A stretch of 54,853 nt of DNA. It comes from a virus. Of this stretch, positions 1-54,853 are shown in pieces. Location of the stretch: the IMG/VR virus record IMGVR_UViG_3300044684_000175, positions 1-54,853 of that record. One strand, written 5' to 3'. The notes below the pieces were generated by a model. The model did not search any database. It had not been told where the DNA came from and saw nothing but the letters and a program-made list of their open reading frames with translations. The position numbers and the translations under genes are program-made. Position 1 is the stretch's first letter; each line of letters opens with the position of its first letter.

Positions 1-741
1 GATCCGGAAGGCCTGCTTGGCGATGAAGGCAGCCCTTTGGGCGTCTGCGCGAAACGTGAATGTCACCGGCACGGCAGACGGCTTGCCGTCGTAAAGGTTA
101 TGCACCGTCTGGCCGTTGACCGCGACTGTATAGCGATCATGATAAGCCATGCCCTCGACGCGGACCTTTGGATTGCGCAGACGTACGTTCTCTTCCTCCG
201 CCTTCCTCGCCCTATCCAATAGCTGGTTGGCCGATACAAGACGGTCGTGGGCTATCCGGTGCCAGTGCTCGAACTGCTCGGTCATGAAGGTGAGTTGCAT
301 GGCGGCGGCTTCATGGCGCTGATGTGCCGCGTCGCGGGAGGCTATCAGCGCTTTCCGGTTTTCCTCCAGCAGCCGGATCGTGTCGTCGCGGCACTCGATG
401 CCATCTATCGCGTCGGCGCGGGCAGCCATGGGAATTACCTCGGTCGCCATCTCTTCTTCGCCGGTTTCCGGATTAATGTAGAGGTGGTTAACATGGTCGA
501 TCTCAAGACGCTTGTGGCAGCGTTCGACCTCAGTCTCTGCCGCTTCTAGACGCTGGCGGACCGTATCGCTTTCAGTCAACGCCGCTGATATTGCTCGATA
601 TACATCGTGGATGTTTGCAAAACACCATTTTTTTCCATCTAATTCTATGAATTGGCACACATTCGATGTGTTTTCTTGTAAGAATTCATAGGCTTTAGGA
701 TGGATATCTTTTGGAAGATCGGATTTGGTAGTTTCGGTCAT
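1..741 (-). CDS. Early protein with coiled-coil middle, cut by the window edge
   Basis: Open frame of 247 codons starting at the ATG at 739-741 and running off base 1. The middle (about residues 60-170) is charged and helical, with many Glu, Arg and Ala, and looks like a coiled coil. The visible C-terminal part is compact and mixed. The start overlaps the stop of the upstream gene as ATGA, so translation is coupled. If the molecule is circular, the frame continues without interruption into 54853-54737 and ends there, giving about 285 residues. I do not recognise the family. Confidence 0.8.
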   Translation of the reverse strand, partial: MTETTKSDLPKDIHPKAYEFLQENTSNVCQFIELDGKKWCFANIHDVYRAISAALTESDTVRQRLEAAETEVERCHKRLEIDHVNHLYINPETGEEEMATEVIPMAARADAIDGIECRDDTIRLLEENRKALIASRDAAHQRHEAAAMQLTFMTEQFEHWHRIAHDRLVSANQLLDRARKAEEENVRLRNPKVRVEGMAYHDRYTVAVNGQTVHNLYDGKPSAVPVTFTFRADAQRAAFIAKQAFRI

Positions 742-911
742 TTATGGTCCCAATCTAATGCATCATACTTACCTGTAAGGACTCCCCACGCATTTCGAAT
801 GCGCCATGAAATGGGATATCCTCGCAACATGGGGCGAGCGGCCTTCCATGTCTTTCCGTCGCGGCTCTCAGCAACCGACCAATTGCGGATTTGCTCAAAA
901 GTAAATTTCAT
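738..911 (-). CDS. Small early protein, 57 aa
   Basis: Encodes 57 residues beginning MKFTFEQIRNW and ending near DALDWDHK. It is linked at both ends by 4-bp ATGA overlaps to its neighbours, the hallmark of this leftward operon. Basic and Trp-rich (five Trp), without membrane segment. Family not recognised. The tight overlaps and the absence of any other frame are the evidence that it is real. Confidence 0.7.
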   Translation of the reverse strand: MKFTFEQIRNWSVAESRDGKTWKAARPMLRGYPISWRIRNAWGVLTGKYDALDWDHK

Positions 912-1204
912 AATAGTTTCCTTGCACGGCGCAAATCGCCAAGCGTAAATTCTGATGGGTGTTGAGCGTTGATTGGTTTCCGCCAGACCGGAACTAGTTT
1001 CAAATCATCAGGGTCGTTTGGGTGGAAATATTCTGAAGACCGACCAAATTTATTCAGTTGGTCCTCCAGTTCCTCTATTCTTGCCTTGGCGGCGGAGAGG
1101 GACGACCGAATGACTGTTGCGGGATCGGTTCCGATAAACTCGGAACTTAAAGCGACGACAAGTTCATCTAGCGCTTCCTCAGCGGCTTTGAAGTCGATGG
1201 TCAT
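908..1204 (-). CDS. Early hypothetical protein, 98 aa
   Basis: 98 residues. The N-terminal two thirds are acidic and helical (about residues 6-55, with an EELEDQLNKF heptad-like stretch). The C-terminal part is richer in Pro and ends with a short basic helix. It overlaps the next gene by 4 bp and starts 2 bp after the upstream stop. Probably soluble. No family recognised. Confidence 0.75.
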   Translation of the reverse strand: MTIDFKAAEEALDELVVALSSEFIGTDPATVIRSSLSAAKARIEELEDQLNKFGRSSEYFHPNDPDDLKLVPVWRKPINAQHPSEFTLGDLRRARKLL

Positions 1205-1206
1205 CG

Positions 1207-1884
1207 TTATCCTTCCTTCTGTGGAGAGGTTTGGTTCGCCCCGGAGGGTTTAGCAGCCGTCTTTGCGGCGGCCGAGACACCGCCTGCTGAGGGAGGGCTG
1301 GGGAGAGGCATCCAGTGGGTCGGCTCGTCTCCGGTAAGGTCTTCTCCGCCGGTGCTAAACCAATAGAAATCACCTTCCGGAGGGTTTAGATAGGTTGAGA
1401 TGTGCGCGTCCTCTTCGACGTAATGCGCTGTGAATACGCCGGCATCTGGGCGGTAAGCCAGGATGACTGTGCCGTCCTGCGGAGCGGTAGCGAAAGGCCT
1501 CCACCCTTCCGCAGGACGTGGGGAAGCGGAGAGGGCGGCGATCCCATGCAGACGGCGGATCGAACGCTCGAAATGTTGGACGTAATCGGCGATCCGTTGA
1601 GCCGGTATTTTGTACTCAACCGCCAAGCCGTACAGCCCCTTGCTGTAACCTAGCAAGGCGGTCAGCAGGTTGTCGGCTTCACCATGCACCGGCGGCGCGT
1701 CATATCCTCCTTGGGGCGGAGTGACGGTCGCATCACGGTGGGCATTGATGAAGGCGCGCAGCGTCTCAAATTGGCATTCGACTCGCGCTCTGTCGTGCCC
1801 GTACATCGCGGCGCGCATACGATTTAACGCTTCCAGCGCCTCAAGGGCGGCTTGGCTGTCTACTGGGGGGATGGGGTGGGTCAT
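1207..1884 (-). CDS. DUF551-containing early protein
   Basis: 225 residues. The C-terminal part (about residues 128-195) matches the pattern of DUF551: a GWRPFATAPQDGT opening, a strand-rich middle and the closing THWMPLPSPP signature. DUF551 proteins are short phage proteins of unknown function. The N-terminal half is helical (residues 10-50 and 75-115) and may be a separate module. A Ser/Ala-rich tail follows. One base separates its start from the stop of the upstream gene. Confidence 0.8.
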   Translation of the reverse strand: MTHPIPPVDSQAALEALEALNRMRAAMYGHDRARVECQFETLRAFINAHRDATVTPPQGGYDAPPVHGEADNLLTALLGYSKGLYGLAVEYKIPAQRIADYVQHFERSIRRLHGIAALSASPRPAEGWRPFATAPQDGTVILAYRPDAGVFTAHYVEEDAHISTYLNPPEGDFYWFSTGGEDLTGDEPTHWMPLPSPPSAGGVSAAAKTAAKPSGANQTSPQKEG

Positions 1885-2112
1885 CTATTCGGCCTCCCAG
1901 CAAGACATCTCTTCGTCCGCGATTTCGAAAGCCGCGGCCTGTGTCCAGTCATGCCCCTCTTGGCCAAACTCCAAGCCCTCGTCTGTGATTGTGGTTTGGT
2001 AGCCGGTCTTGGCCGCATCGATTGCGACAATGGGATCGAGATCGGCTTTGATAACGTAACGGTCGGCAATCCAGCCGATGAACTCTTCTTTGGTCTTGGC
2101 GGGTTCGCTCAT
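1885..2112 (-). CDS. Small acidic early protein, 75 aa
   Basis: 75 residues, acidic, mixed alpha/beta by composition, with no Cys pair or membrane segment. Starts inside the end of the upstream gene (4-bp overlap at 2109-2112). No family recognised. Confidence 0.7.
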   Translation of the reverse strand: MSEPAKTKEEFIGWIADRYVIKADLDPIVAIDAAKTGYQTTITDEGLEFGQEGHDWTQAAAFEIADEEMSCWEAE

Positions 2113-2318
2113 TTTGCGGCAGGCCCCATGATTTGAACGAAATGTTTGTGGCAGATATAGGCGGTGAACGGGTGGCGATGTATAGGGATGCCAAGACCGG
2201 GGATATGTCCGATAGGCGGCTCATCGCTGAAGATGGTCTCTTCAACCTTGTGCTCGGCTGGCGCGCCACAGAAGCAACTCTCGCCTTGACAGCATTTGGA
2301 GACGAAGCGGTCACTCAT
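2109..2318 (-). CDS. Small Cys/His-rich early protein
   Basis: 69 residues from the ATG at 2316-2318. An in-frame upstream extension exists but lies inside the upstream gene and reads as an out-of-frame shadow. Residues 8-16 hold three Cys (CCQGESCFC) and more His and Cys occur around 43-58, so a small zinc site is plausible. Overlaps the upstream gene by 8 bp. Family not recognised. Confidence 0.7.
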   Translation of the reverse strand: MSDRFVSKCCQGESCFCGAPAEHKVEETIFSDEPPIGHIPGLGIPIHRHPFTAYICHKHFVQIMGPAAK

Positions 2319-2649
2319 GTCCCGCCTCCCTGTTAGAGGTGCGGGCATCCATCTGGGGGCGGGAAGGAGCGAGGCTTTCCAAGCTGGCGTCAACGAAGGC
2401 CTTTGCCTCCTTAAGGCCCACGACGATACAGTCATCGCACATATGGGTCTGACCCTCGGCGACGCCGCCATTGCGCCACATCGAAACGCTGACGATAAGC
2501 TGTGGCGAAATTTCCCGCCGACCGTCCAGCATCGGTCGGTGTTTGTTCATTTGAACGATTATGGAGCCATTGCCGAAGCTGCCCACAGGAGCCTGTGTCG
2601 CACGTCTTGGCGTGCCACACAGGCAGCAGTGATCTGCGCGCCCTCCCAT
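2311..2649 (-). CDS. Early protein with paired CxxC-like motifs, 112 aa
   Basis: 112 residues. An N-terminal HCCLCG (residues 7-12) and a later CDDC (about 71-74) could together bind one metal ion. A basic, Pro-containing tail follows. The start shares its first base with the TAA stop of the upstream gene (TAATG), so the two are translationally coupled. Specific function not recognised. Confidence 0.7.
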   Translation of the reverse strand: MGGRADHCCLCGTPRRATQAPVGSFGNGSIIVQMNKHRPMLDGRREISPQLIVSVSMWRNGGVAEGQTHMCDDCIVVGLKEAKAFVDASLESLAPSRPQMDARTSNREAGHE

Positions 2650-2924
2650 TACGCCGCCCTCAGCTTGTACATCGTTTGGCGACCTGACCCGGTGTTGTCG
2701 GGATCGAACTGGATCAAATCAAGCCTTTGCAATTCACAAAAGGCGGCAAAACCGATACCGCGAGCAAAATCACCATAAGGGGCAGCCTTGAACGTGCAAC
2801 GGTACTGGAATTGCTCGCGACCGGTATAGCCGTTGCGCTCAAGCTGACGAATGAAACGGCCGCCATTGGCCAGGATTTCGAGAGCTTCCGCAGCGCGCTT
2901 GCTCATTTTGGGTTGGTTGTTCAT
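2649..2924 (-). CDS. Small winged-helix-like early protein
   Basis: 91 residues; first gene of the 2.9 kb to 1 leftward segment. The layout (helix with SKRAAEALEILANGGRF, second helix, then a C-terminal beta hairpin ending in a basic tip) resembles a winged helix, but this is inferred from pattern only. Its start lies about 31 nt downstream of a good leftward -10 element, so it is the promoter-proximal gene of this transcript. Confidence 0.7.
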   Translation of the reverse strand: MNNQPKMSKRAAEALEILANGGRFIRQLERNGYTGREQFQYRCTFKAAPYGDFARGIGFAAFCELQRLDLIQFDPDNTGSGRQTMYKLRAA

Positions 2925-2954
2925 TTGTCGGCTCCAATCGTGTATCTGATTGAG

Positions 2955-2982
2955 CTAATATCATGTATGTGATATGTGTCAA
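2955..2982 (-). promoter_or_regulatory. Leftward early promoter with embedded palindromic operator
   Basis: On the minus strand a consensus -35 TTGACA (2977-2982) is followed after 16 bp by TATTAG (2955-2960). The spacer holds the inverted repeat TATCA-N6-TGATA (2959-2974). A regulator bound there would block the promoter. The divergent ribbon-helix-helix gene starting about 30 bp away is the natural candidate for that regulator. Related GTATACAC and ATGTACAT palindromes lie at 2986-2993 and 3022-3032. Confidence 0.6.
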
Positions 2983-3008
2983 TACCGTATACACGAAATA
3001 GGTGAAGC

Positions 3009-3209
3009 TTGACGGATTTTCATGTACATGGCACTCGTCGAAAAATGGGACGAACCAAATTATGGACTGAACGCATCCAGTTGCCGTTGGCGGAAGGCAC
3101 TACCGCACGGATAGATGCCGTGCGCGAGGAGGGCGAAGACCGGCTCTCGGTCATCCGGCAAGCCATTGAGCGCGAGATCAAGCGCCGGGAGCGAGCGGGA
3201 AAGGCATAG
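3009..3209 (+). CDS. Ribbon-helix-helix transcriptional regulator
   Basis: 66 residues from a TTG start, or 54 from the ATG at 3045. The TTG has the strong Shine-Dalgarno AGGTGA five bases upstream. The ATG has none, but begins exactly at the folded core. The core shows the Arc/CopG layout: a beta strand (residues 20-27, ERIQLPL), helix A (TTARIDAVREE), a turn and helix B (LSVIRQAIEREIKRRER). Such proteins bind short palindromes as dimers. It is the only rightward gene in the left arm and is convergent with the gene at 3214. Autoregulation through 2959-2974 is inferred. Confidence 0.8.
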   Translation: MTDFHVHGTRRKMGRTKLWTERIQLPLAEGTTARIDAVREEGEDRLSVIRQAIEREIKRRERAGKA

Positions 3210-3213
3210 GCGT

Positions 3214-4305
3214 TCATCCCCGCACCTCACGGAGTTTAGCGAGGAGGGAGCGGGCGCGGCGCATATGTCCGAACGTGAGATGGTTTGCAGCGTCGGTGCG
3301 CGCGATGCGTCCGTCATCGGGCCATTCGCCGCAAAGGCGGATATCGGCAGCCTTGGCGAACGGCTCCAGCACCTCCGCCGCCTCCGCAAGGAGGGCGGAT
3401 TGGTCGGGCGGTGAGGTGAAGAGGGGAATGGCCTCAACAGACCTATGCAGATATCCATCGAGCGGGAACATTTTCCCCGAATCATCGCGCCGTATCAGGT
3501 CTAATTGACCGTGCGTCGTAACTGCCACCGGCTGCGCTTGCTCGGTTACGGGAGGGACGATACCTTCCCCGACAACCTTTCCGCCAGCCATTGACAGGGC
3601 GTTGTTCAGCGCCTTCACGACATTTTCGCCGGTGAAACGAACCGTCTGCCAGTTTGTCCATTCGGCGCAAACCTCAACAGCACTATTCGGACCGCCGAAA
3701 CCCGCGTTATCCGCCAAGATGGTCAGCGCTGAGCCTTCCGACTGGCGAAGATGTTCAATCAGGCTCCAAGCTTCTTCAGCTACTTGGGGCGACTTCGGAA
3801 ACACCCCCTCACTATGCGGTGAGACGATGGGGGAGGGCTTGGTCGGCAAGGTGAAGGAGGGGAATTGGGCGGCGCTGGTGACGCGTTCAAACCGGCCGTC
3901 TTCGAACTCCGTCACGCCGCGAACCCACAGGGCACCATCCTCGCCGCGATAGATCACAACTGGCTTATCGTCCAAAAGCTCATTCGCTGCGCACTGGAGT
4001 TTACCGCGCCCAATCTCGGTGTAGACGGTGCCGCGCTTGACGTGACGCCAGGCCAATGGGGCTTGCCGACAATCTGAGCCCCGATCCTGTTGTCTATCTG
4101 GGTTGGTGATAGCGCGACGGTTCCAAGCTTCTGACGCATCATAGCTATCGCCCGTCACCCTGATCCAAGGGCCAGCAGCTTCACAATCTGCGCATTTGAT
4201 ATTTGATCCGCTTTTGTGTGCCTCCCAGTACTTTACGTTGGCTGACCCACAAAACGGACAGCGCTTCAGTTCCGGCATTCCTTGGGCTTGGTGTTCAGAG
4301 GTCAT
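3214..4305 (-). CDS. Lar-type zinc-ribbon protein with long extension
   Basis: 363 residues. The N terminus (about 13-67) has the Lar / restriction-alleviation zinc-ribbon pattern: LKRCPFCGS, then CADCEAAGP, then a closing EAWNRR. E. coli Lar modulates type I restriction; related phage ribbons are mostly uncharacterised. The rest is a mosaic: a domain around 85-140 with strand-rich sequence, helical segments near 170-230, and a C-terminal helix bundle (310-360). Stop and start interlock with the next gene at 4305. A role in countering restriction is inferred only from the first domain. Confidence 0.75.
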   Translation of the reverse strand: MTSEHQAQGMPELKRCPFCGSANVKYWEAHKSGSNIKCADCEAAGPWIRVTGDSYDASEAWNRRAITNPDRQQDRGSDCRQAPLAWRHVKRGTVYTEIGRGKLQCAANELLDDKPVVIYRGEDGALWVRGVTEFEDGRFERVTSAAQFPSFTLPTKPSPIVSPHSEGVFPKSPQVAEEAWSLIEHLRQSEGSALTILADNAGFGGPNSAVEVCAEWTNWQTVRFTGENVVKALNNALSMAGGKVVGEGIVPPVTEQAQPVAVTTHGQLDLIRRDDSGKMFPLDGYLHRSVEAIPLFTSPPDQSALLAEAAEVLEPFAKAADIRLCGEWPDDGRIARTDAANHLTFGHMRRARSLLAKLREVRG

Positions 4306-4847
4306 TAGTTTCCTCCCAGAGGCTTAGCTTCGGTCTGTGGGGCGGCCGGGACACCGCCCCCGAGTGCCATGTGCAGAACGTCGTCTGCGTGATCGCAATG
4401 GGCCTGATTGCTGCCGACCGGATGGGCGGCGGCGTAACCTTTGGCCATCGGAAGGACCAACTGGAGAGCGTCAAACAGTTCTGAGGCGGCAAGAGCCTTC
4501 GGGGCGAGCGTGGTCAAGGCCACGTCCAGGGCGGCAATATCATCGTTGCGCACGCGGACACGCAGGCGATGCCACTCCGGGTCTTTGCACTTAGGACGCT
4601 GCAATGCCTTCAGGGATTGCGCAATATCGCCTTGAAAAGACCAGCGCAGGGCCTTGAGCGTGTCGATATGAGTGGAAAGGGGCCGTGTCTCGGCGGCCGC
4701 TTCGACCTCAGCCCTGGCAACGGTACGAACCCCATCCACCTGCTCTATAAAAGCCTCAAGCATTTGCTTAGCACTTTCATAGTTAGGCCATTCAGGGTTA
4801 GCCATGGCCTTAAGAGCGGCGCGGGCTTCTGTTATGGTGAGGGTCAT
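4305..4847 (-). CDS. Helical early protein, 180 aa
   Basis: 180 residues from ATG 4845-4847, which overlaps the methyltransferase stop by 4 bp. A longer in-frame reading to 5054 would sit inside the methyltransferase and looks like shadow sequence. Strongly helical and Ala-rich, with no Cys-based motif. Family not recognised. Confidence 0.75.
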   Translation of the reverse strand: MTLTITEARAALKAMANPEWPNYESAKQMLEAFIEQVDGVRTVARAEVEAAAETRPLSTHIDTLKALRWSFQGDIAQSLKALQRPKCKDPEWHRLRVRVRNDDIAALDVALTTLAPKALAASELFDALQLVLPMAKGYAAAHPVGSNQAHCDHADDVLHMALGGGVPAAPQTEAKPLGGN

Positions 4848-6703
4848 GCGGGCACTCCCGACATATCGAGGGTAAGAGCCAGGGCGTGCGGCCTGACCCA
4901 GATATTGGTGGACGACAGGAAGAACGTCTCTCCCTTTTCCGCGAGCAAGAGCGTCTGACCCACGACCTGGCCCATGGCGGTAGCGGCCTTTTTCGGGACG
5001 GCATTGCCGATGTGCTCCCGAATTTCCCCATCGGACGAGCCGTATATGATCCATGTATCCGGATCCTCGGGTTCAACCAGGCTTTGGAGCGCGCCCATTT
5101 CGAGCGTGGTCACCGGCCGGTGCCAGGTTCCGTCCAGGGCGCGGATGATGCAGGATAGGCGTTGGTCCGCGGCGGGAAGCTCTGGCGCCGGCCCGGTGAA
5201 GAACGCTTCCGCGCCCTCACGCCTGTCCGCGACCGACCACGATCCGTTGTCCAGTTTTCCGAACGCGGGCACGGCGCCTGATGGCTGATCACCGGACATG
5301 ACGCCATAGTGACCCTGCGTGTTGTAGTGGCTGCGCTCGCCGCGCATACCCTCAGGGCGCGGGTCCGCTACCGATATCCAGCCGCCCTGGACGCCTTTGC
5401 CGCCGCCCGTGACAACGCCGGTTGCATCCTCCCATTTGCCGACAGCCATGTTATTGTAACGGTTCTGCCAGCGAGGCAGCGGGTCTGCGACGCAAGCCGC
5501 GCCGGAGCCGACACGGTCGGTTCCGGTCACGACGCCGGGAACGCCGTCATAGGGTATGATCCGGAACTTGTTGGTATGGGCGCCCACGCCATGGGTGGGT
5601 CGCGGGTCCGCGACGGAGAATGTGCCCTGTCCTGGCGACCGATGGCCTGTGACGACGCCGGGCGTGTCGTTCATGCTCATGACGCCATACTGCTGGTACT
5701 GGTCGGCGCCATGCGGCGGTCTCATGTCCGCGACCGAGAACGGCCCATTGTTGGGCAGGCTGCGACCGCGCACAGTCCCGGCCGTATCTTCCCAGCGGTT
5801 TACGCCCAAGAACCCGTTCTGTCGCTCAGGCATGATCAGGTAGTCGGTAAGATATCCATCCTCGACGTTGAGGTGGTTGAGCGAGCGCCAGTCCTTTCCG
5901 GCTTCGACAAAGGCGAGCCGGACCCAGGTCTTCCACGACAACTGGGGAACACGGTGCATGGCGCCACCGATAGGATCGCCGGGAAGCGGCATCCGGTCGA
6001 GGATTTCGCCAATGCCGAGAAGGCGCTGCATTGGCGGCTCGTACAGGAACGGAGGCACCAGCTCCATATGGCGCGCCATCAGCAGGAACCGAGGCCGGCT
6101 CTGTGCCAGGCCGCCCAGCTTGCCACAATCATACTTGGACGGGTTCACGGCATAGCCATAAGACCGGAACAGGGCGACGATCTGATCGACCAGCCACGCA
6201 CCCCTGGTTTCGATGCGGGGTACGTTCTCGAAGGCGATAATCTTGATCGGCCTGTCCTTGAAGGCTTCCAGGAGGAGCCAGACGCAGCGTAGCGTCAGTT
6301 CGTTCAGGGCTTGATATTTCGGCGTCAGCGACATCGCCTGTGAGAGTAGGCCGGAGAAGCCCTTGCAGGGAGCGGAGATAAAGCCAAAGTCGGGCCATTC
6401 GCCATGGGCGGCGCGGCGGACATCATCCGGCGTCACTTCGCGCCAGCCGGCCGGCGGTTCCCGGCCGTGGAACTTGATGTACTGTAGGCGAGTGAACAGG
6501 TCTGCCAAGGTACCCTGCACGCCGGCTCGGTGCGTGAAGTTTTGGATCGCGCTCGGGCTCACGTCCATGCCGCCGACGCAACGCCAGACTGCCTCCAGGA
6601 GCCCCATCTGGGTCACCGCCTCGTTGACGCCCTCGGCGCTTCCGCCCATGCCGCAGCACATGTGGAAGTGGGTGTATTCATGTCTTTCGACCATCTGGGC
6701 CAT
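4844..6703 (-). CDS. C5 cytosine DNA methyltransferase with tandem repeat domain
   Basis: 619 residues, long for a C5 methyltransferase. Conserved motifs in order: AdoMet loop CCGMGGSAEG (16-25); catalytic APCKGFS with Cys113; ENV (159-161); QSRPR (201-205); and IGNAVP (565-570) near the C terminus. Between motifs VIII and X, where the target recognition domain normally lies, there are about five tandem repeats of about 41 residues. Each ends in SVADPRP or similar (VAD at 324, 364, 405, 445, 491) and contains a GVVTG-type core. It should methylate cytosines in phage DNA, probably to evade restriction. Target site cannot be predicted. Ordered with the GapR and clamp genes in one transcript. 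Confidence 0.92.
   Translation of the reverse strand: MAQMVERHEYTHFHMCCGMGGSAEGVNEAVTQMGLLEAVWRCVGGMDVSPSAIQNFTHRAGVQGTLADLFTRLQYIKFHGREPPAGWREVTPDDVRRAAHGEWPDFGFISAPCKGFSGLLSQAMSLTPKYQALNELTLRCVWLLLEAFKDRPIKIIAFENVPRIETRGAWLVDQIVALFRSYGYAVNPSKYDCGKLGGLAQSRPRFLLMARHMELVPPFLYEPPMQRLLGIGEILDRMPLPGDPIGGAMHRVPQLSWKTWVRLAFVEAGKDWRSLNHLNVEDGYLTDYLIMPERQNGFLGVNRWEDTAGTVRGRSLPNNGPFSVADMRPPHGADQYQQYGVMSMNDTPGVVTGHRSPGQGTFSVADPRPTHGVGAHTNKFRIIPYDGVPGVVTGTDRVGSGAACVADPLPRWQNRYNNMAVGKWEDATGVVTGGGKGVQGGWISVADPRPEGMRGERSHYNTQGHYGVMSGDQPSGAVPAFGKLDNGSWSVADRREGAEAFFTGPAPELPAADQRLSCIIRALDGTWHRPVTTLEMGALQSLVEPEDPDTWIIYGSSDGEIREHIGNAVPKKAATAMGQVVGQTLLLAEKGETFFLSSTNIWVRPHALALTLDMSGVPA
5213..5827 (-). repeat. Five tandem ~41-residue repeats inside the methyltransferase
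   Basis: Codons for about residues 293-497. Repeat pattern: WEDTxGxVTG, a short Gly-rich linker, SVADPRP, then a variable segment leading to YGVM or similar. Phasing of the VAD triplet is 40, 41, 40 and 46 residues. Repeats are diverged at DNA level, so they are old or selected for variation. They replace the usual target recognition domain. Confidence 0.85.
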
Positions 6704-6705
6704 GA

Positions 6706-6981
6706 TCAGCCCTCGATCGACGACATATAGAGGTCGATCATCGCTTCTTCTTCCGAGCGCTTGACCTTGTCCTGCTTGCGGATACGCACAACCTTACGCA
6801 GGATCTTGACGTCGAAGCCTTCGCCCTTGGCCTCGGCATAGACTTCCTTCAGGTCGTTCGAAACGACGGCCTTGTCCTCCTCGAGGCGTTCGATGCGCTC
6901 GATGATTGTGCGCAGGCGGCCTTGGCCCTGTGGTGTGATTTCGAAAGATTGGTCGCCACTGTTATGTCCGATGTCTGCCAT
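6706..6981 (-). CDS. GapR-like DUF2312 nucleoid protein
   Basis: 91 residues, full length for the family. The body carries the GapR/DUF2312 signature: IIERIERLEEDK, then KEVYAEAKGEGFDVKILRKV and VRIRKQDKVKR. In Caulobacter, GapR binds overtwisted, AT-rich DNA ahead of replication forks and RNA polymerase and stimulates topoisomerases. This copy begins with a short unrelated MADIGHNSGDQ leader. It lies between the methyltransferase (2 bp gap) and the sliding clamp (24 bp gap), fitting a role in phage replication or chromosome handling. Whether it supports or poisons host GapR, which oligomerises, is open. Confidence 0.92.
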   Translation of the reverse strand: MADIGHNSGDQSFEITPQGQGRLRTIIERIERLEEDKAVVSNDLKEVYAEAKGEGFDVKILRKVVRIRKQDKVKRSEEEAMIDLYMSSIEG

Positions 6982-7005
6982 GGATTTTCCCTTAAAATGT
7001 GAAGA

Positions 7006-8133
7006 TTAAGCGCGTGCCGGCGCGACCGTGTAGGTGACGGACGGGTCATCGGCCTCCGCAATGCGGACGCTGGTCTTGTTATCCCAGAGGCTACAGACCA
7101 TCTCACCGTCACCGATGACGCTGGCTACATCGCGCAGGTATTTCGCATTGAAGCCGATCAGCATCTTATCGCCGGTGTGTGCGGTTTCGATCTCGGCATC
7201 GGCGACGCCGCCGTCATTGTTCCTGCCGCTGATGGCCAGGCCATCGGGCTTGAAGTCGAAGCGGAGAAGCAGCGTCTTATCCCGGTTGACGATTCCAGCC
7301 GCGTCGATGCCACGCGCCAGGTCGGATGCCTTCAATCGGGCCTCGACCGGAGCCTTTCCAGCGGGGATCGGGCGCATGTAGTCGACATAACTGCCGTCGA
7401 TCAGCTTGGACACGAGCTGCGTATTGCCGACATCGACCGCGATCTTGGACTTGCTCACGGTCAGGGTGACGTCCCCCTCTCTAGCGCCGATGATGCGCTG
7501 GATGAGCGCGACCGTCCCGCGTGGGATCGTGATCGGCGGTGCCGCAGTCGATCCATCCGGCGCTGGCATCTCGGCGAAGGCGATGCGATGGCCGTCCGTG
7601 GCGGCGGCGCGCAGATAATCGGTGCCTTCGTCCTGAACGGTGTGGAGGTGTATACCGGCAAGGAAGTAGCGGGTCTTCACGTCCGCGCTCATCGCATGGT
7701 CGGTCTTGCCCAACAGGCGAGACAGGCTCTCGCACAGGAGCGAGTAGGTGACGCCTCCCTCGACGGCGGCCATGGTGGGGAAATCCGTCGCCGGCAGCGT
7801 CGGCAGCATGTAGTTGCTGCGGCCTGCCGTGACCTTCATGCGCTTGTCCGCGGCCGGATCGAACACGATGGCGATCTGCGCGCCCGGCAATGCCTTGGCG
7901 GCGATGTCCGCGAGCTCGCGTGCTGGCGCCGTCAACCGGCCGGGCTTGACCACGTGGGCGTCGATCTGGGTCGAAACCTCAATGTCCAGGTTGGTGCCGA
8001 CGATGCGAAGGCTGGAGCCTACCGTTTCGAGCAGGACGTTGGATAGGACCGGGATGGTGTGTTTGGTATCGACCGCGCCCATGACCTGGCCTAGGGCCTG
8101 GATGAGCGGATCGCGTTCGATCGAGATTTGCAT
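7006..8133 (-). CDS. dnaN: DNA polymerase III beta subunit (sliding clamp)
   Basis: 375 residues, the usual clamp length, with all three clamp folds. Recognisable stretches: an N-terminal MQISIERDPLIQALGQV, then KHTIPVLSNVLLE; PTLPATDFPTM in the middle; TDGHRIAFAEM; and GFNAKYLRDVASVI near the C terminus. The clamp encircles DNA and tethers polymerase. No phage polymerase was recognised here, so it would have to serve a host polymerase or act on other clamp clients. Its start overlaps the stop of the frameshifted upstream gene (ATGA). The C terminus, VTYTVAPARA, is slightly divergent from host clamps, which commonly end near MPMRL. Confidence 0.95.
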   Translation of the reverse strand: MQISIERDPLIQALGQVMGAVDTKHTIPVLSNVLLETVGSSLRIVGTNLDIEVSTQIDAHVVKPGRLTAPARELADIAAKALPGAQIAIVFDPAADKRMKVTAGRSNYMLPTLPATDFPTMAAVEGGVTYSLLCESLSRLLGKTDHAMSADVKTRYFLAGIHLHTVQDEGTDYLRAAATDGHRIAFAEMPAPDGSTAAPPITIPRGTVALIQRIIGAREGDVTLTVSKSKIAVDVGNTQLVSKLIDGSYVDYMRPIPAGKAPVEARLKASDLARGIDAAGIVNRDKTLLLRFDFKPDGLAISGRNNDGGVADAEIETAHTGDKMLIGFNAKYLRDVASVIGDGEMVCSLWDNKTSVRIAEADDPSVTYTVAPARA

Positions 8134-8349
8134 CAGGCCGCCTTGGTCAGGTAGTTGAACTGAGGGCGACGATCGGCGGCGATCAGGTATTCGCGCATTT
8201 CTTCACCCCACTTCTGGATAAAGGCGTGCGCCTGCTCCGGATTGCCGGACAGGATGGTCAGGTCGAGATCCGAGATGCAGATTTTCAGATCGAAATGAGC
8301 GTTGCCCCCCCCCGGTCAGGTGAAGCGGTTCGCGTTGATGGTGGCTCAT
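8133..8349 (-). pseudogene. 71-aa early gene frameshifted in a 9-G tract
   Basis: Reading from ATG 8347-8349 gives MSHHQREPLHLTGGG and then leaves frame in a run of nine G. If the run had eight G, the frame continues as NAHFDLKICISDLDL and on to YLTKAA, a 71-residue protein whose stop overlaps the clamp start as ATGA. Size, overlap and sequence character all fit a real gene. Causes could be a sequencing error, a true null allele, slippage during transcription or translation, or phase variation. Family not recognised. Confidence 0.7.
8305..8313. repeat. Homopolymer tract, nine C on the plus strand
   Basis: Run of nine identical bases within the coding frame at 8133-8349. Runs of this length are prone to replication slippage and to base-calling error. 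It is the longest G/C run I noticed in the window. Confidence 0.9.
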
Positions 8350-8415
8350 GTTGGCCTCTGAATAAGCCCAGGTCCGCCGCCGTTTATTCGACTGACGCGG
8401 CGCTCCTGGCGTGGG

Positions 8416-8814
8416 TTAACTGTTGCTGCCGAACCGGCGCTTCTTTCCCCATGGATCGGCGCGTTTCGGGAAGGTGGATGGCTTGCGGTTGAAGCCGTGA
8501 TGCTTGTCGTAGAGCCTGTTAGCCTTGGCGATGGCGCGATTTCCGTCTTCGCCGTGAGTGTGGCCAGCATGGCATTTGATGTGCGCCGGTCGCATGAACT
8601 GCGGATCGTCGGGGTCAATGTCTGGATCGGCGGGGATCTCGGCACCGGTGAACCGGTCGCGGAGCAGGCGTAGGGCCCGATCCTTGCCGATGTGGGCCGC
8701 CTCCCAGGCTTCGCCCTGCTGGATCTTGCCGCCGCAGTAGCAACAGACGCCTCCGTGCTCGACGAAGAAGTCAGCCCGCTTTTTCCGCGACATGGACTTG
8801 CGGCGCTTGGCCAT
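8416..8814 (-). CDS. HNH endonuclease-like protein
   Basis: 132 residues from the ATG at 8812-8814, which overlaps the upstream stop by 4 bp. Very basic N terminus (MAKRRKSMSRKKR), then CCYCGGKI with a zinc CxxC, an AAHIGKD segment with the first HNH His, and a later HIKCHAGHTH cluster. HNH nucleases nick or cleave DNA with one metal ion. In phages they can be packaging cofactors or free-standing nucleases. Here it is far from the terminase, in the replication block, which argues against a packaging role. Confidence 0.8.
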   Translation of the reverse strand: MAKRRKSMSRKKRADFFVEHGGVCCYCGGKIQQGEAWEAAHIGKDRALRLLRDRFTGAEIPADPDIDPDDPQFMRPAHIKCHAGHTHGEDGNRAIAKANRLYDKHHGFNRKPSTFPKRADPWGKKRRFGSNS

Positions 8815-9248
8815 CAGGCGGCGATCCTTTCGCCGGCATCGAGCTTGAGTTTCAGGTCGGGCGCCAGCCATTTCCACAGGCCCTCCGATTGCCAGAACGC
8901 GAGTGCCCGGTTGAAGAAGGCGGTGAACGCGATCTGATCCATGCGAGCAAAGGCGGTGCTGTCCGGGACGCGATAGACGAGACCCTGCAGATGGATGACG
9001 CGAAAGCAGCCGGCGCCCATCTTGGTCACATCGTGCAGGATCTCGGGCCCGTCATCGAAGCCGCCGCTTTTGCAGATCGAGTTCAGGCAGGCGAAGTAGA
9101 GCCTATGGTGCGGTATGCTGCGCGGCTGGCGGATTGAGACCATGAATGGGCCATCAGGAAGCTCGAGCATGTCGTCCTCGGCCAAGGGATCGGCAGGGAC
9201 GAGGTTGTAGCCACGGCGGCGCATTAGGATATCTTTGGCCACGGTCAC
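8814..9248 (-). CDS. DUF1367-like early protein
   Basis: 144 residues. The PRSIPHHRLYFACLNSI segment and the later MDQIAFTAFFNRALAF helix follow the pattern of DUF1367, small phage proteins often found next to recombination genes. Function is unknown for the family. It overlaps the HNH gene and the coiled-coil gene by 3-4 bp, suggesting a joint recombination/repair cassette. Confidence 0.65.
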   Translation of the reverse strand: MTVAKDILMRRRGYNLVPADPLAEDDMLELPDGPFMVSIRQPRSIPHHRLYFACLNSICKSGGFDDGPEILHDVTKMGAGCFRVIHLQGLVYRVPDSTAFARMDQIAFTAFFNRALAFWQSEGLWKWLAPDLKLKLDAGERIAA

Positions 9249-10213
9249 ACCACCTGATCAGCGTGAATAATGATGCCGGGGATATCTGAGCGTTTGCCGG
9301 CGCGGATATCGTCCTTGGCAAACTGTTCCACGGTCGCGCTGAAGGCCTCAGGGCGGTCGCGCCAGTAGTGGGCCAGCGCATCCTTCAGACTGACGATTTC
9401 AGCTCTGTAGACGGTCCGGAGGCCGATGGCGCGGGTTTCGCCCTGGGCTTGGGCCTTGGCACGGTTCGCGGCGGCAAGGTCAATGGCGGCTTGTCGGGCG
9501 CGGTCCACGTCTGCAAGGGCCGCGTCTCGATCGTCAATGTCGGTCGCATCATGCGTGTGGGCTATATGCTCTTCAGCCTGCCTGCGCGCCTCGGCTTCGC
9601 GTTGCGCAGCCTCTTGCCGCTGACGTTCCTGTTCCGCCGCCACCTTGCGTAGCCAGCCGCCAAGCGCCTCCTTGACGGCCTCTTCGATGCGAACGGCGAC
9701 ACCCTTGACTGACTTGGTGTTGCCGATCAGCGAATTGTAGCGGTCTTGGATTTGTTTGACAGCCTCATCGTGAGGCTCTTTCTCCTTGACCCGCTCGGCG
9801 TCAGCGCGCTTGGCGGCATTGCGAACGCGCTCCAAGAGAAGGCCAAGCTTGTCAGCCTCCGCTTGAGATTGAACCTCGGCACCGTCGAGCCAGTTGCCGG
9901 CCTCCACGCGCAGGTCTTCGATCTCAGCCTTGACCAGTTCGAACGGCGTCGGCTCGGGGGCACCGTTGTCGCCGATGCCGCCAAGGCGGGGGCCGGCCTC
10001 GGCTTCTGCTGCCTGAGCAGCCTGCGCGGCCTCGTATTCAGCGTTGAGCCGGTCGCGGCGGGCGATCATGACCGGATAGGCCGGGTCGCTGGTTTGGCCT
10101 TCGCGTTCCATCTTGGCCGTGGCTGCGTTCAGGTGCGGGAATGCCATGTCCTCGATCAGGACCGGGCCCTTGCTGGACTGGTAGTGGGTGACGATTGGTT
10201 GAGCGGTGTCCAT
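9245..10213 (-). CDS. Long coiled-coil protein of the recombination cassette
   Basis: 322 residues. A Glu/Ala/Arg-rich coiled coil spans about 100-270, with an EQERQRQEAAQREAEARRQ stretch in the middle. A compact globular C terminus (about 275-322) ends in IPGIIIHADQVV. It immediately follows the putative annealing protein (shared base at 10213). Proteins of this shape often accompany RecT-like genes in alphaproteobacterial phages, but no catalytic motif is visible and the role is unknown. Confidence 0.75.
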   Translation of the reverse strand: MDTAQPIVTHYQSSKGPVLIEDMAFPHLNAATAKMEREGQTSDPAYPVMIARRDRLNAEYEAAQAAQAAEAEAGPRLGGIGDNGAPEPTPFELVKAEIEDLRVEAGNWLDGAEVQSQAEADKLGLLLERVRNAAKRADAERVKEKEPHDEAVKQIQDRYNSLIGNTKSVKGVAVRIEEAVKEALGGWLRKVAAEQERQRQEAAQREAEARRQAEEHIAHTHDATDIDDRDAALADVDRARQAAIDLAAANRAKAQAQGETRAIGLRTVYRAEIVSLKDALAHYWRDRPEAFSATVEQFAKDDIRAGKRSDIPGIIIHADQVV

Positions 10214-11034
10214 CAGGCTGCATCCTCAAAAGGGTTGTCGGCTTGCTGGGAGGCGAGAGCGTCCCGGCGCTGTTTCAGCTTGGCAAAAAGAGGAGAGCCC
10301 ATTTCGGGCGGGAGCCGGTCCTTGATCGCCTGGCCGTTGGCCTGGTACCAGGCGTCGCAGGCCTCGGGCGTCTTCAAGGCGAGGATCGCCTTGGTGTGGC
10401 GGTCGATGAAATCGGCGTCGGTTTCTTCGGCCGCTTCCTGCCGTTGCTGGCGAGCGCCATCATTCGCCTTCATGGGCGTAAAGTCGGCATCGACAAATCC
10501 GCCGTCCGGGACTTCCTCAGCCGGGGTCGTGGACAGGCCGGCCTTCATCATGACAACCACGTGGGCGAAGGCGGACCGGCAAGCGCGGCTGATGGCGCGG
10601 GTTTGCGCCATGGCGCGGATGGCGTAGTCCGGCCGCTTCGGCAGGGTCGTGATGATCTTGTTGCCGGTCTTGCGCCGGTTGCCCTTGGGGCCGACCCATT
10701 CGTCCTTCTCGACTTCGCCGCCGTACCAGGTGGGCTCGTCCTCGCCGACAAAGCCCTCAGCCTCGGCAATGATGGCGCCATCGGACATGCGGCGGATTTC
10801 GCCGATGGCGCGGACGCCGCCGTGGACACGCTCAACCGACCGGGCGGAGGCGGTGCAGCCGTGGGCGACAGCGATGGCCTGCCAGCCCTCGACCTGGACG
10901 TATTTCCGGCCCTGTATTTCCATCGCCGTCTCGACCACAATGGCCTTGCACAGATCGGCGGCGTCGGTGCTGGCGCGGTAGTGCTCCACATTGCTGGAGC
11001 CGCTTGTGGGCGCGATTGCCTTGCTATCGGACAT
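10213..11034 (-). CDS. Possible single-strand annealing / recombination protein
   Basis: 273 residues. The core has KYVQVEGWQAIAVAHG, a strand-rich region with RAIGEIRRMSDGAIIAEAEG, and DYAIRAMAQTRAISRACR followed by a TPAEEVP segment. That order recalls phage annealing proteins of the Rad52/RecT type, where a helix with AxAxTRAxxRA follows a beta sheet. The C-terminal third is helical and acidic, a common site for SSB or partner binding. The assignment is by pattern only. No exonuclease partner was recognised nearby. Confidence 0.6.
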   Translation of the reverse strand: MSDSKAIAPTSGSSNVEHYRASTDAADLCKAIVVETAMEIQGRKYVQVEGWQAIAVAHGCTASARSVERVHGGVRAIGEIRRMSDGAIIAEAEGFVGEDEPTWYGGEVEKDEWVGPKGNRRKTGNKIITTLPKRPDYAIRAMAQTRAISRACRSAFAHVVVMMKAGLSTTPAEEVPDGGFVDADFTPMKANDGARQQRQEAAEETDADFIDRHTKAILALKTPEACDAWYQANGQAIKDRLPPEMGSPLFAKLKQRRDALASQQADNPFEDAA

Positions 11035-11049
11035 AGTTGCAGTTCCTTG

Positions 11050-11214
11050 TCAGTGAAAAAAGATGAGAAGCCAGACGATCAGGCTGAATGCGGCGACCGC
11101 CAGAAGCGCCCAGCCGACTGGCCATTTGCGGTCTGCGCTTTCGGTGAAGTTCCAGCCGCGGTGGCTGGACGACGGCGGAAGGCCGCGCGAGTTGCGGAAG
11201 TCGTCGAACATCAT
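11050..11214 (-). CDS. 54-aa single-span membrane protein
   Basis: Starts MMFDDFRNSRG and has one hydrophobic segment (about residues 32-52, with WALLAVAAFSLIVWLLIF) at the C terminus. The N-terminal 30 residues are polar. Its ATG overlaps the upstream stop by 4 bp at 11211-11214. It could be a small inner-membrane protein acting on host physiology. No family recognised. Confidence 0.7.
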   Translation of the reverse strand: MMFDDFRNSRGLPPSSSHRGWNFTESADRKWPVGWALLAVAAFSLIVWLLIFFH

Positions 11215-11432
11215 TTCAGCCCCCATATCCGAGCCTCGTTGAAGGCCCTGGTCGCATCGGTGATTTGCCGGCGTAGATCAGCCGCAAGGGCCGGGGCGCC
11301 GTTGTTCGCAGCCAGTTGACCGCGCTTGACCAAAACCTGGACCTCGTGAAACAGGTCATCGAGTTTGATCACTTCGGAATAGTCACCGCGCACCCGGATG
11401 ACTTGGCCGTGAGAATGTTTGTAGGCTTCCAT
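11211..11432 (-). CDS. Helical early protein, 73 aa
   Basis: 73 residues, starting MEAYKHSHGQVIRVRGDYSEV. A strand-rich start is followed by a helical hairpin from about residue 25. Soluble and weakly basic. Coupled to the downstream membrane protein by a 4-bp overlap. Not recognised. Confidence 0.7.
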   Translation of the reverse strand: MEAYKHSHGQVIRVRGDYSEVIKLDDLFHEVQVLVKRGQLAANNGAPALAADLRRQITDATRAFNEARIWGLK

Positions 11433-11434
11433 GG

Positions 11435-11848
11435 TCAGGCCTCCACAGTGGGAGACTTGGCGTCACGACCTTCCATCAGTCGGAAGTCGACGCTTTCGCT
11501 GTAATAACCATTGGATGAGCCGTACCAGCGGATCATGACACTGCCCTTGATGGTGGCCAGCTCGTAGAACGTCCAGGTGTAACTATCGTCGTACTTGTCG
11601 ACCGCGCCGCATTCGCTGTCCGTTCGCTCCTCGGCGCGCAGGATCGGGGCGCCGATCAGATCATCCAGGTCGCCTACGACATCCTCAACAGAGACGCGCT
11701 CGCAGCAGTCCTGATCGTGGAACATGCGATATTCGCAGCCGTCGTTGACGCAAATCGTGATGGTTTCTTTGTCATCCGCCACATTGACGGCGGTCAGCGT
11801 GCGCCCGAGCAAAACGCTAATGTCGCGATTTAATTCCCAGCTGTACAT
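11435..11848 (-). CDS. Early protein of DUF7448 type, 137 aa
   Basis: 137 residues from the ATG at 11846-11848. A GTG six bases upstream is an alternative, but the AAGG motif is better spaced for the ATG. A strand-rich N-terminal half holds [20 protein letters not shown], followed by [17 protein letters not shown] and a second strand-rich half with [13 protein letters not shown]. This resembles a small all-beta phage family of unknown function (DUF7448-like, tentative). Confidence 0.7.
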
Positions 11849-11850
11849 GG

Positions 11851-11943
11851 TCACAGAACCTTAAGAGCAATGGCGAAAACAACGGCGGCTAGGCCAACGG
11901 TGAAGATTTCAAGGAGGGCTTGCTTGGCTTGAGCGAGGGTCAT
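11851..11943 (-). CDS. 30-aa membrane microprotein
   Basis: Encodes [20 protein letters not shown] and ten further hydrophobic residues ending KVL. An amphipathic first turn is followed by one membrane span. The TGA stop overlaps the alternative GTG of the next gene, and the start follows the upstream stop by one base. Support is positional plus the clean hydrophobic segment, so confidence is moderate. Confidence 0.5.
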
Positions 11944-11944
11944 G

Positions 11945-12091
11945 TCAGGCGTCCTTCTTTTCTTGCTGTTCAGCTTGGCGCTCGGCGGCCATCTCGCGCT
12001 GCTGGCGGGCGCGGATGCGGTCGAGCCTGGACATGGTCGCGAACGCAGTGAGCGGATCGACGATGGCGGCGGCTGTGGAGAGGTCGAACAT
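11945..12091 (-). CDS. 48-aa charged early protein
   Basis: 48 residues, starting MFDLSTAAAIVDPL and ending in a long charged helix (about residues 20-48) rich in Arg, Glu and Gln. ATGA overlap with the upstream gene at 12091. Not recognised. Confidence 0.6.
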   Translation of the reverse strand: MFDLSTAAAIVDPLTAFATMSRLDRIRARQQREMAAERQAEQQEKKDA

Positions 12092-12279
12092 CAGGCGATC
12101 TCCGCCATGTTGGCCATGCGGCGCGCGATCTCAGCCGAGATCAGGAGCGACATGCGGGCATGTGCGGCGGGTCGGAAGTCAGAGGCTTCGCGGACGGCAC
12201 GCTCGGAGAGCTGGTCGAGCGTCAGACCGGCCAGTTCGGCGCGGATGACGTCGAAGGTGAGGGTGGGAGCGTCGGTCAT
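12091..12279 (-). CDS. 62-aa helical early protein
   Basis: 62 residues from ATG 12277-12279, whose last base is shared with the upstream TAA stop. Sequence starts MTDAPTLTFDVIRAEL and is helical with Ala/Arg-rich surfaces. Not recognised. Confidence 0.65.
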   Translation of the reverse strand: MTDAPTLTFDVIRAELAGLTLDQLSERAVREASDFRPAAHARMSLLISAEIARRMANMAEIA

Positions 12280-12461
12280 TACCAAGGTCCCGTCTTGAGA
12301 AGACCTTGACGACCATCATCCAACGTGACGTGCTGGTATTCGCCGGGACCCTCCCATTGGAGCGGCATGAGCCAATAGCCGTCGCGCTGATGCTGGTCGG
12401 TGACGATCACCCACAAGGCGTGACGCACACTGATCTCTATCGCCTGGTGCTGCACTTCCAT
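12279..12461 (-). CDS. 60-aa early protein
   Basis: 60 residues, strand-rich, Trp-containing (HALWVIVTD, YWLMPLQWEG). Looks like a compact beta fold. Linked to the next gene by a TAATG overlap. Not recognised. Confidence 0.65.
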   Translation of the reverse strand: MEVQHQAIEISVRHALWVIVTDQHQRDGYWLMPLQWEGPGEYQHVTLDDGRQGLLKTGPW

Positions 12462-12463
12462 GA

Positions 12464-12877
12464 TCAGCGCCCCTCCGCTTTGGCGATGACAGCGCGCAAT
12501 TCATCAAGCTTGCTGTCCAACATTTGATGAGTGGCATTTTTACGCGAAAGGTCTTCAATCCATGAGATCGCGTATTCAAGCGCTTGAAGGAGTTCCGGCG
12601 CGGCGGCGATCAAGCGGGCGTTGGCATCGAGGATGTCGTCGGCCGCGAACGGATAGGGCACCATCGCGATCGCCACAGGGGTGGCGTCGGCCGCCAAGAT
12701 CATGTGGGCAGAACTTCCGCCGTTTTGGCTGGCGTCGCCGTCCTGGTCATAATCAAGGCTCCAGCCCCGGCTGTCGTCGCCAGGCGTGAACATGCGCCAA
12801 GGCCCCGGTGTATGCTTGCCAGCAGGCCGTGTCTCAGCGGCCGCACGCCCGTCAGGGTTTTGTTCCGTATGAACCAT
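12464..12877 (-). CDS. HTPGPW-type phage early protein
   Basis: 137 residues from the ATG at 12875-12877, which overlaps the upstream stop. It has the two hallmarks of a widespread phage family: KHTPGPWRMF near residue 22 and DANARLIAAAPELLQALE around 85-102. The family is common in temperate phages of proteobacteria (Ea22-like in part) and its function is unknown. The middle is Asp/Gly-rich and variable. Confidence 0.8.
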   Translation of the reverse strand: MVHTEQNPDGRAAAETRPAGKHTPGPWRMFTPGDDSRGWSLDYDQDGDASQNGGSSAHMILAADATPVAIAMVPYPFAADDILDANARLIAAAPELLQALEYAISWIEDLSRKNATHQMLDSKLDELRAVIAKAEGR

Positions 12878-13170
12878 CACAGCACCTCCTGCCGATCAGC
12901 GCGCGCGACATCGACCAGACGGATCGCCTTCGACCAATCGCGATAGGCCGCGGGCGATAGCCGGTTGACCTCGACGTCGGACATACCCTTGAGCGCTTGG
13001 ATGTAGTCCGGCTGGGCGCCGTTAACCCGCAGCGCTTCCGAGTACATGAACGCGGTCTCGGTCAGGCCATGAGCGTTGGCCAGGTCGATGCGGCGTTGAA
13101 GCTTGGCCGCGCGATCCATAGGGATCGGGAGCGCCGCGGCAGGGATCGGGAATGTTGTGTCGAGGGGCAT
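12877..13170 (-). CDS. First gene of the main leftward operon, 97 aa
   Basis: 97 residues, starting MPLDTTFPIPAAALPIP. Helical from residue 20 on. It is the promoter-proximal gene below the 13.2 kb operator pair, with GGAGAGC as ribosome binding site three bases before the ATG. A CTCTC-N7-GAGAG stem lies in its leader. Lambda places its anti-terminator N in the equivalent position, but no RNA-binding arginine-rich motif is visible here and the function is unknown. Confidence 0.75.
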   Translation of the reverse strand: MPLDTTFPIPAAALPIPMDRAAKLQRRIDLANAHGLTETAFMYSEALRVNGAQPDYIQALKGMSDVEVNRLSPAAYRDWSKAIRLVDVARADRQEVL

Positions 13171-13195
13171 GATGCTCTCCGTTGATGAGAGAGCA

Positions 13196-13236
13196 TTAGC
13201 AATTTTGCTAATTCAGCGCAATAGCAAATTTGCTAT
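13196..13236. promoter_or_regulatory. Repressor operators, left pair
   Basis: Two 16-bp sites with perfect 7-bp arms: TTAGCAATTTTGCTAA (13196-13211) and ATAGCAAATTTGCTAT (13221-13236), centres 25 bp apart. The second is a perfect palindrome. The same motif occurs at 16345-16384 beside the repressor gene. They sit in front of the leftward operon and also overlap TATAAA (13234-13239), a possible rightward -10 for the gene at 13342. Binding by the S24 repressor is inferred from the shared motif. Confidence 0.8.
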
Positions 13237-13304
13237 AAATTGCATAATTGCAAAATTTTATGACACTTGACCAGTCGGGCGTGCTACAACGCCTTATCGG
13301 AAAC

Positions 13305-13330
13305 GAAAAAGCCCGGCGCTGGGCCGGGCT
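13305..13330 (-). terminator. Leftward Rho-independent terminator
   Basis: Stem of 8 bp (13310-13317 with 13323-13330, AGCCCGGC/GCCGGGCT), loop of 5, followed on the minus strand by a T5 run. It would end transcripts of the gene at 13427-13627 before the operator region. The hairpin also touches the AGGAGG ribosome binding site of the rightward gene at 13342. Confidence 0.8.
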
Positions 13331-13341
13331 AGGAGGTGAAT

Positions 13342-13524
13342 ATGATTGGTATGGACGATATGCGGATTATAGCCCTGCGGGAGGCCATCGCCAGTTCAAA
13401 TAAGGACGCTGCGCCGACCGAGGTTGTCAGCCGAGCTCAGACGTACCTTTCTTTCCTGGCGCCTTCGCAGTCCGAACCGTCACAAGACACTGCGCATAAA
13501 GATCAAGCATCTGATCCCGTTTGA
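13342..13524 (+). CDS. Small rightward protein, 60 aa
   Basis: 60 residues starting MIGMDDMRIIALREAIASS, with the strong ribosome binding site AGGAGGTGA five bases upstream. Helical N-terminal two thirds, polar tail. It runs against the leftward gene at 13427-13627 and shares its last 98 bp. Its possible promoter overlaps the left operator pair, so it may be controlled by the repressor. Family not recognised. Confidence 0.7.
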   Translation: MIGMDDMRIIALREAIASSNKDAAPTEVVSRAQTYLSFLAPSQSEPSQDTAHKDQASDPV

Positions 13525-13627
13525 GCTTAGGGTTGTTGGCATATTCTTCGCGGAAGGCAATCTCTCGCATTAAGGTCAGAGCAACGGCCTCCTTGGTGCT
13601 CAATTCGTTCGAAACTGGTTCAGCCAT
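13427..13627 (-). CDS. Small leftward protein, 66 aa
   Basis: 66 residues starting MAEPVSNELSTKEAVALTLM, with GAAGGAG six bases upstream of the ATG. An upstream in-frame ATG at 13642 would place the start before that site. Helical, with a basic tail (KAPGKKG). It ends tail-to-tail inside the rightward gene. A terminator follows at 13330-13305. Not recognised. Confidence 0.7.
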   Translation of the reverse strand: MAEPVSNELSTKEAVALTLMREIAFREEYANNPKLKRDQMLDLYAQCLVTVRTAKAPGKKGTSELG

Positions 13628-13677
13628 GGATATCTCCTTCATTTGGCTGGACCAGTTTGGATTGAGTCTCGGAAACG

Positions 13678-13703
13678 AAAAAGCCGCCCTGGTTGGGGCG
13701 GCT
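13678..13703 (-). terminator. Leftward Rho-independent terminator, second copy
   Basis: 8-bp stem (13682-13689 with 13696-13703, AGCCGCCC/GGGCGGCT), 6-base loop, then T5 on the minus strand. It shares the flank CGGAAACGAAAAAGCC with the terminator at 13305 but has a different stem, as if the A-rich flank were under selection. It ends the transcript of genes 14239-13728. Confidence 0.8.
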
Positions 13704-13727
13704 CGCTCGTCTCAATTGTGAATGGCT

Positions 13728-13979
13728 TTAGTATCCTTCGCCCCATTGGGACTTGATGCCCAGCACCCGGTCGCATTGGGCGACCGTAAGCGGATGCATC
13801 CTTTCAGTCTGGCTGGCGCCTGTCAGAACATATTCCTTGCCGTCCTTCGAAAGCTTATATAGCTCGTAGGTCGTTCCGGCAGGGCTGCGGCTCGTGCCGA
13901 ACTGGCAGGAAACGCCCTGCTGGTTCAGCCACGCAATGTACGTACCAATTTGCACCTTGGCGGCTGAACCGTCACTCAT
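13728..13979 (-). CDS. 83-aa protein of the immunity region
   Basis: 83 residues starting MSDGSAAKVQIGTYIAWLNQ. Alpha/beta with a strand pair TYELYKLSKDGKEYVLTG in the middle. It shares one base with the stop of the upstream gene and ends just before a terminator. Not recognised. Confidence 0.7.
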   Translation of the reverse strand: MSDGSAAKVQIGTYIAWLNQQGVSCQFGTSRSPAGTTYELYKLSKDGKEYVLTGASQTERMHPLTVAQCDRVLGIKSQWGEGY

Positions 13980-14239
13980 TAGGCAGCGATCCCGTAGCTA
14001 AAAGGGTCTTCCTTATCAGATACGGGGGTGAGGTCGCCGCCGCGGTTGTCCCACATGGCCTGGAACTGTGCCGGAGCGGCCGGAATTTTCGAAAGATCGG
14101 GTTGCGCTTGCACAGCCAGATCGAACCTGTCCTTGAGAGCGGGCAGGGTCGTGGCTTGAACGCAGATATCGTGTTCGATCCCTTGCGCTAGCCAGAGATC
14201 GCCGTCTTTGAAGACGATCACCCTTAATTTCTCGCTCAT
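13979..14239 (-). CDS. HicB-like small protein, 86 aa
   Basis: 86 residues from ATG 14237-14239, with AGGAG seven bases upstream. The N-terminal half (RVIVFKDGDLWLAQGIEHDI, then a helix with LPALKDRFDLAVQ) follows the HicB antitoxin fold, in which a strand pair is followed by a helix. No HicA toxin is adjacent, and there is no C-terminal DNA-binding domain. It may therefore be a lone HicB-fold protein rather than an antitoxin. Confidence 0.6.
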   Translation of the reverse strand: MSEKLRVIVFKDGDLWLAQGIEHDICVQATTLPALKDRFDLAVQAQPDLSKIPAAPAQFQAMWDNRGGDLTPVSDKEDPFSYGIAA

Positions 14240-14320
14240 AACATTCTCCTGATGTGAGAGACATTTTCCCTCAGCCGGCCTACATAGAGGGCCCGTGCGC
14301 TTTGCACAATATGACCAGAA

Positions 14321-14337
14321 GGTTAAAAAGTGTAACC
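14321..14337. promoter_or_regulatory. Palindrome upstream of the HicB-like gene
   Basis: GGTTA-N7-TAACC in the 170-bp gap between 14239 and 14410. It could be an operator for the leftward pair 13979/13728. No matching copy was noticed elsewhere, and promoter hexamers in this gap are poor. Confidence 0.3.
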
Positions 14338-14409
14338 GTCCATCAAAAAGCACTGGCGCTGTTAACTTATACACCGATTTGGGCGAGAGTGTGATCCTTT
14401 CGCACCCAT

Positions 14410-14580
14410 TCACCACTCCGGATCATTCTGCAAGATCTCCGCTATCGCATCGATCAATTCCCGGATGGCCTCTTCATCCGTAGCCACGCCGTGCTTTTCC
14501 CGAATGTCCGCCAGTTTTTGCGCCTGCAACTCGGTCAAGCGGACCACGAGCTTGACTGGGTATGGGGAGCAGGGAGGCAT
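14410..14580 (-). CDS. Small ribbon-helix-helix-like protein
   Basis: 56 residues from ATG 14578-14580. A short strand (VKLVVRLT) is followed by two helices (QAQKLADIREKHG and DEEAIRELIDAIAEIL), the ribbon-helix-helix order. A GTG at 14607 is an alternative start but would overlap the upstream gene more. Likely a DNA-binding regulator expressed with the repressor transcript. Confidence 0.6.
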   Translation of the reverse strand: MPPCSPYPVKLVVRLTELQAQKLADIREKHGVATDEEAIRELIDAIAEILQNDPEW

Positions 14581-14581
14581 A

Positions 14582-15130
14582 TCAGCGCCTGTGCTTTGAT
14601 GCGTCACGCATTGCGTTCACAATCCGCATCTCAAAAGCCTTGAGTTTCTTTTCCTCACTAACCTGGTCGCCATGAGAGATATATTTTCCGGCTTCGTCAT
14701 TGGCGGCGAATTCAGAACACGCCTTGTACCAATACATGGCGTAGTCAAATACGTGTCCCGATGCTGACTTATCGTCGCCCGTAGTTATATCACTTCCCAG
14801 GTCGTCGCTTAAGTTCTTCGCCAGCAGTCGTCCGGCATTATTCGCATCTGATTGCGCCAAGTTTATTCGAGTTATCATTATAGATGCCGCGACGCCGCGC
14901 TTAATCCATTTGGCCGCAATGTATGTTCTATATTGCTCGAATTGTTGCTTACTGGTATCGAATCCGAGTTCACGACAAAACGACCAGGCATACGAAAGAT
15001 CGCCAACGGATTTAACGTCCAGCGGTAGCTCCGCAGGGTCTTGCGCCATAGCCGCTGGCGCTGTTGCTGCGAGCAATGATATCGAAACTGCCAATACTGC
15101 CGAGCGCACATCGTCCCCCAAAATGGCCAT
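14582..15130 (-). CDS. Secreted or periplasmic protein from the lysogeny transcript
   Basis: 182 residues from ATG 15128-15130, overlapping the upstream stop. N terminus is a signal peptide: a hydrophobic stretch (about 12-26, AVLAVSISLLAATAPAA) and an AMA cleavage site before QDPAELP. The mature part is helical with two Cys. An upstream in-frame extension to 15310 is shadow. It is downstream of the repressor in the same direction and may be expressed in lysogens, so a lysogenic-conversion or exclusion function is possible. Not recognised. Confidence 0.7.
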   Translation of the reverse strand: MAILGDDVRSAVLAVSISLLAATAPAAMAQDPAELPLDVKSVGDLSYAWSFCRELGFDTSKQQFEQYRTYIAAKWIKRGVAASIMITRINLAQSDANNAGRLLAKNLSDDLGSDITTGDDKSASGHVFDYAMYWYKACSEFAANDEAGKYISHGDQVSEEKKLKAFEMRIVNAMRDASKHRR

Positions 15131-15567
15131 CAGCCAATAACTTTTGATTTTGCCGCCGCATATTCTGTGTCGGTTAGAAGCCCCTGGGCACGGAGCACCG
15201 CAAGTCGCTCCAGTTCTTCCGCCAGATTGACTCCGGGGTCGATCTCGGGTCGCCCCACGCTCATTCGGGCGGTGATCGCATCGCGCAGGCGGATGAAATC
15301 CTGAAGGCACTTCGATCCGAACATGACCGCATTCTCATCTCCGTCAGCGAAAGGTCTTGTGTCATCACGCCCGTTGATAGAAAGGCGCAAATGACCCGCC
15401 AGTAAGCCAGGCTCTTTTAATTGTAGAGCCGTGATTGACTTTATGTCGATCGCCTTGTCGCCTTGGCCCATCAGGAGAAAGCTTGTCGACATGCCACCTT
15501 CTTTGCGGCTGATGATGACAGAGGTTTCCGTCAGTTCCATACTGCCGTTCTTGCCAATGACTTTCAC
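15130..15567 (-). CDS. SHOCT-domain protein
   Basis: 145 residues from a GTG at 15565-15567 with AAGGAGG upstream. The first two thirds are strand-rich and PH-like (MELTETSVIISRKEGG, then a later LQLKEP). The last 30 residues are a SHOCT motif (EELERLAVLRAQGLLTDTEY). SHOCT tails commonly mark proteins that oligomerise. Lies 24 bp after the repressor gene and is probably co-transcribed with it. Confidence 0.7.
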   Translation of the reverse strand: MKVIGKNGSMELTETSVIISRKEGGMSTSFLLMGQGDKAIDIKSITALQLKEPGLLAGHLRLSINGRDDTRPFADGDENAVMFGSKCLQDFIRLRDAITARMSVGRPEIDPGVNLAEELERLAVLRAQGLLTDTEYAAAKSKVIG

Positions 15568-15591
15568 GTCCCCTCCTTGCAATCGCGATCG

Positions 15592-16317
15592 CTACATTTT
15601 CCTTAGACAAGACACTACGCGTCCAATGATCTTGATCTCATCGGCCAGGACTTCGTATGGCGGATAAACGCTATTTTCCGATACGAGCAAAAGTTTGTAT
15701 GGGTCGGCGCCGTGGATGCGGCTGACGTTTTTAACTACGAGCCCGAAGCCGTCCCATAGCGCGAATACACCGGGAGGAGTGGGGTTGGTATCATTCTGGT
15801 CGACGATGATCCTGTCGCCCGGCATCAACTTTGGTTCCATGCTGTCGCCGATAACCTCGACCATGTTCAGTGCGTTCGGACTGGCGCGTAACTCGCGGGT
15901 CACATACTCGCGGCTAAATCCCCACCTGGCTTTAATGTCGTCGCCTTCCACGAGGGTGCCGCCGCCGGCTGACAGCTTGATGTCGTATTCCGGGATGCTG
16001 ATCGTTCCGTCCTGGGCTTCGCTCGTCGGCAGGTCAAAATCGGTCGGCCGAAGATCGTTATGCGGCGGCTCATCCGGCCCAAGCGAAGGCATCGCCACCT
16101 TTGCCGCCTCTGCCAGCTTCGCGAGGGTGCGGGTCGACGGGACGGACGGGTTTTCACCCTCTTTCGGATAGACGTGGCGCGTTATGGTCGTGACCGCGAC
16201 GTCCGCCTTTTTTGCCCATGATGTTGGGTTGAGCTCGGGCTTGGCGGCCAAGACGCCGCTCATCCACTCGCGGATGGCTAACAGTTCAGATGCTCTCGTA
16301 TCGTTCATGAGTAGCAT
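15592..16317 (-). CDS. S24/LexA-type phage repressor
   Basis: 241 residues. An N-terminal helix-turn-helix (about 12-70, with ADVAVTTITRHVYP) is followed by a linker and an S24 peptidase domain. Catalytic Ser159 sits in GDSMEP and Lys196 in VVKNV. A possible self-cleavage Ala117-Gly118 lies in LSAGGG. RecA-stimulated autocleavage at Ala-Gly, as in lambda CI and LexA, would inactivate it after DNA damage. It is divergent from the Cro-like gene with operators between, and likely represses both the 16.35 kb and 13.2 kb promoters. ATGs at 16317 and 16308 are both possible starts. Confidence 0.92.
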   Translation of the reverse strand: MLLMNDTRASELLAIREWMSGVLAAKPELNPTSWAKKADVAVTTITRHVYPKEGENPSVPSTRTLAKLAEAAKVAMPSLGPDEPPHNDLRPTDFDLPTSEAQDGTISIPEYDIKLSAGGGTLVEGDDIKARWGFSREYVTRELRASPNALNMVEVIGDSMEPKLMPGDRIIVDQNDTNPTPPGVFALWDGFGLVVKNVSRIHGADPYKLLLVSENSVYPPYEVLADEIKIIGRVVSCLRKM

Positions 16318-16344
16318 CTTTGCAAAACCCCATTAGCAAAACTA

Positions 16345-16384
16345 TTTGCAAAATTGCTATTGCAATAATTAGCAATTTTGCTAC
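16345..16384. promoter_or_regulatory. Repressor operators, right pair
   Basis: TTTGCAAAATTGCTAT (16345-16360) and TTAGCAATTTTGCTAC (16369-16384), each one base off perfect arms, centres 24 bp apart. A further half-site TTAGCAA is at 16333-16339. A rightward promoter may use TTGCAA (16360-16365) and TACATG (16382-16387). The Cro-like ATG would then lie within about 10 bases of the start of transcription, giving a leaderless or near-leaderless mRNA. Confidence 0.75.
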
Positions 16385-16395
16385 ATGATGCGCGC

Positions 16396-16608
16396 ATGTC
16401 GGACCTACTCCAAGATTTCGAGCGCGATTGTGAAGCTGCGGGCGTCAAGCCTCAGGCGGCCGTCGAGCGTGGCGGCCTGCACCCCATGAACTGGTACCGC
16501 TGGCGGTCTGGTCAGGTTTCCCCAACCCTGAAGAACTTTGAGGCTGCGAGGAGCGGTCTGGAAGACATTCGACAGGAACGAGCCGCGAGCGGTCTAGGCG
16601 CCGCTTAA
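16396..16608 (+). CDS. Cro-like helix-turn-helix regulator
   Basis: 70 residues from ATG 16396. A TTG 18 bases upstream lies inside an operator and is unlikely. The body has helices LLQDFERDCEAA and VKPQAAVERGGLHPMNWYRW, with a helix-turn-helix over about 18-42. Position opposite the repressor and control by the same operators indicate a Cro role. No Shine-Dalgarno sequence is visible, which fits a leaderless transcript. Confidence 0.8.
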   Translation: MSDLLQDFERDCEAAGVKPQAAVERGGLHPMNWYRWRSGQVSPTLKNFEAARSGLEDIRQERAASGLGAA

Positions 16609-17058
16609 CCCTTTTGCCGCGCCGGGCCTCTGGCCAACTCGAAGGCGCAGCAGGGGCGTCCACCGGGACAAAATTGCGGTGGCCGCCCCACAGAACAAGT
16701 TTCGCCACCGAGCCTTTGCGAGCCCAGCGGGGCCGGGTCAGGAGCGAAAGGTGGCACGGCGACCAAACCAGCCGTGAGGCCGTCCCGAGGCCGTTAAGCC
16801 GGGCGCTGGCTCAAAGCGAAAGTCTGAAAGGTTCGGTCAAAAAGCAGACAGCGGGAAAGACTGTGCTGCGCTCGGCCGGGCGTAGTCTGGGGGTGGTGCC
16901 CTACGGCGCGCGATCCCCGCCAGTTTCAGGCGGTTACCAGCATTTCCGCCTGTCAGCGCAGCCGGCGCGCGGATGTCCGGCTCTGTCCGCAGCCAGCAGC
17001 GCATGTGCTGGCCACCCGGTCGGGCTCCCGGCCAAGCACCATCACCTCCCAAGCCTTG

Positions 17059-17098
17059 GGGGCCGATCAACTTTCCACGGCGGATCGGCCCCTTCTTT
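17059..17098 (+). terminator. Strong rightward hairpin, terminator-like
   Basis: Perfect 10-bp stem GGGGCCGATC (17059-17068) with GATCGGCCCC (17083-17092), 14-base loop, then TTCTTT. It would end transcripts from the Cro-like promoter unless read through by an anti-terminator, or it could be a structural element of an origin. Confidence 0.6.
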
Positions 17099-17101
17099 GG
17101 C

Positions 17102-17132
17102 AGGCGAGGCAACTTTCATTAGGCGAGGCAAC
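17102..17132. repeat. 12-bp direct repeat
   Basis: AGGCGAGGCAAC at 17102-17113 and again at 17121-17132, 19 bp apart start to start. Iteron-like spacing, but only two copies were seen. Confidence 0.5.
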
Positions 17133-17137
17133 CTCAT

Positions 17138-17470
17138 ATGCAAGGGTGTAAAAAATCGGTGCGGAACAGGGTCTGCGTTCATAAAGCCGAGGATACTTCT
17201 GTTCGTGATATTTCACAAATCCGTGAGTCCCACGCGGGAATTATCCACAGGGACAATTCCCCGGCTGGGCGAACCTGGCTCGACCGGGCACGCGGAAACG
17301 GCCGACGCCGCCTAAGCCAATCCCAACAGGCCAACACAGCCGCATATCTCAATTTGATCGGCAACTGGAACGACCTGGCCAGCATCATTGAACCTGAGTT
17401 CGATGAGGTTGAGAGCCTGGCCGATTATGTCGCCGCGGAATACCGGCTCCAAATCGAGGAGGCGGCGTAA
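17138..17470 (+). CDS. Hypothetical protein, start uncertain
   Basis: 110 residues if started at ATG 17138. The last 45 or so (from NLIGNWNDLASIIEPEF on) are acidic, helical and gene-like. The first 60 are basic, uneven and cover the DnaA box, so the real start may be the TTG near 17350, giving about 39 residues. The stop overlaps the next start as TAATG. Not recognised. Confidence 0.45.
   Translation: MQGCKKSVRNRVCVHKAEDTSVRDISQIRESHAGIIHRDNSPAGRTWLDRARGNGRRRLSQSQQANTAAYLNLIGNWNDLASIIEPEFDEVESLADYVAAEYRLQIEEAA
17241..17249 (+). promoter_or_regulatory. Perfect DnaA box
   Basis: TTATCCACA matches the bacterial DnaA-box consensus at all nine positions. One site is not proof of an origin, but it lies next to a gene-free stretch and a direct repeat, and the phage carries its own sliding clamp. 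Confidence 0.45.
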
Positions 17471-17856
17471 TGTTTGGCCTGTTCAGGAAAAAGCCCGCGC
17501 CAGACACATCGAATGGCTGGATTGCACTTTCTGTCGGCGAGGACATTCCGGCAAAGATTGGGCAGAAATTCGATATTCGCACCGTCGTCTACGGCGACGT
17601 CTATGGTCTCGTTTTTGGAACCCCATCGAGCGGCAAAACATCAACCGGCCGCGTATACGTCTACACAGCCACGGGATACGCGTGGGCGCCTATAGTCACC
17701 CATTATCGCCTGCACAAGCCTACCGAAATCTCCGCCTCGGACGAAACCCGCGCGCGTCGGGAAAACGAATGGCATGATTGGGCGCGCACCGCCGAAAGCC
17801 TTATCGATGGTGACGGCTACCTCCCGCTGAAGCGGCACGAGCGGGTGCGCAGATGA
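17470..17856 (+). CDS. Hypothetical protein, 128 aa
   Basis: 128 residues starting MFGLFRKKPAP, with a basic Pro-containing start, a strand-rich middle (FDIRTVVYGDVYGLVFG) and a helical basic tail. Stop overlaps the next start (ATGA). Not recognised. Confidence 0.7.
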   Translation: MFGLFRKKPAPDTSNGWIALSVGEDIPAKIGQKFDIRTVVYGDVYGLVFGTPSSGKTSTGRVYVYTATGYAWAPIVTHYRLHKPTEISASDETRARRENEWHDWARTAESLIDGDGYLPLKRHERVRR

Positions 17857-18215
17857 TGATGCTACCTCCCTCCGACCAGATCCAGCGCGAGGTCGCCATC
17901 CTGTCCCAATACGAGCGCGAGGACGACGTCCTTTTCTACGCCTGCGCCATGGTTGGCATCAGCGTGTTCGAACTGCGCGGCCTTGGCTTGAACTGTCGTC
18001 TCTCCGACCGGCGTGCGCACGCGATCCTGATCTTGGGTTTGCATGGCATCCCTCGGCACATCATCCAGGCCCTGTGCTCGACCACTTGGGTTCTGCTCGT
18101 CCGCATCGATCGGGCCTGGCGCCGCGATGGCGCCGAGACCGCATTTCAGATGGCGCGGGGAATGAGGCGCCCGGCCAATTCTAACCCTAACCTCATTATG
18201 GATGTGGCAGCATGA
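17853..18215 (+). CDS. Small helical regulator-like protein, 120 aa
   Basis: 120 residues. The VFELRGLGLNCRLSDRRAHA stretch looks helix-turn-helix-like, but a hydrophobic segment (IIQALCSTTWVLLVRI) follows. Three ATGs in a row (17853, 17856, 17859); the first gives the ATGA overlap seen throughout this operon. Not recognised. Confidence 0.65.
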   Translation: MMMLPPSDQIQREVAILSQYEREDDVLFYACAMVGISVFELRGLGLNCRLSDRRAHAILILGLHGIPRHIIQALCSTTWVLLVRIDRAWRRDGAETAFQMARGMRRPANSNPNLIMDVAA

Positions 18216-18472
18216 ACACTGTCGATCTCGTCTTCGCCGGCTATGTCGGCGGCGTCGCCTCAGTCCTCGCCCTATACCCGGTCGCCGCCTGGGCGAAGAC
18301 ACGCTTTCGCCACTGGCTGGCGCGCACCCCGGTCGAGCCCGTGCCTGAGCCGGAACCGGCCCAATGGCCGAAGCTGGATCTGCCCACGCGCGGCAAGGGC
18401 GGTCGTTTCATTTCCAAGCGGGAGGCCATGCGCTCTCTGCTGGAACGTGATGTGGCGGCGGCGGGAAAATGA
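18212..18472 (+). CDS. Single-span membrane protein, 86 aa
   Basis: A hydrophobic segment at about residues 5-28 (LVFAGYVGGVASVLALYPVAA) is followed by a basic stretch, a Pro/Glu linker (PVEPVPEPEPAQ) and a basic tail. Likely N-terminal anchor with cytoplasmic tail. Overlaps both neighbours by 4 bp. Not recognised. Confidence 0.7.
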   Translation: MNTVDLVFAGYVGGVASVLALYPVAAWAKTRFRHWLARTPVEPVPEPEPAQWPKLDLPTRGKGGRFISKREAMRSLLERDVAAAGK

Positions 18473-21021
18473 GCGTCCAGACCTATCGCCAGTTTCTTGA
18501 GGCCAAGATCAGGATGGCGCCCGCCATCGGCTTTGACGTGCCATTGGACCGTATAAACCCGGCCCTGAAGCCGCATACGCGCGCGCTCGTCCAGTGGGGT
18601 GTCCGCGGTGGCCGCCGCGCCTTCTTTGCCTCCTTCGGCCTGCACAAGACTGCGACGCAGCTGGAGACCTGCAGGATCCTGAAGGCTGAGGTCCTGGCCG
18701 AAACCGGCCGGCCGGCATTGGCGCTGATCATCTGCCCGCTCGGGGTCAGACGCGAGTTCGTCAAGGAAGCGGCGGAACGGTTCCAGGGCGAGTTCGGCAT
18801 CCGGATCAAGTTCATCCGCGGCGCCGACGAGATCGAGGTCGACGTCGCCGGCGAACCGCCGGTCATCCATCTTACCAATTACGAGACCGTGCGCGACGGC
18901 CGGCTTGACCCGAACCTATTCGATATCGCCAGCCTGGACGAGGCCTCGGTCCTGCGCAGCTTCGGCTCCAAGACCTATCAGACGTTTCTTACCCTGTTCG
19001 AGCGCGTCCGTTTCAGATTTGTGGCCACGGCGACGCCAAGCCCGAACCGGTACAAAGAGCTTATCCACTATGCCGGCTTCTTGGCCATTATGGACACGGG
19101 ACAGGCCCTGACCCGCTTCTTTCAGCGCGACAGCACCAAGGCCAACAATCTAACCTTGTACCCGCATAAACGGCAGGAGTTCTATTTCTGGCTCAACAGC
19201 TGGGCGGTATTTCTGCAGAAGCCATCCGACCTCGGTTTCAGCGACGACGGATACGTGCTGCCCGAGCTCGATATCCGCTGGCATGAGGTTCCCACCGACC
19301 ACAGCATGGCCGGAACCGAAGGCAGGGAGGGGCAGGTCCTGCTCTTCAAAGACGCGGCGCTCGGCATCGTCGAGGCTGCGGCAGAGAAGCGGGACAACCT
19401 GGGCCAGCGGATTGCGCGCATGATGGCCATCCGTGCCGACGATCCGGGCGCACACCGGCTAATTTGGCACGACCTGGAGGCTGAGCGTGAGGCCATCGAG
19501 GCAGCAATCCCTGACGTCGTCAGCGTCTACGGCAGCCAGGACCTGGACGAGCGTGAGCTTGCGGTCGAGGCCTTCAGCGAAGGCCGCGTCCAGGAGCTGG
19601 CGGCGAAGCCGATCATGCTCGGCTCGGGCACGAATCTGCAGCGCCACTGCGCCTGGGCCATCTTTCTCGGCATCGGGCCGAAATTCAACGACTTCATCCA
19701 GGCGATCCACCGCCTCCACCGCTTCGGCCAGCCGCGGCGCGTCCGCGTCGACCTGATCTATTCCGAGGCCGAGCGGGAGCAGCGGCGGACGCTGGAAGCG
19801 AAGTGGCAACAACACAAGGAGCTTCAGGACGCCATGGGCGAAATCATCCGCGAATTTGGGCTCAATCACTTAGAAATGAGCCAGGTTCTGACCCGAAGCA
19901 TTGGCATTGACCGCGTCGAGGCCGCCGGTGCCGGCTGGCTGGTCGCAAACAACGACTGCGTCGAGGAGGTCAAGACGATGGAGGACAATTCCGTTGATCT
20001 GATCGTGACCTCCATACCGTTCTCCAACCACTACGAGTATACGCCCTCCTACAACGATTTCGGACACACCGACGATGATGGCCACTTCTTCGCCCAGATG
20101 GATCACCTCAGCCCGGAACTTCTCCGGATCCTGAAACCAGGCCGGCTGGCCTGCGTCCACGTCAAGGACCGTATCCTTTTCGGGTCCGTGACTGGCATGG
20201 GCCGCCCCACGGTCAACCCTTTCCACGCCAAGTGCATCGAACACTACCAGGCGCACGGCTTCGGCTACATGGGCATGATCACGGTCGTGACGGACGTGGT
20301 CAGGGAGAACAATCAGACCTACCGCCTCGGCTACACGGAGATGTGCAAGGACGGGTCCAAGATGGGTGTGGGCTCGCCCGAATACGTCCTACTCCTGTGC
20401 AAGCTACCCACAGACCGGTCCAAATCCTACGCCGACGAGCGCGTCCAGCATGAAAAGGCCGATTACAGTCTCGCCCGCTGGCAGGTGGACGCGTCCGCGT
20501 TCTGGCGGTCGTCGGGCGAGCGAATGCTCACGCCGGAAGAGTTGGCGGCGCTTCCGCCTGACGTCTTAGGCAAAGCATTCACCCGGCAGACGTTGGACGC
20601 TGTCTACGACTACGAGACCCACGTGCGCATCGGTGAAGCCCTGGAGGCGCGCGGCGCCCTCCCGTCGACGTTCATGGCCCTGAGCCCCGGCAGCAACGAC
20701 CCCGACGTCTGGCATGACATCAACCGGATGCTGACCCTCAATGGCGACCAGACCCGCAAGGGGCTCGAAAACCATGTCTGCCCGCTCCAGTTCGACATCG
20801 TGGACCGGCTCATCGAGCGCTACAGCCAAAAGGGAGAGCTCGTCTTCGATCCGTTCGGGGGTCTATTCACCGTCCCTTACCGTGCGCTGAAGGCCGGGCG
20901 CCGCGGTCGCGCCGTCGAGCTTAACCCGTCCTATTTCTTGGACGGGATTAAATACCTGCAGTCTATGGAAGCGGATGTGTCCATGCCATCCCTATTCGAT
21001 TTCCTGGAGGCGGCAGAATGA
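18469..21021 (+). CDS. SF2 helicase - DNA methyltransferase fusion
   Basis: 850 residues. The N-terminal half is Snf2-like SF2: motif I SFGLHKT (55-61), DEAS box (157-160), motif III TATPSPN (187-193) and motif VI HRLHRFGQ (414-421). The usual GLGKT has become GLHKT, but Lys and Thr remain. The C-terminal half is a beta-class amino-methyltransferase: motif IV SIPFSNHYEY (515-524), then motif I FDPFGG (793-798) with VELNP. Beta-class enzymes carry motif IV before motif I and make N6-methyladenine or N4-methylcytosine. The helicase may move the methyltransferase along DNA or strip bound proteins. Anti-restriction is a likely role, inferred. Linked by overlaps to 18212 and 21018. Confidence 0.88.
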   Translation: MSVQTYRQFLEAKIRMAPAIGFDVPLDRINPALKPHTRALVQWGVRGGRRAFFASFGLHKTATQLETCRILKAEVLAETGRPALALIICPLGVRREFVKEAAERFQGEFGIRIKFIRGADEIEVDVAGEPPVIHLTNYETVRDGRLDPNLFDIASLDEASVLRSFGSKTYQTFLTLFERVRFRFVATATPSPNRYKELIHYAGFLAIMDTGQALTRFFQRDSTKANNLTLYPHKRQEFYFWLNSWAVFLQKPSDLGFSDDGYVLPELDIRWHEVPTDHSMAGTEGREGQVLLFKDAALGIVEAAAEKRDNLGQRIARMMAIRADDPGAHRLIWHDLEAEREAIEAAIPDVVSVYGSQDLDERELAVEAFSEGRVQELAAKPIMLGSGTNLQRHCAWAIFLGIGPKFNDFIQAIHRLHRFGQPRRVRVDLIYSEAEREQRRTLEAKWQQHKELQDAMGEIIREFGLNHLEMSQVLTRSIGIDRVEAAGAGWLVANNDCVEEVKTMEDNSVDLIVTSIPFSNHYEYTPSYNDFGHTDDDGHFFAQMDHLSPELLRILKPGRLACVHVKDRILFGSVTGMGRPTVNPFHAKCIEHYQAHGFGYMGMITVVTDVVRENNQTYRLGYTEMCKDGSKMGVGSPEYVLLLCKLPTDRSKSYADERVQHEKADYSLARWQVDASAFWRSSGERMLTPEELAALPPDVLGKAFTRQTLDAVYDYETHVRIGEALEARGALPSTFMALSPGSNDPDVWHDINRMLTLNGDQTRKGLENHVCPLQFDIVDRLIERYSQKGELVFDPFGGLFTVPYRALKAGRRGRAVELNPSYFLDGIKYLQSMEADVSMPSLFDFLEAAE

Positions 21022-21335
21022 CCCCCCGCCAGACAGCCTGTCTCAATTACATAGACGCCTATATCCGGCGCACCGGCGGCGTATCACCGTCCTACGCCGA
21101 GATTAGCGCGCACATGAACCTCGCCAGCCGCAGCGGCGCGCACAGGCTTGTCACGGCCCTGGAGAGCCTTGGCCGCCTCCGTCGCCATCCCGACCGCGCA
21201 CGCCAGCTTGAGGTGGTCAAAGTCGAGACGGCGCCAGCCAAGAGTGTGGACGCTGATATGGCGGCAATGCTTCAGGCTTATGGATCGCGGCGCGTGGCAG
21301 AAGCGTTTAATCGGCAGACGGGGATGGCGGGATGA
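21018..21335 (+). CDS. Orphan LexA-type DNA-binding domain protein
   Basis: 105 residues. MTPRQTACLNYIDAYIRRTG, then SPSYAEISAHMNLASRSG and VTALESLGRLRRHPDRARQL is the LexA winged helix. The S24 peptidase part is missing and a helical tail of about 35 residues takes its place. It should bind DNA without SOS-linked cleavage. Targets could be LexA boxes of the host or sites of its own. Follows the helicase-methyltransferase with a 4-bp overlap. Confidence 0.8.
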   Translation: MTPRQTACLNYIDAYIRRTGGVSPSYAEISAHMNLASRSGAHRLVTALESLGRLRRHPDRARQLEVVKVETAPAKSVDADMAAMLQAYGSRRVAEAFNRQTGMAG

Positions 21336-21778
21336 CCCATCTTATTGCAACTCCCATCGACCTTGCCAGCGCTAACGACTTCGTCACGCGACTGCATCGC
21401 CATCACAAGCCAGTGCGCGGCCACAAGTTCAGCATAGCCGCGTCCGATGATCTGGGCATTCGTGGTGTCGTCATTGTCGGTCGCCCGGTCTCGCGCATCC
21501 TCGATGACGGCCTGACGCTGGAGGTGACGCGCCTGTGCACTGATGGCCGCGCCAACGCTTGCAGCTTCCTTTATGGCGCTGCGGCCCGCGCCGCGTTCGC
21601 GCTCGGTTACCGCAGGATCGGCACCTACATCCGCGCCGACGAGCTTGGAACATCCCTGGTCGGCGCCGGCTGGCGCATGGTTGCCCAGGTCAAGGGCCGC
21701 AGTTGGGACTGCGCCAGTCGCCCACGCATCGACCAGACAGAGATTATCGACCGCCTGCGTTTCGAGAGGGTCGCATGA
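21332..21778 (+). CDS. XF1762-type GNAT-fold phage protein
   Basis: 148 residues. Signature stretches: HRHHKPVRGHKFSIAA, then VVIVGRPVSR, TLEVTRLCTDG and NACSFLYGAAARAAF, ending in GTSLVGAGWRM. This is the XF1762 family, often annotated as acetyltransferase-like because of the GNAT-like core. The double His start also recalls Mu Mom, a GNAT-fold DNA-modification enzyme. Its position right after a DNA methyltransferase makes a DNA-modification role worth considering, but no substrate can be deduced. Confidence 0.75.
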   Translation: MTHLIATPIDLASANDFVTRLHRHHKPVRGHKFSIAASDDLGIRGVVIVGRPVSRILDDGLTLEVTRLCTDGRANACSFLYGAAARAAFALGYRRIGTYIRADELGTSLVGAGWRMVAQVKGRSWDCASRPRIDQTEIIDRLRFERVA

Positions 21779-22782
21779 CCGATCTCAAGATCAACACATA
21801 CCCCCTGCACATCGGCGACTGGCATAGCGGGACCTCCCGCATGAGTCTTGCTGAGCGCGGCGCCTACATCACCCTCTGCAATCAGTACTATCTCGACCAA
21901 GGCAACGGATGGACCGAGACCGAGTGTATGCGCTTATGCGGCGCCATGTCGCGCGAAGAGCAGAAGGCGGTCAAAACCGTGCTCGCATCCAAGTTTGATC
22001 AGATCTCTACTGGCTATCGCCACGCCGGCATGGATGACCGCATAGCAGATATCGTAGCAGCGTCTGAGCGTAATCAGGAGCGTGCAAGACGTGCCGCAAA
22101 TGCACGTCATCACGGAAAGCCTAAGCAATCCTCCACTGATGCTACAAGCAATGCTCAAAGCAACGACTTAGCACGTCTTGAGGAATGCGATCCAAAAGCC
22201 AAAAGCCAAAAGCCAAAAGGAGAGAGTATATCTAACGATACACTCTCTCCAGACGCGGGCGTGAGCGCAGCGGCTGCGCCGAGGGAAGGTGAGCGGTTTG
22301 CTGATTTCTTCAACGCCTATCCCCGCAAAGACGGGATGCTCGATGCGGAGGACGCGTGGAGCGCAGCGGTCGCAGACGGCGCTAAACCAGCGGACATCAT
22401 CGCGGGCATGCACCGGCAAATCCGGAGATGGACAGAGGACGGAACCCTGACCCGCGAGAAGGGCCGGTTCCTACCCTCGGCCGTGTCCTGGCTCACGGGC
22501 CGGCGCTGGCTCGACCCGATCGATACCGCCGTGGCCGGAAATCCGACCGCGCCCACCTGGCCGGGACCGGAGGCAATTGCGGACGCGGTGGCAATTGAGC
22601 TCAGGGAGCGTGGCCTCCGCGAGGACGACGCTGACAACTTCTGCCGATCGTATCTCCACCCCGCCGGCTGGTCGGCGCCATCTACCATCATCGCCCGCAC
22701 CAACTTTGCCGCCGAAAAACTGCGCGGCATCAACAGGCTGAAATCGTACACAATCCGGGTTGAGGAGGCCCGTGCAGCATGA
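21775..22782 (+). CDS. DUF1376 (YdaU-type) replication-associated protein
   Basis: 335 residues from ATG 21775, overlapping the previous stop. The N-terminal 90 residues match DUF1376: a PLHIGDWHSGTSRMSLAERG opening, then AYITLCNQYYL. A Lys/Gln-rich linker follows, then a C-terminal helical domain with FNAYPRKDGMLDAEDAW and FLPSAVSWLTGRRWLD, typical of phage DnaT/DnaD-like replication proteins. DUF1376 genes usually sit beside helicase loaders. Here no separate loader or helicase was recognised, so this may be the initiator or loader of the phage. Confidence 0.82.
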   Translation: MTDLKINTYPLHIGDWHSGTSRMSLAERGAYITLCNQYYLDQGNGWTETECMRLCGAMSREEQKAVKTVLASKFDQISTGYRHAGMDDRIADIVAASERNQERARRAANARHHGKPKQSSTDATSNAQSNDLARLEECDPKAKSQKPKGESISNDTLSPDAGVSAAAAPREGERFADFFNAYPRKDGMLDAEDAWSAAVADGAKPADIIAGMHRQIRRWTEDGTLTREKGRFLPSAVSWLTGRRWLDPIDTAVAGNPTAPTWPGPEAIADAVAIELRERGLREDDADNFCRSYLHPAGWSAPSTIIARTNFAAEKLRGINRLKSYTIRVEEARAA

Positions 22783-22958
22783 ACATCAATCACTGGAACT
22801 GGGCTGTTTGGGCTATCGTCATATTGCTCGCCTGCGTGACCTGCATCCGGATCGGCCTTCACGGCAAACCGATGACGGGCACATGGAATGCCGGCTGGGC
22901 AATATTCAACTTCTTGCTAAGTGCGGTCCTCTTTTGGCAGGCGGGATTGTTCAAATGA
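22779..22958 (+). CDS. 59-aa membrane protein with two spans
   Basis: Two hydrophobic stretches (about 9-26 WAVWAIVILLACVTCI and 40-56 AIFNFLLSAVLFW) flank a short polar loop. Start and stop each overlap a neighbour by 4 bp. Not recognised. Confidence 0.65.
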   Translation: MNINHWNWAVWAIVILLACVTCIRIGLHGKPMTGTWNAGWAIFNFLLSAVLFWQAGLFK

Positions 22959-23164
22959 CCGACTATCGAACCCAAATCATCGCCATAGCCGAAAAGATCG
23001 GAAACATGCGCAGTTTCAACCCGTCCGATGAGTTGGCGCGTGCCATCGAGGACGCTGGGCGGTCCGCGAATGCTGGCGACCAAGAAATGTACCAGGCTGC
23101 TCACCGGATCATGGCGCATATGAACCGGGAGCGGCTTCTGACCGGCGCGAGGCAAGCGATATGA
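22955..23164 (+). CDS. Small helical protein, 69 aa
   Basis: 69 residues starting MTDYRTQIIAIAEKIGN, largely helical and without Cys. Coupled to both neighbours by 4-bp overlaps. Not recognised. Confidence 0.65.
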   Translation: MTDYRTQIIAIAEKIGNMRSFNPSDELARAIEDAGRSANAGDQEMYQAAHRIMAHMNRERLLTGARQAI

Positions 23165-23328
23165 GCGCGGTCACGAAACGATGCCCGTTCTGTGGTTCCG
23201 GCGCGGTCGTCACTCGGATCGGCGATCGCAGGGCTTGGGCGAAATGTCTGGACTGTGAGACCACGGGGCCCGTCGCAAAAACCGAGCACAGAGCTTTGGA
23301 ATACTGGAATAAGAGGGCATCGATATGA
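23161..23328 (+). CDS. Lar-type zinc-ribbon protein, 55 aa
   Basis: Minimal Lar-family layout: KRCPFCGSGAVVT, then KCLDCETTGP and a closing EYWNKRA. Two CxxC pairs form one zinc site. Lar of Rac prophage alleviates restriction. It is the second such ribbon in this genome, after the N terminus of the gene at 3214. Start and stop overlap neighbours by 4 bp. Confidence 0.8.
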   Translation: MSAVTKRCPFCGSGAVVTRIGDRRAWAKCLDCETTGPVAKTEHRALEYWNKRASI

Positions 23329-23603
23329 CCACGCAGCAAGACCTGTTTCCGGTCATCTTTTTTTGGAGCCTTTGCGCATACGTCGCGCTCGTTTTCATCG
23401 GCTTCTTCGTTCGCGGGTTTGCTCGCGCGGCAGAGGAACAGGACATGGAAATGCACTTCGCGTGGCCAGTCCTGATCTTCATTGCGCTGCCCATTGGCCT
23501 CGGCTGGCTCGCGGTCAAGGGGTCGAAAGAGGGTTTCCGGCTTATCGGCATCTTCTTCGAAGGCTGGCGAAAAGATACCGGAAAATCTCCATCATCGCTT
23601 TGA
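23325..23603 (+). CDS. Membrane protein with two spans, 92 aa
   Basis: Hydrophobic segments at about 10-30 (VIFFWSLCAYVALVFIGFF) and 46-64 (PVLIFIALPIGLGWLAV), and a basic cytoplasmic-type tail. Not recognised. Confidence 0.7.
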   Translation: MTTQQDLFPVIFFWSLCAYVALVFIGFFVRGFARAAEEQDMEMHFAWPVLIFIALPIGLGWLAVKGSKEGFRLIGIFFEGWRKDTGKSPSSL

Positions 23604-23633
23604 ATTTTAACAGAAATATGCTAGGAAATATAG

Positions 23634-23978
23634 ATGTCGGAAACGGAAAAATCAGACTGGCCAATCGTCCAATCAGACATCAATGCGGCGATAGCTGAGT
23701 TTCAGGCGGCGTTGCCCGAATGGTGGTTTTCCATTGGCGTTTGCCATGTCTCGTGTGACGTCAGTTGCGGGCCGGATAGCAATGGTCGGGACGCGGTTTT
23801 GCTTCTAACCAAGACGCTGTGCGATCCGATACGCAATGACTATCGCATCCCCGCTACGCTGGCGGAAGCGTTGCGTGACACCATGATTGAGGCCGTTGGC
23901 TGCCGCCAAGCCGCTCTTTCTGAACTCTCCACCCCAACCCAGAGAAGACGAAATGAGCGAGGACATCGAAGTCACTGA
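23634..23978 (+). CDS. Hypothetical protein, 114 aa
   Basis: 114 residues. A Cys-containing stretch VCHVSCDVSCGPDSNGRD lies near residue 37, then a helical segment and a basic tail (QRRRNERGHRSH). The tail overlaps the next gene by 26 bp, so its last residues may be incidental. Not recognised. Confidence 0.6.
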   Translation: MSETEKSDWPIVQSDINAAIAEFQAALPEWWFSIGVCHVSCDVSCGPDSNGRDAVLLLTKTLCDPIRNDYRIPATLAEALRDTMIEAVGCRQAALSELSTPTQRRRNERGHRSH

Positions 23979-24252
23979 CCTTGATTGGGCGCTCCTGTCG
24001 CGCGGATTCACCGGGGTATCGGCCGACTTGATACGGCTCGGCAAGGCGGAAACGCTGAGCGCTTATCGAGCGGCAGTAGTGGTGGCCGGTCTGCGTAATC
24101 GAATAGATGCGTTAACGGCGGTCGCCAATGCGGCAAACGGCTTCATTTCCAAGCTTCACACCGATGACCTGGATGCCTCGCTTGATATTTCCAGTGTCAA
24201 AGCCGCGCTCAAGGCCGCTGGATTTTCCCAACCCACACCGGAGAAAGAGTAG
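23953..24252 (+). CDS. Hypothetical helical protein, 99 aa
   Basis: 99 residues from ATG 23953, with AGAGAAGA upstream. An in-frame extension to 23887 lacks a ribosome binding site and lies within the previous gene. Helical throughout, acidic start. Followed three bases later by the next gene. Not recognised. Confidence 0.65.
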   Translation: MSEDIEVTDLDWALLSRGFTGVSADLIRLGKAETLSAYRAAVVVAGLRNRIDALTAVANAANGFISKLHTDDLDASLDISSVKAALKAAGFSQPTPEKE

Positions 24253-24255
24253 ACC

Positions 24256-24576
24256 ATGAGCGATAACATTTTAGAGTTTCCAGGCAGGGAAACTGAAGCG
24301 CCGCTAGAAATTTTGATAGGGCCGTTTACCGTCAATTACGTAGTCGTCGACGGCTACAAAATACCCGGGCTGACAGGCTTTAAGGATGGGCCAAATCACA
24401 CGGCGCTTATCGTGGATGGCCGATGGAGTGCGACCTTTCCCAACGATCTAGCCTATCAGGCAGCATGGCTGATCGCGCAGGCAACAGCGGTTGCCCAGGG
24501 ATATTCCAATATGAAAGCCACAAGTAAAGACATGCCGTTCGCGCCGCAAGTGTCTGAAATTAGTTTTGTTCCATAG
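24256..24576 (+). CDS. Hypothetical protein, 106 aa
   Basis: 106 residues starting MSDNILEFPGRE. Strand-rich first half (LEILIGPFTVNYVVV) and helical second half. A GC-rich imperfect hairpin follows the stop. Not recognised. Confidence 0.7.
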   Translation: MSDNILEFPGRETEAPLEILIGPFTVNYVVVDGYKIPGLTGFKDGPNHTALIVDGRWSATFPNDLAYQAAWLIAQATAVAQGYSNMKATSKDMPFAPQVSEISFVP

Positions 24577-24662
24577 AAAAACCCCGGCGCCGTTTCCAAC
24601 GCCAGGGCCCTCCCGCCTGCAAAGCTGAGGTCACCCTGAGACGATTTGGAGCAAGACGCAAT

Positions 24663-25301
24663 ATGGGACGGGCACTTTCAAACCGGCAATTCAAGCGGCT
24701 GAGGCGCGAGCAGCGGGTCACGCTCGCCATGACGCCCGAGGCAATGGCGGAGCAGCGCCAGCGCAGGCTTGCGGAACAAGAGGAGATGCGGAAGGCCAAT
24801 ATTGCGGCCCAAGCCGCAGCGGCAGCCAATTCGAACGACGCAGACGAAGCAACCATGCAGGCCGTTAACGACCGGAAGGTCAGAGAGCGCACCTTGTGCT
24901 ACGACATCATGGTCCAGCGCGGCGTCATCACTCCCGGGCAGCACAAGGCCGGTGACAAGTCGGTCGAGCTCTGGGCCCAGGCCAACGGCCTTGATGCCAG
25001 GCACGAGCGCCTGCTGGAACACATCGATTGCAACAGGCGCGACGCCTCTACCATGTCGGAGAAGCGCATCGATGCGCAACTGCAGTGGAACAGGCTCTTG
25101 TCCGACGTCGGTTCGACCTCCGGCCGGCTCCTGTTCGAACTCGCGGATGACTGGATCTGCGACCGGAAAGAGGATTGGCGTGTCATCGTCCGCCGGGTCT
25201 ATTTCCGCGAGGTCGACACCAATGTAGACCGAGAGCGCAAGGTCTTGGGCGTATTGGTGATGTCAGCCCTGGAAAACGCCCGCGTCCATTTTGGGTATTG
25301 A
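24663..25301 (+). CDS. Hypothetical protein, 212 aa
   Basis: 212 residues. The first 60 are a basic then Ala/Glu-rich helix (MGRALSNRQFKRLRREQR). The rest is a compact helical domain with KVRERTLCYDIM and LFELADDWICDRKEDWRVIV. Preceded by an 86-base gap and followed by a 214-240 base gap, so it may be its own unit. Not recognised. Confidence 0.7.
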   Translation: MGRALSNRQFKRLRREQRVTLAMTPEAMAEQRQRRLAEQEEMRKANIAAQAAAAANSNDADEATMQAVNDRKVRERTLCYDIMVQRGVITPGQHKAGDKSVELWAQANGLDARHERLLEHIDCNRRDASTMSEKRIDAQLQWNRLLSDVGSTSGRLLFELADDWICDRKEDWRVIVRRVYFREVDTNVDRERKVLGVLVMSALENARVHFGY

Positions 25302-25467
25302 AAAAGGATATCCGTAATACGTGATTGATCCTGTTGAAGCCGACCCCCGCATCACGCAGGACAGAAATCGGAATTCCTTGTTGATCACAGGCGGAAGCGC
25401 CCAACAACGCACGCAGCCGCCCTCGCGACTTCCCTCTTCACTATTTTTCTAAAATCGTATTTTGTTG

Positions 25468-25496
25468 TTGACGCAGTTCTCAAAGCGCGCGATAAA
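25468..25496 (+). promoter_or_regulatory. Candidate rightward promoter
   Basis: TTGACG (25468-25473), a 17-bp spacer, then GATAAA (25491-25496), in an AT-rich patch inside the 241-base gap before the gene at 25543. Five of six and four of six matches to sigma-70 hexamers. It would drive 25543 to about 27078, up to the terminator at 27163. The remainder of the gap shows no gene. Confidence 0.55.
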
Positions 25497-25542
25497 CAAT
25501 CATCAACAAGGCCTTATGGGCCGCCAAGCTACGGAGATTGAA

Positions 25543-25941
25543 ATGACCCCTTTGATGCAAGCGCTTCGCGAAGAACTCCGCTCCGTCCGGATGCTCAAGA
25601 ACTCGCCGCAATTCGCGCACGAATACGATACCTTCGCCAAGATCATCGCCGACGTTCGCTACCGCCTCGCCTATGTTCGCGAGGAACTGGCGGCTCAAGA
25701 AGCTCAACTGGAGAAGGTTGAGATTGATCCTCGCACGACGATAGCCTCATACGATGAAATCGTTAGCACGCTGGGCATTGCGGCGCGGGCGCGGGGCCAA
25801 TATGGCGCTACCAGCGCCCAAATCCGTTACCTGGCTGAGCTTTACGTTAAGGCCGAAGCCACGCTCCACGATATCGCCATGACGACGTTGACGAAGCGTG
25901 AGGCCTCCATCCTGATCGAAGACGCCAAGAAGCGCATCTGA
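25543..25941 (+). CDS. Hypothetical protein, 132 aa
   Basis: 132 residues from ATG 25543, preceded by ACGGAG seven bases upstream. ATG 25516 gives 9 more residues with a weaker site. Helical, starting MTPLMQALREELRSVR, with an EELAAQEAQLEKVE heptad-like stretch. One base shared with the next gene. Not recognised. Confidence 0.7.
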   Translation: MTPLMQALREELRSVRMLKNSPQFAHEYDTFAKIIADVRYRLAYVREELAAQEAQLEKVEIDPRTTIASYDEIVSTLGIAARARGQYGATSAQIRYLAELYVKAEATLHDIAMTTLTKREASILIEDAKKRI

Positions 25942-26219
25942 TGAAGGATTATAACGACGCTTACGAGGCACAGGTCAGGGCTCTCCTCTCAAAAACGGAG
26001 GAGACTCTGGCCAATATTCGTGCGCAATGCGCACGCCAGGCACAGGCCGATGCGGCGAAATGGCAAGAGCGTATAGCTACCGATCCCAGCCGTTGGGCCG
26101 AAATCCACGTCCGGTATACTGGAAGTAAGCTGAAAAAGAAGCGCGCCGAATTCCGCCGCCAAGCAGATAAACGCTTGGCTTTGAACTTCAACGTCAATGG
26201 TGAGAGGTACGATTTCTGA
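25941..26219 (+). CDS. Hypothetical charged protein, 92 aa
   Basis: 92 residues starting MKDYNDAYEAQVRALLSKTE. Helical first half, basic second half (KLKKKRAEFRRQADKR). Possibly nucleic-acid binding. Tightly packed with neighbours. Not recognised. Confidence 0.7.
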   Translation: MKDYNDAYEAQVRALLSKTEETLANIRAQCARQAQADAAKWQERIATDPSRWAEIHVRYTGSKLKKKRAEFRRQADKRLALNFNVNGERYDF

Positions 26220-26668
26220 TGCGCTTTCGGGAAAAAGGCGGTGGATACCGGCAGGCCGCGTGGGATGCTTTGCAATCCCAGGCCTGGCCGACCGTCAAGG
26301 CGCTGGCTGATCATATTGGGTGTGGAGATTCCGGCCTGCGTGACTACATCGCCGCATTGGAAGATCGGGGGTATATCGATCGCAGCAACGATCAGATTTT
26401 ACTCAAGAAAGCAACGGGACCACGCGCGCCAACACTGTCCGTTCAGACAGGAACATTCAGAGATTGGAACCTCAACCCGCCAATGCCGGGTAGCGTATTG
26501 AAAGCCATTATTGCAGAGAGCGGCCTGTCGCTCAGTAAATGGCTTATCAGCAACGGCTTTCACGCCGCCGGCACGACGCGCCTTCGCCAGATGGTTAACG
26601 GTCAGCGGCCCGTGTCGGACGAGATCGCTGAGGCCGCGCGTGAGTTTCACGCCAAATCCGAGAGATGA
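26219..26668 (+). CDS. Winged-helix / HTH protein, 149 aa
   Basis: 149 residues. The first 65 form a winged-helix pattern (AWPTVKALADHIGCGDSGLR, then YIAALEDRGYIDRS). The last 60 have a second helix-turn-helix-like unit (SLSKWLISNGFHAAGTTRLR). Two DNA-binding modules in one small protein just ahead of the packaging genes would suit a late regulator, which is inference. Confidence 0.65.
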   Translation: MRFREKGGGYRQAAWDALQSQAWPTVKALADHIGCGDSGLRDYIAALEDRGYIDRSNDQILLKKATGPRAPTLSVQTGTFRDWNLNPPMPGSVLKAIIAESGLSLSKWLISNGFHAAGTTRLRQMVNGQRPVSDEIAEAAREFHAKSER

Positions 26669-27078
26669 ACATCTTGAATCTCAGCGGCCTCAACATCCAA
26701 CGCGTCCGCGAAACTGCCCACGACTACCATGTGTTCGTCGAGACCGGTCCTTCGTCACCGCAGTGTCCGGAGTGCGGCACGGTCGGCGCTGTAGGCTTCG
26801 GCCGCCACGAACAGGTCATCCGAGACCTGCCTATTCACGGCAAGCGCACGGCGATCTACGCCAATGCGCGCCGTTTCCGCTGTAAGGCCTGTGGCAAGAC
26901 CTTCTTCGAAGAGTTGCCACACGTCGATGGCAAACGCCGGATGACCGGGCGCTTGTTGCAATGGATCGCAGCCCAGGCCGCCAGCCGCACATTCGTCAGC
27001 ATAGCCGAAGAGATCGGCATATCAGAAGGGACGGTGCGGAAGATTTGCGGACGCAGACATCCGAAAAATCATGCTTAA
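26665..27078 (+). CDS. ISL3-transposase-like N-terminal domain protein
   Basis: 137 residues. CPECG (31-35 region), RHEQVIRDLPIHGKRT, then RRFRCKACGKTFFEELP and an HTH (SRTFVSIAEEIGISEGTVRK) match the zinc-finger and HTH start of ISL3 transposases. The DDE catalytic domain is absent: the frame stops at 27078 and the following 100 bp do not resume it. No inverted repeats were noticed. It is 4-bp coupled to the winged-helix gene, so it looks like a domesticated DNA-binding domain rather than an IS remnant. Confidence 0.75.
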   Translation: MNILNLSGLNIQRVRETAHDYHVFVETGPSSPQCPECGTVGAVGFGRHEQVIRDLPIHGKRTAIYANARRFRCKACGKTFFEELPHVDGKRRMTGRLLQWIAAQAASRTFVSIAEEIGISEGTVRKICGRRHPKNHA

Positions 27079-27162
27079 AGAATTCGCCTAAGCCGACGAA
27101 AGCGACTTGACTAGACCGCCGAATAGCGTCAAATCACGAGCATGGGCGAAAGCCACACCAAG

Positions 27163-27194
27163 AACCCCGCAGCACACCCGCTGGCGGGGTTTTT
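27163..27194 (+). terminator. Rightward Rho-independent terminator
   Basis: Stem AACCCCGC (27163-27170) with GCGGGGTT (27184-27191), loop of 13, followed by T-run to 27194. It separates the middle genes from the packaging and structural block. Confidence 0.8.
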
Positions 27195-27213
27195 CATTTC
27201 CAGGACATCGACA

Positions 27214-27417
27214 ATGATTAAGCCCGACGACATCTCGGTTGGCGCGATCGTGCGTCTGAAAAGCGGTAGTCCGAAGTTTTTGGTATCCGCCATCGGCTAT
27301 GCCGGCGACGATCCCGAGGTCGAAATCTTCGGCTGGAGCGATCGTCTGGGCTTCGTGTCCCGCGAGGTTCCGCTGTCGTGGCTGGTCTGGCCCAAGCGCC
27401 CTGAAGCTGAGGACTGA
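27214..27417 (+). CDS. DUF2158-like small protein
   Basis: 67 residues from ATG 27214. An upstream in-frame ATG at 27142 lies before the terminator. VGAIVRLKSGSPKFLVSAIG matches the start of DUF2158/YodC, a small beta-barrel-like family of unknown function. The rest is strand-rich with Trp. First gene after the terminator. Confidence 0.7.
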   Translation: MIKPDDISVGAIVRLKSGSPKFLVSAIGYAGDDPEVEIFGWSDRLGFVSREVPLSWLVWPKRPEAED

Positions 27418-27419
27418 CC

Positions 27420-27731
27420 GTGGACAAGATCGGCATCGACAATTTCACCAAGCCCCGTCCGACGGGTCACGGCTTTCGCTTCGGCATCGACGCTGCAGCA
27501 ACGGCCAAGACACTGCGCGAGCTTGCCTACGCTTTGGAGGCGAGCGGCCCCGGCCGTGCAGCTGCCGTTGGCCTGCAGAAGGCGACACACATCACGCTGT
27601 TGTCCGGTGACGACTTCGCGGTAGAGCGCCTGACACTCACGTTTTATCGCCGCGGCGAAAGTGTCCTGACGGCCGACAACGTCAGCGAAAAGCTTGGCGT
27701 CGATATCCCCGAGGCCAAGCCCGAAGCCTGA
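27420..27731 (+). CDS. Hypothetical protein, 103 aa
   Basis: 103 residues from GTG 27420. Mixed alpha/beta with DFAVERLTLTFYRRGESVL as a strand pair. Two bases after the previous stop. Not recognised. Confidence 0.65.
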   Translation: MDKIGIDNFTKPRPTGHGFRFGIDAAATAKTLRELAYALEASGPGRAAAVGLQKATHITLLSGDDFAVERLTLTFYRRGESVLTADNVSEKLGVDIPEAKPEA

Positions 27732-27755
27732 CCCTACGATCCATACGGTGGCAAT

Positions 27756-28034
27756 ATGACTGACCTGGCTCTCCCGATGTCGCTCGATGATGCTGCGGCC
27801 TGGGGCCAGCCTCGCAATATCCACCCCAACGTCGTCATGGGCATTTTCATGCTCGCGCCGAACCTTCCGGAACAGCGCGACCCCGAAGACATCGCCGAGT
27901 TCCCGAGCGATGCCGAAGTCGCGTGGACGCGCCGGCACATGCTCGATCTCATCGCGGCCGGACTGCTTCAACCTGAGCCCTCCGGCATCTACCAATGGGG
28001 CACGTCGACCATATCGGCGGCGCTCGATAACTGA
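27756..28034 (+). CDS. Hypothetical protein upstream of terminase, 92 aa
   Basis: 92 residues starting MTDLALPMSLDDAAAWG. Helical second half with AEVAWTRRHMLDLIAAGLLQ, resembling a small winged-helix end. Lies directly before the small terminase. Not recognised. Confidence 0.65.
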   Translation: MTDLALPMSLDDAAAWGQPRNIHPNVVMGIFMLAPNLPEQRDPEDIAEFPSDAEVAWTRRHMLDLIAAGLLQPEPSGIYQWGTSTISAALDN

Positions 28035-28055
28035 CATCCAATCCAACATAGGTTT

Positions 28056-28583
28056 ATGACTTCCATGACCCCGCGCCAAGGCAATAAGGGCAAAGGAACG
28101 CGTGCGCCTGCGTCAGGAAAGGATGCAAAGACCGGTCAGTTCCTGCCCGGCAACTCCCTGTGGAGGGCGCGATCCTCACATGGGCCTAAGCCTAAGTTTG
28201 AAGATCCTGACGACCTGTGGGACGCTTGCTGCCAGTACTTTCAATGGGTGGAAAGCAATCCGCTATGGGAAGATAAGGTCACGTCGTACAGTGGCGTCAA
28301 CACGCACGAGCCTTTGGCCAAGATGCGGGCAATGACCATTGGTGGGCTGTGTCTGTTTATCGACGTAACACGCACGACGTGGGATGAATGGCGGACCAGT
28401 CGCCCCGATTTATCTGACATCATTACGCGCGCGGAAACGGTGATCTACGAACAGAAGTTCACTGGGGCTGCTGCTGACCTGCTTAACCCGAACATCATTG
28501 CCCGTGAACTGGGCCTGGCTGAGAAGGTCGAGCAAAGCGGCGGCATCAATCTGACGGTGTCGCCGGAGGATGCTGGCTTGTGA
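28056..28583 (+). CDS. Terminase small subunit
   Basis: 175 residues. A basic, flexible start ([18 protein letters not shown]) is followed by [20 protein letters not shown], then [19 protein letters not shown] and a C-terminal [19 protein letters not shown]. That is the layout of the DNA-recognition subunit common in alphaproteobacterial phages, with an HTH around [20 protein letters not shown]. It recognises the packaging site, whose position I cannot place. GTGA overlap with the large subunit. Confidence 0.88.
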
Positions 28584-29956
28584 CCGCACAGCTTACGCCC
28601 AGGCAGCGAGAGGCCAATCGGCTCCTAGCTGGACCTGCGCGGAACATTATGCTGCGGGGCGGATCGCGTTCCGGCAAGACCTTTATCCTGTGCCGAGCGC
28701 TAGTGCAGCGGGCGATCAATGCGCCTGAATCGCGCCATGTCATATTCCGGTTCCGGTTCAACCACGCCAAGACGTCGGTATGGGCGGATACGCTACCCAA
28801 GGTCTTGAAGCTTTGCTTTCCGGACCTGAAGGTTCGCTTTGATAAGACCGACTTTTACGTCGAGCTTCCGAACGGGTCGCAAATCTGGATCGCGGGTCTG
28901 GACGACAAGGAGCGCGTCGAGAAGATCTTGGGTCAGGAGTATGCGACACTGTATTTCAACGAGAGCAGCCAGATCCCCTGGGGCTCCGTCGAAATGGCGA
29001 TGTCGCGGTTGGCGCAGAAGTGTGCACTGGCACCCGAGATTGCAAGGGTCACTGGCAGGGCCTTCTTGGCGCTCAAGGCGTACTTTGATTGCAACCCGCC
29101 ATCAAAGCTGCACTGGAGTTACCAGCTTTTCCGCGCCAAGCTGAAGCCTGGCACGAAAGAGCCTCTGCCGAACCCCGACGACTATGTCGAGATGAAGGTC
29201 AATCCGACCGACAACGCAGACAACCTGCCTGCTGAATATTTCGACGTTCTGGCGTCCATGTCCGCGGCAAAGCGGATGCGCTTCGAAGCGGGTGAGTGGG
29301 CGAGTGAAGTCAATGGCGCGCTCTGGGCACTCGAAGATCGAACCGCTCAGGACGGCCGGAAGATGCCCGGTATTGACGCCAACCGCGTCAAGGAGGCGCC
29401 GGAACTTCAGCGCATCGTGGTCGCGGTTGACCCGTCTGGTACGCGAGGCGACGGCGGCGCCGATGATATCGGCATTGTCATCGCCGGCATAGGCTTTGAT
29501 GGTCGCGGCTATGTGCTGGCGGATGAAACCTGCAACCTGTCGCCCGAAGGGTGGGGTAGGCGGGCGGTCGACCTATATCATCGCTGGAAGGCAGACCGCA
29601 TCATCGGCGAGCGCAACTTTGGCGGCGACATGGTGCGCTTCACCATCGCTACGGCCGACCTCAACGCCTCGTTCAAAGAAGTCGTGGCGTCACGCGGCAA
29701 GGCCGTTCGCGCCGAACCCGTTTCTGCGCTCTACGAGCAGGGGCGTGTGAGCCACGTCGGGGTATTTCCAGACCTCGAAGACCAGATGTGCAACTTCACG
29801 CCATCCGGCTTCGTGGGGGACGGATCGCCCGACCGGGCTGACGCGCTTGTTTGGGCGCTGACCGAACTGATGCTTGGCCCGGATGATGGCTTCTTCCGCA
29901 TGATCCAAGAAGACAACGCGGCCCGCGAGGCGGCAAAGGCCCAAGCGGCACAATAG
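28580..29956 (+). CDS. Terminase large subunit
   Basis: 458 residues from GTG 28580. Walker A GGSRSGKT (27-34), Walker B-like LYFNES (around 124-129, with Asn where Asp is usual and Glu128 as catalytic candidate), and a C-terminal RNase-H-like nuclease with VVAVDPSGT and [10 protein letters not shown]. It powers DNA translocation and cuts concatemers. Length is typical. The mode of packaging (cos or headful) cannot be read directly, but the apparent circular closure of the sequence agrees with headful packaging or cohesive ends. Confidence 0.95.
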
Positions 29957-29964
29957 GGTAGCAC

Positions 29965-31416
29965 ATGGTTCCGAACCTCCGGCGCATCCGTAAGGCAGTG
30001 CCTGGTGGGGGCGTGCGCACGCCGATCGACGCCGGTACGCGCCAAGCGGCGCTCTATGGCGCGAACAATATCATGGGCCCAGGCGAGCCGCTGAAGCCCG
30101 TCGATGCGCAGCCCTTGCGCGTCTTCGACTTCCGGGTGGCGCAGAACATCCAGATCACGCCGCGGTCGTCCGAGGCATGGTCGTTTCACCAACTGCGGTC
30201 GTTCTCAAACCAGGAGCTGGTGCGCCTCGCCATTGAGACGCGCAAGGATCAGATCGAGCGCCTGGACTGGCAGATCAAGGTCAAGGGCACGTCCCGGCCC
30301 AACCGCCTCGACCTGTCCGCTATTCGTCGCGTTGAGGCGTATCTCGCCTACCCCGACCGCGAGAACGACTTCGCGGCTTGGGTGCGGATGCTGGGTGAGG
30401 ACCTGCTCGCGATCGACGCGGCATCGATCGAGCGCGTCCGCTCCCGCAAAGGCGATATCTACTGCCATAGCGTGGTCGACGGTACGACGATCAAGCCGCT
30501 CATCGATTTCACCGGGCGCCGGATCACGCAACCCGGCGTCGCGGCCTATCAGCAGATCATCAAGGGCCGGGTGTGGTGCGACCTGACCATCGACGATCTG
30601 TTCTACATGCCCCGCAATATGCGTTCGGGCCACATCTACGGTTATTCTATCGTCGAGCAGGTCATCGTCACGATCAACACGGCGATCCAGCGCCAGACCA
30701 TGCAGTTGAACCACTTCACCGAGGGCAACGTGCCCGCCGGGCTGTTGTCCGCGCCGTCGAGCTGGAACCCTGATCAGATCCGGCAGTATCAAGACTGGTT
30801 CGACGCGCGCCTCGCGGGCCAGCTCGAACAGAAAAACAAGCTCATCGCTGTCCCCGACGGTGTGAAATACCAGAACATCAAAGAGGCGCCGCTTAAGGAC
30901 GACTTTGACGAGTGGCTCGCCCGGGTCGTGATGTACGCCTTCAGCCTGCCGCCGACGCCGTTCATCAGGCAGATGAACCGCACCACCTCCGCCAGCGACC
31001 AGGAGCGGTCACAGGAAGAGGGCCTTGAGCCCATGAAGCGCTGGTTCAAGCGACAGTTGGACCGGATCATTCAGATCGACCTTGGCGAGACGAACCTTGA
31101 GTTCGAATGGCTCAACGCCTCCGAAATCGATCCGAAGGTCCAGGCCGAAATCGACAATGTGAACGTGCGCAACGCCACGGCCACCATCGACGAGGTCCGC
31201 GAGGGCCGTGGTCTTGACCCTCTGCCCAACGGCATGGGCTCCAAGCCGCTGCTGTTCACCACGTCCGGCGCGATGACGCTTGAGGATGCCTTGACTAAGC
31301 CCGACCCGGCCGGCGCTCAGATCGAGCCACCCACGCCGTTGCACACCAATGACCCGGAGACGGGATCAACCCATGGAGACGCAGGTGATGACACATCGCC
31401 TCATGCCGCCGGCTGA
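29965..31416 (+). CDS. Portal protein
   Basis: 483 residues. SPP1/HK97-type portal traits: FHQLRSFSNQELVRLAIETR, DLFYMPRNMRSGHIYGYS, LPPTPFIRQMNRTTSASD, and a long helical segment before a disordered acidic tail. The ring forms the DNA channel at the capsid vertex. Overlaps the next gene at its C terminus by 29 bp. Confidence 0.92.
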   Translation: MVPNLRRIRKAVPGGGVRTPIDAGTRQAALYGANNIMGPGEPLKPVDAQPLRVFDFRVAQNIQITPRSSEAWSFHQLRSFSNQELVRLAIETRKDQIERLDWQIKVKGTSRPNRLDLSAIRRVEAYLAYPDRENDFAAWVRMLGEDLLAIDAASIERVRSRKGDIYCHSVVDGTTIKPLIDFTGRRITQPGVAAYQQIIKGRVWCDLTIDDLFYMPRNMRSGHIYGYSIVEQVIVTINTAIQRQTMQLNHFTEGNVPAGLLSAPSSWNPDQIRQYQDWFDARLAGQLEQKNKLIAVPDGVKYQNIKEAPLKDDFDEWLARVVMYAFSLPPTPFIRQMNRTTSASDQERSQEEGLEPMKRWFKRQLDRIIQIDLGETNLEFEWLNASEIDPKVQAEIDNVNVRNATATIDEVREGRGLDPLPNGMGSKPLLFTTSGAMTLEDALTKPDPAGAQIEPPTPLHTNDPETGSTHGDAGDDTSPHAAG

Positions 31417-31693
31417 CGGCAAGAACGACCCGATGACGGTGAACGGTCGGGTGTACAAGTGCGCGCCGGGCACCTCAATTGACGTGCCTGATCAGGACGC
31501 ATTTGTCATGCTCGCCAATGGTTGGGTTACGGCTGCTGGCGGGGGCGCCGACACGACAGTCAACCGGCCCAGGACCTTGCCGAATGGTCAGCCTCTGCCC
31601 AAGGGCCTCCAGTTCCACGACACGACACTGAACATCACTGTCGTGTGGGACGGCAAGGCGTGGCGCAACCCCAACACGGGAGCGGCGGCATAA
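31388..31693 (+). CDS. Small structural-region protein, 101 aa
   Basis: 101 residues from ATG 31388, with GGAGACGCAGG upstream. ATG 31373 is an alternative. Strand-rich with VNGRVYKCAPGTSIDVPD and a C-terminal LNITVVWDGKAWRN. Similar small proteins lie between portal and protease in other alphaproteobacterial phages; role unknown. Confidence 0.7.
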   Translation: MTHRLMPPADGKNDPMTVNGRVYKCAPGTSIDVPDQDAFVMLANGWVTAAGGGADTTVNRPRTLPNGQPLPKGLQFHDTTLNITVVWDGKAWRNPNTGAAA

Positions 31694-33561
31694 TGACCAT
31701 CAAGCGTCTTTTCGGCCAACTGACGAAGGTCGACGAAGCCACGCGCCGTGTCTACGGCACGCTGGCACAAGAAGTGGTCGACCGCTCCGGCGAGATCATG
31801 GATTACGAAACGACGAAGGTCGAAATCCAGAAGTGGTCCGACAGCATGTCGAAGGCGTCGGGCGGTAAAAACCTCGGCAATATCCGCGCCATGCACACGA
31901 CCAATGTCGCGGCGGGCAAGCTGGTCTCGATCGACTTTGATGACGCCAACAAGGCCGTCACGGGCTGCGCAGAGATCGTTGATGATGCCGAATGGGAAAA
32001 GGTCCTCAAGGGAGTCTACACCGGGTTTTCCATCGGTGGCAAATACCTGCGCAAATGGGCCGACGGCGTCCACAAGGGCGTCACCCGATATACCGCATCG
32101 GTCACGGAGACGAGCCTGGTCGACTCGCCCTGCATTCCCACAGCAACATTTGACATCGTCAAGGCTGACGGCACCATCATCAAGGCCAGTTTCATGAGCT
32201 ATTCCCCCTCCAACGAAGACGTCCGGGCCCGGGCCATCCAAATGGCCAAGACCGCCGGCAAGCCGGAAAGTAAGGCGTCGGACTATGTGCACAAGGCCAG
32301 GGAAGCCCTGATCGCGGAGCATGCCACTGCCGTCATTGACGCCACCGCCGAGGACCGAGCCGAAGGTGCGGAGAGCGATGTCAATGTGACCGCCGATCCG
32401 GAGGAGGGCGGCGAAGACGGCGCCGGCATCGATCCGGACACCGACGCCGAGCAATCCGAAGAAGACACGGAGAGCGAGGCTCAGCGCAAGGTCGCCGATC
32501 CACTCGCCGCGCTAGATGAGGCCATCGCCAAGGCCGAAAAGGCGAAGGACGATAAGCCCTATGGCGATGTCACCTATGCCGATCCGGGCTATCAGGCCGA
32601 CAAGAAGGAACGCTATCCGCTCGACAGCGTGAAGCACATCCGCGCGGCGTGGAGCTACATCAACAAGGAGAAGGACGGCGACAAGTACAGCGCCGACCAG
32701 CTCGACAAGATCAAGGCCAAGATCATCGCAGCGTGGAAAGACAAGATCGACGCGAAAGGACCGCCCTCCGCAGAGAAAATGGCCATCTGGGGAGACTTCG
32801 CCAAGGTCTCGAAGGCCGTCGAAGCGCTTTCGGCCAAGTCCGTGGCCAAGGGGCTGTATCAGGTGTCGAGCTTCGCCAGCCTTTTGAGCCAGTTCGGCTA
32901 TCTCCAGGCATCATGCGACGCCGAAGCCGAACGTGAAGGCGACGGCTCGACCGTCCCAGGCCAGTTGGCTGACGCCATCGCCGCCATGGGCGACATCCTG
33001 ATCCAGATGGCGCGAGAAGAGGTCGCCGAATTGGTGGCGGACATGAAGGACGATGAGCCGGAAACGGACGGCATCGATCCCGACGTTCTGGAATGCTGCG
33101 CCAAGATGATGTCGGACATCAAGGCCGATACCGATCTGATGGCCAAGTTCGCGCCGGCGGCCGCAGCCTTGGATGCCGAGGCGCACGCCCTGGCACTCGC
33201 CAATGACGGCTTGAGCAAGGCCCTTGTCGAAAGGGCCATCCCGCAGATCGAAGCGCTCACCAAGACCATCGAGGACATGCGCGTCACCCACGCCGAAGCC
33301 CTGGCCAAGCGTGACGAAATGCACGCCGCCGCCATTGATGAACTGGCCAAGCGCGTATCCCTGATCGAAGGCGAGCCGGTCCGGAAAACGGCCGGTTCGG
33401 CGCATGTCAGCATCGAAAAGCAAGCCGACGGCGGATCGAATAGCAATGGTGCCCGCGACGAGAGCGTTCAAGACTTGCTCAGCAAGATGACGCCCGAGGA
33501 AATCGGCCTACTGCAGGTTCGCGCCGCGCTCCGCAATCCGCAACCGCTTACCCAGCGATAA
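31693..33561 (+). CDS. Prohead protease fused to scaffold-like domain
   Basis: 622 residues from ATG 31693. Residues 1-175 look like a phage prohead protease of the S78 type: GNIRAMHTTNVAAGKL supplies the His and YTGFSIGGKYL the Ser. An acidic linker (about 215-290) follows, then a domain with YADPGYQADKKERYPLDSV and SYINKEKDGDKYSA (DUF6582-like, 300-370). The last 200 residues are a helical, coiled-coil tail consistent with an internal scaffold. Protease and scaffold in one chain let the scaffold be removed by autocleavage after assembly. Confidence 0.82.
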   Translation: MTIKRLFGQLTKVDEATRRVYGTLAQEVVDRSGEIMDYETTKVEIQKWSDSMSKASGGKNLGNIRAMHTTNVAAGKLVSIDFDDANKAVTGCAEIVDDAEWEKVLKGVYTGFSIGGKYLRKWADGVHKGVTRYTASVTETSLVDSPCIPTATFDIVKADGTIIKASFMSYSPSNEDVRARAIQMAKTAGKPESKASDYVHKAREALIAEHATAVIDATAEDRAEGAESDVNVTADPEEGGEDGAGIDPDTDAEQSEEDTESEAQRKVADPLAALDEAIAKAEKAKDDKPYGDVTYADPGYQADKKERYPLDSVKHIRAAWSYINKEKDGDKYSADQLDKIKAKIIAAWKDKIDAKGPPSAEKMAIWGDFAKVSKAVEALSAKSVAKGLYQVSSFASLLSQFGYLQASCDAEAEREGDGSTVPGQLADAIAAMGDILIQMAREEVAELVADMKDDEPETDGIDPDVLECCAKMMSDIKADTDLMAKFAPAAAALDAEAHALALANDGLSKALVERAIPQIEALTKTIEDMRVTHAEALAKRDEMHAAAIDELAKRVSLIEGEPVRKTAGSAHVSIEKQADGGSNSNGARDESVQDLLSKMTPEEIGLLQVRAALRNPQPLTQR

Positions 33562-33668
33562 CTCTTCAGCACGAGGCCAGCGCCTCGGCTTAACGCCCTC
33601 AATGCCGCATGGGCACCGGCATCGACCGTCGTGACGACGGCACTCCTCCCTTAGATGGACCCCCACCC
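33562..33668 (+). promoter_or_regulatory. Leader of the major capsid gene
   Basis: 107-nt gap with a CGAGGC-CAGC-GCCTCG stem-loop (33572-33587), a CCGTCG-TGA-CGACGG stem-loop (33626-33640) and the end CCCTTAGATGGACCCCCACC just before the ATG. It aligns along its length with the 105-nt leader of the major tail gene at 37191. Likely an expression element for abundant structural proteins (stability, translation or promoter). Confidence 0.6.
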
Positions 33669-35207
33669 ATGTTTGACACTGTCTCGCGCGAGGCCCTGAA
33701 AAAGGCGCTCGTCCAAAACGACGCCCTGTCGGCCTCCATCATGGCCGATCAGGGCATGAGCCAAGGCGAAATCGCCAAGGCCATCTCCACCGGCACCGGC
33801 CTTGTGGGCTATGACCTGCAAGCCCCGGCCAAGAACCTCTATCCCGTCAATGCGCCGATCATCAAGACGATCCCGCGCGACGGCACCCGCGCCACCGGCA
33901 CCGCCACGAACTGGAAGCAGGTCTCCGGCCTGACCGGCTCGGGCTTCGATGCCACGCCGTGGGTTCCGGAAGGCCAGCGCGCCGCCAACATGTCGTACAC
34001 GACGGCCAACAAGGCCGCGTCCTACGTCACCATCGGCGAAGAAGACTATGTGACCTACGAAGGCATTTCGGCGGCGCAGGGCTTCGAAGACGTCCAAGCC
34101 ACCATGACCATGCGCCTGCTGCAAAAGGCCATGCTCAAGGAAGAAGACGCGGTCCTGCTGGGCAACAACTCGGTCGCGCTCGGCACGCCCACGGCGCCGA
34201 CCCTGGCCGCGTCCGGCTCTGGCTCGTCCCTGACCAACACGCTGTATTCCGTTATCGTGGTCGCGCTCAGCGCCGAGGGATACAAGAACGCCAAGCCGAC
34301 GCCGAACGCCGCCGTCACCGCGCTGCCGAAGTCCAAGACCGTTACCGGTATGGACGGGAACACCTTCGTGCTCAACGGCGGCTCGTCCAACAAATCGGGC
34401 AATACCACCATCACCCCGACCGCTGGTCAGGTTATTTCGGCGACGACCCCGGCCATCGCCGGCGCCGTAGCTTACGCCTGGTATTTCGGTGCGGGCGCGG
34501 GCAACGAGACGCTTCAGTTCATCACCACGATCAATTCGGCGACCTTCTCGTCGGTAATCGCGGGCGGCGAAAACGCTTCGGCCGTTACGGCGGACTGCTC
34601 GACCAACTCGACGGCCTACAACGGCCTGCTGAACACGGCGTTCAATTCCGGCTCGGGTGCCTATGTCTCGACCTTCGCCACCGGCACCGCCGGTGTCGGC
34701 ACCGTCCTGACCTCGTCCGGCCGTGGTTCGGTCAACGAGATCGACACCATGCTGCAGTCCATGTGGGACAACTACCAGGTCACCGCCTCGGTGATCTATG
34801 TCAACTCGCAGGAACTGCGCAACATCACCGCCAAGGTCCTGGCCTCCGGCACTGGCTCGTTGCTCCAATACCGCTCCGAAGCCACCGAACAGGCCGCGGA
34901 ATACGCCCTCGTCGCCGGCGGCACGATCGAGTTCTACTACAACCCGTTCCTGGGCAAGAAGATCCCGATCAAGATCCACCCCCGGCTCGCGCCTGGCACG
35001 ATCCTCGCCTTCGCGGCCGACCTGCCGGTGCAATACCAGACCTCGGAAGTGCCGAATGTCGTGGAAATGCGCGTGCGCCGAGACTGGTATCAGATCGAAT
35101 GGCCGCTGCGCACGCGCCGCCGCGAAGTCGGTGTCTACTGCGAGCAGGTCCTCGCGGTCTATGCCCCGTTCGCCATGGGCGTGCTGAACAATATCGGTAA
35201 CGGCTAA
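33669..35207 (+). CDS. Major capsid protein
   Basis: 512 residues from ATG 33669. HK97-type traits: an N-terminal helical stretch, IPRDGTRATGTATNWKQVSG, PEGQRAANMSYTTANKAASY, and a C-terminal RVRRDWYQIEWPLRTRRRE. About residues 180-320 are Gly/Ser/Thr/Ala-rich beta sequence, including TPTAGQVISATTPAIAGAVA. They look like an inserted Ig-like or decoration domain that would sit on the capsid surface. Very regular codon use suggests high expression. The protease upstream should trim it. Confidence 0.9.
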   Translation: MFDTVSREALKKALVQNDALSASIMADQGMSQGEIAKAISTGTGLVGYDLQAPAKNLYPVNAPIIKTIPRDGTRATGTATNWKQVSGLTGSGFDATPWVPEGQRAANMSYTTANKAASYVTIGEEDYVTYEGISAAQGFEDVQATMTMRLLQKAMLKEEDAVLLGNNSVALGTPTAPTLAASGSGSSLTNTLYSVIVVALSAEGYKNAKPTPNAAVTALPKSKTVTGMDGNTFVLNGGSSNKSGNTTITPTAGQVISATTPAIAGAVAYAWYFGAGAGNETLQFITTINSATFSSVIAGGENASAVTADCSTNSTAYNGLLNTAFNSGSGAYVSTFATGTAGVGTVLTSSGRGSVNEIDTMLQSMWDNYQVTASVIYVNSQELRNITAKVLASGTGSLLQYRSEATEQAAEYALVAGGTIEFYYNPFLGKKIPIKIHPRLAPGTILAFAADLPVQYQTSEVPNVVEMRVRRDWYQIEWPLRTRRREVGVYCEQVLAVYAPFAMGVLNNIGNG

Positions 35208-35218
35208 GCCGGCAAATC

Positions 35219-35242
35219 GGGGCGGCTCTACTGGGTCGCCCC
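35219..35242 (+). terminator. Hairpin after the major capsid gene
   Basis: GGGGCG (35219-35224) with CGCCCC (35237-35242), 12-base loop, followed by ACTTTCCC. The tail is too weak for a full terminator. It may attenuate or protect the 3' end of the capsid mRNA. Confidence 0.4.
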
Positions 35243-35262
35243 ACTTTCCCACGAGGTAGATC

Positions 35263-35472
35263 ATGCCCGAAGATATCAAAGCCCCCGAGGCCAAGGCTCC
35301 AGCCGCTCCCGTAAACTCCACCCCCGAAGACGCCGCCGTGTTTAGCGGACCGGCCAACGCCACCGTCGTCCATGACGGCGAGACCTTCACCTCGGACGGT
35401 AAGGGCGACCTGCTGGCCAAGTTGAAGCATGCTCTTCACCTGGCACCGTTCGGCTTCAGCCATAAGGCCTAG
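35263..35472 (+). CDS. Small capsid-associated protein, 69 aa
   Basis: 69 residues. A Pro/Ala-rich start (EAKAPAAPVNSTPED) is followed by a compact end with VVHDGETFTSDGKGDLLAK. Between major capsid and connector genes, so a minor head or decoration protein is possible. Not recognised. Confidence 0.65.
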   Translation: MPEDIKAPEAKAPAAPVNSTPEDAAVFSGPANATVVHDGETFTSDGKGDLLAKLKHALHLAPFGFSHKA

Positions 35473-35480
35473 TTCACGCC

Positions 35481-36044
35481 ATGTCGGATTTCATCACGGT
35501 TGCACAACTGAACGCGTGGCTCGACCTGCCCGGCGGCGCGACGGACAGCCTCTGTGCGACGCTCATCAGCGCGGCGTCACAGTATATCCGGTCGTACTGC
35601 AACCGTGATTTCAATCTGAACAGCTATTCCGAAATCTATGAAGGCGTGGGGAAGGACAGGCTGTTTCTCGGCAACTTCCCCATCGTTTCCGTGACATCGA
35701 TTACATGGCAGGGCCAGACCGCCTTGACGTCGGCGAACCAGGTCGATCCGACGCAATTCGCCGACGGTTTCTATTTCACCAAGCGCGAAGTCATTCTGAC
35801 CCAGCGAGTGTTTCCGTCCAAAACACCCATCGCCATAACATACACCGCGGGGTATGCCACGATCCCCAACGACATCGTCCAGGCCTGCACCGAAATCGCT
35901 GGAGAGGCGTTCAGGCGCCGCAACAGGATCGGCGAGACCTCGCAGACCCTGAGCGGGCAGCAAGTCGTCTCCTTCATCAAGTCTGCGATGAATGAAACTG
36001 TCGCATCCATGCTGGCGCAGTACCGGAACGTGGTCCCGGCCTGA
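35481..36044 (+). CDS. Head-tail connector protein (gp6-like)
   Basis: 187 residues. DFITVAQLNAWLDLPGG, then CATLISAASQYIRSYCNRDF and VFPSKTPIAITYTAGYATIP are typical of the gp6-like head-completion adaptors that bind the portal. Position after the capsid genes agrees. Shares one base with the next gene. Confidence 0.82.
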   Translation: MSDFITVAQLNAWLDLPGGATDSLCATLISAASQYIRSYCNRDFNLNSYSEIYEGVGKDRLFLGNFPIVSVTSITWQGQTALTSANQVDPTQFADGFYFTKREVILTQRVFPSKTPIAITYTAGYATIPNDIVQACTEIAGEAFRRRNRIGETSQTLSGQQVVSFIKSAMNETVASMLAQYRNVVPA

Positions 36045-36532
36045 TGTTGCGGATGTCCGTCAGGCCGCGCGGCCTCAAGGAGTGGATCGCCCGGCTCGAA
36101 GGCGCGAAAGACAGGGCATCCGCCGCCGCCGCAACTGCTCTCGGGGCCAAGCTCGGCGATCTTGTGCTCTACATCCGGTCGGAAAAGCTTTCCGGCCAAG
36201 TGCTCAATCGCCGCACCGGAGCGCTGTCGGACAGCATAGGGTCCGAGGTCACGTCGACCACATTCCCGGTCCGAGGCGCGGTCTTCAGCCGTGGTGTCAA
36301 GTACGCCGCGATCCATGAATACGGCGGCACGACGGCGCCCCACGTCATCATGGCTAAAAACGCGCAGGCCCTGGCCTTCATGATGGACGGTAAAATGGTC
36401 TTCCGCCGCATGGTCAACCATCCAGGATCCGTGATGCCGGAGCGGAGCTATATGCGCTCGTCGGTGGCGGAAAACCTGAACGAAATCACCTTTGCCGTTC
36501 GCTCGGCCATTATTGGGGCTTTGACACAATGA
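36044..36532 (+). CDS. Head-tail joining / tail completion protein (gp10-like)
   Basis: 162 residues. A basic start, then RTGALSDSIGSEV and a VKYAAIHEYGGTTAPHVI core with MPERSYMRSS. This is the HK97 gp10 / virion morphogenesis pattern. It fits between connector and tail terminator. 4-bp overlap with the next gene. Confidence 0.8.
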   Translation: MLRMSVRPRGLKEWIARLEGAKDRASAAAATALGAKLGDLVLYIRSEKLSGQVLNRRTGALSDSIGSEVTSTTFPVRGAVFSRGVKYAAIHEYGGTTAPHVIMAKNAQALAFMMDGKMVFRRMVNHPGSVMPERSYMRSSVAENLNEITFAVRSAIIGALTQ

Positions 36533-36966
36533 GCCGCGAGACGGTCTACGCCGCACTGTTCGCCGCCGGGCAACGCCTGACGTGGAACAGCGGCCAGACC
36601 TGGGCCTATACCTCTCGCCGGCAAAAGCTGCTGGCCGATCTGCCGGCGCAGCCCGCCCTGATCCAGACCAGCCTCGACGAGGTTGATCGCCGCAAGGTCG
36701 GACAAGACGTGCTGCGCAAGTGGGGCGCGCGCTGGTACATCGCGCTGAACACGGGGAAAGACCCGACAGCGGTACCGGATATGGCCGGCAATCCCATCCT
36801 CGACGCTGTCGAACTGGCCTTTGCGCCCGACAGCCCGCATCAGAACACCTTCACGCTGGGCGGTCTGGTCCACCACTGCTGGATCGACGGCCGCATCACT
36901 AAGGTCCCCGGTGACCTGGGCGACCAGGGCCTGATCGTCGTTCCGATTTCCATGATTATTCCTTGA
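36529..36966 (+). CDS. Tail terminator-like protein
   Basis: 145 residues, mixed alpha/beta with YAALFAAGQRL and RKWGARWYIALNTG, ending in a strand. Length and position immediately before the tail tube genes match the tail terminator that caps the tube and joins head. Sequence alone is not diagnostic. Confidence 0.7.
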   Translation: MSRETVYAALFAAGQRLTWNSGQTWAYTSRRQKLLADLPAQPALIQTSLDEVDRRKVGQDVLRKWGARWYIALNTGKDPTAVPDMAGNPILDAVELAFAPDSPHQNTFTLGGLVHHCWIDGRITKVPGDLGDQGLIVVPISMIIP

Positions 36967-36974
36967 GGTTCCCG

Positions 36975-37190
36975 ATGACCGACGAAATCCAAACGGAGGC
37001 CCACGACGAGGCCCCCGAAGAAGTCCACGTGCCTGAGGCCGAGGCCGAACCCCTGGCTCAACCCGAGCTCGTCGTAGAGCCTGTTTTCGAGCCTCAGCCC
37101 GAGGCCATTCCCGCCGCGCCGGCCGCCGCCGCTGATCCCAGCCGCGAAGGTGAGCGCCACGTCACCGAATGGTGGGAGCACTTCGTCTGA
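36975..37190 (+). CDS. Acidic Pro-rich protein, 71 aa
   Basis: 71 residues from ATG 36975. Nearly all Glu, Pro, Ala and Val (EEVHVPEAEAEPLAQPE), so intrinsically disordered, closing with HVTEWWEHFV. Comparable small disordered proteins sit before tail tube genes in several phages; role unknown. Confidence 0.65.
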   Translation: MTDEIQTEAHDEAPEEVHVPEAEAEPLAQPELVVEPVFEPQPEAIPAAPAAAADPSREGERHVTEWWEHFV

Positions 37191-37295
37191 CCCGAAATTC
37201 CGGCCCCAGCGCGCCGGTAGCCCTTTGAAGAGCCGCCTGGGCAACGGTTTCCCGCAGCGTCGGATGACGCCGCCATCCCTTGATGGAGCCTACCC
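37191..37295 (+). promoter_or_regulatory. Leader of the major tail gene
   Basis: 105-nt gap with a CCGGC-N8-GCCGG stem-loop near its start, the stretch GCCGCCTGGGCAACGG (GCCGCATGGGCACCGG in the capsid leader), then GTCGGATGACGCCGCC and CCCTTGATGGAGCCTACC before the ATG. Similar along its whole length to the capsid leader at 33562. The stems differ in sequence but keep pairing. Confidence 0.6.
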
Positions 37296-38063
37296 ATGTC
37301 CAACCAAACCCTGTTCGGGATTGGCGCCGTGTTCTCGACGCCGACCGGCGTGGCCAATCCGACGCCTGTCCCGATCGTCGCCGTCCAAGACATCACCTTC
37401 GACATGCAGTTCGAGGTGAAGGAACTGTACGGCAACCTCTCGTTCCCCATCGACATCGCACGGGGCAAAGGCAAGGTCGGCCTGACCTGCTCGTCGGCGG
37501 TGTTCGACCCGCTTCTGATCAACGGCTTGCTCCTGGGCATGACCCAGACCGCCGGCGAAACCCGCGCCGCCGTCGCTGAAGGCGGCGTCATTCCCGCGCC
37601 GGCCGGCCCATACACCATCACTGCGGCCAATTCCGCGACCTGGACCGAAGACCTGGGCGTCATGAACCAGGCAACGGGCAAGATCATGACCCGTGTCGCG
37701 TCCGCACCGGCCTCGGGCCAATATTCGGTCGCCGCCGGGGTCTACACCTTTGCCGCCGCTGACACGGGCATCGCGGTCTACCTGAACTATAAGTACACCG
37801 TGGCGGCCGCCGCTGGCGTCGGCACGGTCACAAACATTACCAACCAGGCCATGGGCATCGCCCCGGCCAACCAGCGCCTCGTGTTCTACACCAAGCGCAG
37901 CAACACCGGCAAACAACTGGTTTTGACTTTGAATTCAGTGACCTGCACCGCGTTCAAGTTGGCCATGAAGAACGACGACTTCGGCATGCCGAATTTCACC
38001 ATGTCGGCCTTCGATGACGGTACGGGCAACATCGGCTCGTTCTCCGCCAACGGCACGAACTAA
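37296..38063 (+). CDS. Major tail (tube) protein
   Basis: 255 residues. MSNQTLFGIGAVFSTPTG start, KELYGNLSFPIDIARGKGKV, then a Gly/Thr/Ala-rich beta region and a C-terminal KLAMKNDDFGMPNFTMSAF. This agrees with tube proteins of long-tailed phages in the GTA-like group. Preceded by a leader shared with the major capsid gene. Confidence 0.85.
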   Translation: MSNQTLFGIGAVFSTPTGVANPTPVPIVAVQDITFDMQFEVKELYGNLSFPIDIARGKGKVGLTCSSAVFDPLLINGLLLGMTQTAGETRAAVAEGGVIPAPAGPYTITAANSATWTEDLGVMNQATGKIMTRVASAPASGQYSVAAGVYTFAAADTGIAVYLNYKYTVAAAAGVGTVTNITNQAMGIAPANQRLVFYTKRSNTGKQLVLTLNSVTCTAFKLAMKNDDFGMPNFTMSAFDDGTGNIGSFSANGTN

Positions 38064-38092
38064 ATCTCGCCAGAAGCATAAAGGAAAAGCAA

Positions 38093-38512
38093 ATGGCAAA
38101 GCTCACCCTCGGAAGCGAGACCATCGACATCGCACCCTTCGGCCTCGACAAGCTCGAGCGCGCAGCCGACGATATTGACGCGGTCAATGCCGCCCTGGCC
38201 AATCGGGATGGAACCTGGAAGTCGATGATCTCAAGCTACCGGCCGGTGATGAAGATCGCCGCCATCGGTCAGGCCGACGATGTCTCTTCGCTCTCTGACG
38301 AGGATATCGAAAAGGCGGCCGATGGCCTGATGAAGAAGGCGACGATGCGCGACGCTGCCGCGATTTTCGGCTTCTTCACTGCCATTCTCGAAGACACTGG
38401 CCTAACCTCGCCGGGGGAGACGAAGCCGGGGACGGCGGAAGCGGCCCAACCCTCGGCGGATCAGCAGTCCAGCGAAAGCGAAAGCCGCTCCGACAACAAC
38501 TCCGAGAACTGA
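38093..38512 (+). CDS. Tail assembly chaperone, short form
   Basis: 139 residues, the gpG equivalent. Start MAKLTLGSETIDIAPFGLDK. Helical core to about residue 105, then a polar Ser/Glu-rich tail that ends at 38512. GGAAAAG lies upstream. Binds the tape measure during tail assembly. The -1 frame continues from the G-run at 38413. Confidence 0.82.
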   Translation: MAKLTLGSETIDIAPFGLDKLERAADDIDAVNAALANRDGTWKSMISSYRPVMKIAAIGQADDVSSLSDEDIEKAADGLMKKATMRDAAAIFGFFTAILEDTGLTSPGETKPGTAEAAQPSADQQSSESESRSDNNSEN

Positions 38513-38736
38513 TCGCCGATCTCGTAATCGCCGGCATAGAGGGCGGCTCTCGTAGAAGCATAGCTCGTAACCTGACCATGCACGACGTGAAGGATATCCG
38601 CCGTGCCTGGGATCGCAACGGGCCGCCACTCTACATCACGATGGCGGCCTATGTCGGGTGGAAGCCTGAAGAACAAAAGACCGAAGACCAGCGCTTCGAT
38701 GATTTGATGAGGATGCTCGGCAATGGCGGCGGGTGA
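38093..38736 (+). CDS. Tail assembly chaperone, frameshifted long form (gpGT-like)
   Basis: A -1 slip in GGGGG (38413-38417; zero frame CCG GGG GAG) gives an open frame to TGA at 38734-38736. The extension, QLRELIADLVIAGIEG then IRRAWDRNG and MAAYVGWKPEEQ, is gene-like. The GT extension overlaps the tape measure start, which is the standard arrangement. A Gly codon can re-pair perfectly after the slip, but the next codon cannot, so the site is weaker than lambda GGGAAAG. Confidence 0.75.
38411..38419 (+). other. Candidate -1 frameshift site
   Basis: Zero-frame codons CCG-GGG-GAG. tRNA-Gly on GGG can move back one base onto GGG. The open -1 frame has no stop from here to 38734. No strong downstream stem-loop was identified by eye. 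Confidence 0.6.
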
Positions 38737-41713
38737 AGATGATGGCGGGGTAGAAATCCCGTTTGAAATCGACATGGCCGGTGCAGAGGCCCTGGACGAT
38801 CTGCGCCAAAAGCTTGGCGCCCTGAATGAGAACATCGACCGTCTTACCGCGGCGATGAGCCAGAATTCCACGGCTGCGAATGCGCAATCCGCCACGTTCA
38901 ACCGCCTGGCCAAAGAGCAGGACGCCACAGCGGCGGCGAGCGCTCGCTTTCTCAACTCGCTGAAGGTCCAAGCGCAGACGCTTGGCCTCACCGGCGCGGC
39001 CCTGGCGGCGGCGAAGGCGGAATATTTCGGCGTTGGAGACGAAGCCGCCGGCGCCATCGCCAAGATAAGCGCGTTTGAAGCCGCTCAAGCGGCCTCGAAA
39101 GAGGCCGCGCGCGCCGAAACGTTGGCCCTGCGCGAGTTGTCGGCCCAAATCAAGGAATTGGAAGCTGCTGAGGCTTCGGAAGCGGCGGCGAAGGCTCGCA
39201 TTATCGCTGCCCAGGAAGCTGCGCGCGCCGAAATCAACGCGGCGGCGGCTCAGGCGACATACAACGACTTGTTGGGCGTTGGTGGGGGCAGTGGAAACAG
39301 CGCCAAGGCGTCGGCGGCCGTGTTCCAAGACGCTTTCGCCGCTGAAGAAGCAGAGGCCGCGCGCGCCGCCGCGGCCATTCAGACCGAACAGAAGGCGCAA
39401 GCCGCTGCGGCGGCCGAAGCTGAAGCGGCGACCGCTGCTCGTCAGAAGGTCATCGCCGAGATTGAGCGCGAGGCGGCCCTCGTTGGTAAGTCCCGCGCCG
39501 AGGCGCTGGCTTATAAAGCGGCGCAGGCCGGAGTGTCCGAGGAAGTCGCTGGAGCCATCGGCAAGGTCGAGCAATACACCGCCGCCATGAACAAGGCCCA
39601 CGGTGCCACCTCTACGGTGACGCGCGAAACGCTGGTTCTTGGTCGGGAAGCCCTGCGCGGTAACTGGACCCGCATGGCCGGTTCATCGACGATCCTCGCC
39701 TCAGCGATTGGCGTTGATCTTGTGCCAGTCCTTATCGCTGCCGCCGCTGCGGCTGCAACGTTCGGTGCAGCGTTCGAACTGCTGCATGTCAACCTCGCCC
39801 GGGGCATTCCTGACGACTTGACCAAGGGCATGCACCTGACCCAGGAGCAACTCGAACGGGTTAAAGACCGGACGGTGACGTTTGGTGACACGGTCAAGGC
39901 CACCTTCGAGGTCATCGGTCGTGACATCGAGAAGCAGATGGGCGGGAGCCTTCACAAGGTCCATGAAATCCTTGATCAGGTCGCCTATTTCCTCGGTGCT
40001 CAGTTCGAACAGTCGGTGTCGAATATCGCGGCTGAGTTCGCCATGGCGTTCGAAGTGGCGAAGGACGTATGGCAGAAGTTCCCTGACGTCATGCGAGACA
40101 TCGCGGAGTCGGTTTATAATTTCGTGGGTCAGAAGCTTGTTGACCTCGAAAATCTCACCATCGACCTGATCAATGATCTGACGCGTGCAGCCAATGAGGC
40201 TGCGGGGATCAAGATACCGCAACTCGATCACCAGCCGTTCGAGGCGCTTCACTCCTCGGCGTCTGGGACGCTGGCTGCTATTGGCGCCGACGCGATCAAG
40301 ACCGGCGAAACGGTTTACAAGTCTGTCCACGGCATGATGGACGGCCTCGCCAACGATATTAAGAACCAGAGCATCAAGGATGCGATGGAACGGATCCGTG
40401 ACGAGGCGGGGAAGGCCAGGCGAGAGAAGGGGGCGGCATCGCCACTCCAACTTGACCGAGAGGAACTTGAGCAAAGACTTCTCGCGCGAAAGGCTTTCGG
40501 CGACGACGCCCTCGCGATTGAAGATGACTTTTGGACGAAGATAGCCAACGATCAGAAGCGGTCGCAGGCCGAACGCACGGCCGCCGCGACTGAGGCGGCG
40601 AAAGTCGAGTTGGAACAATGGAAACGCGGTCTCCAGGCCCAACTTGACGCCACTAAAAACGCCGTGGACCTGCAGAAGGAAATCCTCAAGACCCAGTACG
40701 ACACCAGCATCGGCGACGCCAATGCACAGATTGCGGCGGACAAGGGCGATCCCGAGGCTTTGCAGGCGGACTATGCGGCCCGGCTGAAGGTCCAAGAGGA
40801 TTACATCAACGCCGTCGAGGCACTCGACGAAAAGGCGATAGTCGCGAAGAAGGCTTATGACGCTCTCATGGGCGATCATAATGCCGAAGCCAACGATGAT
40901 GCCGCGCTCGCGATGGCGAAACAGAAGGCCTTGGACCAGATCGCGCAGGCTCAGGCCAAGGCCAAGAAAGACGAGGCGGCGGCGACGCGAGAGGCGGTTC
41001 AGGCGCAGATCAACGAATATCGGCGAATGTTTACCGAAATCGGTGATGGCATGCGTCGCGCCGTCGAGGGCCTGATCGAACATACAATGACATGGCGCCA
41101 GGCCGTGGTGAGGATTGAGGAAAGCCTTCTCGACAGCTTCCTGCGTGTTCAGGAGCGATCCTTGGCCAAAGAATTGGCGACCAATGCTCAGAAATTGGCA
41201 TCTCATCACGCCATGAACGCAGCCAAGGCCACCTCGGATCAACAGTATGGTCTCCTGTCCATGCTGTGGTCATTTCTTACCGGCAGGACGGCCGTAGCCA
41301 ATGATGCGGTACAAGCCGGGGCAGGTGCGTTCAAGGCCGCCGCCGAAACCCCGATAGTCGGGCCGTTCGAGGCGCCGGCGGCTGGTGCCGCTGCTTTCGC
41401 AGCCGTCTCGGCTATGGCGGCCGGCCTGTCCCAGTTCTCCGCCGCCGGCGGGATGTGGGAAGTGCCGTCCGATGGGACGCGCATCACGGCACACGCCAAG
41501 GAAATGGTCCTCCCGGCGTGGGCTGCAGTTCCGCTCCGCGACATGCTCATGGGACAGCGGCCGGGATCGAACTCGACGACGACGAACAATCGCGGTGGCG
41601 ACACCCACCATTGGCACATTTCCCAACTGCCTGGCGAAAGTGCCGATGACCTGGCCAAGCGGATCATCGGCCTCCACGACAAGTCCAAACTCCGCAGGGA
41701 GATGTTCGCATGA
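38723..41713 (+). CDS. Tape measure protein
   Basis: 996 residues. The first 300 are Ala/Glu-rich helix (AAAAEAEAATAARQKVIAEI). A hydrophobic segment lies near 330-350 (VDLVPVLIAAAAAAATFGAA). A long coiled-coil region follows, and the C-terminal 120 residues hold PIVGPFEAPAAGAAAFAAVS, GGMWEVPSDGTRITAHAKEM and an ending seen in GTA-like tape measures. By the usual 0.15 nm per residue the tail would be about 150 nm. Its start overlaps the frameshifted chaperone. Confidence 0.92.
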   Translation: MAAGEDDGGVEIPFEIDMAGAEALDDLRQKLGALNENIDRLTAAMSQNSTAANAQSATFNRLAKEQDATAAASARFLNSLKVQAQTLGLTGAALAAAKAEYFGVGDEAAGAIAKISAFEAAQAASKEAARAETLALRELSAQIKELEAAEASEAAAKARIIAAQEAARAEINAAAAQATYNDLLGVGGGSGNSAKASAAVFQDAFAAEEAEAARAAAAIQTEQKAQAAAAAEAEAATAARQKVIAEIEREAALVGKSRAEALAYKAAQAGVSEEVAGAIGKVEQYTAAMNKAHGATSTVTRETLVLGREALRGNWTRMAGSSTILASAIGVDLVPVLIAAAAAAATFGAAFELLHVNLARGIPDDLTKGMHLTQEQLERVKDRTVTFGDTVKATFEVIGRDIEKQMGGSLHKVHEILDQVAYFLGAQFEQSVSNIAAEFAMAFEVAKDVWQKFPDVMRDIAESVYNFVGQKLVDLENLTIDLINDLTRAANEAAGIKIPQLDHQPFEALHSSASGTLAAIGADAIKTGETVYKSVHGMMDGLANDIKNQSIKDAMERIRDEAGKARREKGAASPLQLDREELEQRLLARKAFGDDALAIEDDFWTKIANDQKRSQAERTAAATEAAKVELEQWKRGLQAQLDATKNAVDLQKEILKTQYDTSIGDANAQIAADKGDPEALQADYAARLKVQEDYINAVEALDEKAIVAKKAYDALMGDHNAEANDDAALAMAKQKALDQIAQAQAKAKKDEAAATREAVQAQINEYRRMFTEIGDGMRRAVEGLIEHTMTWRQAVVRIEESLLDSFLRVQERSLAKELATNAQKLASHHAMNAAKATSDQQYGLLSMLWSFLTGRTAVANDAVQAGAGAFKAAAETPIVGPFEAPAAGAAAFAAVSAMAAGLSQFSAAGGMWEVPSDGTRITAHAKEMVLPAWAAVPLRDMLMGQRPGSNSTTTNNRGGDTHHWHISQLPGESADDLAKRIIGLHDKSKLRREMFA

Positions 41714-42366
41714 TGACGTCGGTGCCGTCACGCTGGGTGGTGACGGAAACCGATCTCACCACCTCTGCGGACGTTTTCCCGGCCCTACCAGGTCAGGGCT
41801 TCGTCGAGAAGGCGCCAACCTTCTCGACCCTGACCCGCACGGCCTCCTCGGGGCGCGAAAGCCGGACGGCGCGATGGTCGGCGCCGCGATGGGCCATCAA
41901 GGTCAGCTACGAGGCGATCCGCAACCGGGTCACGCTGCCGGAGTTGACGCGCATATGGGGCTTTTTCTGCACCGCCCTGGGTTCGTATGGCGCCTGGTTT
42001 TTCCACGATGCCTTCGATGACACCGTCACCACAACCGGCGTCCTCGGCACCGGCGATGGCGCCACCACGGACTTCCAGGCCAGCCGAACCCTCGCGGCAG
42101 GGACCGCGTTCCAGTTTCAGGATCCGGTCTACTGCTTCTGGCTCCAGCCCGTGGTCTACGTCAACGGGGTCGCCACGACCGCCTTCACCGTCCAGCCCTG
42201 GGGTGTGATCCGGTTCAATGCCGCCCCGGCCAACGGGGCCGTCCTGACCTGGTCGGGACAATTCCTCTTCGTCTGCCGGTTCGACCAGGATGACCTCAAC
42301 GTCAAGCAGATGACCCACGACCTGTTCTCGCAGGACGGCATCAAGTTTCTGAGTTTGAAGCCCTAA
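41710..42366 (+). CDS. DUF2460 distal tail protein (GTA ORFg12-like)
   Basis: 218 residues. PALPGQGFVEKAPTFSTLTR, then the SYEAIRNRVTLPELTRIWGF helix, the beta core and a closing RFDQDDLNVKQMTHDLFSQD match DUF2460. In gene transfer agents it forms the distal tail ring. ATGA overlap with the tape measure. Confidence 0.88.
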   Translation: MMTSVPSRWVVTETDLTTSADVFPALPGQGFVEKAPTFSTLTRTASSGRESRTARWSAPRWAIKVSYEAIRNRVTLPELTRIWGFFCTALGSYGAWFFHDAFDDTVTTTGVLGTGDGATTDFQASRTLAAGTAFQFQDPVYCFWLQPVVYVNGVATTAFTVQPWGVIRFNAAPANGAVLTWSGQFLFVCRFDQDDLNVKQMTHDLFSQDGIKFLSLKP

Positions 42367-42370
42367 TCCG

Positions 42371-43321
42371 ATGAAATCCGCATCCACGGCCCTTCAGACC
42401 CTGCTTGCGGGGCGCGACTTCGTGTACGCCGATCTTTACACGATCACGCTCCCGTCGTCGGCTCAGATATTGCTCTGTGGTGGTGACCGCCTCGTCCGCG
42501 CCACCGGCACGGGCGAACTCATAACCGACACCGGCAACCGGATTGTCACCAACACTGGCGCAGGCATCCAGATCACGACCGCCAACGGCGCCGCCTATCC
42601 AATCGGTTGCCCCATCAGTGACGGCGGCATCAAGGCCAAGATCGGGCTCGACCCGAACACGGTCGACATCACCATCCTCGCCGATGACAGCATTGCCTTC
42701 TACAACGGCGAGACCCTGCAGGACTTCCTCTACGCCAACGGGCTCAACGGCGCCTCCATCCGCATCGACCGCGCTTACAGCCCGTCCTGGGAATATCTGC
42801 TGAAGATTGGGCCAACGGGCACGATCAACCGGTTCTCCGGCTTCTTCGGCGTGGCCAAGTCCATCACGCGCACCCAGGCCGTCATATCGGCCTATCCCTG
42901 GACCGACCTGCTCAACACCGACCTGCCGGCCAACGTCTATCAGGCCAGTTGCCTCCACACCTTGTTCGACACGGGCTGCGGCCTGAGCCGAGCGGCATAT
43001 GCCATCTCGGGCGTCGTCGACGTGGGCTCAACAGTCACGACCGTCGCGACCAACCTGACCCAGGCCGCAGGATATTTCACCCTCGGCAAGGTCCAGTTCA
43101 CGTCCGGGGCCAACAACGGACAGCAGCGCACGGTCAAGACGCATGACGGCGCTGGGGACCTCATTCTCGTTCAGGGACTGCCTGCGGCGCCGGCCGCCGG
43201 CGACACGTTCACGATCTATCCCGGTTGCGACCTGAGCCAAAGCACATGCACGAACAAGTTCAACAACCTGCTGAAGTTCAGGGGCTTCCCACTTGTGCCG
43301 CCGCCCGAGGCGTCGTTGTAG
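42371..43321 (+). CDS. DUF2163 tail tip hub protein (GTA ORFg13-like)
   Basis: 316 residues. TALQTLLAGRDFVYADLYTI start and a beta-rich middle. The C-terminal Cys-rich motif, with YPGCDLSQSTCTNKFNNLLK then FRGFPLVPPPEA, is the signature of DUF2163/BR0599. Known GTA homologues bind an iron-sulfur cluster via four Cys in this region; matching Cys are visible at GCD and STC plus earlier SCLHTLFDTGC. Adjacent to the NlpC/P60 gene as expected. Confidence 0.88.
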   Translation: MKSASTALQTLLAGRDFVYADLYTITLPSSAQILLCGGDRLVRATGTGELITDTGNRIVTNTGAGIQITTANGAAYPIGCPISDGGIKAKIGLDPNTVDITILADDSIAFYNGETLQDFLYANGLNGASIRIDRAYSPSWEYLLKIGPTGTINRFSGFFGVAKSITRTQAVISAYPWTDLLNTDLPANVYQASCLHTLFDTGCGLSRAAYAISGVVDVGSTVTTVATNLTQAAGYFTLGKVQFTSGANNGQQRTVKTHDGAGDLILVQGLPAAPAAGDTFTIYPGCDLSQSTCTNKFNNLLKFRGFPLVPPPEASL

Positions 43322-43719
43322 CGGAGGCGATGAGCTGGGTGGGGACGCCGTACCATTCCAACGCCCGGGTCAAGGGCGCCGGCGTGGACTGCGCCCAGAT
43401 GCCGATCGCGGTGTATCACGCCTGTGGCCTGATCCCTGATCTCGATCCGGAATATTCGCCGCAATGGCATCTACACCACGACGATGAACTCTACCTCGAC
43501 CAGGTCCGGCAGTACGCGCGCGAAATCGCGGTCGCGGCGGCGCGGCCTGGCGATTTCCTGGTATGGCGCTTCGACAAAACCTTCAGCCACGGCGCCATCG
43601 TGGTTTCAGAGACTGAGGTGGTCCACGCCCTGATCCGCATTGGCGTCACCGTCTCGCATTGGCGTCAACACAGCGAGTTGAGCAATCGCCCCGTGAGGGC
43701 CTTTACCCTTTGGGACTGA
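43246..43719 (+). CDS. NlpC/P60 cell-wall peptidase of the tail tip (GTA ORFg14-like)
   Basis: 157 residues from ATG 43246; ATG 43330 would cut the first helix. VAEAMSWVGTPYHSNARVKG and GAGVDCAQMPIAV hold catalytic Cys in VDCAQ, and FSHGAIVV supplies the His. It should cut peptidoglycan cross-links to let DNA pass. The overlap of about 76 bp with the previous gene is unusual for this genome, so the start is uncertain. Confidence 0.82.
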   Translation: MHEQVQQPAEVQGLPTCAAARGVVVAEAMSWVGTPYHSNARVKGAGVDCAQMPIAVYHACGLIPDLDPEYSPQWHLHHDDELYLDQVRQYAREIAVAAARPGDFLVWRFDKTFSHGAIVVSETEVVHALIRIGVTVSHWRQHSELSNRPVRAFTLWD

Positions 43720-43725
43720 TCCGTC

Positions 43726-46242
43726 ATGGCGGGGAAAACATCAAGATCGGTGCCCAGGCTCAACCACGCCAGGATCCAGACCTCAACCTATTCCGCGGCG
43801 ATCACCAAAGGCTGGGGCACGTTCCGATGCAGCCTGAACCTGATCTACATGGGACCGCTCCATTCCAAGACCGATAAGGCCGCATCGGGCAAGGGCGGTC
43901 TCGGAGGGGCAAAGACTTACGACTACTGGGCCGATGTCCTGCTGGCGGCCTGCGAAGGCGGCCTTCTCGGCATCGCGGCTTGCAAGGAAGTGTTCAAGGA
44001 CTCGTCGCACTTCGTCGACGGCGATCTCTACACGCACTATAGCACGATCGCTTCGGCCCTGACCGCGCTTGGCAATACCGCCATGGCTGCGGATTACACC
44101 GTCCTGGCCAACCTGGCGCAGGCCATTAACACGGGCTCGACAACGGCGCTCCAGAGTGCGGGCCTATCCATGGCCAATGGTGCGCTGGGCCAGGCGCCTC
44201 AGTCCTGGCTCACCGGCACGAATGCCATCGGTTATAGCCAGACCTGCTATTTCTGGGCCCAGAACTACTCGCTTTCGACCTCGGCGACCCTGTCGAACCA
44301 TACGATGACGCTGATGTCGCAAACCCGCGTCCAGGTCGGCTCCGTGACGCTTGATGACGGTGAGCCGTCGGTCATCATCGCTGATACGCTGCAGAACCCC
44401 TATGACGGTGTGCCGGGCTGGCCCCAAGGCGTGCTTGGGGACTGGACCGAGTACCAGACCGCGAACATGGCCTATAGCTTCTTCATCTCGCCGTCACTGG
44501 ATAGCCAGACCTCCGCCGCCTCGGCGATCCAGGAAATGCTTGACGCGTCCAACGCCGCCGGGTTCTGGTCGGAAGGCGTCCTCAAAATTCGGCCCTATGC
44601 CGACACGGCCAAAACAGCCAACGGTGTCACCTTCACACCGAACCTGACCCCGATCTACAGTCTTTCCGAGGTGGATTACATCGTCTCGGGCAACGAGGAC
44701 CCCATCGAAGTCATCCTGAAAGAGCCGAAGAAGGCCTTCAACCAAGTCCAGGTCGAGTTCGAAGACCGGACCCACCAATACAACACCCAGACCATCCCGG
44801 CGAATGATCAGGCCAGCATCGACCAATACGGCCCGCGCAAGGAAAACCCGGTCAACTACCGCTGCATCAAGATGCCGTCGGTGGCGACCGCCATCGCTCA
44901 GGTCCGGGTGCAGCGCACCGCGAACGTTTGGCGCACGTTCAAGTTCAAACTGGGTCAGGAGTTCGCCGCGCTTGAGCCCATGGACCTGGTGGAACTGAAC
45001 TGTGTCCGGCCCGCCATGACAAACAAGCTGGTCCGGATCACGTCGATAGACGAGGGCGCGGACGACATCTTCACCGTAGAGGCGGAGGAAATGCTGGTCG
45101 GTGCGTCATCAGCCCCGCTTGTCTCGCGGCAGGGCGTTGCGGCTGTATTGACGAATTACGACGTGGCGCCAGGCAATGTGTCCGCGCCCGTCCTTATCAA
45201 TCCGCCGCGGACCATCACCACGGCGGGCGGATACGAGTTGTGGGTCGGGGCCAGCGGCGGCGCGTCCTGGGGCGGCTGCGAGGTCTGGGTCAGCCTCGAC
45301 GGAACAAACTACGCCAAGCAGGGCGAAATCGACGGCCCGTCGACCTATGGCGTCCTCACCGCGGCGCTTGCGGTCGGCACGGATCCTGACACGACCAACA
45401 CCCTTGCGGTCGACCTGTCGCAGTCCACCGGGTCGCTGAGTTCGACGTCAACCACAACGGCCGATGCCGGCGGCACTCTGTGCATCGTCAATGGCGAGTT
45501 GATAAGCTATGCCACCGCAACTCTTACCGGCGCGAATGCGTACAACGTCACCTACCTCCGGCGCGGGCGCTATGGCACCGCGATCGCTTCTCACGCCTCC
45601 GGTGCCGAGTTCGTGGTGCTTGACGGCACGATCTTCAAGTACCCCTACACTTCGCTCCAGATCGGCGCCACGATCTATGTCAAGTTCCTATCGTTCAATC
45701 TGTTCGGCAGGGCGAGGCAGGCATTGTCGGACGTCTCGGCTTACACCGTGACGCTGACCCCGACGGGCGAAGCCACGCTCGATGTTATCGCCTCGGTGAA
45801 CATCGCCGGCGGGTCTCCGACGAACACGCTCGGAACCCTCGCCACCCAATCCTCGGTGACGACCGGCGATATCGCCACCGGCGCCGTCACCCAGACATTC
45901 ATTGTCTCGGGCTCGACGCCGATCACCATGAATGGAACCGATGTCACGGTCCTGACCGACACCCTGACCATCAATCAGGACTGCACGATCCAGGCCACGG
46001 CCGTGATGAAGGCAGCGTTCAGCAACGGCGCCGAGTCTTGGTCCGCCCACCTCTACATCAACGGGACCGACACCTTCCCTACGGGTGGGACGAACTTCGC
46101 CGACAGCTTGGCCATGGCCGGCGCGGTAACCATCACCGGAGCGACATATCCGCTCTCGGTGACGGTCAGCGCCACGTTCAACGCCTCGTCCCACGTCGCC
46201 GTCGATGCACGGAACCTCGTCGTCAACATCCTGAAGCGCTGA
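43726..46242 (+). CDS. Baseplate / tip attachment protein (GTA ORFg15-like)
   Basis: 838 residues. LLAACEGGLLGIAACKEVF, FFISPSLDSQTSAASAIQEM, NQVQVEFEDRTHQYNTQTIP, and the QVRVQRTANVWRTFKFKLG core match the Phage-tail_3 / ORFg15 hub. Residues about 545-640 form a beta module with LCIVNGELISYATATL and YLRRGRYGT, followed by HASGAEFVVLDG. A very similar module occurs inside the SGNH domains downstream. The C-terminal 130 residues are a beta-rich tip. Confidence 0.88.
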   Translation: MAGKTSRSVPRLNHARIQTSTYSAAITKGWGTFRCSLNLIYMGPLHSKTDKAASGKGGLGGAKTYDYWADVLLAACEGGLLGIAACKEVFKDSSHFVDGDLYTHYSTIASALTALGNTAMAADYTVLANLAQAINTGSTTALQSAGLSMANGALGQAPQSWLTGTNAIGYSQTCYFWAQNYSLSTSATLSNHTMTLMSQTRVQVGSVTLDDGEPSVIIADTLQNPYDGVPGWPQGVLGDWTEYQTANMAYSFFISPSLDSQTSAASAIQEMLDASNAAGFWSEGVLKIRPYADTAKTANGVTFTPNLTPIYSLSEVDYIVSGNEDPIEVILKEPKKAFNQVQVEFEDRTHQYNTQTIPANDQASIDQYGPRKENPVNYRCIKMPSVATAIAQVRVQRTANVWRTFKFKLGQEFAALEPMDLVELNCVRPAMTNKLVRITSIDEGADDIFTVEAEEMLVGASSAPLVSRQGVAAVLTNYDVAPGNVSAPVLINPPRTITTAGGYELWVGASGGASWGGCEVWVSLDGTNYAKQGEIDGPSTYGVLTAALAVGTDPDTTNTLAVDLSQSTGSLSSTSTTTADAGGTLCIVNGELISYATATLTGANAYNVTYLRRGRYGTAIASHASGAEFVVLDGTIFKYPYTSLQIGATIYVKFLSFNLFGRARQALSDVSAYTVTLTPTGEATLDVIASVNIAGGSPTNTLGTLATQSSVTTGDIATGAVTQTFIVSGSTPITMNGTDVTVLTDTLTINQDCTIQATAVMKAAFSNGAESWSAHLYINGTDTFPTGGTNFADSLAMAGAVTITGATYPLSVTVSATFNASSHVAVDARNLVVNILKR

Positions 46243-46264
46243 TCCGTCAGCGCCCACCTTTCAC

Positions 46265-46295
46265 AAGCCGCTCGTGACCCGGTCGGCTTCTTTTA
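46265..46295 (+). terminator. Possible rightward terminator before the tail fibre gene
   Basis: AAGCCG (46265-46270) with CGGCTT (46284-46289), 13-base loop, then TTCTTTT. It may reduce read-through from the structural operon into the fibre genes. Confidence 0.5.
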
Positions 46296-46309
46296 TGTGA
46301 TCCGCGCGC

Positions 46310-48304
46310 ATGACCGATATCCAGATCGACGCCCTTTCCCCGGCCGGGACGCTGACGGGAAACGAGAACACGGCCATCAGCCAAGCCGGCGTCACTGTTC
46401 GGACCAATATCACAGGTCTCACGTCATTCGCGGTCGCACAGGCCACCGCAGCCGCGCAGGGCTATGCCAATCAAGCAGCGGCGTCGGCAACGGCTGCGGC
46501 AGCAAGCGCTAGTGCGTTCAACAATCTTTTTGATCAGACATCTCTTCGCTACGCGTTCGGCAAGAAAATGCTGGCGACTGTGGCAGACGCAAACCTTGAA
46601 ATGGGTCTTGGTCTGGCCGAGGACGGCTTTTTTTATGCCAAACATGCTATCCAGGTTGGAGCGGTTGCAAACGGCCTGACCTTCACACGCAGCACCCTTA
46701 CAGGCTTCTATTCAATCCAGCTGGGATCGGTGCAGGGCCAACTGCCGCTTGGTTCGGCGGGCGATATGATCGATACGACCGAGCTTCGCTACTACGCCGG
46801 AAAGGCGGTGGCGTGGGATGTCAGAGACGTCAATGGTCGGGCGTCGATCATCAACACCATAGACGGCGACGTCTATATCCCGAACCTTGTGCTTGGCGCC
46901 AATCAGACCAATAACCTGGACAAGGCCCTGGATACGACCTCGTGGCTATTCAGTTCAGCAAAGGTCGGTTCGGCCTGGCAAATCTTCCGGACGTCGAAGT
47001 CCTCGTGGGGTCAGCCTGTCCAGACCACGTTCACGGGTAACAACCTGAACCCGGTGATAAGCGCCGATGGCGCCAACATCATCTATTCATCGGACAGGCT
47101 GGGTGGTCGAGATCTATTTTACCAGCCTACCGGCGGCCTTGTGAATGGGAAAGATCATCCGGTTTTCCCCACGACCGGCGCCTTCTATTGTCTTGGTGAT
47201 AGCCTCACCCAGGGCGGCGAAGGAAACAGTGGCGCCGGAGCCTATCCAGTGTATCTCGCATCACTGCTGGGGCGAACGGCAACGAACGCGGGTATTGGTG
47301 GCCAAAAGTCCACGCAGATAGCGATGCGGTACGGGGCGGTATCTTGTTGGCTCACGTTCGGCGGATCTTCGGTCACTACAGGCGCCAATAGTGTCGCCGA
47401 TATCGGATCGACATCATCCAACGGAATACCGGTTGGAGCGTGGCCCGGGAACGTTGATCCAGACTACCGGCTTCTTTCGACCGCGGCCAGCTCTGGAAAC
47501 TTCAGCTGCACTGGAACGCTGATAAGCGGTGCAACATCGGTTCACGGCATCCTGGCACGCAGTGTCACCGGAGGAACGACCGAGGTCTATAGCTTCACCC
47601 CGGATGCCAGCGCGTCAGGCCTACCCCTGTCGGTCAGTGGGGCGGTGCAGTTTCTCGTCGACACATTCGGATATGATGACGAACTGGCGGTCTTCTGGCT
47701 AGGGCGCAACAACTACACCCAGACCGCACAAGTCACATCCGACGTAAATGCCTGCGCCGCATGGTTTAAGCCGCTGGCCAAGCGCTTCGTGGTCATGGGT
47801 GTTCTCATCGGCCGGTATTCTTCCGAGGCGTCAGGGCAAGCGAACTATACCACCATCACCGGGTACAACAGTTCGCTCTACGCGGCCTATCCCAACAATT
47901 CCGTCGATCCTAATGCAGCCTTGCTGGCGGCGGCGAATATGTCGGACCCGCTGGACGCTTACCTGCATGGCCTTGGCCAACCGCCGGCATCACTCGCGGC
48001 CGTGACAACGGGGAGCTCGTTCAGCGCCAACGTCGCCGCCGGCGATACGACCTTTTCCTGGTCCGGAACCGCCTCGGTTTACGGGGGCGCAATTCTTCGC
48101 ATCGGCACGGGCGAGGCCATTTACATCAACTCCGTCTCGGGCAGCACGGTTACGTCCTGCGTCCGTGGCTTCGGTGGAACCACGGCGGCAGCATACACAT
48201 CGGGTCAGGCGTTCAATGTCCTCGATCCCATCCACCTAAACGGCTCAGGTTATAACGTCATAGCCACGGCATTATACAACTTTATTTCCGGAAAGAACTG
48301 GTAA
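46310..48304 (+). CDS. Tail fibre with SGNH hydrolase domain
   Basis: 664 residues. An Ala-rich helical stalk (about 40-75) is followed by a beta region with one propeller-like blade (PVISADGANIIYSSDRLGGR). From 293 on comes an SGNH/GDSL hydrolase: CLGDSLTQG with Ser298, NAGIGGQKSTQI, GRNNYTQ in block III, and DPIHLNG with Asp639/His642. A beta module of about 75 residues sits between blocks III and V. SGNH enzymes in tail proteins usually remove O-acetyl groups from surface polysaccharide, so the receptor is probably an acetylated glycan. Stop and start overlap with the next gene (TAATG). Confidence 0.85.
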   Translation: MTDIQIDALSPAGTLTGNENTAISQAGVTVRTNITGLTSFAVAQATAAAQGYANQAAASATAAAASASAFNNLFDQTSLRYAFGKKMLATVADANLEMGLGLAEDGFFYAKHAIQVGAVANGLTFTRSTLTGFYSIQLGSVQGQLPLGSAGDMIDTTELRYYAGKAVAWDVRDVNGRASIINTIDGDVYIPNLVLGANQTNNLDKALDTTSWLFSSAKVGSAWQIFRTSKSSWGQPVQTTFTGNNLNPVISADGANIIYSSDRLGGRDLFYQPTGGLVNGKDHPVFPTTGAFYCLGDSLTQGGEGNSGAGAYPVYLASLLGRTATNAGIGGQKSTQIAMRYGAVSCWLTFGGSSVTTGANSVADIGSTSSNGIPVGAWPGNVDPDYRLLSTAASSGNFSCTGTLISGATSVHGILARSVTGGTTEVYSFTPDASASGLPLSVSGAVQFLVDTFGYDDELAVFWLGRNNYTQTAQVTSDVNACAAWFKPLAKRFVVMGVLIGRYSSEASGQANYTTITGYNSSLYAAYPNNSVDPNAALLAAANMSDPLDAYLHGLGQPPASLAAVTTGSSFSANVAAGDTTFSWSGTASVYGGAILRIGTGEAIYINSVSGSTVTSCVRGFGGTTAAAYTSGQAFNVLDPIHLNGSGYNVIATALYNFISGKNW

Positions 48305-49095
48305 TGACAATAACTGTCACACAAAAGCTTTCATCAGCTTTCACGGATACGTCGCTTCCGAAGCTTTATCGTGATCCTATTCTTACAGCAGGGTCATTGT
48401 TTTTGTTCGACGCTCTCAATAGCTATTCGAACCCAAACGCAGACGGCAATATCGCGAACGGGGCAACCTTCGCCAATCTCATTGATGGTGCGCCAGGTGC
48501 TACGGCAAACCTGCTCGGATCACATTTCCAGAACCTCACCGGAAAGGCGGGCATCTATTCCGATGGTGCCGGCGGCGGCAGCGCGATCGGCATGGGGGCC
48601 AGCACATATGACCTCTCTGCATCTAACCATGAGTTCTGGGCCTGGCTATGGTTCAAGCTCCCGTCAACTGGATATACCACCAGCAATTACCAGTCTCCGT
48701 TCTTTTATTCGACCAGCAATGCGAACACGTCGCAGTGGTGGTTTGATCTTGGCGTTGGTGGTGTTCAACCCAGGTTCTCCATAGGTGAGGGCGGTACGTC
48801 CGCCATGACGCTGACCAGTCCGACCAATATCACGCCCGGCTCCATCTACATGCTTGCCGGACATTGGAAAGCGGGCGCGCTGATGGAAATGTACCTGAAC
48901 GGGTCGCTGAACAATTCGAACTCATCAGGAATTCCCTCGTCACTGCAGGCCGGAAGCACGGCGCAGCCATCCATCACCGACAATGTCACCGGGACAATTT
49001 ACCGATGGGGGCTTGAGGACCTTACCGTATCGGGGGCCTCCGCCGCTGCGCAAGCATCCGCCGAATACAACGCCAATCATACCCGCTTCATTTGA
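48304..49095 (+). CDS. Lectin-like tail adhesin
   Basis: 263 residues. DGAGGGSAIGMGASTYDLSA, FWAWLWFKLPSTGYTTSNYQ, then AGHWKAGALMEMYLNGSL and a closing YRWGLEDLTVSG look like a concanavalin A / LamG jelly roll. Such domains bind sugars. Directly after the SGNH fibre gene, so it probably belongs to the receptor-binding apparatus. Confidence 0.7.
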   Translation: MTITVTQKLSSAFTDTSLPKLYRDPILTAGSLFLFDALNSYSNPNADGNIANGATFANLIDGAPGATANLLGSHFQNLTGKAGIYSDGAGGGSAIGMGASTYDLSASNHEFWAWLWFKLPSTGYTTSNYQSPFFYSTSNANTSQWWFDLGVGGVQPRFSIGEGGTSAMTLTSPTNITPGSIYMLAGHWKAGALMEMYLNGSLNNSNSSGIPSSLQAGSTAQPSITDNVTGTIYRWGLEDLTVSGASAAAQASAEYNANHTRFI

Positions 49096-49104
49096 GATCA
49101 AATC

Positions 49105-49572
49105 ATGCTTCGCAAAATCCTACCCCTTGCCGCGATGTTCGTTCTCGTCGCAGGCAGTGCATCTGCTCAAGTGGCACCGCAGTATTCCGGGGCCAACGGG
49201 TCAATAATCAATGGCCAGGTGATGTTGTGCCCGGCCGCTGACGGCATCCACGCCACGGCATGTCCTGCCGGCACATCGGCGAACCCGACGATCACGCAGC
49301 CCCAACCGACAACCGCCGCGGTAGCGTCGGCCCAACAGACCTGCACCACCTCCGCGGTTCAGCTGCCGAACCAAGCATATACAAACGGCTTTGTCGCGAC
49401 CGCGCTGACCACGAACACGGGCACGGTATATATCGGCGGCAGTGGAGTGACGACGTCTACCGGCTATCCGCTCAAGCCAGGTCAGTCCATCGCCTACAAC
49501 GCTGCCAATTCCAATCAGGCCTACCTGATCTGTGATGGCAACTCGGACAAGATCACGATCACCGGGAACTGA
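49105..49572 (+). CDS. Secreted protein in the tail fibre locus
   Basis: 155 residues. MLRKILPLAAMFVLVAGSAS is a clear signal peptide with cleavage likely after Ala21 (SASA, then QVAPQY). The mature part is Thr/Ala/Asn-rich beta sequence with four Cys (VMLCPAADGIHATACPAG; QTCTTS; LICDG). Unusual for a virion protein, since assembly occurs in the cytoplasm. It could be a periplasmic partner of the next gene. Confidence 0.7.
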   Translation: MLRKILPLAAMFVLVAGSASAQVAPQYSGANGSIINGQVMLCPAADGIHATACPAGTSANPTITQPQPTTAAVASAQQTCTTSAVQLPNQAYTNGFVATALTTNTGTVYIGGSGVTTSTGYPLKPGQSIAYNAANSNQAYLICDGNSDKITITGN

Positions 49573-49574
49573 CG

Positions 49575-51452
49575 ATGAAATCCATTTCCAAACTGTTGGC
49601 GTCTCTCGCCTGTTTGTTTGCTTTCGCCCCGGCGTTTGCGGCAGTGCCTCCTATCCCACCGACGCCAATCGTCGCGGCGGCATCGACGCAAATTCAGGCG
49701 CCACTGGGTATCAACATGTGGGGCGACAGCCTCACGGCTGGTGGCCAAGATGGCTCGGGCATTACCGTTGCCACGGCCTTGTCCGGTCTGACCGGCCAAC
49801 CGGTCTACAACTACGGCGTCGGCGGTCAGGTCTCGACCCAGATCATGATGCGCGGCGGTTTCATGCCGACGACCGTGACGGTGACCAGCAATTCCATGCT
49901 CACTTCGTTTTTGACACAGACGACTGTGACCGCCTTGGGCGGTGTCGCGCTTGCGGGGACGGCGACGACGCAGAGCCCGGACTATCGTCTTTATTCCACA
50001 CCGGCCGGAAATGTCGGCGGCACGCTCTATCAAGGATATGGCACGCTTTGCGGTGTGTACGGTATCCTGACCCGTTATCAGGGCGGACTTAGCGGTGGGC
50101 CGCCTTCGACGACCGAGGCCTATCGCTGGTATAGCCTCTATGCGCCTTCGAACTTCAGCAACCCGATTACCTGCGCGGCCAATTCGACCTTTACGCCGGA
50201 TACCGCGAAGTTGATGGGTATGCCGGCGATCGTCTGGCCGGGCCGCAACAACTATACTCAAGTCGCCCAGGTCGAAAGCGATATCGCCGCTTTCGTGGCG
50301 GCTGAAAATGCCATCGGAAACCCCAACTATCTGATTTTGGGGGTGATCAACGGCGAATACTCTGGCGAGGTCTCGGGCCAAGCCGGTTATACGCAGATCA
50401 CATCGATCAATAGCAATTCCGGGTCTTTGTATCCGGGGCATTTCTGGGATGTGCGTGCTTGGCTGATCACGCAAGCCACTGCCGGCAACATAATGGATCA
50501 ACAGGATGTTGCCAACGACATTGTGCCGTATAGCCTGCGCGCGACCGTCGGCACCGGCACGCTGTCCGGCGCGCTCGGCACGACCGGATGTCCGACCCTA
50601 TCGGCCACGGCCTCTACCGGGACCTATCACGTCGACAGCGAATACATCATCGCTACAGCCGTCTCCGGCACGTCCGTCACGACCTGTTCCCGCGGCCAAG
50701 GCGTCGGTGGGGTCGCCGCCGCCCACAGCAATGGCGCTGCCTATACGCTCACCGACAATATCCATCTCAGCGGCACGACCGACGCAGCGATTGCGAGCTA
50801 TATCAACAGCCATTTCCTGACGCTGTTGACGCCAGCGAAGCAGACGGTCGTGACGCCGGCCGCGATGGGCAACTATCTCACCGGGGCAAACGTCGGCATA
50901 AGGGCTGGCTCTACCTACGTCCACGGGCTTCTCAACGTCGATGGCAACACCGTGTACGCGCCGAACTTTGGCATCCTGTCGACGGACGGAAACGGCAACC
51001 CGATCCAGATCCTGCGCGCAGTCGGTGCGCAGGTGTACATGGGCGGCTCCTTCATTCAACAACTAAGCTTCGGCACGGGCGGTGTCGGCGGCATTTCAGC
51101 CCAAACCAGTGCCAATAATGGTCTTTGGATAACGACGCACGGCACGGCGGACGCGGGATATTCCTACTCTCAGCCCGCCACGGGCAGCACGGTCACGATC
51201 GCTGATACCGGCGACCTCGCGATTATCGATCCCGCCGGCAGTCTATCGACGCTGACGGTGAACTTGCCGACGTGTTCGAGCTCCTACGATGGGAAAATGG
51301 TGGGTGCCAGCTTCACGCAGCCGGTCACAACCCTATCCATGGGCGCGACGGCTGGCACGGTGTTGGGGGCGCCAGCTACCGTCGCGGCAAATTCGGCCTA
51401 TCGTTGGATATGCAGGGGCACAAACACGACGTGGTATCGGCTCACGAACTGA
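49575..51452 (+). CDS. Secreted SGNH hydrolase with fibre-like tail
   Basis: 625 residues. Signal peptide 1-22 (LLASLACLFAFAPAFA). The SGNH domain holds MWGDSLTAGG with Ser52, YNYGVGGQVSTQI, WPGRNNYTQ and TDNIHLSG with Asp394/His397. A beta module (about 323-391) is inserted before the last block. The C-terminal 200 residues are a beta-rich, fibre-like tail (GATAGTVLGAPATVAANSA). Close in layout to the fibre at 46310 but exported. Two bases after the previous gene, so they should be co-expressed. Confidence 0.78.
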   Translation: MKSISKLLASLACLFAFAPAFAAVPPIPPTPIVAAASTQIQAPLGINMWGDSLTAGGQDGSGITVATALSGLTGQPVYNYGVGGQVSTQIMMRGGFMPTTVTVTSNSMLTSFLTQTTVTALGGVALAGTATTQSPDYRLYSTPAGNVGGTLYQGYGTLCGVYGILTRYQGGLSGGPPSTTEAYRWYSLYAPSNFSNPITCAANSTFTPDTAKLMGMPAIVWPGRNNYTQVAQVESDIAAFVAAENAIGNPNYLILGVINGEYSGEVSGQAGYTQITSINSNSGSLYPGHFWDVRAWLITQATAGNIMDQQDVANDIVPYSLRATVGTGTLSGALGTTGCPTLSATASTGTYHVDSEYIIATAVSGTSVTTCSRGQGVGGVAAAHSNGAAYTLTDNIHLSGTTDAAIASYINSHFLTLLTPAKQTVVTPAAMGNYLTGANVGIRAGSTYVHGLLNVDGNTVYAPNFGILSTDGNGNPIQILRAVGAQVYMGGSFIQQLSFGTGGVGGISAQTSANNGLWITTHGTADAGYSYSQPATGSTVTIADTGDLAIIDPAGSLSTLTVNLPTCSSSYDGKMVGASFTQPVTTLSMGATAGTVLGAPATVAANSAYRWICRGTNTTWYRLTN

Positions 51453-51462
51453 TCCTGCGCCG

Positions 51463-52581
51463 CTACCACCCCGCCTTGGTTATGAAGTCCGCTACGGTCG
51501 CGGCAACAATACCATTGCCGGCATCGTTGAGATGCAACTGGTCACCGCGCAGGCCGGTTGGGACCAGATCATTGGCGTAATCGGAAGCGTTCGCGTACTG
51601 CGAGCCCGGTGCCCCCTTGGCCACCAATATGGAACGGATGTCGATGTAGTTGTTCGGATAGGCCGCTTTTAACGAAGCGTTCAATCCTGTGATCGTTGTC
51701 CAATTGGCCAGGCCGTTCGTCTCACCATTGTTAAAATCGCCGTTCAGGATCGACAAAACCACGAATTTGCCATCGGGAAGGGCGGCGACCATTTTTGCAA
51801 TGTCGGCAATGACTTCGGAGGGGTAGAAATAGTTGTTCCGCCCCGCCCAAATGACAGCAATTGAGCCCGGCGCTTCGACGGAGATCGTGAAGGCACTTCC
51901 GGCCGGGCAGTTGACCGTGCCAGGATCCGTTGCCGGCGTGAAGGTATACTGAAGGGCAGTTGACGGGGGACCTCCCGACGCGCTGCCTGTCAATGTGCCG
52001 GCGATGCCCTGGATCGTCCCATTGACGGAAATGGGACCGTTTCCCGCCCCTGTGGAGACAAGCCGATAATCAGGGTCTTGCATGGTCGCGTGCCCGACGA
52101 GAACAACCCCGTTGACGGCCGTGACAGCATTGGCGCCTGCGACGATTTGGTTGCCGGAAATAGTCAGCTTTGTTGCAATGCCACCTTGGCGCATACCGAT
52201 CTGCGTCGAGGTTTGGCCGCCTATGCCTTGATTTACTACCGTCGCTCCAGGCAGCAAAGCCGTCAACTGATCGGGGTATGGAGTACCGTATACGCCCTGG
52301 GTCAGGCTATCGCCCCAGCAGATTATCCGGCGCTTTGCCGCAGATGCCGAGCTCGATGAACTGGACGAGCTTGAAGAACTTGAGGAGGTCGAAGCGGACG
52401 CGCTTGATGAACTGGAGCTTGACGTGCTTGCGGTTGAAGAACTGGAGCTCGATGAAGCACCAGAGACTGGCGTGATCGAGGCGCTACTTCCCCCGCCTCC
52501 GCCGCCGCAGGCGGTCAGGATGGTTGTTGAACACGCCCCAAGAAGGAGCGCACGCCGATTGGGCGCAAATATCGTTGTCAT
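51463..52581 (-). CDS. SGNH hydrolase lipoprotein with poly-serine linker
   Basis: 372 residues from ATG 52579-52581. N terminus: a twin-Arg (NRRALLLGAC) and a lipobox LTAC with lipidated Cys25, followed by GGGGGG. Residues about 31-82 are almost only Ser, Ala and Thr. Then CWGDSLTQG (Ser about 92), VVNQGIGGQTSTQIGM, WAGRNNY and GDQLHLND (Asp347/His350). It lacks the inserted beta module of the other two. It should be a surface or periplasm-facing esterase on a flexible tether. Convergent with the late operon (10-bp gap) and with its own candidate promoter. Probably expressed in the lysogen; receptor deacetylation and superinfection exclusion is the hypothesis. Confidence 0.8.
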   Translation of the reverse strand: MTTIFAPNRRALLLGACSTTILTACGGGGGGSSASITPVSGASSSSSSSTASTSSSSSSSASASTSSSSSSSSSSSSSASAAKRRIICWGDSLTQGVYGTPYPDQLTALLPGATVVNQGIGGQTSTQIGMRQGGIATKLTISGNQIVAGANAVTAVNGVVLVGHATMQDPDYRLVSTGAGNGPISVNGTIQGIAGTLTGSASGGPPSTALQYTFTPATDPGTVNCPAGSAFTISVEAPGSIAVIWAGRNNYFYPSEVIADIAKMVAALPDGKFVVLSILNGDFNNGETNGLANWTTITGLNASLKAAYPNNYIDIRSILVAKGAPGSQYANASDYANDLVPTGLRGDQLHLNDAGNGIVAATVADFITKAGW

Positions 52582-52604
52582 GTGAAACCCCACTCGCTCC
52601 GGTT

Positions 52605-52633
52605 GTCGTACCGCTTACGGACGTTTCCGTCAA
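52605..52633 (-). promoter_or_regulatory. Candidate promoter of the lipoprotein gene
   Basis: On the minus strand TTGACG (52628-52633) and TACGAC (52605-52610) with a 17-bp spacer, about 24 bases before the ATG. Good -35, fair -10. Separate from the late rightward promoters. Confidence 0.5.
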
Positions 52634-52637
52634 TTCC

Positions 52638-52660
52638 AGTCGCCTCAGGGTGGCTTTTTT
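52638..52660 (+). terminator. Rightward terminator opposite the lipoprotein promoter
   Basis: AGTCGCC (52638-52644) with GGTGGCT (52649-52655) including two G-T pairs, loop TCAG, then T6 (52655-52660). It would stop late transcripts that have run antisense through the lipoprotein gene before the lysis cassette. Confidence 0.5.
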
Positions 52661-52684
52661 CATGCCCTAAGGAGGGGCAAAACC

Positions 52685-53041
52685 ATGACCACTACCGTCA
52701 ATATGAACGGCCTGACCGGCCAACTGTCCACCATCCTGCGAGAGGCTCTGGCCGCGCTGGAGAAGTTCACCGGTCCCGAAATCGACGCGCTAAAGGCTTC
52801 GGCCAAGGATACTATGGACAAGGCCGTGGCCGCTTCCGGTCCGATCGGTATCCAGATTTTCAACGCCGGTCTCGAAAGCTTTCCGGGCGTGAAGATCATC
52901 GCCCCGGCCATCGAGGTCGTTGCCGATCCCATCGTCGGCAACCTGGTCCATGCCGGTGCCCAGGCAGCTGACGACGCTATTACCGCAGACCTGAACAAGG
53001 CGCAGGCGGCGCAAGCCGCCCCCCAGCCCCAGCCGGAGTAA
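52685..53041 (+). CDS. Helical protein at start of lysis cassette, 118 aa
   Basis: 118 residues with AAGGAGGGG upstream. Helical: LSTILREALAALEKFTGPEI, then a moderately hydrophobic GPIGIQIFNAGLESFPGVKI stretch and a Pro/Gln-rich end. No clear membrane span. Might be a virion or lysis-related protein. Not recognised. Confidence 0.6.
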   Translation: MTTTVNMNGLTGQLSTILREALAALEKFTGPEIDALKASAKDTMDKAVAASGPIGIQIFNAGLESFPGVKIIAPAIEVVADPIVGNLVHAGAQAADDAITADLNKAQAAQAAPQPQPE

Positions 53042-53061
53042 TCCGGCTCCCTATCTCAACC

Positions 53062-53223
53062 GTGTCGCTGGTTGCCATGGCTGCTAAGGCCATAGCCAGC
53101 GGCACTGGCGCTCACGCCGTCGCTCCGCATCACAAGGGCCTGATCGCGGGCCTGGCGATGTCGTGGAGCCTGATCAGCGATGCGGTGTTGACCGCGCTGC
53201 ATCTCAAGGGGAAATCGCAATGA
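53062..53223 (+). CDS. Small protein with one hydrophobic segment, 53 aa
   Basis: GTG start at 53062; ATG 53077 is an alternative. Basic/His-rich first half and a weakly hydrophobic helix GLIAGLAMSWSLISDAVLTA. Stop overlaps the next start. Position in the lysis region suggests a holin-like or pinholin role, but the segment is short. Confidence 0.45.
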   Translation: MSLVAMAAKAIASGTGAHAVAPHHKGLIAGLAMSWSLISDAVLTALHLKGKSQ

Positions 53224-53438
53224 CCGAACTCGAACGCCTTCAGGCGGAAAATGCCGAAATGCGTCAGTTGCTCAAGCTGGCGGAGAAGAAGCTTCGCGCG
53301 GCCGCCTTTCGTGAGCGCGTGCTCAAACGCATGGAGGAAGGCAATCGACGCCTGGAGGAATATGAGCGCAATCGCCCACTGCGCGTCTATTTCGGCGCTG
53401 GAGACACCGTCGATTCCATCAACCACGTCGCCCATTAG
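53220..53438 (+). CDS. Coiled-coil protein, 72 aa
   Basis: 72 residues from ATG 53220. Heptads LERLQAENAEMRQLLKLAEK and RVLKRMEEGNRRLEEYERN, then a short globular end. Similar in shape to accessory proteins of lysis cassettes. Not recognised. Confidence 0.65.
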   Translation: MTELERLQAENAEMRQLLKLAEKKLRAAAFRERVLKRMEEGNRRLEEYERNRPLRVYFGAGDTVDSINHVAH

Positions 53439-53450
53439 GAGGTTTCCGAA

Positions 53451-53783
53451 ATGAGGGAATATCTTTCCGCGCATACGCCGGCCGACGAACGGCCCTATCC
53501 GCAGTTCGTCAACTTCTCCGTAGAGGGCGACGAAGTCGTGATCTCCGTCCGCGCCAAGCAGACCGAGGTCGACGGCGTCCGCATCTGTGGCCAAACCTGC
53601 CAGCCTGGTGGCTTTGGCTGCAATAACTATTGCAACATGGCGCCCGACAAAGGTCCCATGGCGGACAAGCCTGAAGACTTCACCCATCACAACGTCGGCG
53701 CCCAGGCGGAAATGCGCCTGCCGCGCGAGACCGCTATCCAGATCATGGGTGAAGCGCTCGCCAAATTGATGGGTGAGAAGTGA
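53451..53783 (+). CDS. Cys-containing hypothetical protein, 110 aa
   Basis: 110 residues. Strand-rich first half (FVNFSVEGDEVVISVRAK) and four Cys in ICGQTCQPGGFGCNNYCNM, which could bind a metal ion. Helical end. AGGAGG lies upstream. Not recognised. Confidence 0.65.
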   Translation: MREYLSAHTPADERPYPQFVNFSVEGDEVVISVRAKQTEVDGVRICGQTCQPGGFGCNNYCNMAPDKGPMADKPEDFTHHNVGAQAEMRLPRETAIQIMGEALAKLMGEK

Positions 53784-53784
53784 T

Positions 53785-54207
53785 ATGCCTCTCCGCGACA
53801 TTCTGATCCAAGAAGAGGGCTGGGAAACCAAGACCTATCCCGATCAGGACGGCAACCACACTTGGGGTGTGGGCCATCTTGATCCGCACTCACCCATCGG
53901 CGAAGTCCACACCGATGCCCAGATCAGCATCCAACTCGATACCGATATTTCCGCCGCGACCGGTGCCCTCGAACGCTTGATCCCATGGGTGGTCAATCTC
54001 GATCAGGTCCGCCGCGAGGCTGTGATCGACATGGCCTTCCAGATGGGAGCCGGCAAGGTCATGCAGTTCCACCAGATGCTCGCCAAACTGCAGGCTGGTG
54101 ACTATGCCAGCGCCGCGGCGGAAGCCCTCGACAGCGATTGGGCGCGCGAGACGCCGAACCGGGCGCAGGGCGTCGCCAATCGCATCCGGACGGGCGTCGA
54201 GCCATGA
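53785..54207 (+). CDS. Endolysin, GH24 lysozyme
   Basis: 140 residues from ATG 53785. The T4-type triad pattern is visible: catalytic Glu in EEGWETKTYPDQDGNHTWG, with the Asp and Thr a few residues on, and GVGHL. Second lobe has LIPWVVNLDQVRREAVIDMA and FQMGAGKVMQFHQMLAKLQ. It hydrolyses peptidoglycan. There is no signal peptide, so release depends on a holin. ATGA overlap with the next gene. Confidence 0.88.
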   Translation: MPLRDILIQEEGWETKTYPDQDGNHTWGVGHLDPHSPIGEVHTDAQISIQLDTDISAATGALERLIPWVVNLDQVRREAVIDMAFQMGAGKVMQFHQMLAKLQAGDYASAAAEALDSDWARETPNRAQGVANRIRTGVEP

Positions 54208-54323
54208 CGCCGCCTGACGATCCTGAAAACCCCGGCGGCACGCTCCTCGCGCTCGTCGCCCTCGTATGCTTGCTGTGCCTGGTTGGGCTTGGCCTCTTCG
54301 CTATTTTCCCGATTGGGTACTGA
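54204..54323 (+). CDS. 39-aa single-span membrane protein
   Basis: A short acidic N terminus (MTPPDDPENPGG) and one long hydrophobic segment (LLALVALVCLLCLVGLGLFA). Overlaps endolysin and the next gene. Candidate holin or pinholin. Confidence 0.65.
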   Translation: MTPPDDPENPGGTLLALVALVCLLCLVGLGLFAIFPIGY

Positions 54324-54574
54324 TGACTGTCAACGAAATCATAGCCGTCCTTGGCTTCGTGCTCACCGTGCTCGTCCTCGGCTTCGGTGCCGTGATATGG
54401 TTTGTCCGTCTAGAAGGCCGGGTGAACACGACCATCGCGCTCCAAGAGCAGTTCAAGGAATGGGTCGAGAAGGAACACGCCGGCCTGGCCGTGCGCTTTG
54501 ACGATGGGCTCCGCGATGTCAAGGCATCGATCGACAAGGTGTTCGATCGGCTGGACAAGAAGGCCGACAAGTAG
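54323..54574 (+). CDS. Membrane-anchored coiled-coil protein, 83 aa
   Basis: N-terminal span (EIIAVLGFVLTVLVLGFGAV) and a charged helical tail (KEWVEKEHAG, VKASIDKVFDRLDKK). This is the shape of holin-2 / i-spanin-like lysis proteins. No o-spanin lipoprotein overlaps it. The role is inferred from position. Confidence 0.65.
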   Translation: MTVNEIIAVLGFVLTVLVLGFGAVIWFVRLEGRVNTTIALQEQFKEWVEKEHAGLAVRFDDGLRDVKASIDKVFDRLDKKADK

Positions 54575-54575
54575 G

Positions 54576-54740
54576 TCACTCCCGCGAGAACGCGAACTCG
54601 ATATGCCCCACGGTCGCGGTCGGCTTGAACCGTCCCTCCGCCATCAGGCGCCGCGGTGTCTCGCGGAAAATGCCGGCGCGATGCGGCCGAAAGGTGACAA
54701 ACTCATCCGGGGGCAATTCCCCTAGGCTGACGAGTGTCAA
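54576..54740 (-). CDS. Leftward small protein, start uncertain
   Basis: 54 residues if started at the TTG at 54738-54740, which overlaps the previous stop (TTGA). Frame is open upstream through the window edge. The end (FRPHRAGIFRETPRRLMAEG, then TVGHIEFAFSRE) is gene-like. Convergent with the lysis gene one base away. Would be the last gene of the leftward early operon if the molecule is circular. Confidence 0.55.
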   Translation of the reverse strand: MTLVSLGELPPDEFVTFRPHRAGIFRETPRRLMAEGRFKPTATVGHIEFAFSRE

Positions 54741-54853
54741 ATCTTGATCGTGATAACGGTCAGGCCCCCATGCTGCGACGGATACTGCACCCAATTTTGC
54801 GGATTGTTTTCTGGCTGAAGGTACAGCGGCCAGAACCTGTACTTCTTCAGCGG
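54737..54853 (-). CDS. C-terminal end of a leftward gene cut by the window edge
   Basis: Frame entering from the right edge: PLKKYRFWPLYLQPENNPQN and on to LTVITIKI, stop at 54737-54739. It is in phase with the gene that leaves the left edge at base 1, and joining them makes one continuous 285-residue protein. The last 38 residues lie here. Confidence 0.65.
   Translation of the reverse strand, partial: PLKKYRFWPLYLQPENNPQNWVQYPSQHGGLTVITIKI

Follow-up and report, generated by a model that had tools for sequence, protein, structure and literature searches.

An SGNH esterase subfamily with three predicted destinations in a probably temperate siphophage

Three separate precedents exist: SGNH fibres of phages, superinfection exclusion based on acetylation, and lipoproteins that act in exclusion. 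Llp of phage T5 is reportedly a phage-encoded superinfection-exclusion lipoprotein. Ltp of TP-J34 (PMC3952083) is likewise an envelope lipoprotein of a phage and prophage, as is predicted for the lipoprotein described here; however, neither Ltp nor Llp has been described as an enzyme, both are unrelated to our protein in sequence as far as known, and in our case exclusion is only proposed. Fibre-borne esterases include the SGNH receptor-binding proteins of Klebsiella prophages, where the SGNH relatives are active esterases (PMC13123978), the deacetylase tail spike gp63.1 of G7C (PMC13123978, PMC10743462), PHROG 11419 and the protein of PDB entry 9sij, and the last two stand by sequence at the same SGNH subfamily level as our lipoprotein. 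The Klebsiella, G7C and 9sij proteins are virion proteins, whereas the phage studied here adds copies with export or lipoprotein signals. Acetylation by a prophage can exclude superinfection, as in the serotype conversion by Oac of Pseudomonas phage D3 and of Shigella phage Sf6, which alters surface-glycan acetylation and blocks adsorption (PMC11436027). We propose a comparable effect here, but Oac is an acyltransferase integral to the membrane and attaches acetyl groups, whereas in our proposal they would be removed by an anchored hydrolase. For Klebsiella prophages, a 2026 study suggested that deacetylation, too, is a theme in superinfection, a possibility raised there but not shown (PMC13123978). 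NanS-p of Stx prophages (PMC8065619) resembles the extra copies in being a prophage O-acetylesterase outside the virion, but it belongs to another esterase family, has a nutritional role and is not a lipoprotein; no SASA-type esterase domain of the NanS-p kind was found in our phage, whose Pfam esterase matches are all of the Lipase_GDSL type.

In the present work we analysed a stretch of viral DNA of 54,853 nt, here called the window (IMG/VR record IMGVR_UViG_3300044684_000175), which encodes an SGNH fibre, an exported SGNH esterase and a predicted SGNH lipoprotein (Table 1). The initial annotation knew of no system that pairs the three, and our reading of the literature likewise found no described pairing of fibre, exported and lipoprotein esterases.

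Table 1. Coordinates of the features discussed
Feature	Position	Strand	Remarks
CI-like repressor	15592..16317	-	phrog_4, E 6.4e-29
Tail fibre with SGNH esterase domain, 664 aa	46310..48304	+	ORF open, full length
Partner gene, 263 aa	48304..49095	+	phrog_19357-type; overlaps fibre stop codon
Small exported protein, 155 aa	49105..49572	+	Sec-type signal MLRKILPLAAMFVLVAGSASAQ, by inspection
Exported SGNH esterase, 625 aa	49575..51452	+	ORF open, full length
Predicted lipoprotein SGNH esterase, 372 aa	51463..52581	-	ORF open, full length
Tandem repeats (degenerate, 15/18 nt) that encode the Ser-rich linker of the lipoprotein	52348..52456	-	
Intergenic region upstream of the lipoprotein gene, 103 bp	52582..52684	-	
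Endolysin, phage lysozyme family	53773..54207	+	PF00959, E 1e-15

Three related esterases with intact catalytic residues

When the record was searched with the lipoprotein, the matches were exactly the other two esterases (E 1.4e-44 and 7.3e-39). The three SGNH domains are 36-41% identical in pairs over 247-372 aa, and since the BLASTP E values lie at about 1e-37 to 1e-46, their kinship is far beyond chance. The motifs listed in the initial annotation are all present in all three proteins: the first reads GDSLTQG in the fibre and the lipoprotein and GDSLTAG in the exported enzyme, the second reads GIGGQKSTQI, GVGGQVSTQI and GIGGQTSTQI in the fibre, exported enzyme and lipoprotein, the insert contains PDYRLLST, PDYRLYST and PDYRLVST in the same order, and GRNNY is common to the trio. 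The annotation had called GRNNY uncommon, which holds for the full motif (9 of 67 related domains) but not for GRN as such, which occurs in 53 of the 67. PDYR[LF], in contrast, was found in just seven of these domains, namely the trio, two in the sister phage L004, the exported esterase of L090 and the fibre of L063, so PDYR is the diagnostic part of the motif set. Judged by these sequences, PDYR[LF] marks a phage subfamily of SGNH esterases, and all four motifs occur together only in the trio and the two L004 copies. The block I Ser, block II Gly, block III Asn and block V Asp-x-x-His are present in each of the three; among 23 homologues the catalytic Ser, Gly and Asn are invariant and the Asp and His are at least 90% conserved. 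All three are predicted to be carbohydrate O-acetylesterases.

The proteins also differ in destination as first annotated, with a fibre lacking a signal, an enzyme with a signal peptide and a lipoprotein encoded on the opposite strand, where signal peptides and lipobox were assigned by inspection rather than with a predictor program. The SGNH domain of the fibre is C-terminal (about 290-664; Ser298, Asn467, Asp639/His642), and its blocks III and V are separated by a beta-rich insert. The fibre matches phrog_11419 (tail fiber, E 2.6e-25), its SGNH region is 98% identical to that of the L004 fibre, and its gene has the context of a virion fibre, being placed in the tail operon and coupled to a partner gene. 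This partner probably belongs to the fibre module: in 55 of 98 cases an SGNH gene is directly followed by a homologue of it, mostly with a gap of -9 to +35 nt, and such homologues accompany virion SGNH fibres; no exported or lipoprotein form has one. The exported esterase begins with a Sec signal at residues 1-22 (MKSISKLLASLACLFAFAPAFAA), followed by the SGNH domain (about 45-415; Ser52, Asn225, Asp394/His397) and a beta-rich C-terminal part which appears fibre-like. It is encoded in the late operon, immediately ahead of the lysis genes, and has orthologues in L004 (78% identical over the full length) and L090 (41%, with a signal peptide of its own). The L004 counterpart of the small exported protein encoded in front of it has 165 aa and has diverged (34% over 137 aa).

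In the lipoprotein, an RR-containing, Tat-like signal (NRRALLLGACSTTILTAC, followed by G) has an n-region with Arg, an h-region and, after RRALLLGA, the lipobox LTAC with Cys25. A Ser-rich linker (26-82) leads to the SGNH domain (83-372; Ser92, Asn249, Asp347/His350). The SGNH part was modelled confidently by AlphaFold2 (mean pLDDT 92.1, pTM 0.90), and the model matched GDSL/SGNH structures with Z of 17-21. The model of the full exported protein, built from only three sequences, is poor (pLDDT 33.5) and was left out of the fold search. By sequence, the lipoprotein matches phrog_11419 with E 3.7e-42 and, among structures, best matches the 9sij tail spike (E 2.6e-13). Neither 9sij nor gp63.1 was among the best 50 fold matches listed; such an absence does not count against kinship, 9sij being the top hit at the sequence level. 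When viral contigs were scanned with the lipoprotein as a single sequence there was no match, and its relatives came from alignment-based searches.

Origin and setting of the lipoprotein gene

Where does a phage lipoprotein with such a domain come from? The initial annotation had expected the three to group together in a family tree. They do fall within one phage-fibre clade, with L063, L064, L065, L004 and L090 (support 94/95 without two long branches and 80/93 with both), but other phage fibres are interspersed among them, the order of branching is not fixed, and the AU test (p-AU 0.18) does not reject a trio of its own, which the trees do not show either. The nearest relative of the lipoprotein is the L063 virion fibre (51%). 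Chromosomal lipoproteins of Caballeronia (L039-L041, L053) also combine a lipobox, a Gly/Ser-rich tether and an SGNH domain and are 39-42% identical to the window lipoprotein, but they have a non-phage context where it was read (L053) and form a separate clade; their union with the lipoprotein in one group was rejected (AU p 0.014), which speaks, within the sampled sequences, against acquisition of the gene from a family of host lipoprotein esterases. On this phylogeny the SGNH domain of the lipoprotein is of phage-fibre origin. Recent duplication within the phage is argued against by the 36-41% identity together with the unsettled branching.

The sister phage L004 has kept the fibre and the exported enzyme and lacks the lipoprotein, so the lipoprotein gene is accessory and moron-like, in line with its first description as a separate minus-strand gene. 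Besides this difference in presence, seen against one relative, the gene has the opposite orientation and an atypical composition, its codon match to the phage backbone being 0.52 as against 0.64-0.74. It departs from a virion fibre in its lipobox and tether, its strand and its lack of a partner gene. We have seen it in one phage only. Of 385 genomes searched from the class of Pelagibacterium, only two contained relatives. A consensus scan of the 103 bp upstream gave no promoter; by eye, TTGACG-17-TACGAC is a candidate, overlain by the palindrome ACGGAAACGTCCGT (52617-52630), which is exact and unique, and a terminator-like hairpin lies on the plus strand at 52638-52655.

The premise of lysogeny held up, as the phage is probably a temperate siphophage: a temperate lifestyle is supported by the CI-like repressor in the window and by the tyrosine integrase of L004. 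No integrase was seen within the window, and the copy of the sister phage sits just past the window's left end. The host is perhaps alphaproteobacterial, as suggested solely by the Rcc01698-, BR0599- and phiJL001-type tail families. The closest TerL (74%) is that of Synechococcus phages, which share almost nothing else across the 49.9 kb read.

Proposed role and competing explanations

We tentatively propose, as the best of the readings considered, that one phage-specific SGNH subfamily serves at three addresses and that the prophage lipoprotein deacetylates the envelope and so masks the receptor or excludes superinfection; the substrate, display at the surface, expression by the lysogen and exclusion are all steps that we infer. 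The virion fibre would bind and deacetylate the host surface glycan during adsorption. The Sec-exported version, made from the late operon, would act in the periplasm or outside and would most likely strip the same decoration around lysis. The accessory lipoprotein, in which a lipoprotein signal and then a Ser-rich tether precede a fibre-type SGNH domain, would deacetylate the envelope of the prophage-carrying cell, and the mark recognised by SGNH-fibre phages would then be gone. In a somewhat more doubtful version, a deacetylase lipoprotein derived from the phage's own fibre would make the coat of the lysogen look already digested, leaving no acetyl mark for arriving phages of the same fibre class, and the exported form would clear the mark at release. 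Because identity is only 36-41%, the paralogues may act on different glycans, and the specificities of lipoprotein and fibre need not agree. The acetylation theme gains indirect support from O-acetyltransferases beside SGNH genes in other phages: in L090 the exported esterase is followed by a 285-aa protein and then by an Acyl_transf_3 O-acetyltransferase, and in L017 such a gene is divergent to the SGNH fibre. Within our set of SGNH phages, Acyl_transf_3 occurs in 4 of 49 records; this record has none, and thus no Oac-type enzyme.

Could it instead be that the exported esterase, possibly together with the lipoprotein, deacetylates the coat of the producing cell and the debris, so that progeny with a deacetylase fibre are not trapped? 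Receptor-destroying esterases of animal viruses do likewise at release. The place of the exported gene before the lysis genes, its retention with a signal peptide in L004 and L090, and its fibre-like C-terminal part all fit, but the separate minus-strand lipoprotein is left unexplained, and we consider this account doubtful. It is rather unlikely that the lipoprotein simply benefits the lysogen, freeing acetylated sugars or altering the coat in the manner of NanS-p, with no anti-phage role. Secreted prophage-borne esterases for nutrition are known (PMC8065619) and Caballeronia has stand-alone lipoprotein SGNH genes outside prophages, yet the SGNH domain of our lipoprotein belongs to the phage-fibre clade and not to the chromosomal lipoprotein clade. 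De-O-acetylation of peptidoglycan by the exported enzyme, the lipoprotein or both, allowing the lysozyme-type endolysin to cut, seems improbable. The endolysin gene does lie 2-3 kb downstream, and the peptidoglycan O-acetylesterase Ape1 was among the fold-search matches, but that match is poor (TM about 0.4, rmsd about 12) and by sequence the relatives are fibres and tail spikes of phages that target surface polysaccharides. That the minus-strand gene is a non-functional, recombined alternative fibre end with a lipoprotein-like start by chance is very improbable, for although SGNH fibre modules occur as opposite-strand pairs in L131, L132 and L135 (in L131 with 84-nt perfect inverted repeats), the gene is intact, with every catalytic residue as well as signal, lipobox and tether in place, and has no fibre partner gene. 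An invertible fibre cassette was rejected as well: the inverted repeats of the window are only conserved SGNH coding matches and a few short ones, and a search of the phage for a serine recombinase found none.

If our proposal of receptor masking by the lipoprotein is true, attachment, release and exclusion would all depend on a single enzyme subfamily, and fibre specificity would be tied to lysogenic conversion within one genome. The phage would then offer a direct, testable example of deacetylation, and not just acetylation, as a superinfection mechanism. The PDYR motif offers a handle for finding further such sets.

Three SGNH esterases and their predicted destinations

The window spans 54,853 bases of an IMG/VR virus record. 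The initial annotation had described three SGNH esterases in the window as relatives, and this kinship was borne out. With the minus-strand protein as query against the whole record, the matches were exactly the two other SGNH genes; pairwise identity within the trio is 36-41%, and the catalytic Ser, Asn and Asp-x-x-His are common to all three. The AlphaFold2 model of the SGNH part of the lipoprotein is confident (pLDDT 92.1), and in a fold comparison it matched esterases of the SGNH/GDSL type, the highest Z being 21. Ahead of the catalytic Asp/His, the fibre (~566-637) and the exported protein (~325-392) carry a beta-rich insert that neither the lipoprotein nor the virion fibre of phage L063 has. 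By eye, this insert resembles the Rcc01698_C region (GE.I...VSG..VT.C.RG..GT) of an 838-aa tail protein encoded by the window.

Sorting signals were judged by reading the sequence, and the three destinations proposed earlier are those predicted here. The fibre has no signal, the exported protein starts with a signal peptide (MKSISKLLASLACLFAFAPAFAA), and the minus-strand protein starts with MTTIFAPNRRALLLGACSTTILTAC followed by GGGG, a predicted twin-arginine-like lipoprotein signal, after which comes a Ser-rich tether of ~57 residues encoded by degenerate tandem repeats. The product of the 155-aa gene directly before the exported esterase gene has a signal peptide too. A 787-aa tail-region protein with a signal peptide at its start, from a phage with a related TerL (OM868079.1; L152:32411-34771), gives a second example of a late, fibre-like protein that is exported.

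Table. Features of the window
Feature	Position	Strand	Remark
Terminase, portal, tape-measure, tail module			Rcc01698/BR0599/phiJL001 type
CI-like repressor
Lysozyme-type endolysin
Methyltransferase-type genes and Lar-like restriction alleviation match	4844-6703, 18469-21021, 3214-4305
Mom-like DNA modification gene	21332-21778
SGNH tail fibre gene	46310-48304	+
263-aa gene	48304-49095	+	phrog_19357 type
SGNH exported protein gene	49575-51452	+
SGNH lipoprotein gene	51463-52581	-
118-aa gene	52685-53041

The fibre module and the probable origin of the lipoprotein

The fibre gene and the 263-aa gene overlap by one base. Homologues of the latter, probably a fibre partner or cap, lie directly 3' of 55 of the 98 SGNH genes surveyed, mostly overlapping or with a gap of <=35 nt, and opposite-strand fibre pairs have one behind each copy. 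Among these 98 genes none follows an exported form or a Caballeronia lipoprotein, and the window's lipoprotein gene lacks one as well. On this feature the fibre is set apart as a typical virion module, which the exported and lipoprotein forms have left. Two modules of SGNH fibre and partner gene lie in opposite orientations in the comparison records L131 (6869-13422), L132 and L135. In L131, perfect inverted repeats of 84 nt bound the pair, giving it the look of an esterase-fibre cassette that can invert.

Where does the lipoprotein come from? Relatives were drawn from viral contigs, genomes, and phage and plasmid records. The expected grouping of the trio stood in part: in a 31-domain tree all three fall within one group (94/95), whose internal order this tree does not settle, but it also holds L063, L064 and L065 besides L004 and L090, and an exclusive trio (with orthologues) is not the best tree, yet is not rejected (p-AU 0.18). 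With two long-branch rows retained, the corresponding ten-row group has 80/93. Among 67 representative domains, PDYR[LF] is confined to the three window proteins, two from the sister phage L004, the L090 exported protein and the L063 fibre. A solid clade (99/98) unites the exported proteins encoded by the window, L004 and L090. The closest sequence to the lipoprotein is the L063 virion fibre (51%). Caballeronia has stand-alone lipoprotein SGNH genes, with a non-phage neighbourhood in L053, and their union with the window lipoprotein was rejected (p 0.014). On this kinship, the best reading of the lipoprotein is an SGNH domain of phage-fibre type to which a predicted lipoprotein front end has been added.

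L004 (IMGVR 3300044693_000254) is ~96% identical to the window across the fibre region and right end. Its genes include the fibre, the 263-aa protein and the exported esterase (78%), but not the lipoprotein: the exported gene end (15132) is followed directly by a 124-aa gene. A tyrosine integrase lies at its left end, just past the point where the window begins. The lipoprotein gene is thus accessory in a probably temperate lineage, the two genomes compared being compatible with gain in the window or loss in L004. The 124-aa gene (L004:15201-15575) and the window's 118-aa gene are different small genes in the same place, both with the C-terminal end PQPQPE.

Possible roles at the cell surface

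Most likely, the fibre would remove acetyl groups from a surface glycan as the phage adsorbs. G7C gp63.1 acts in this way (PMC10743462), and the same is proposed for SGNH receptor-binding proteins with esterase activity in Klebsiella prophages (PMC13123978). In L090:7854-11752 three genes stand one after another, for an exported SGNH orthologue, for a 285-aa protein that is exported or anchored and has a GDSE motif, and for an Acyl_transf_3 O-acetyltransferase; together they may be a set that both adds and removes acetyl groups. In L017:7895-10930 a minus-strand Acyl_transf_3 gene adjoins an SGNH fibre gene on its upstream side and is divergent to it. The family occurs in 4 of 49 SGNH phage records (only phages with SGNH counted), and such neighbours are no more than suggestive of a tie to acetylation.

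For the late exported form a release role would fit better than lysogenic conversion. Competing explanations for the non-virion copies would have them deacetylate peptidoglycan before the lysozyme acts, serve nutrition in the manner of NanS-p (PMC8065619), or be debris of a fibre gene.

It had been proposed that the lipoprotein deacetylates the glycan bound by the fibre, blocking superinfection or masking the receptor. For this protein lysogenic conversion is the most parsimonious account: an envelope-tethered deacetylase would strip the mark needed by SGNH fibres. Adsorption block by prophage acetylation is known from phage D3 Oac (PMC11436027), and exclusion lipoproteins are known from Ltp (PMC3952083). 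No described system with all three addresses was found in searches of open-access literature, in agreement with the initial annotation. Because each ingredient is already known, the combination is a new variant and not a new kind.
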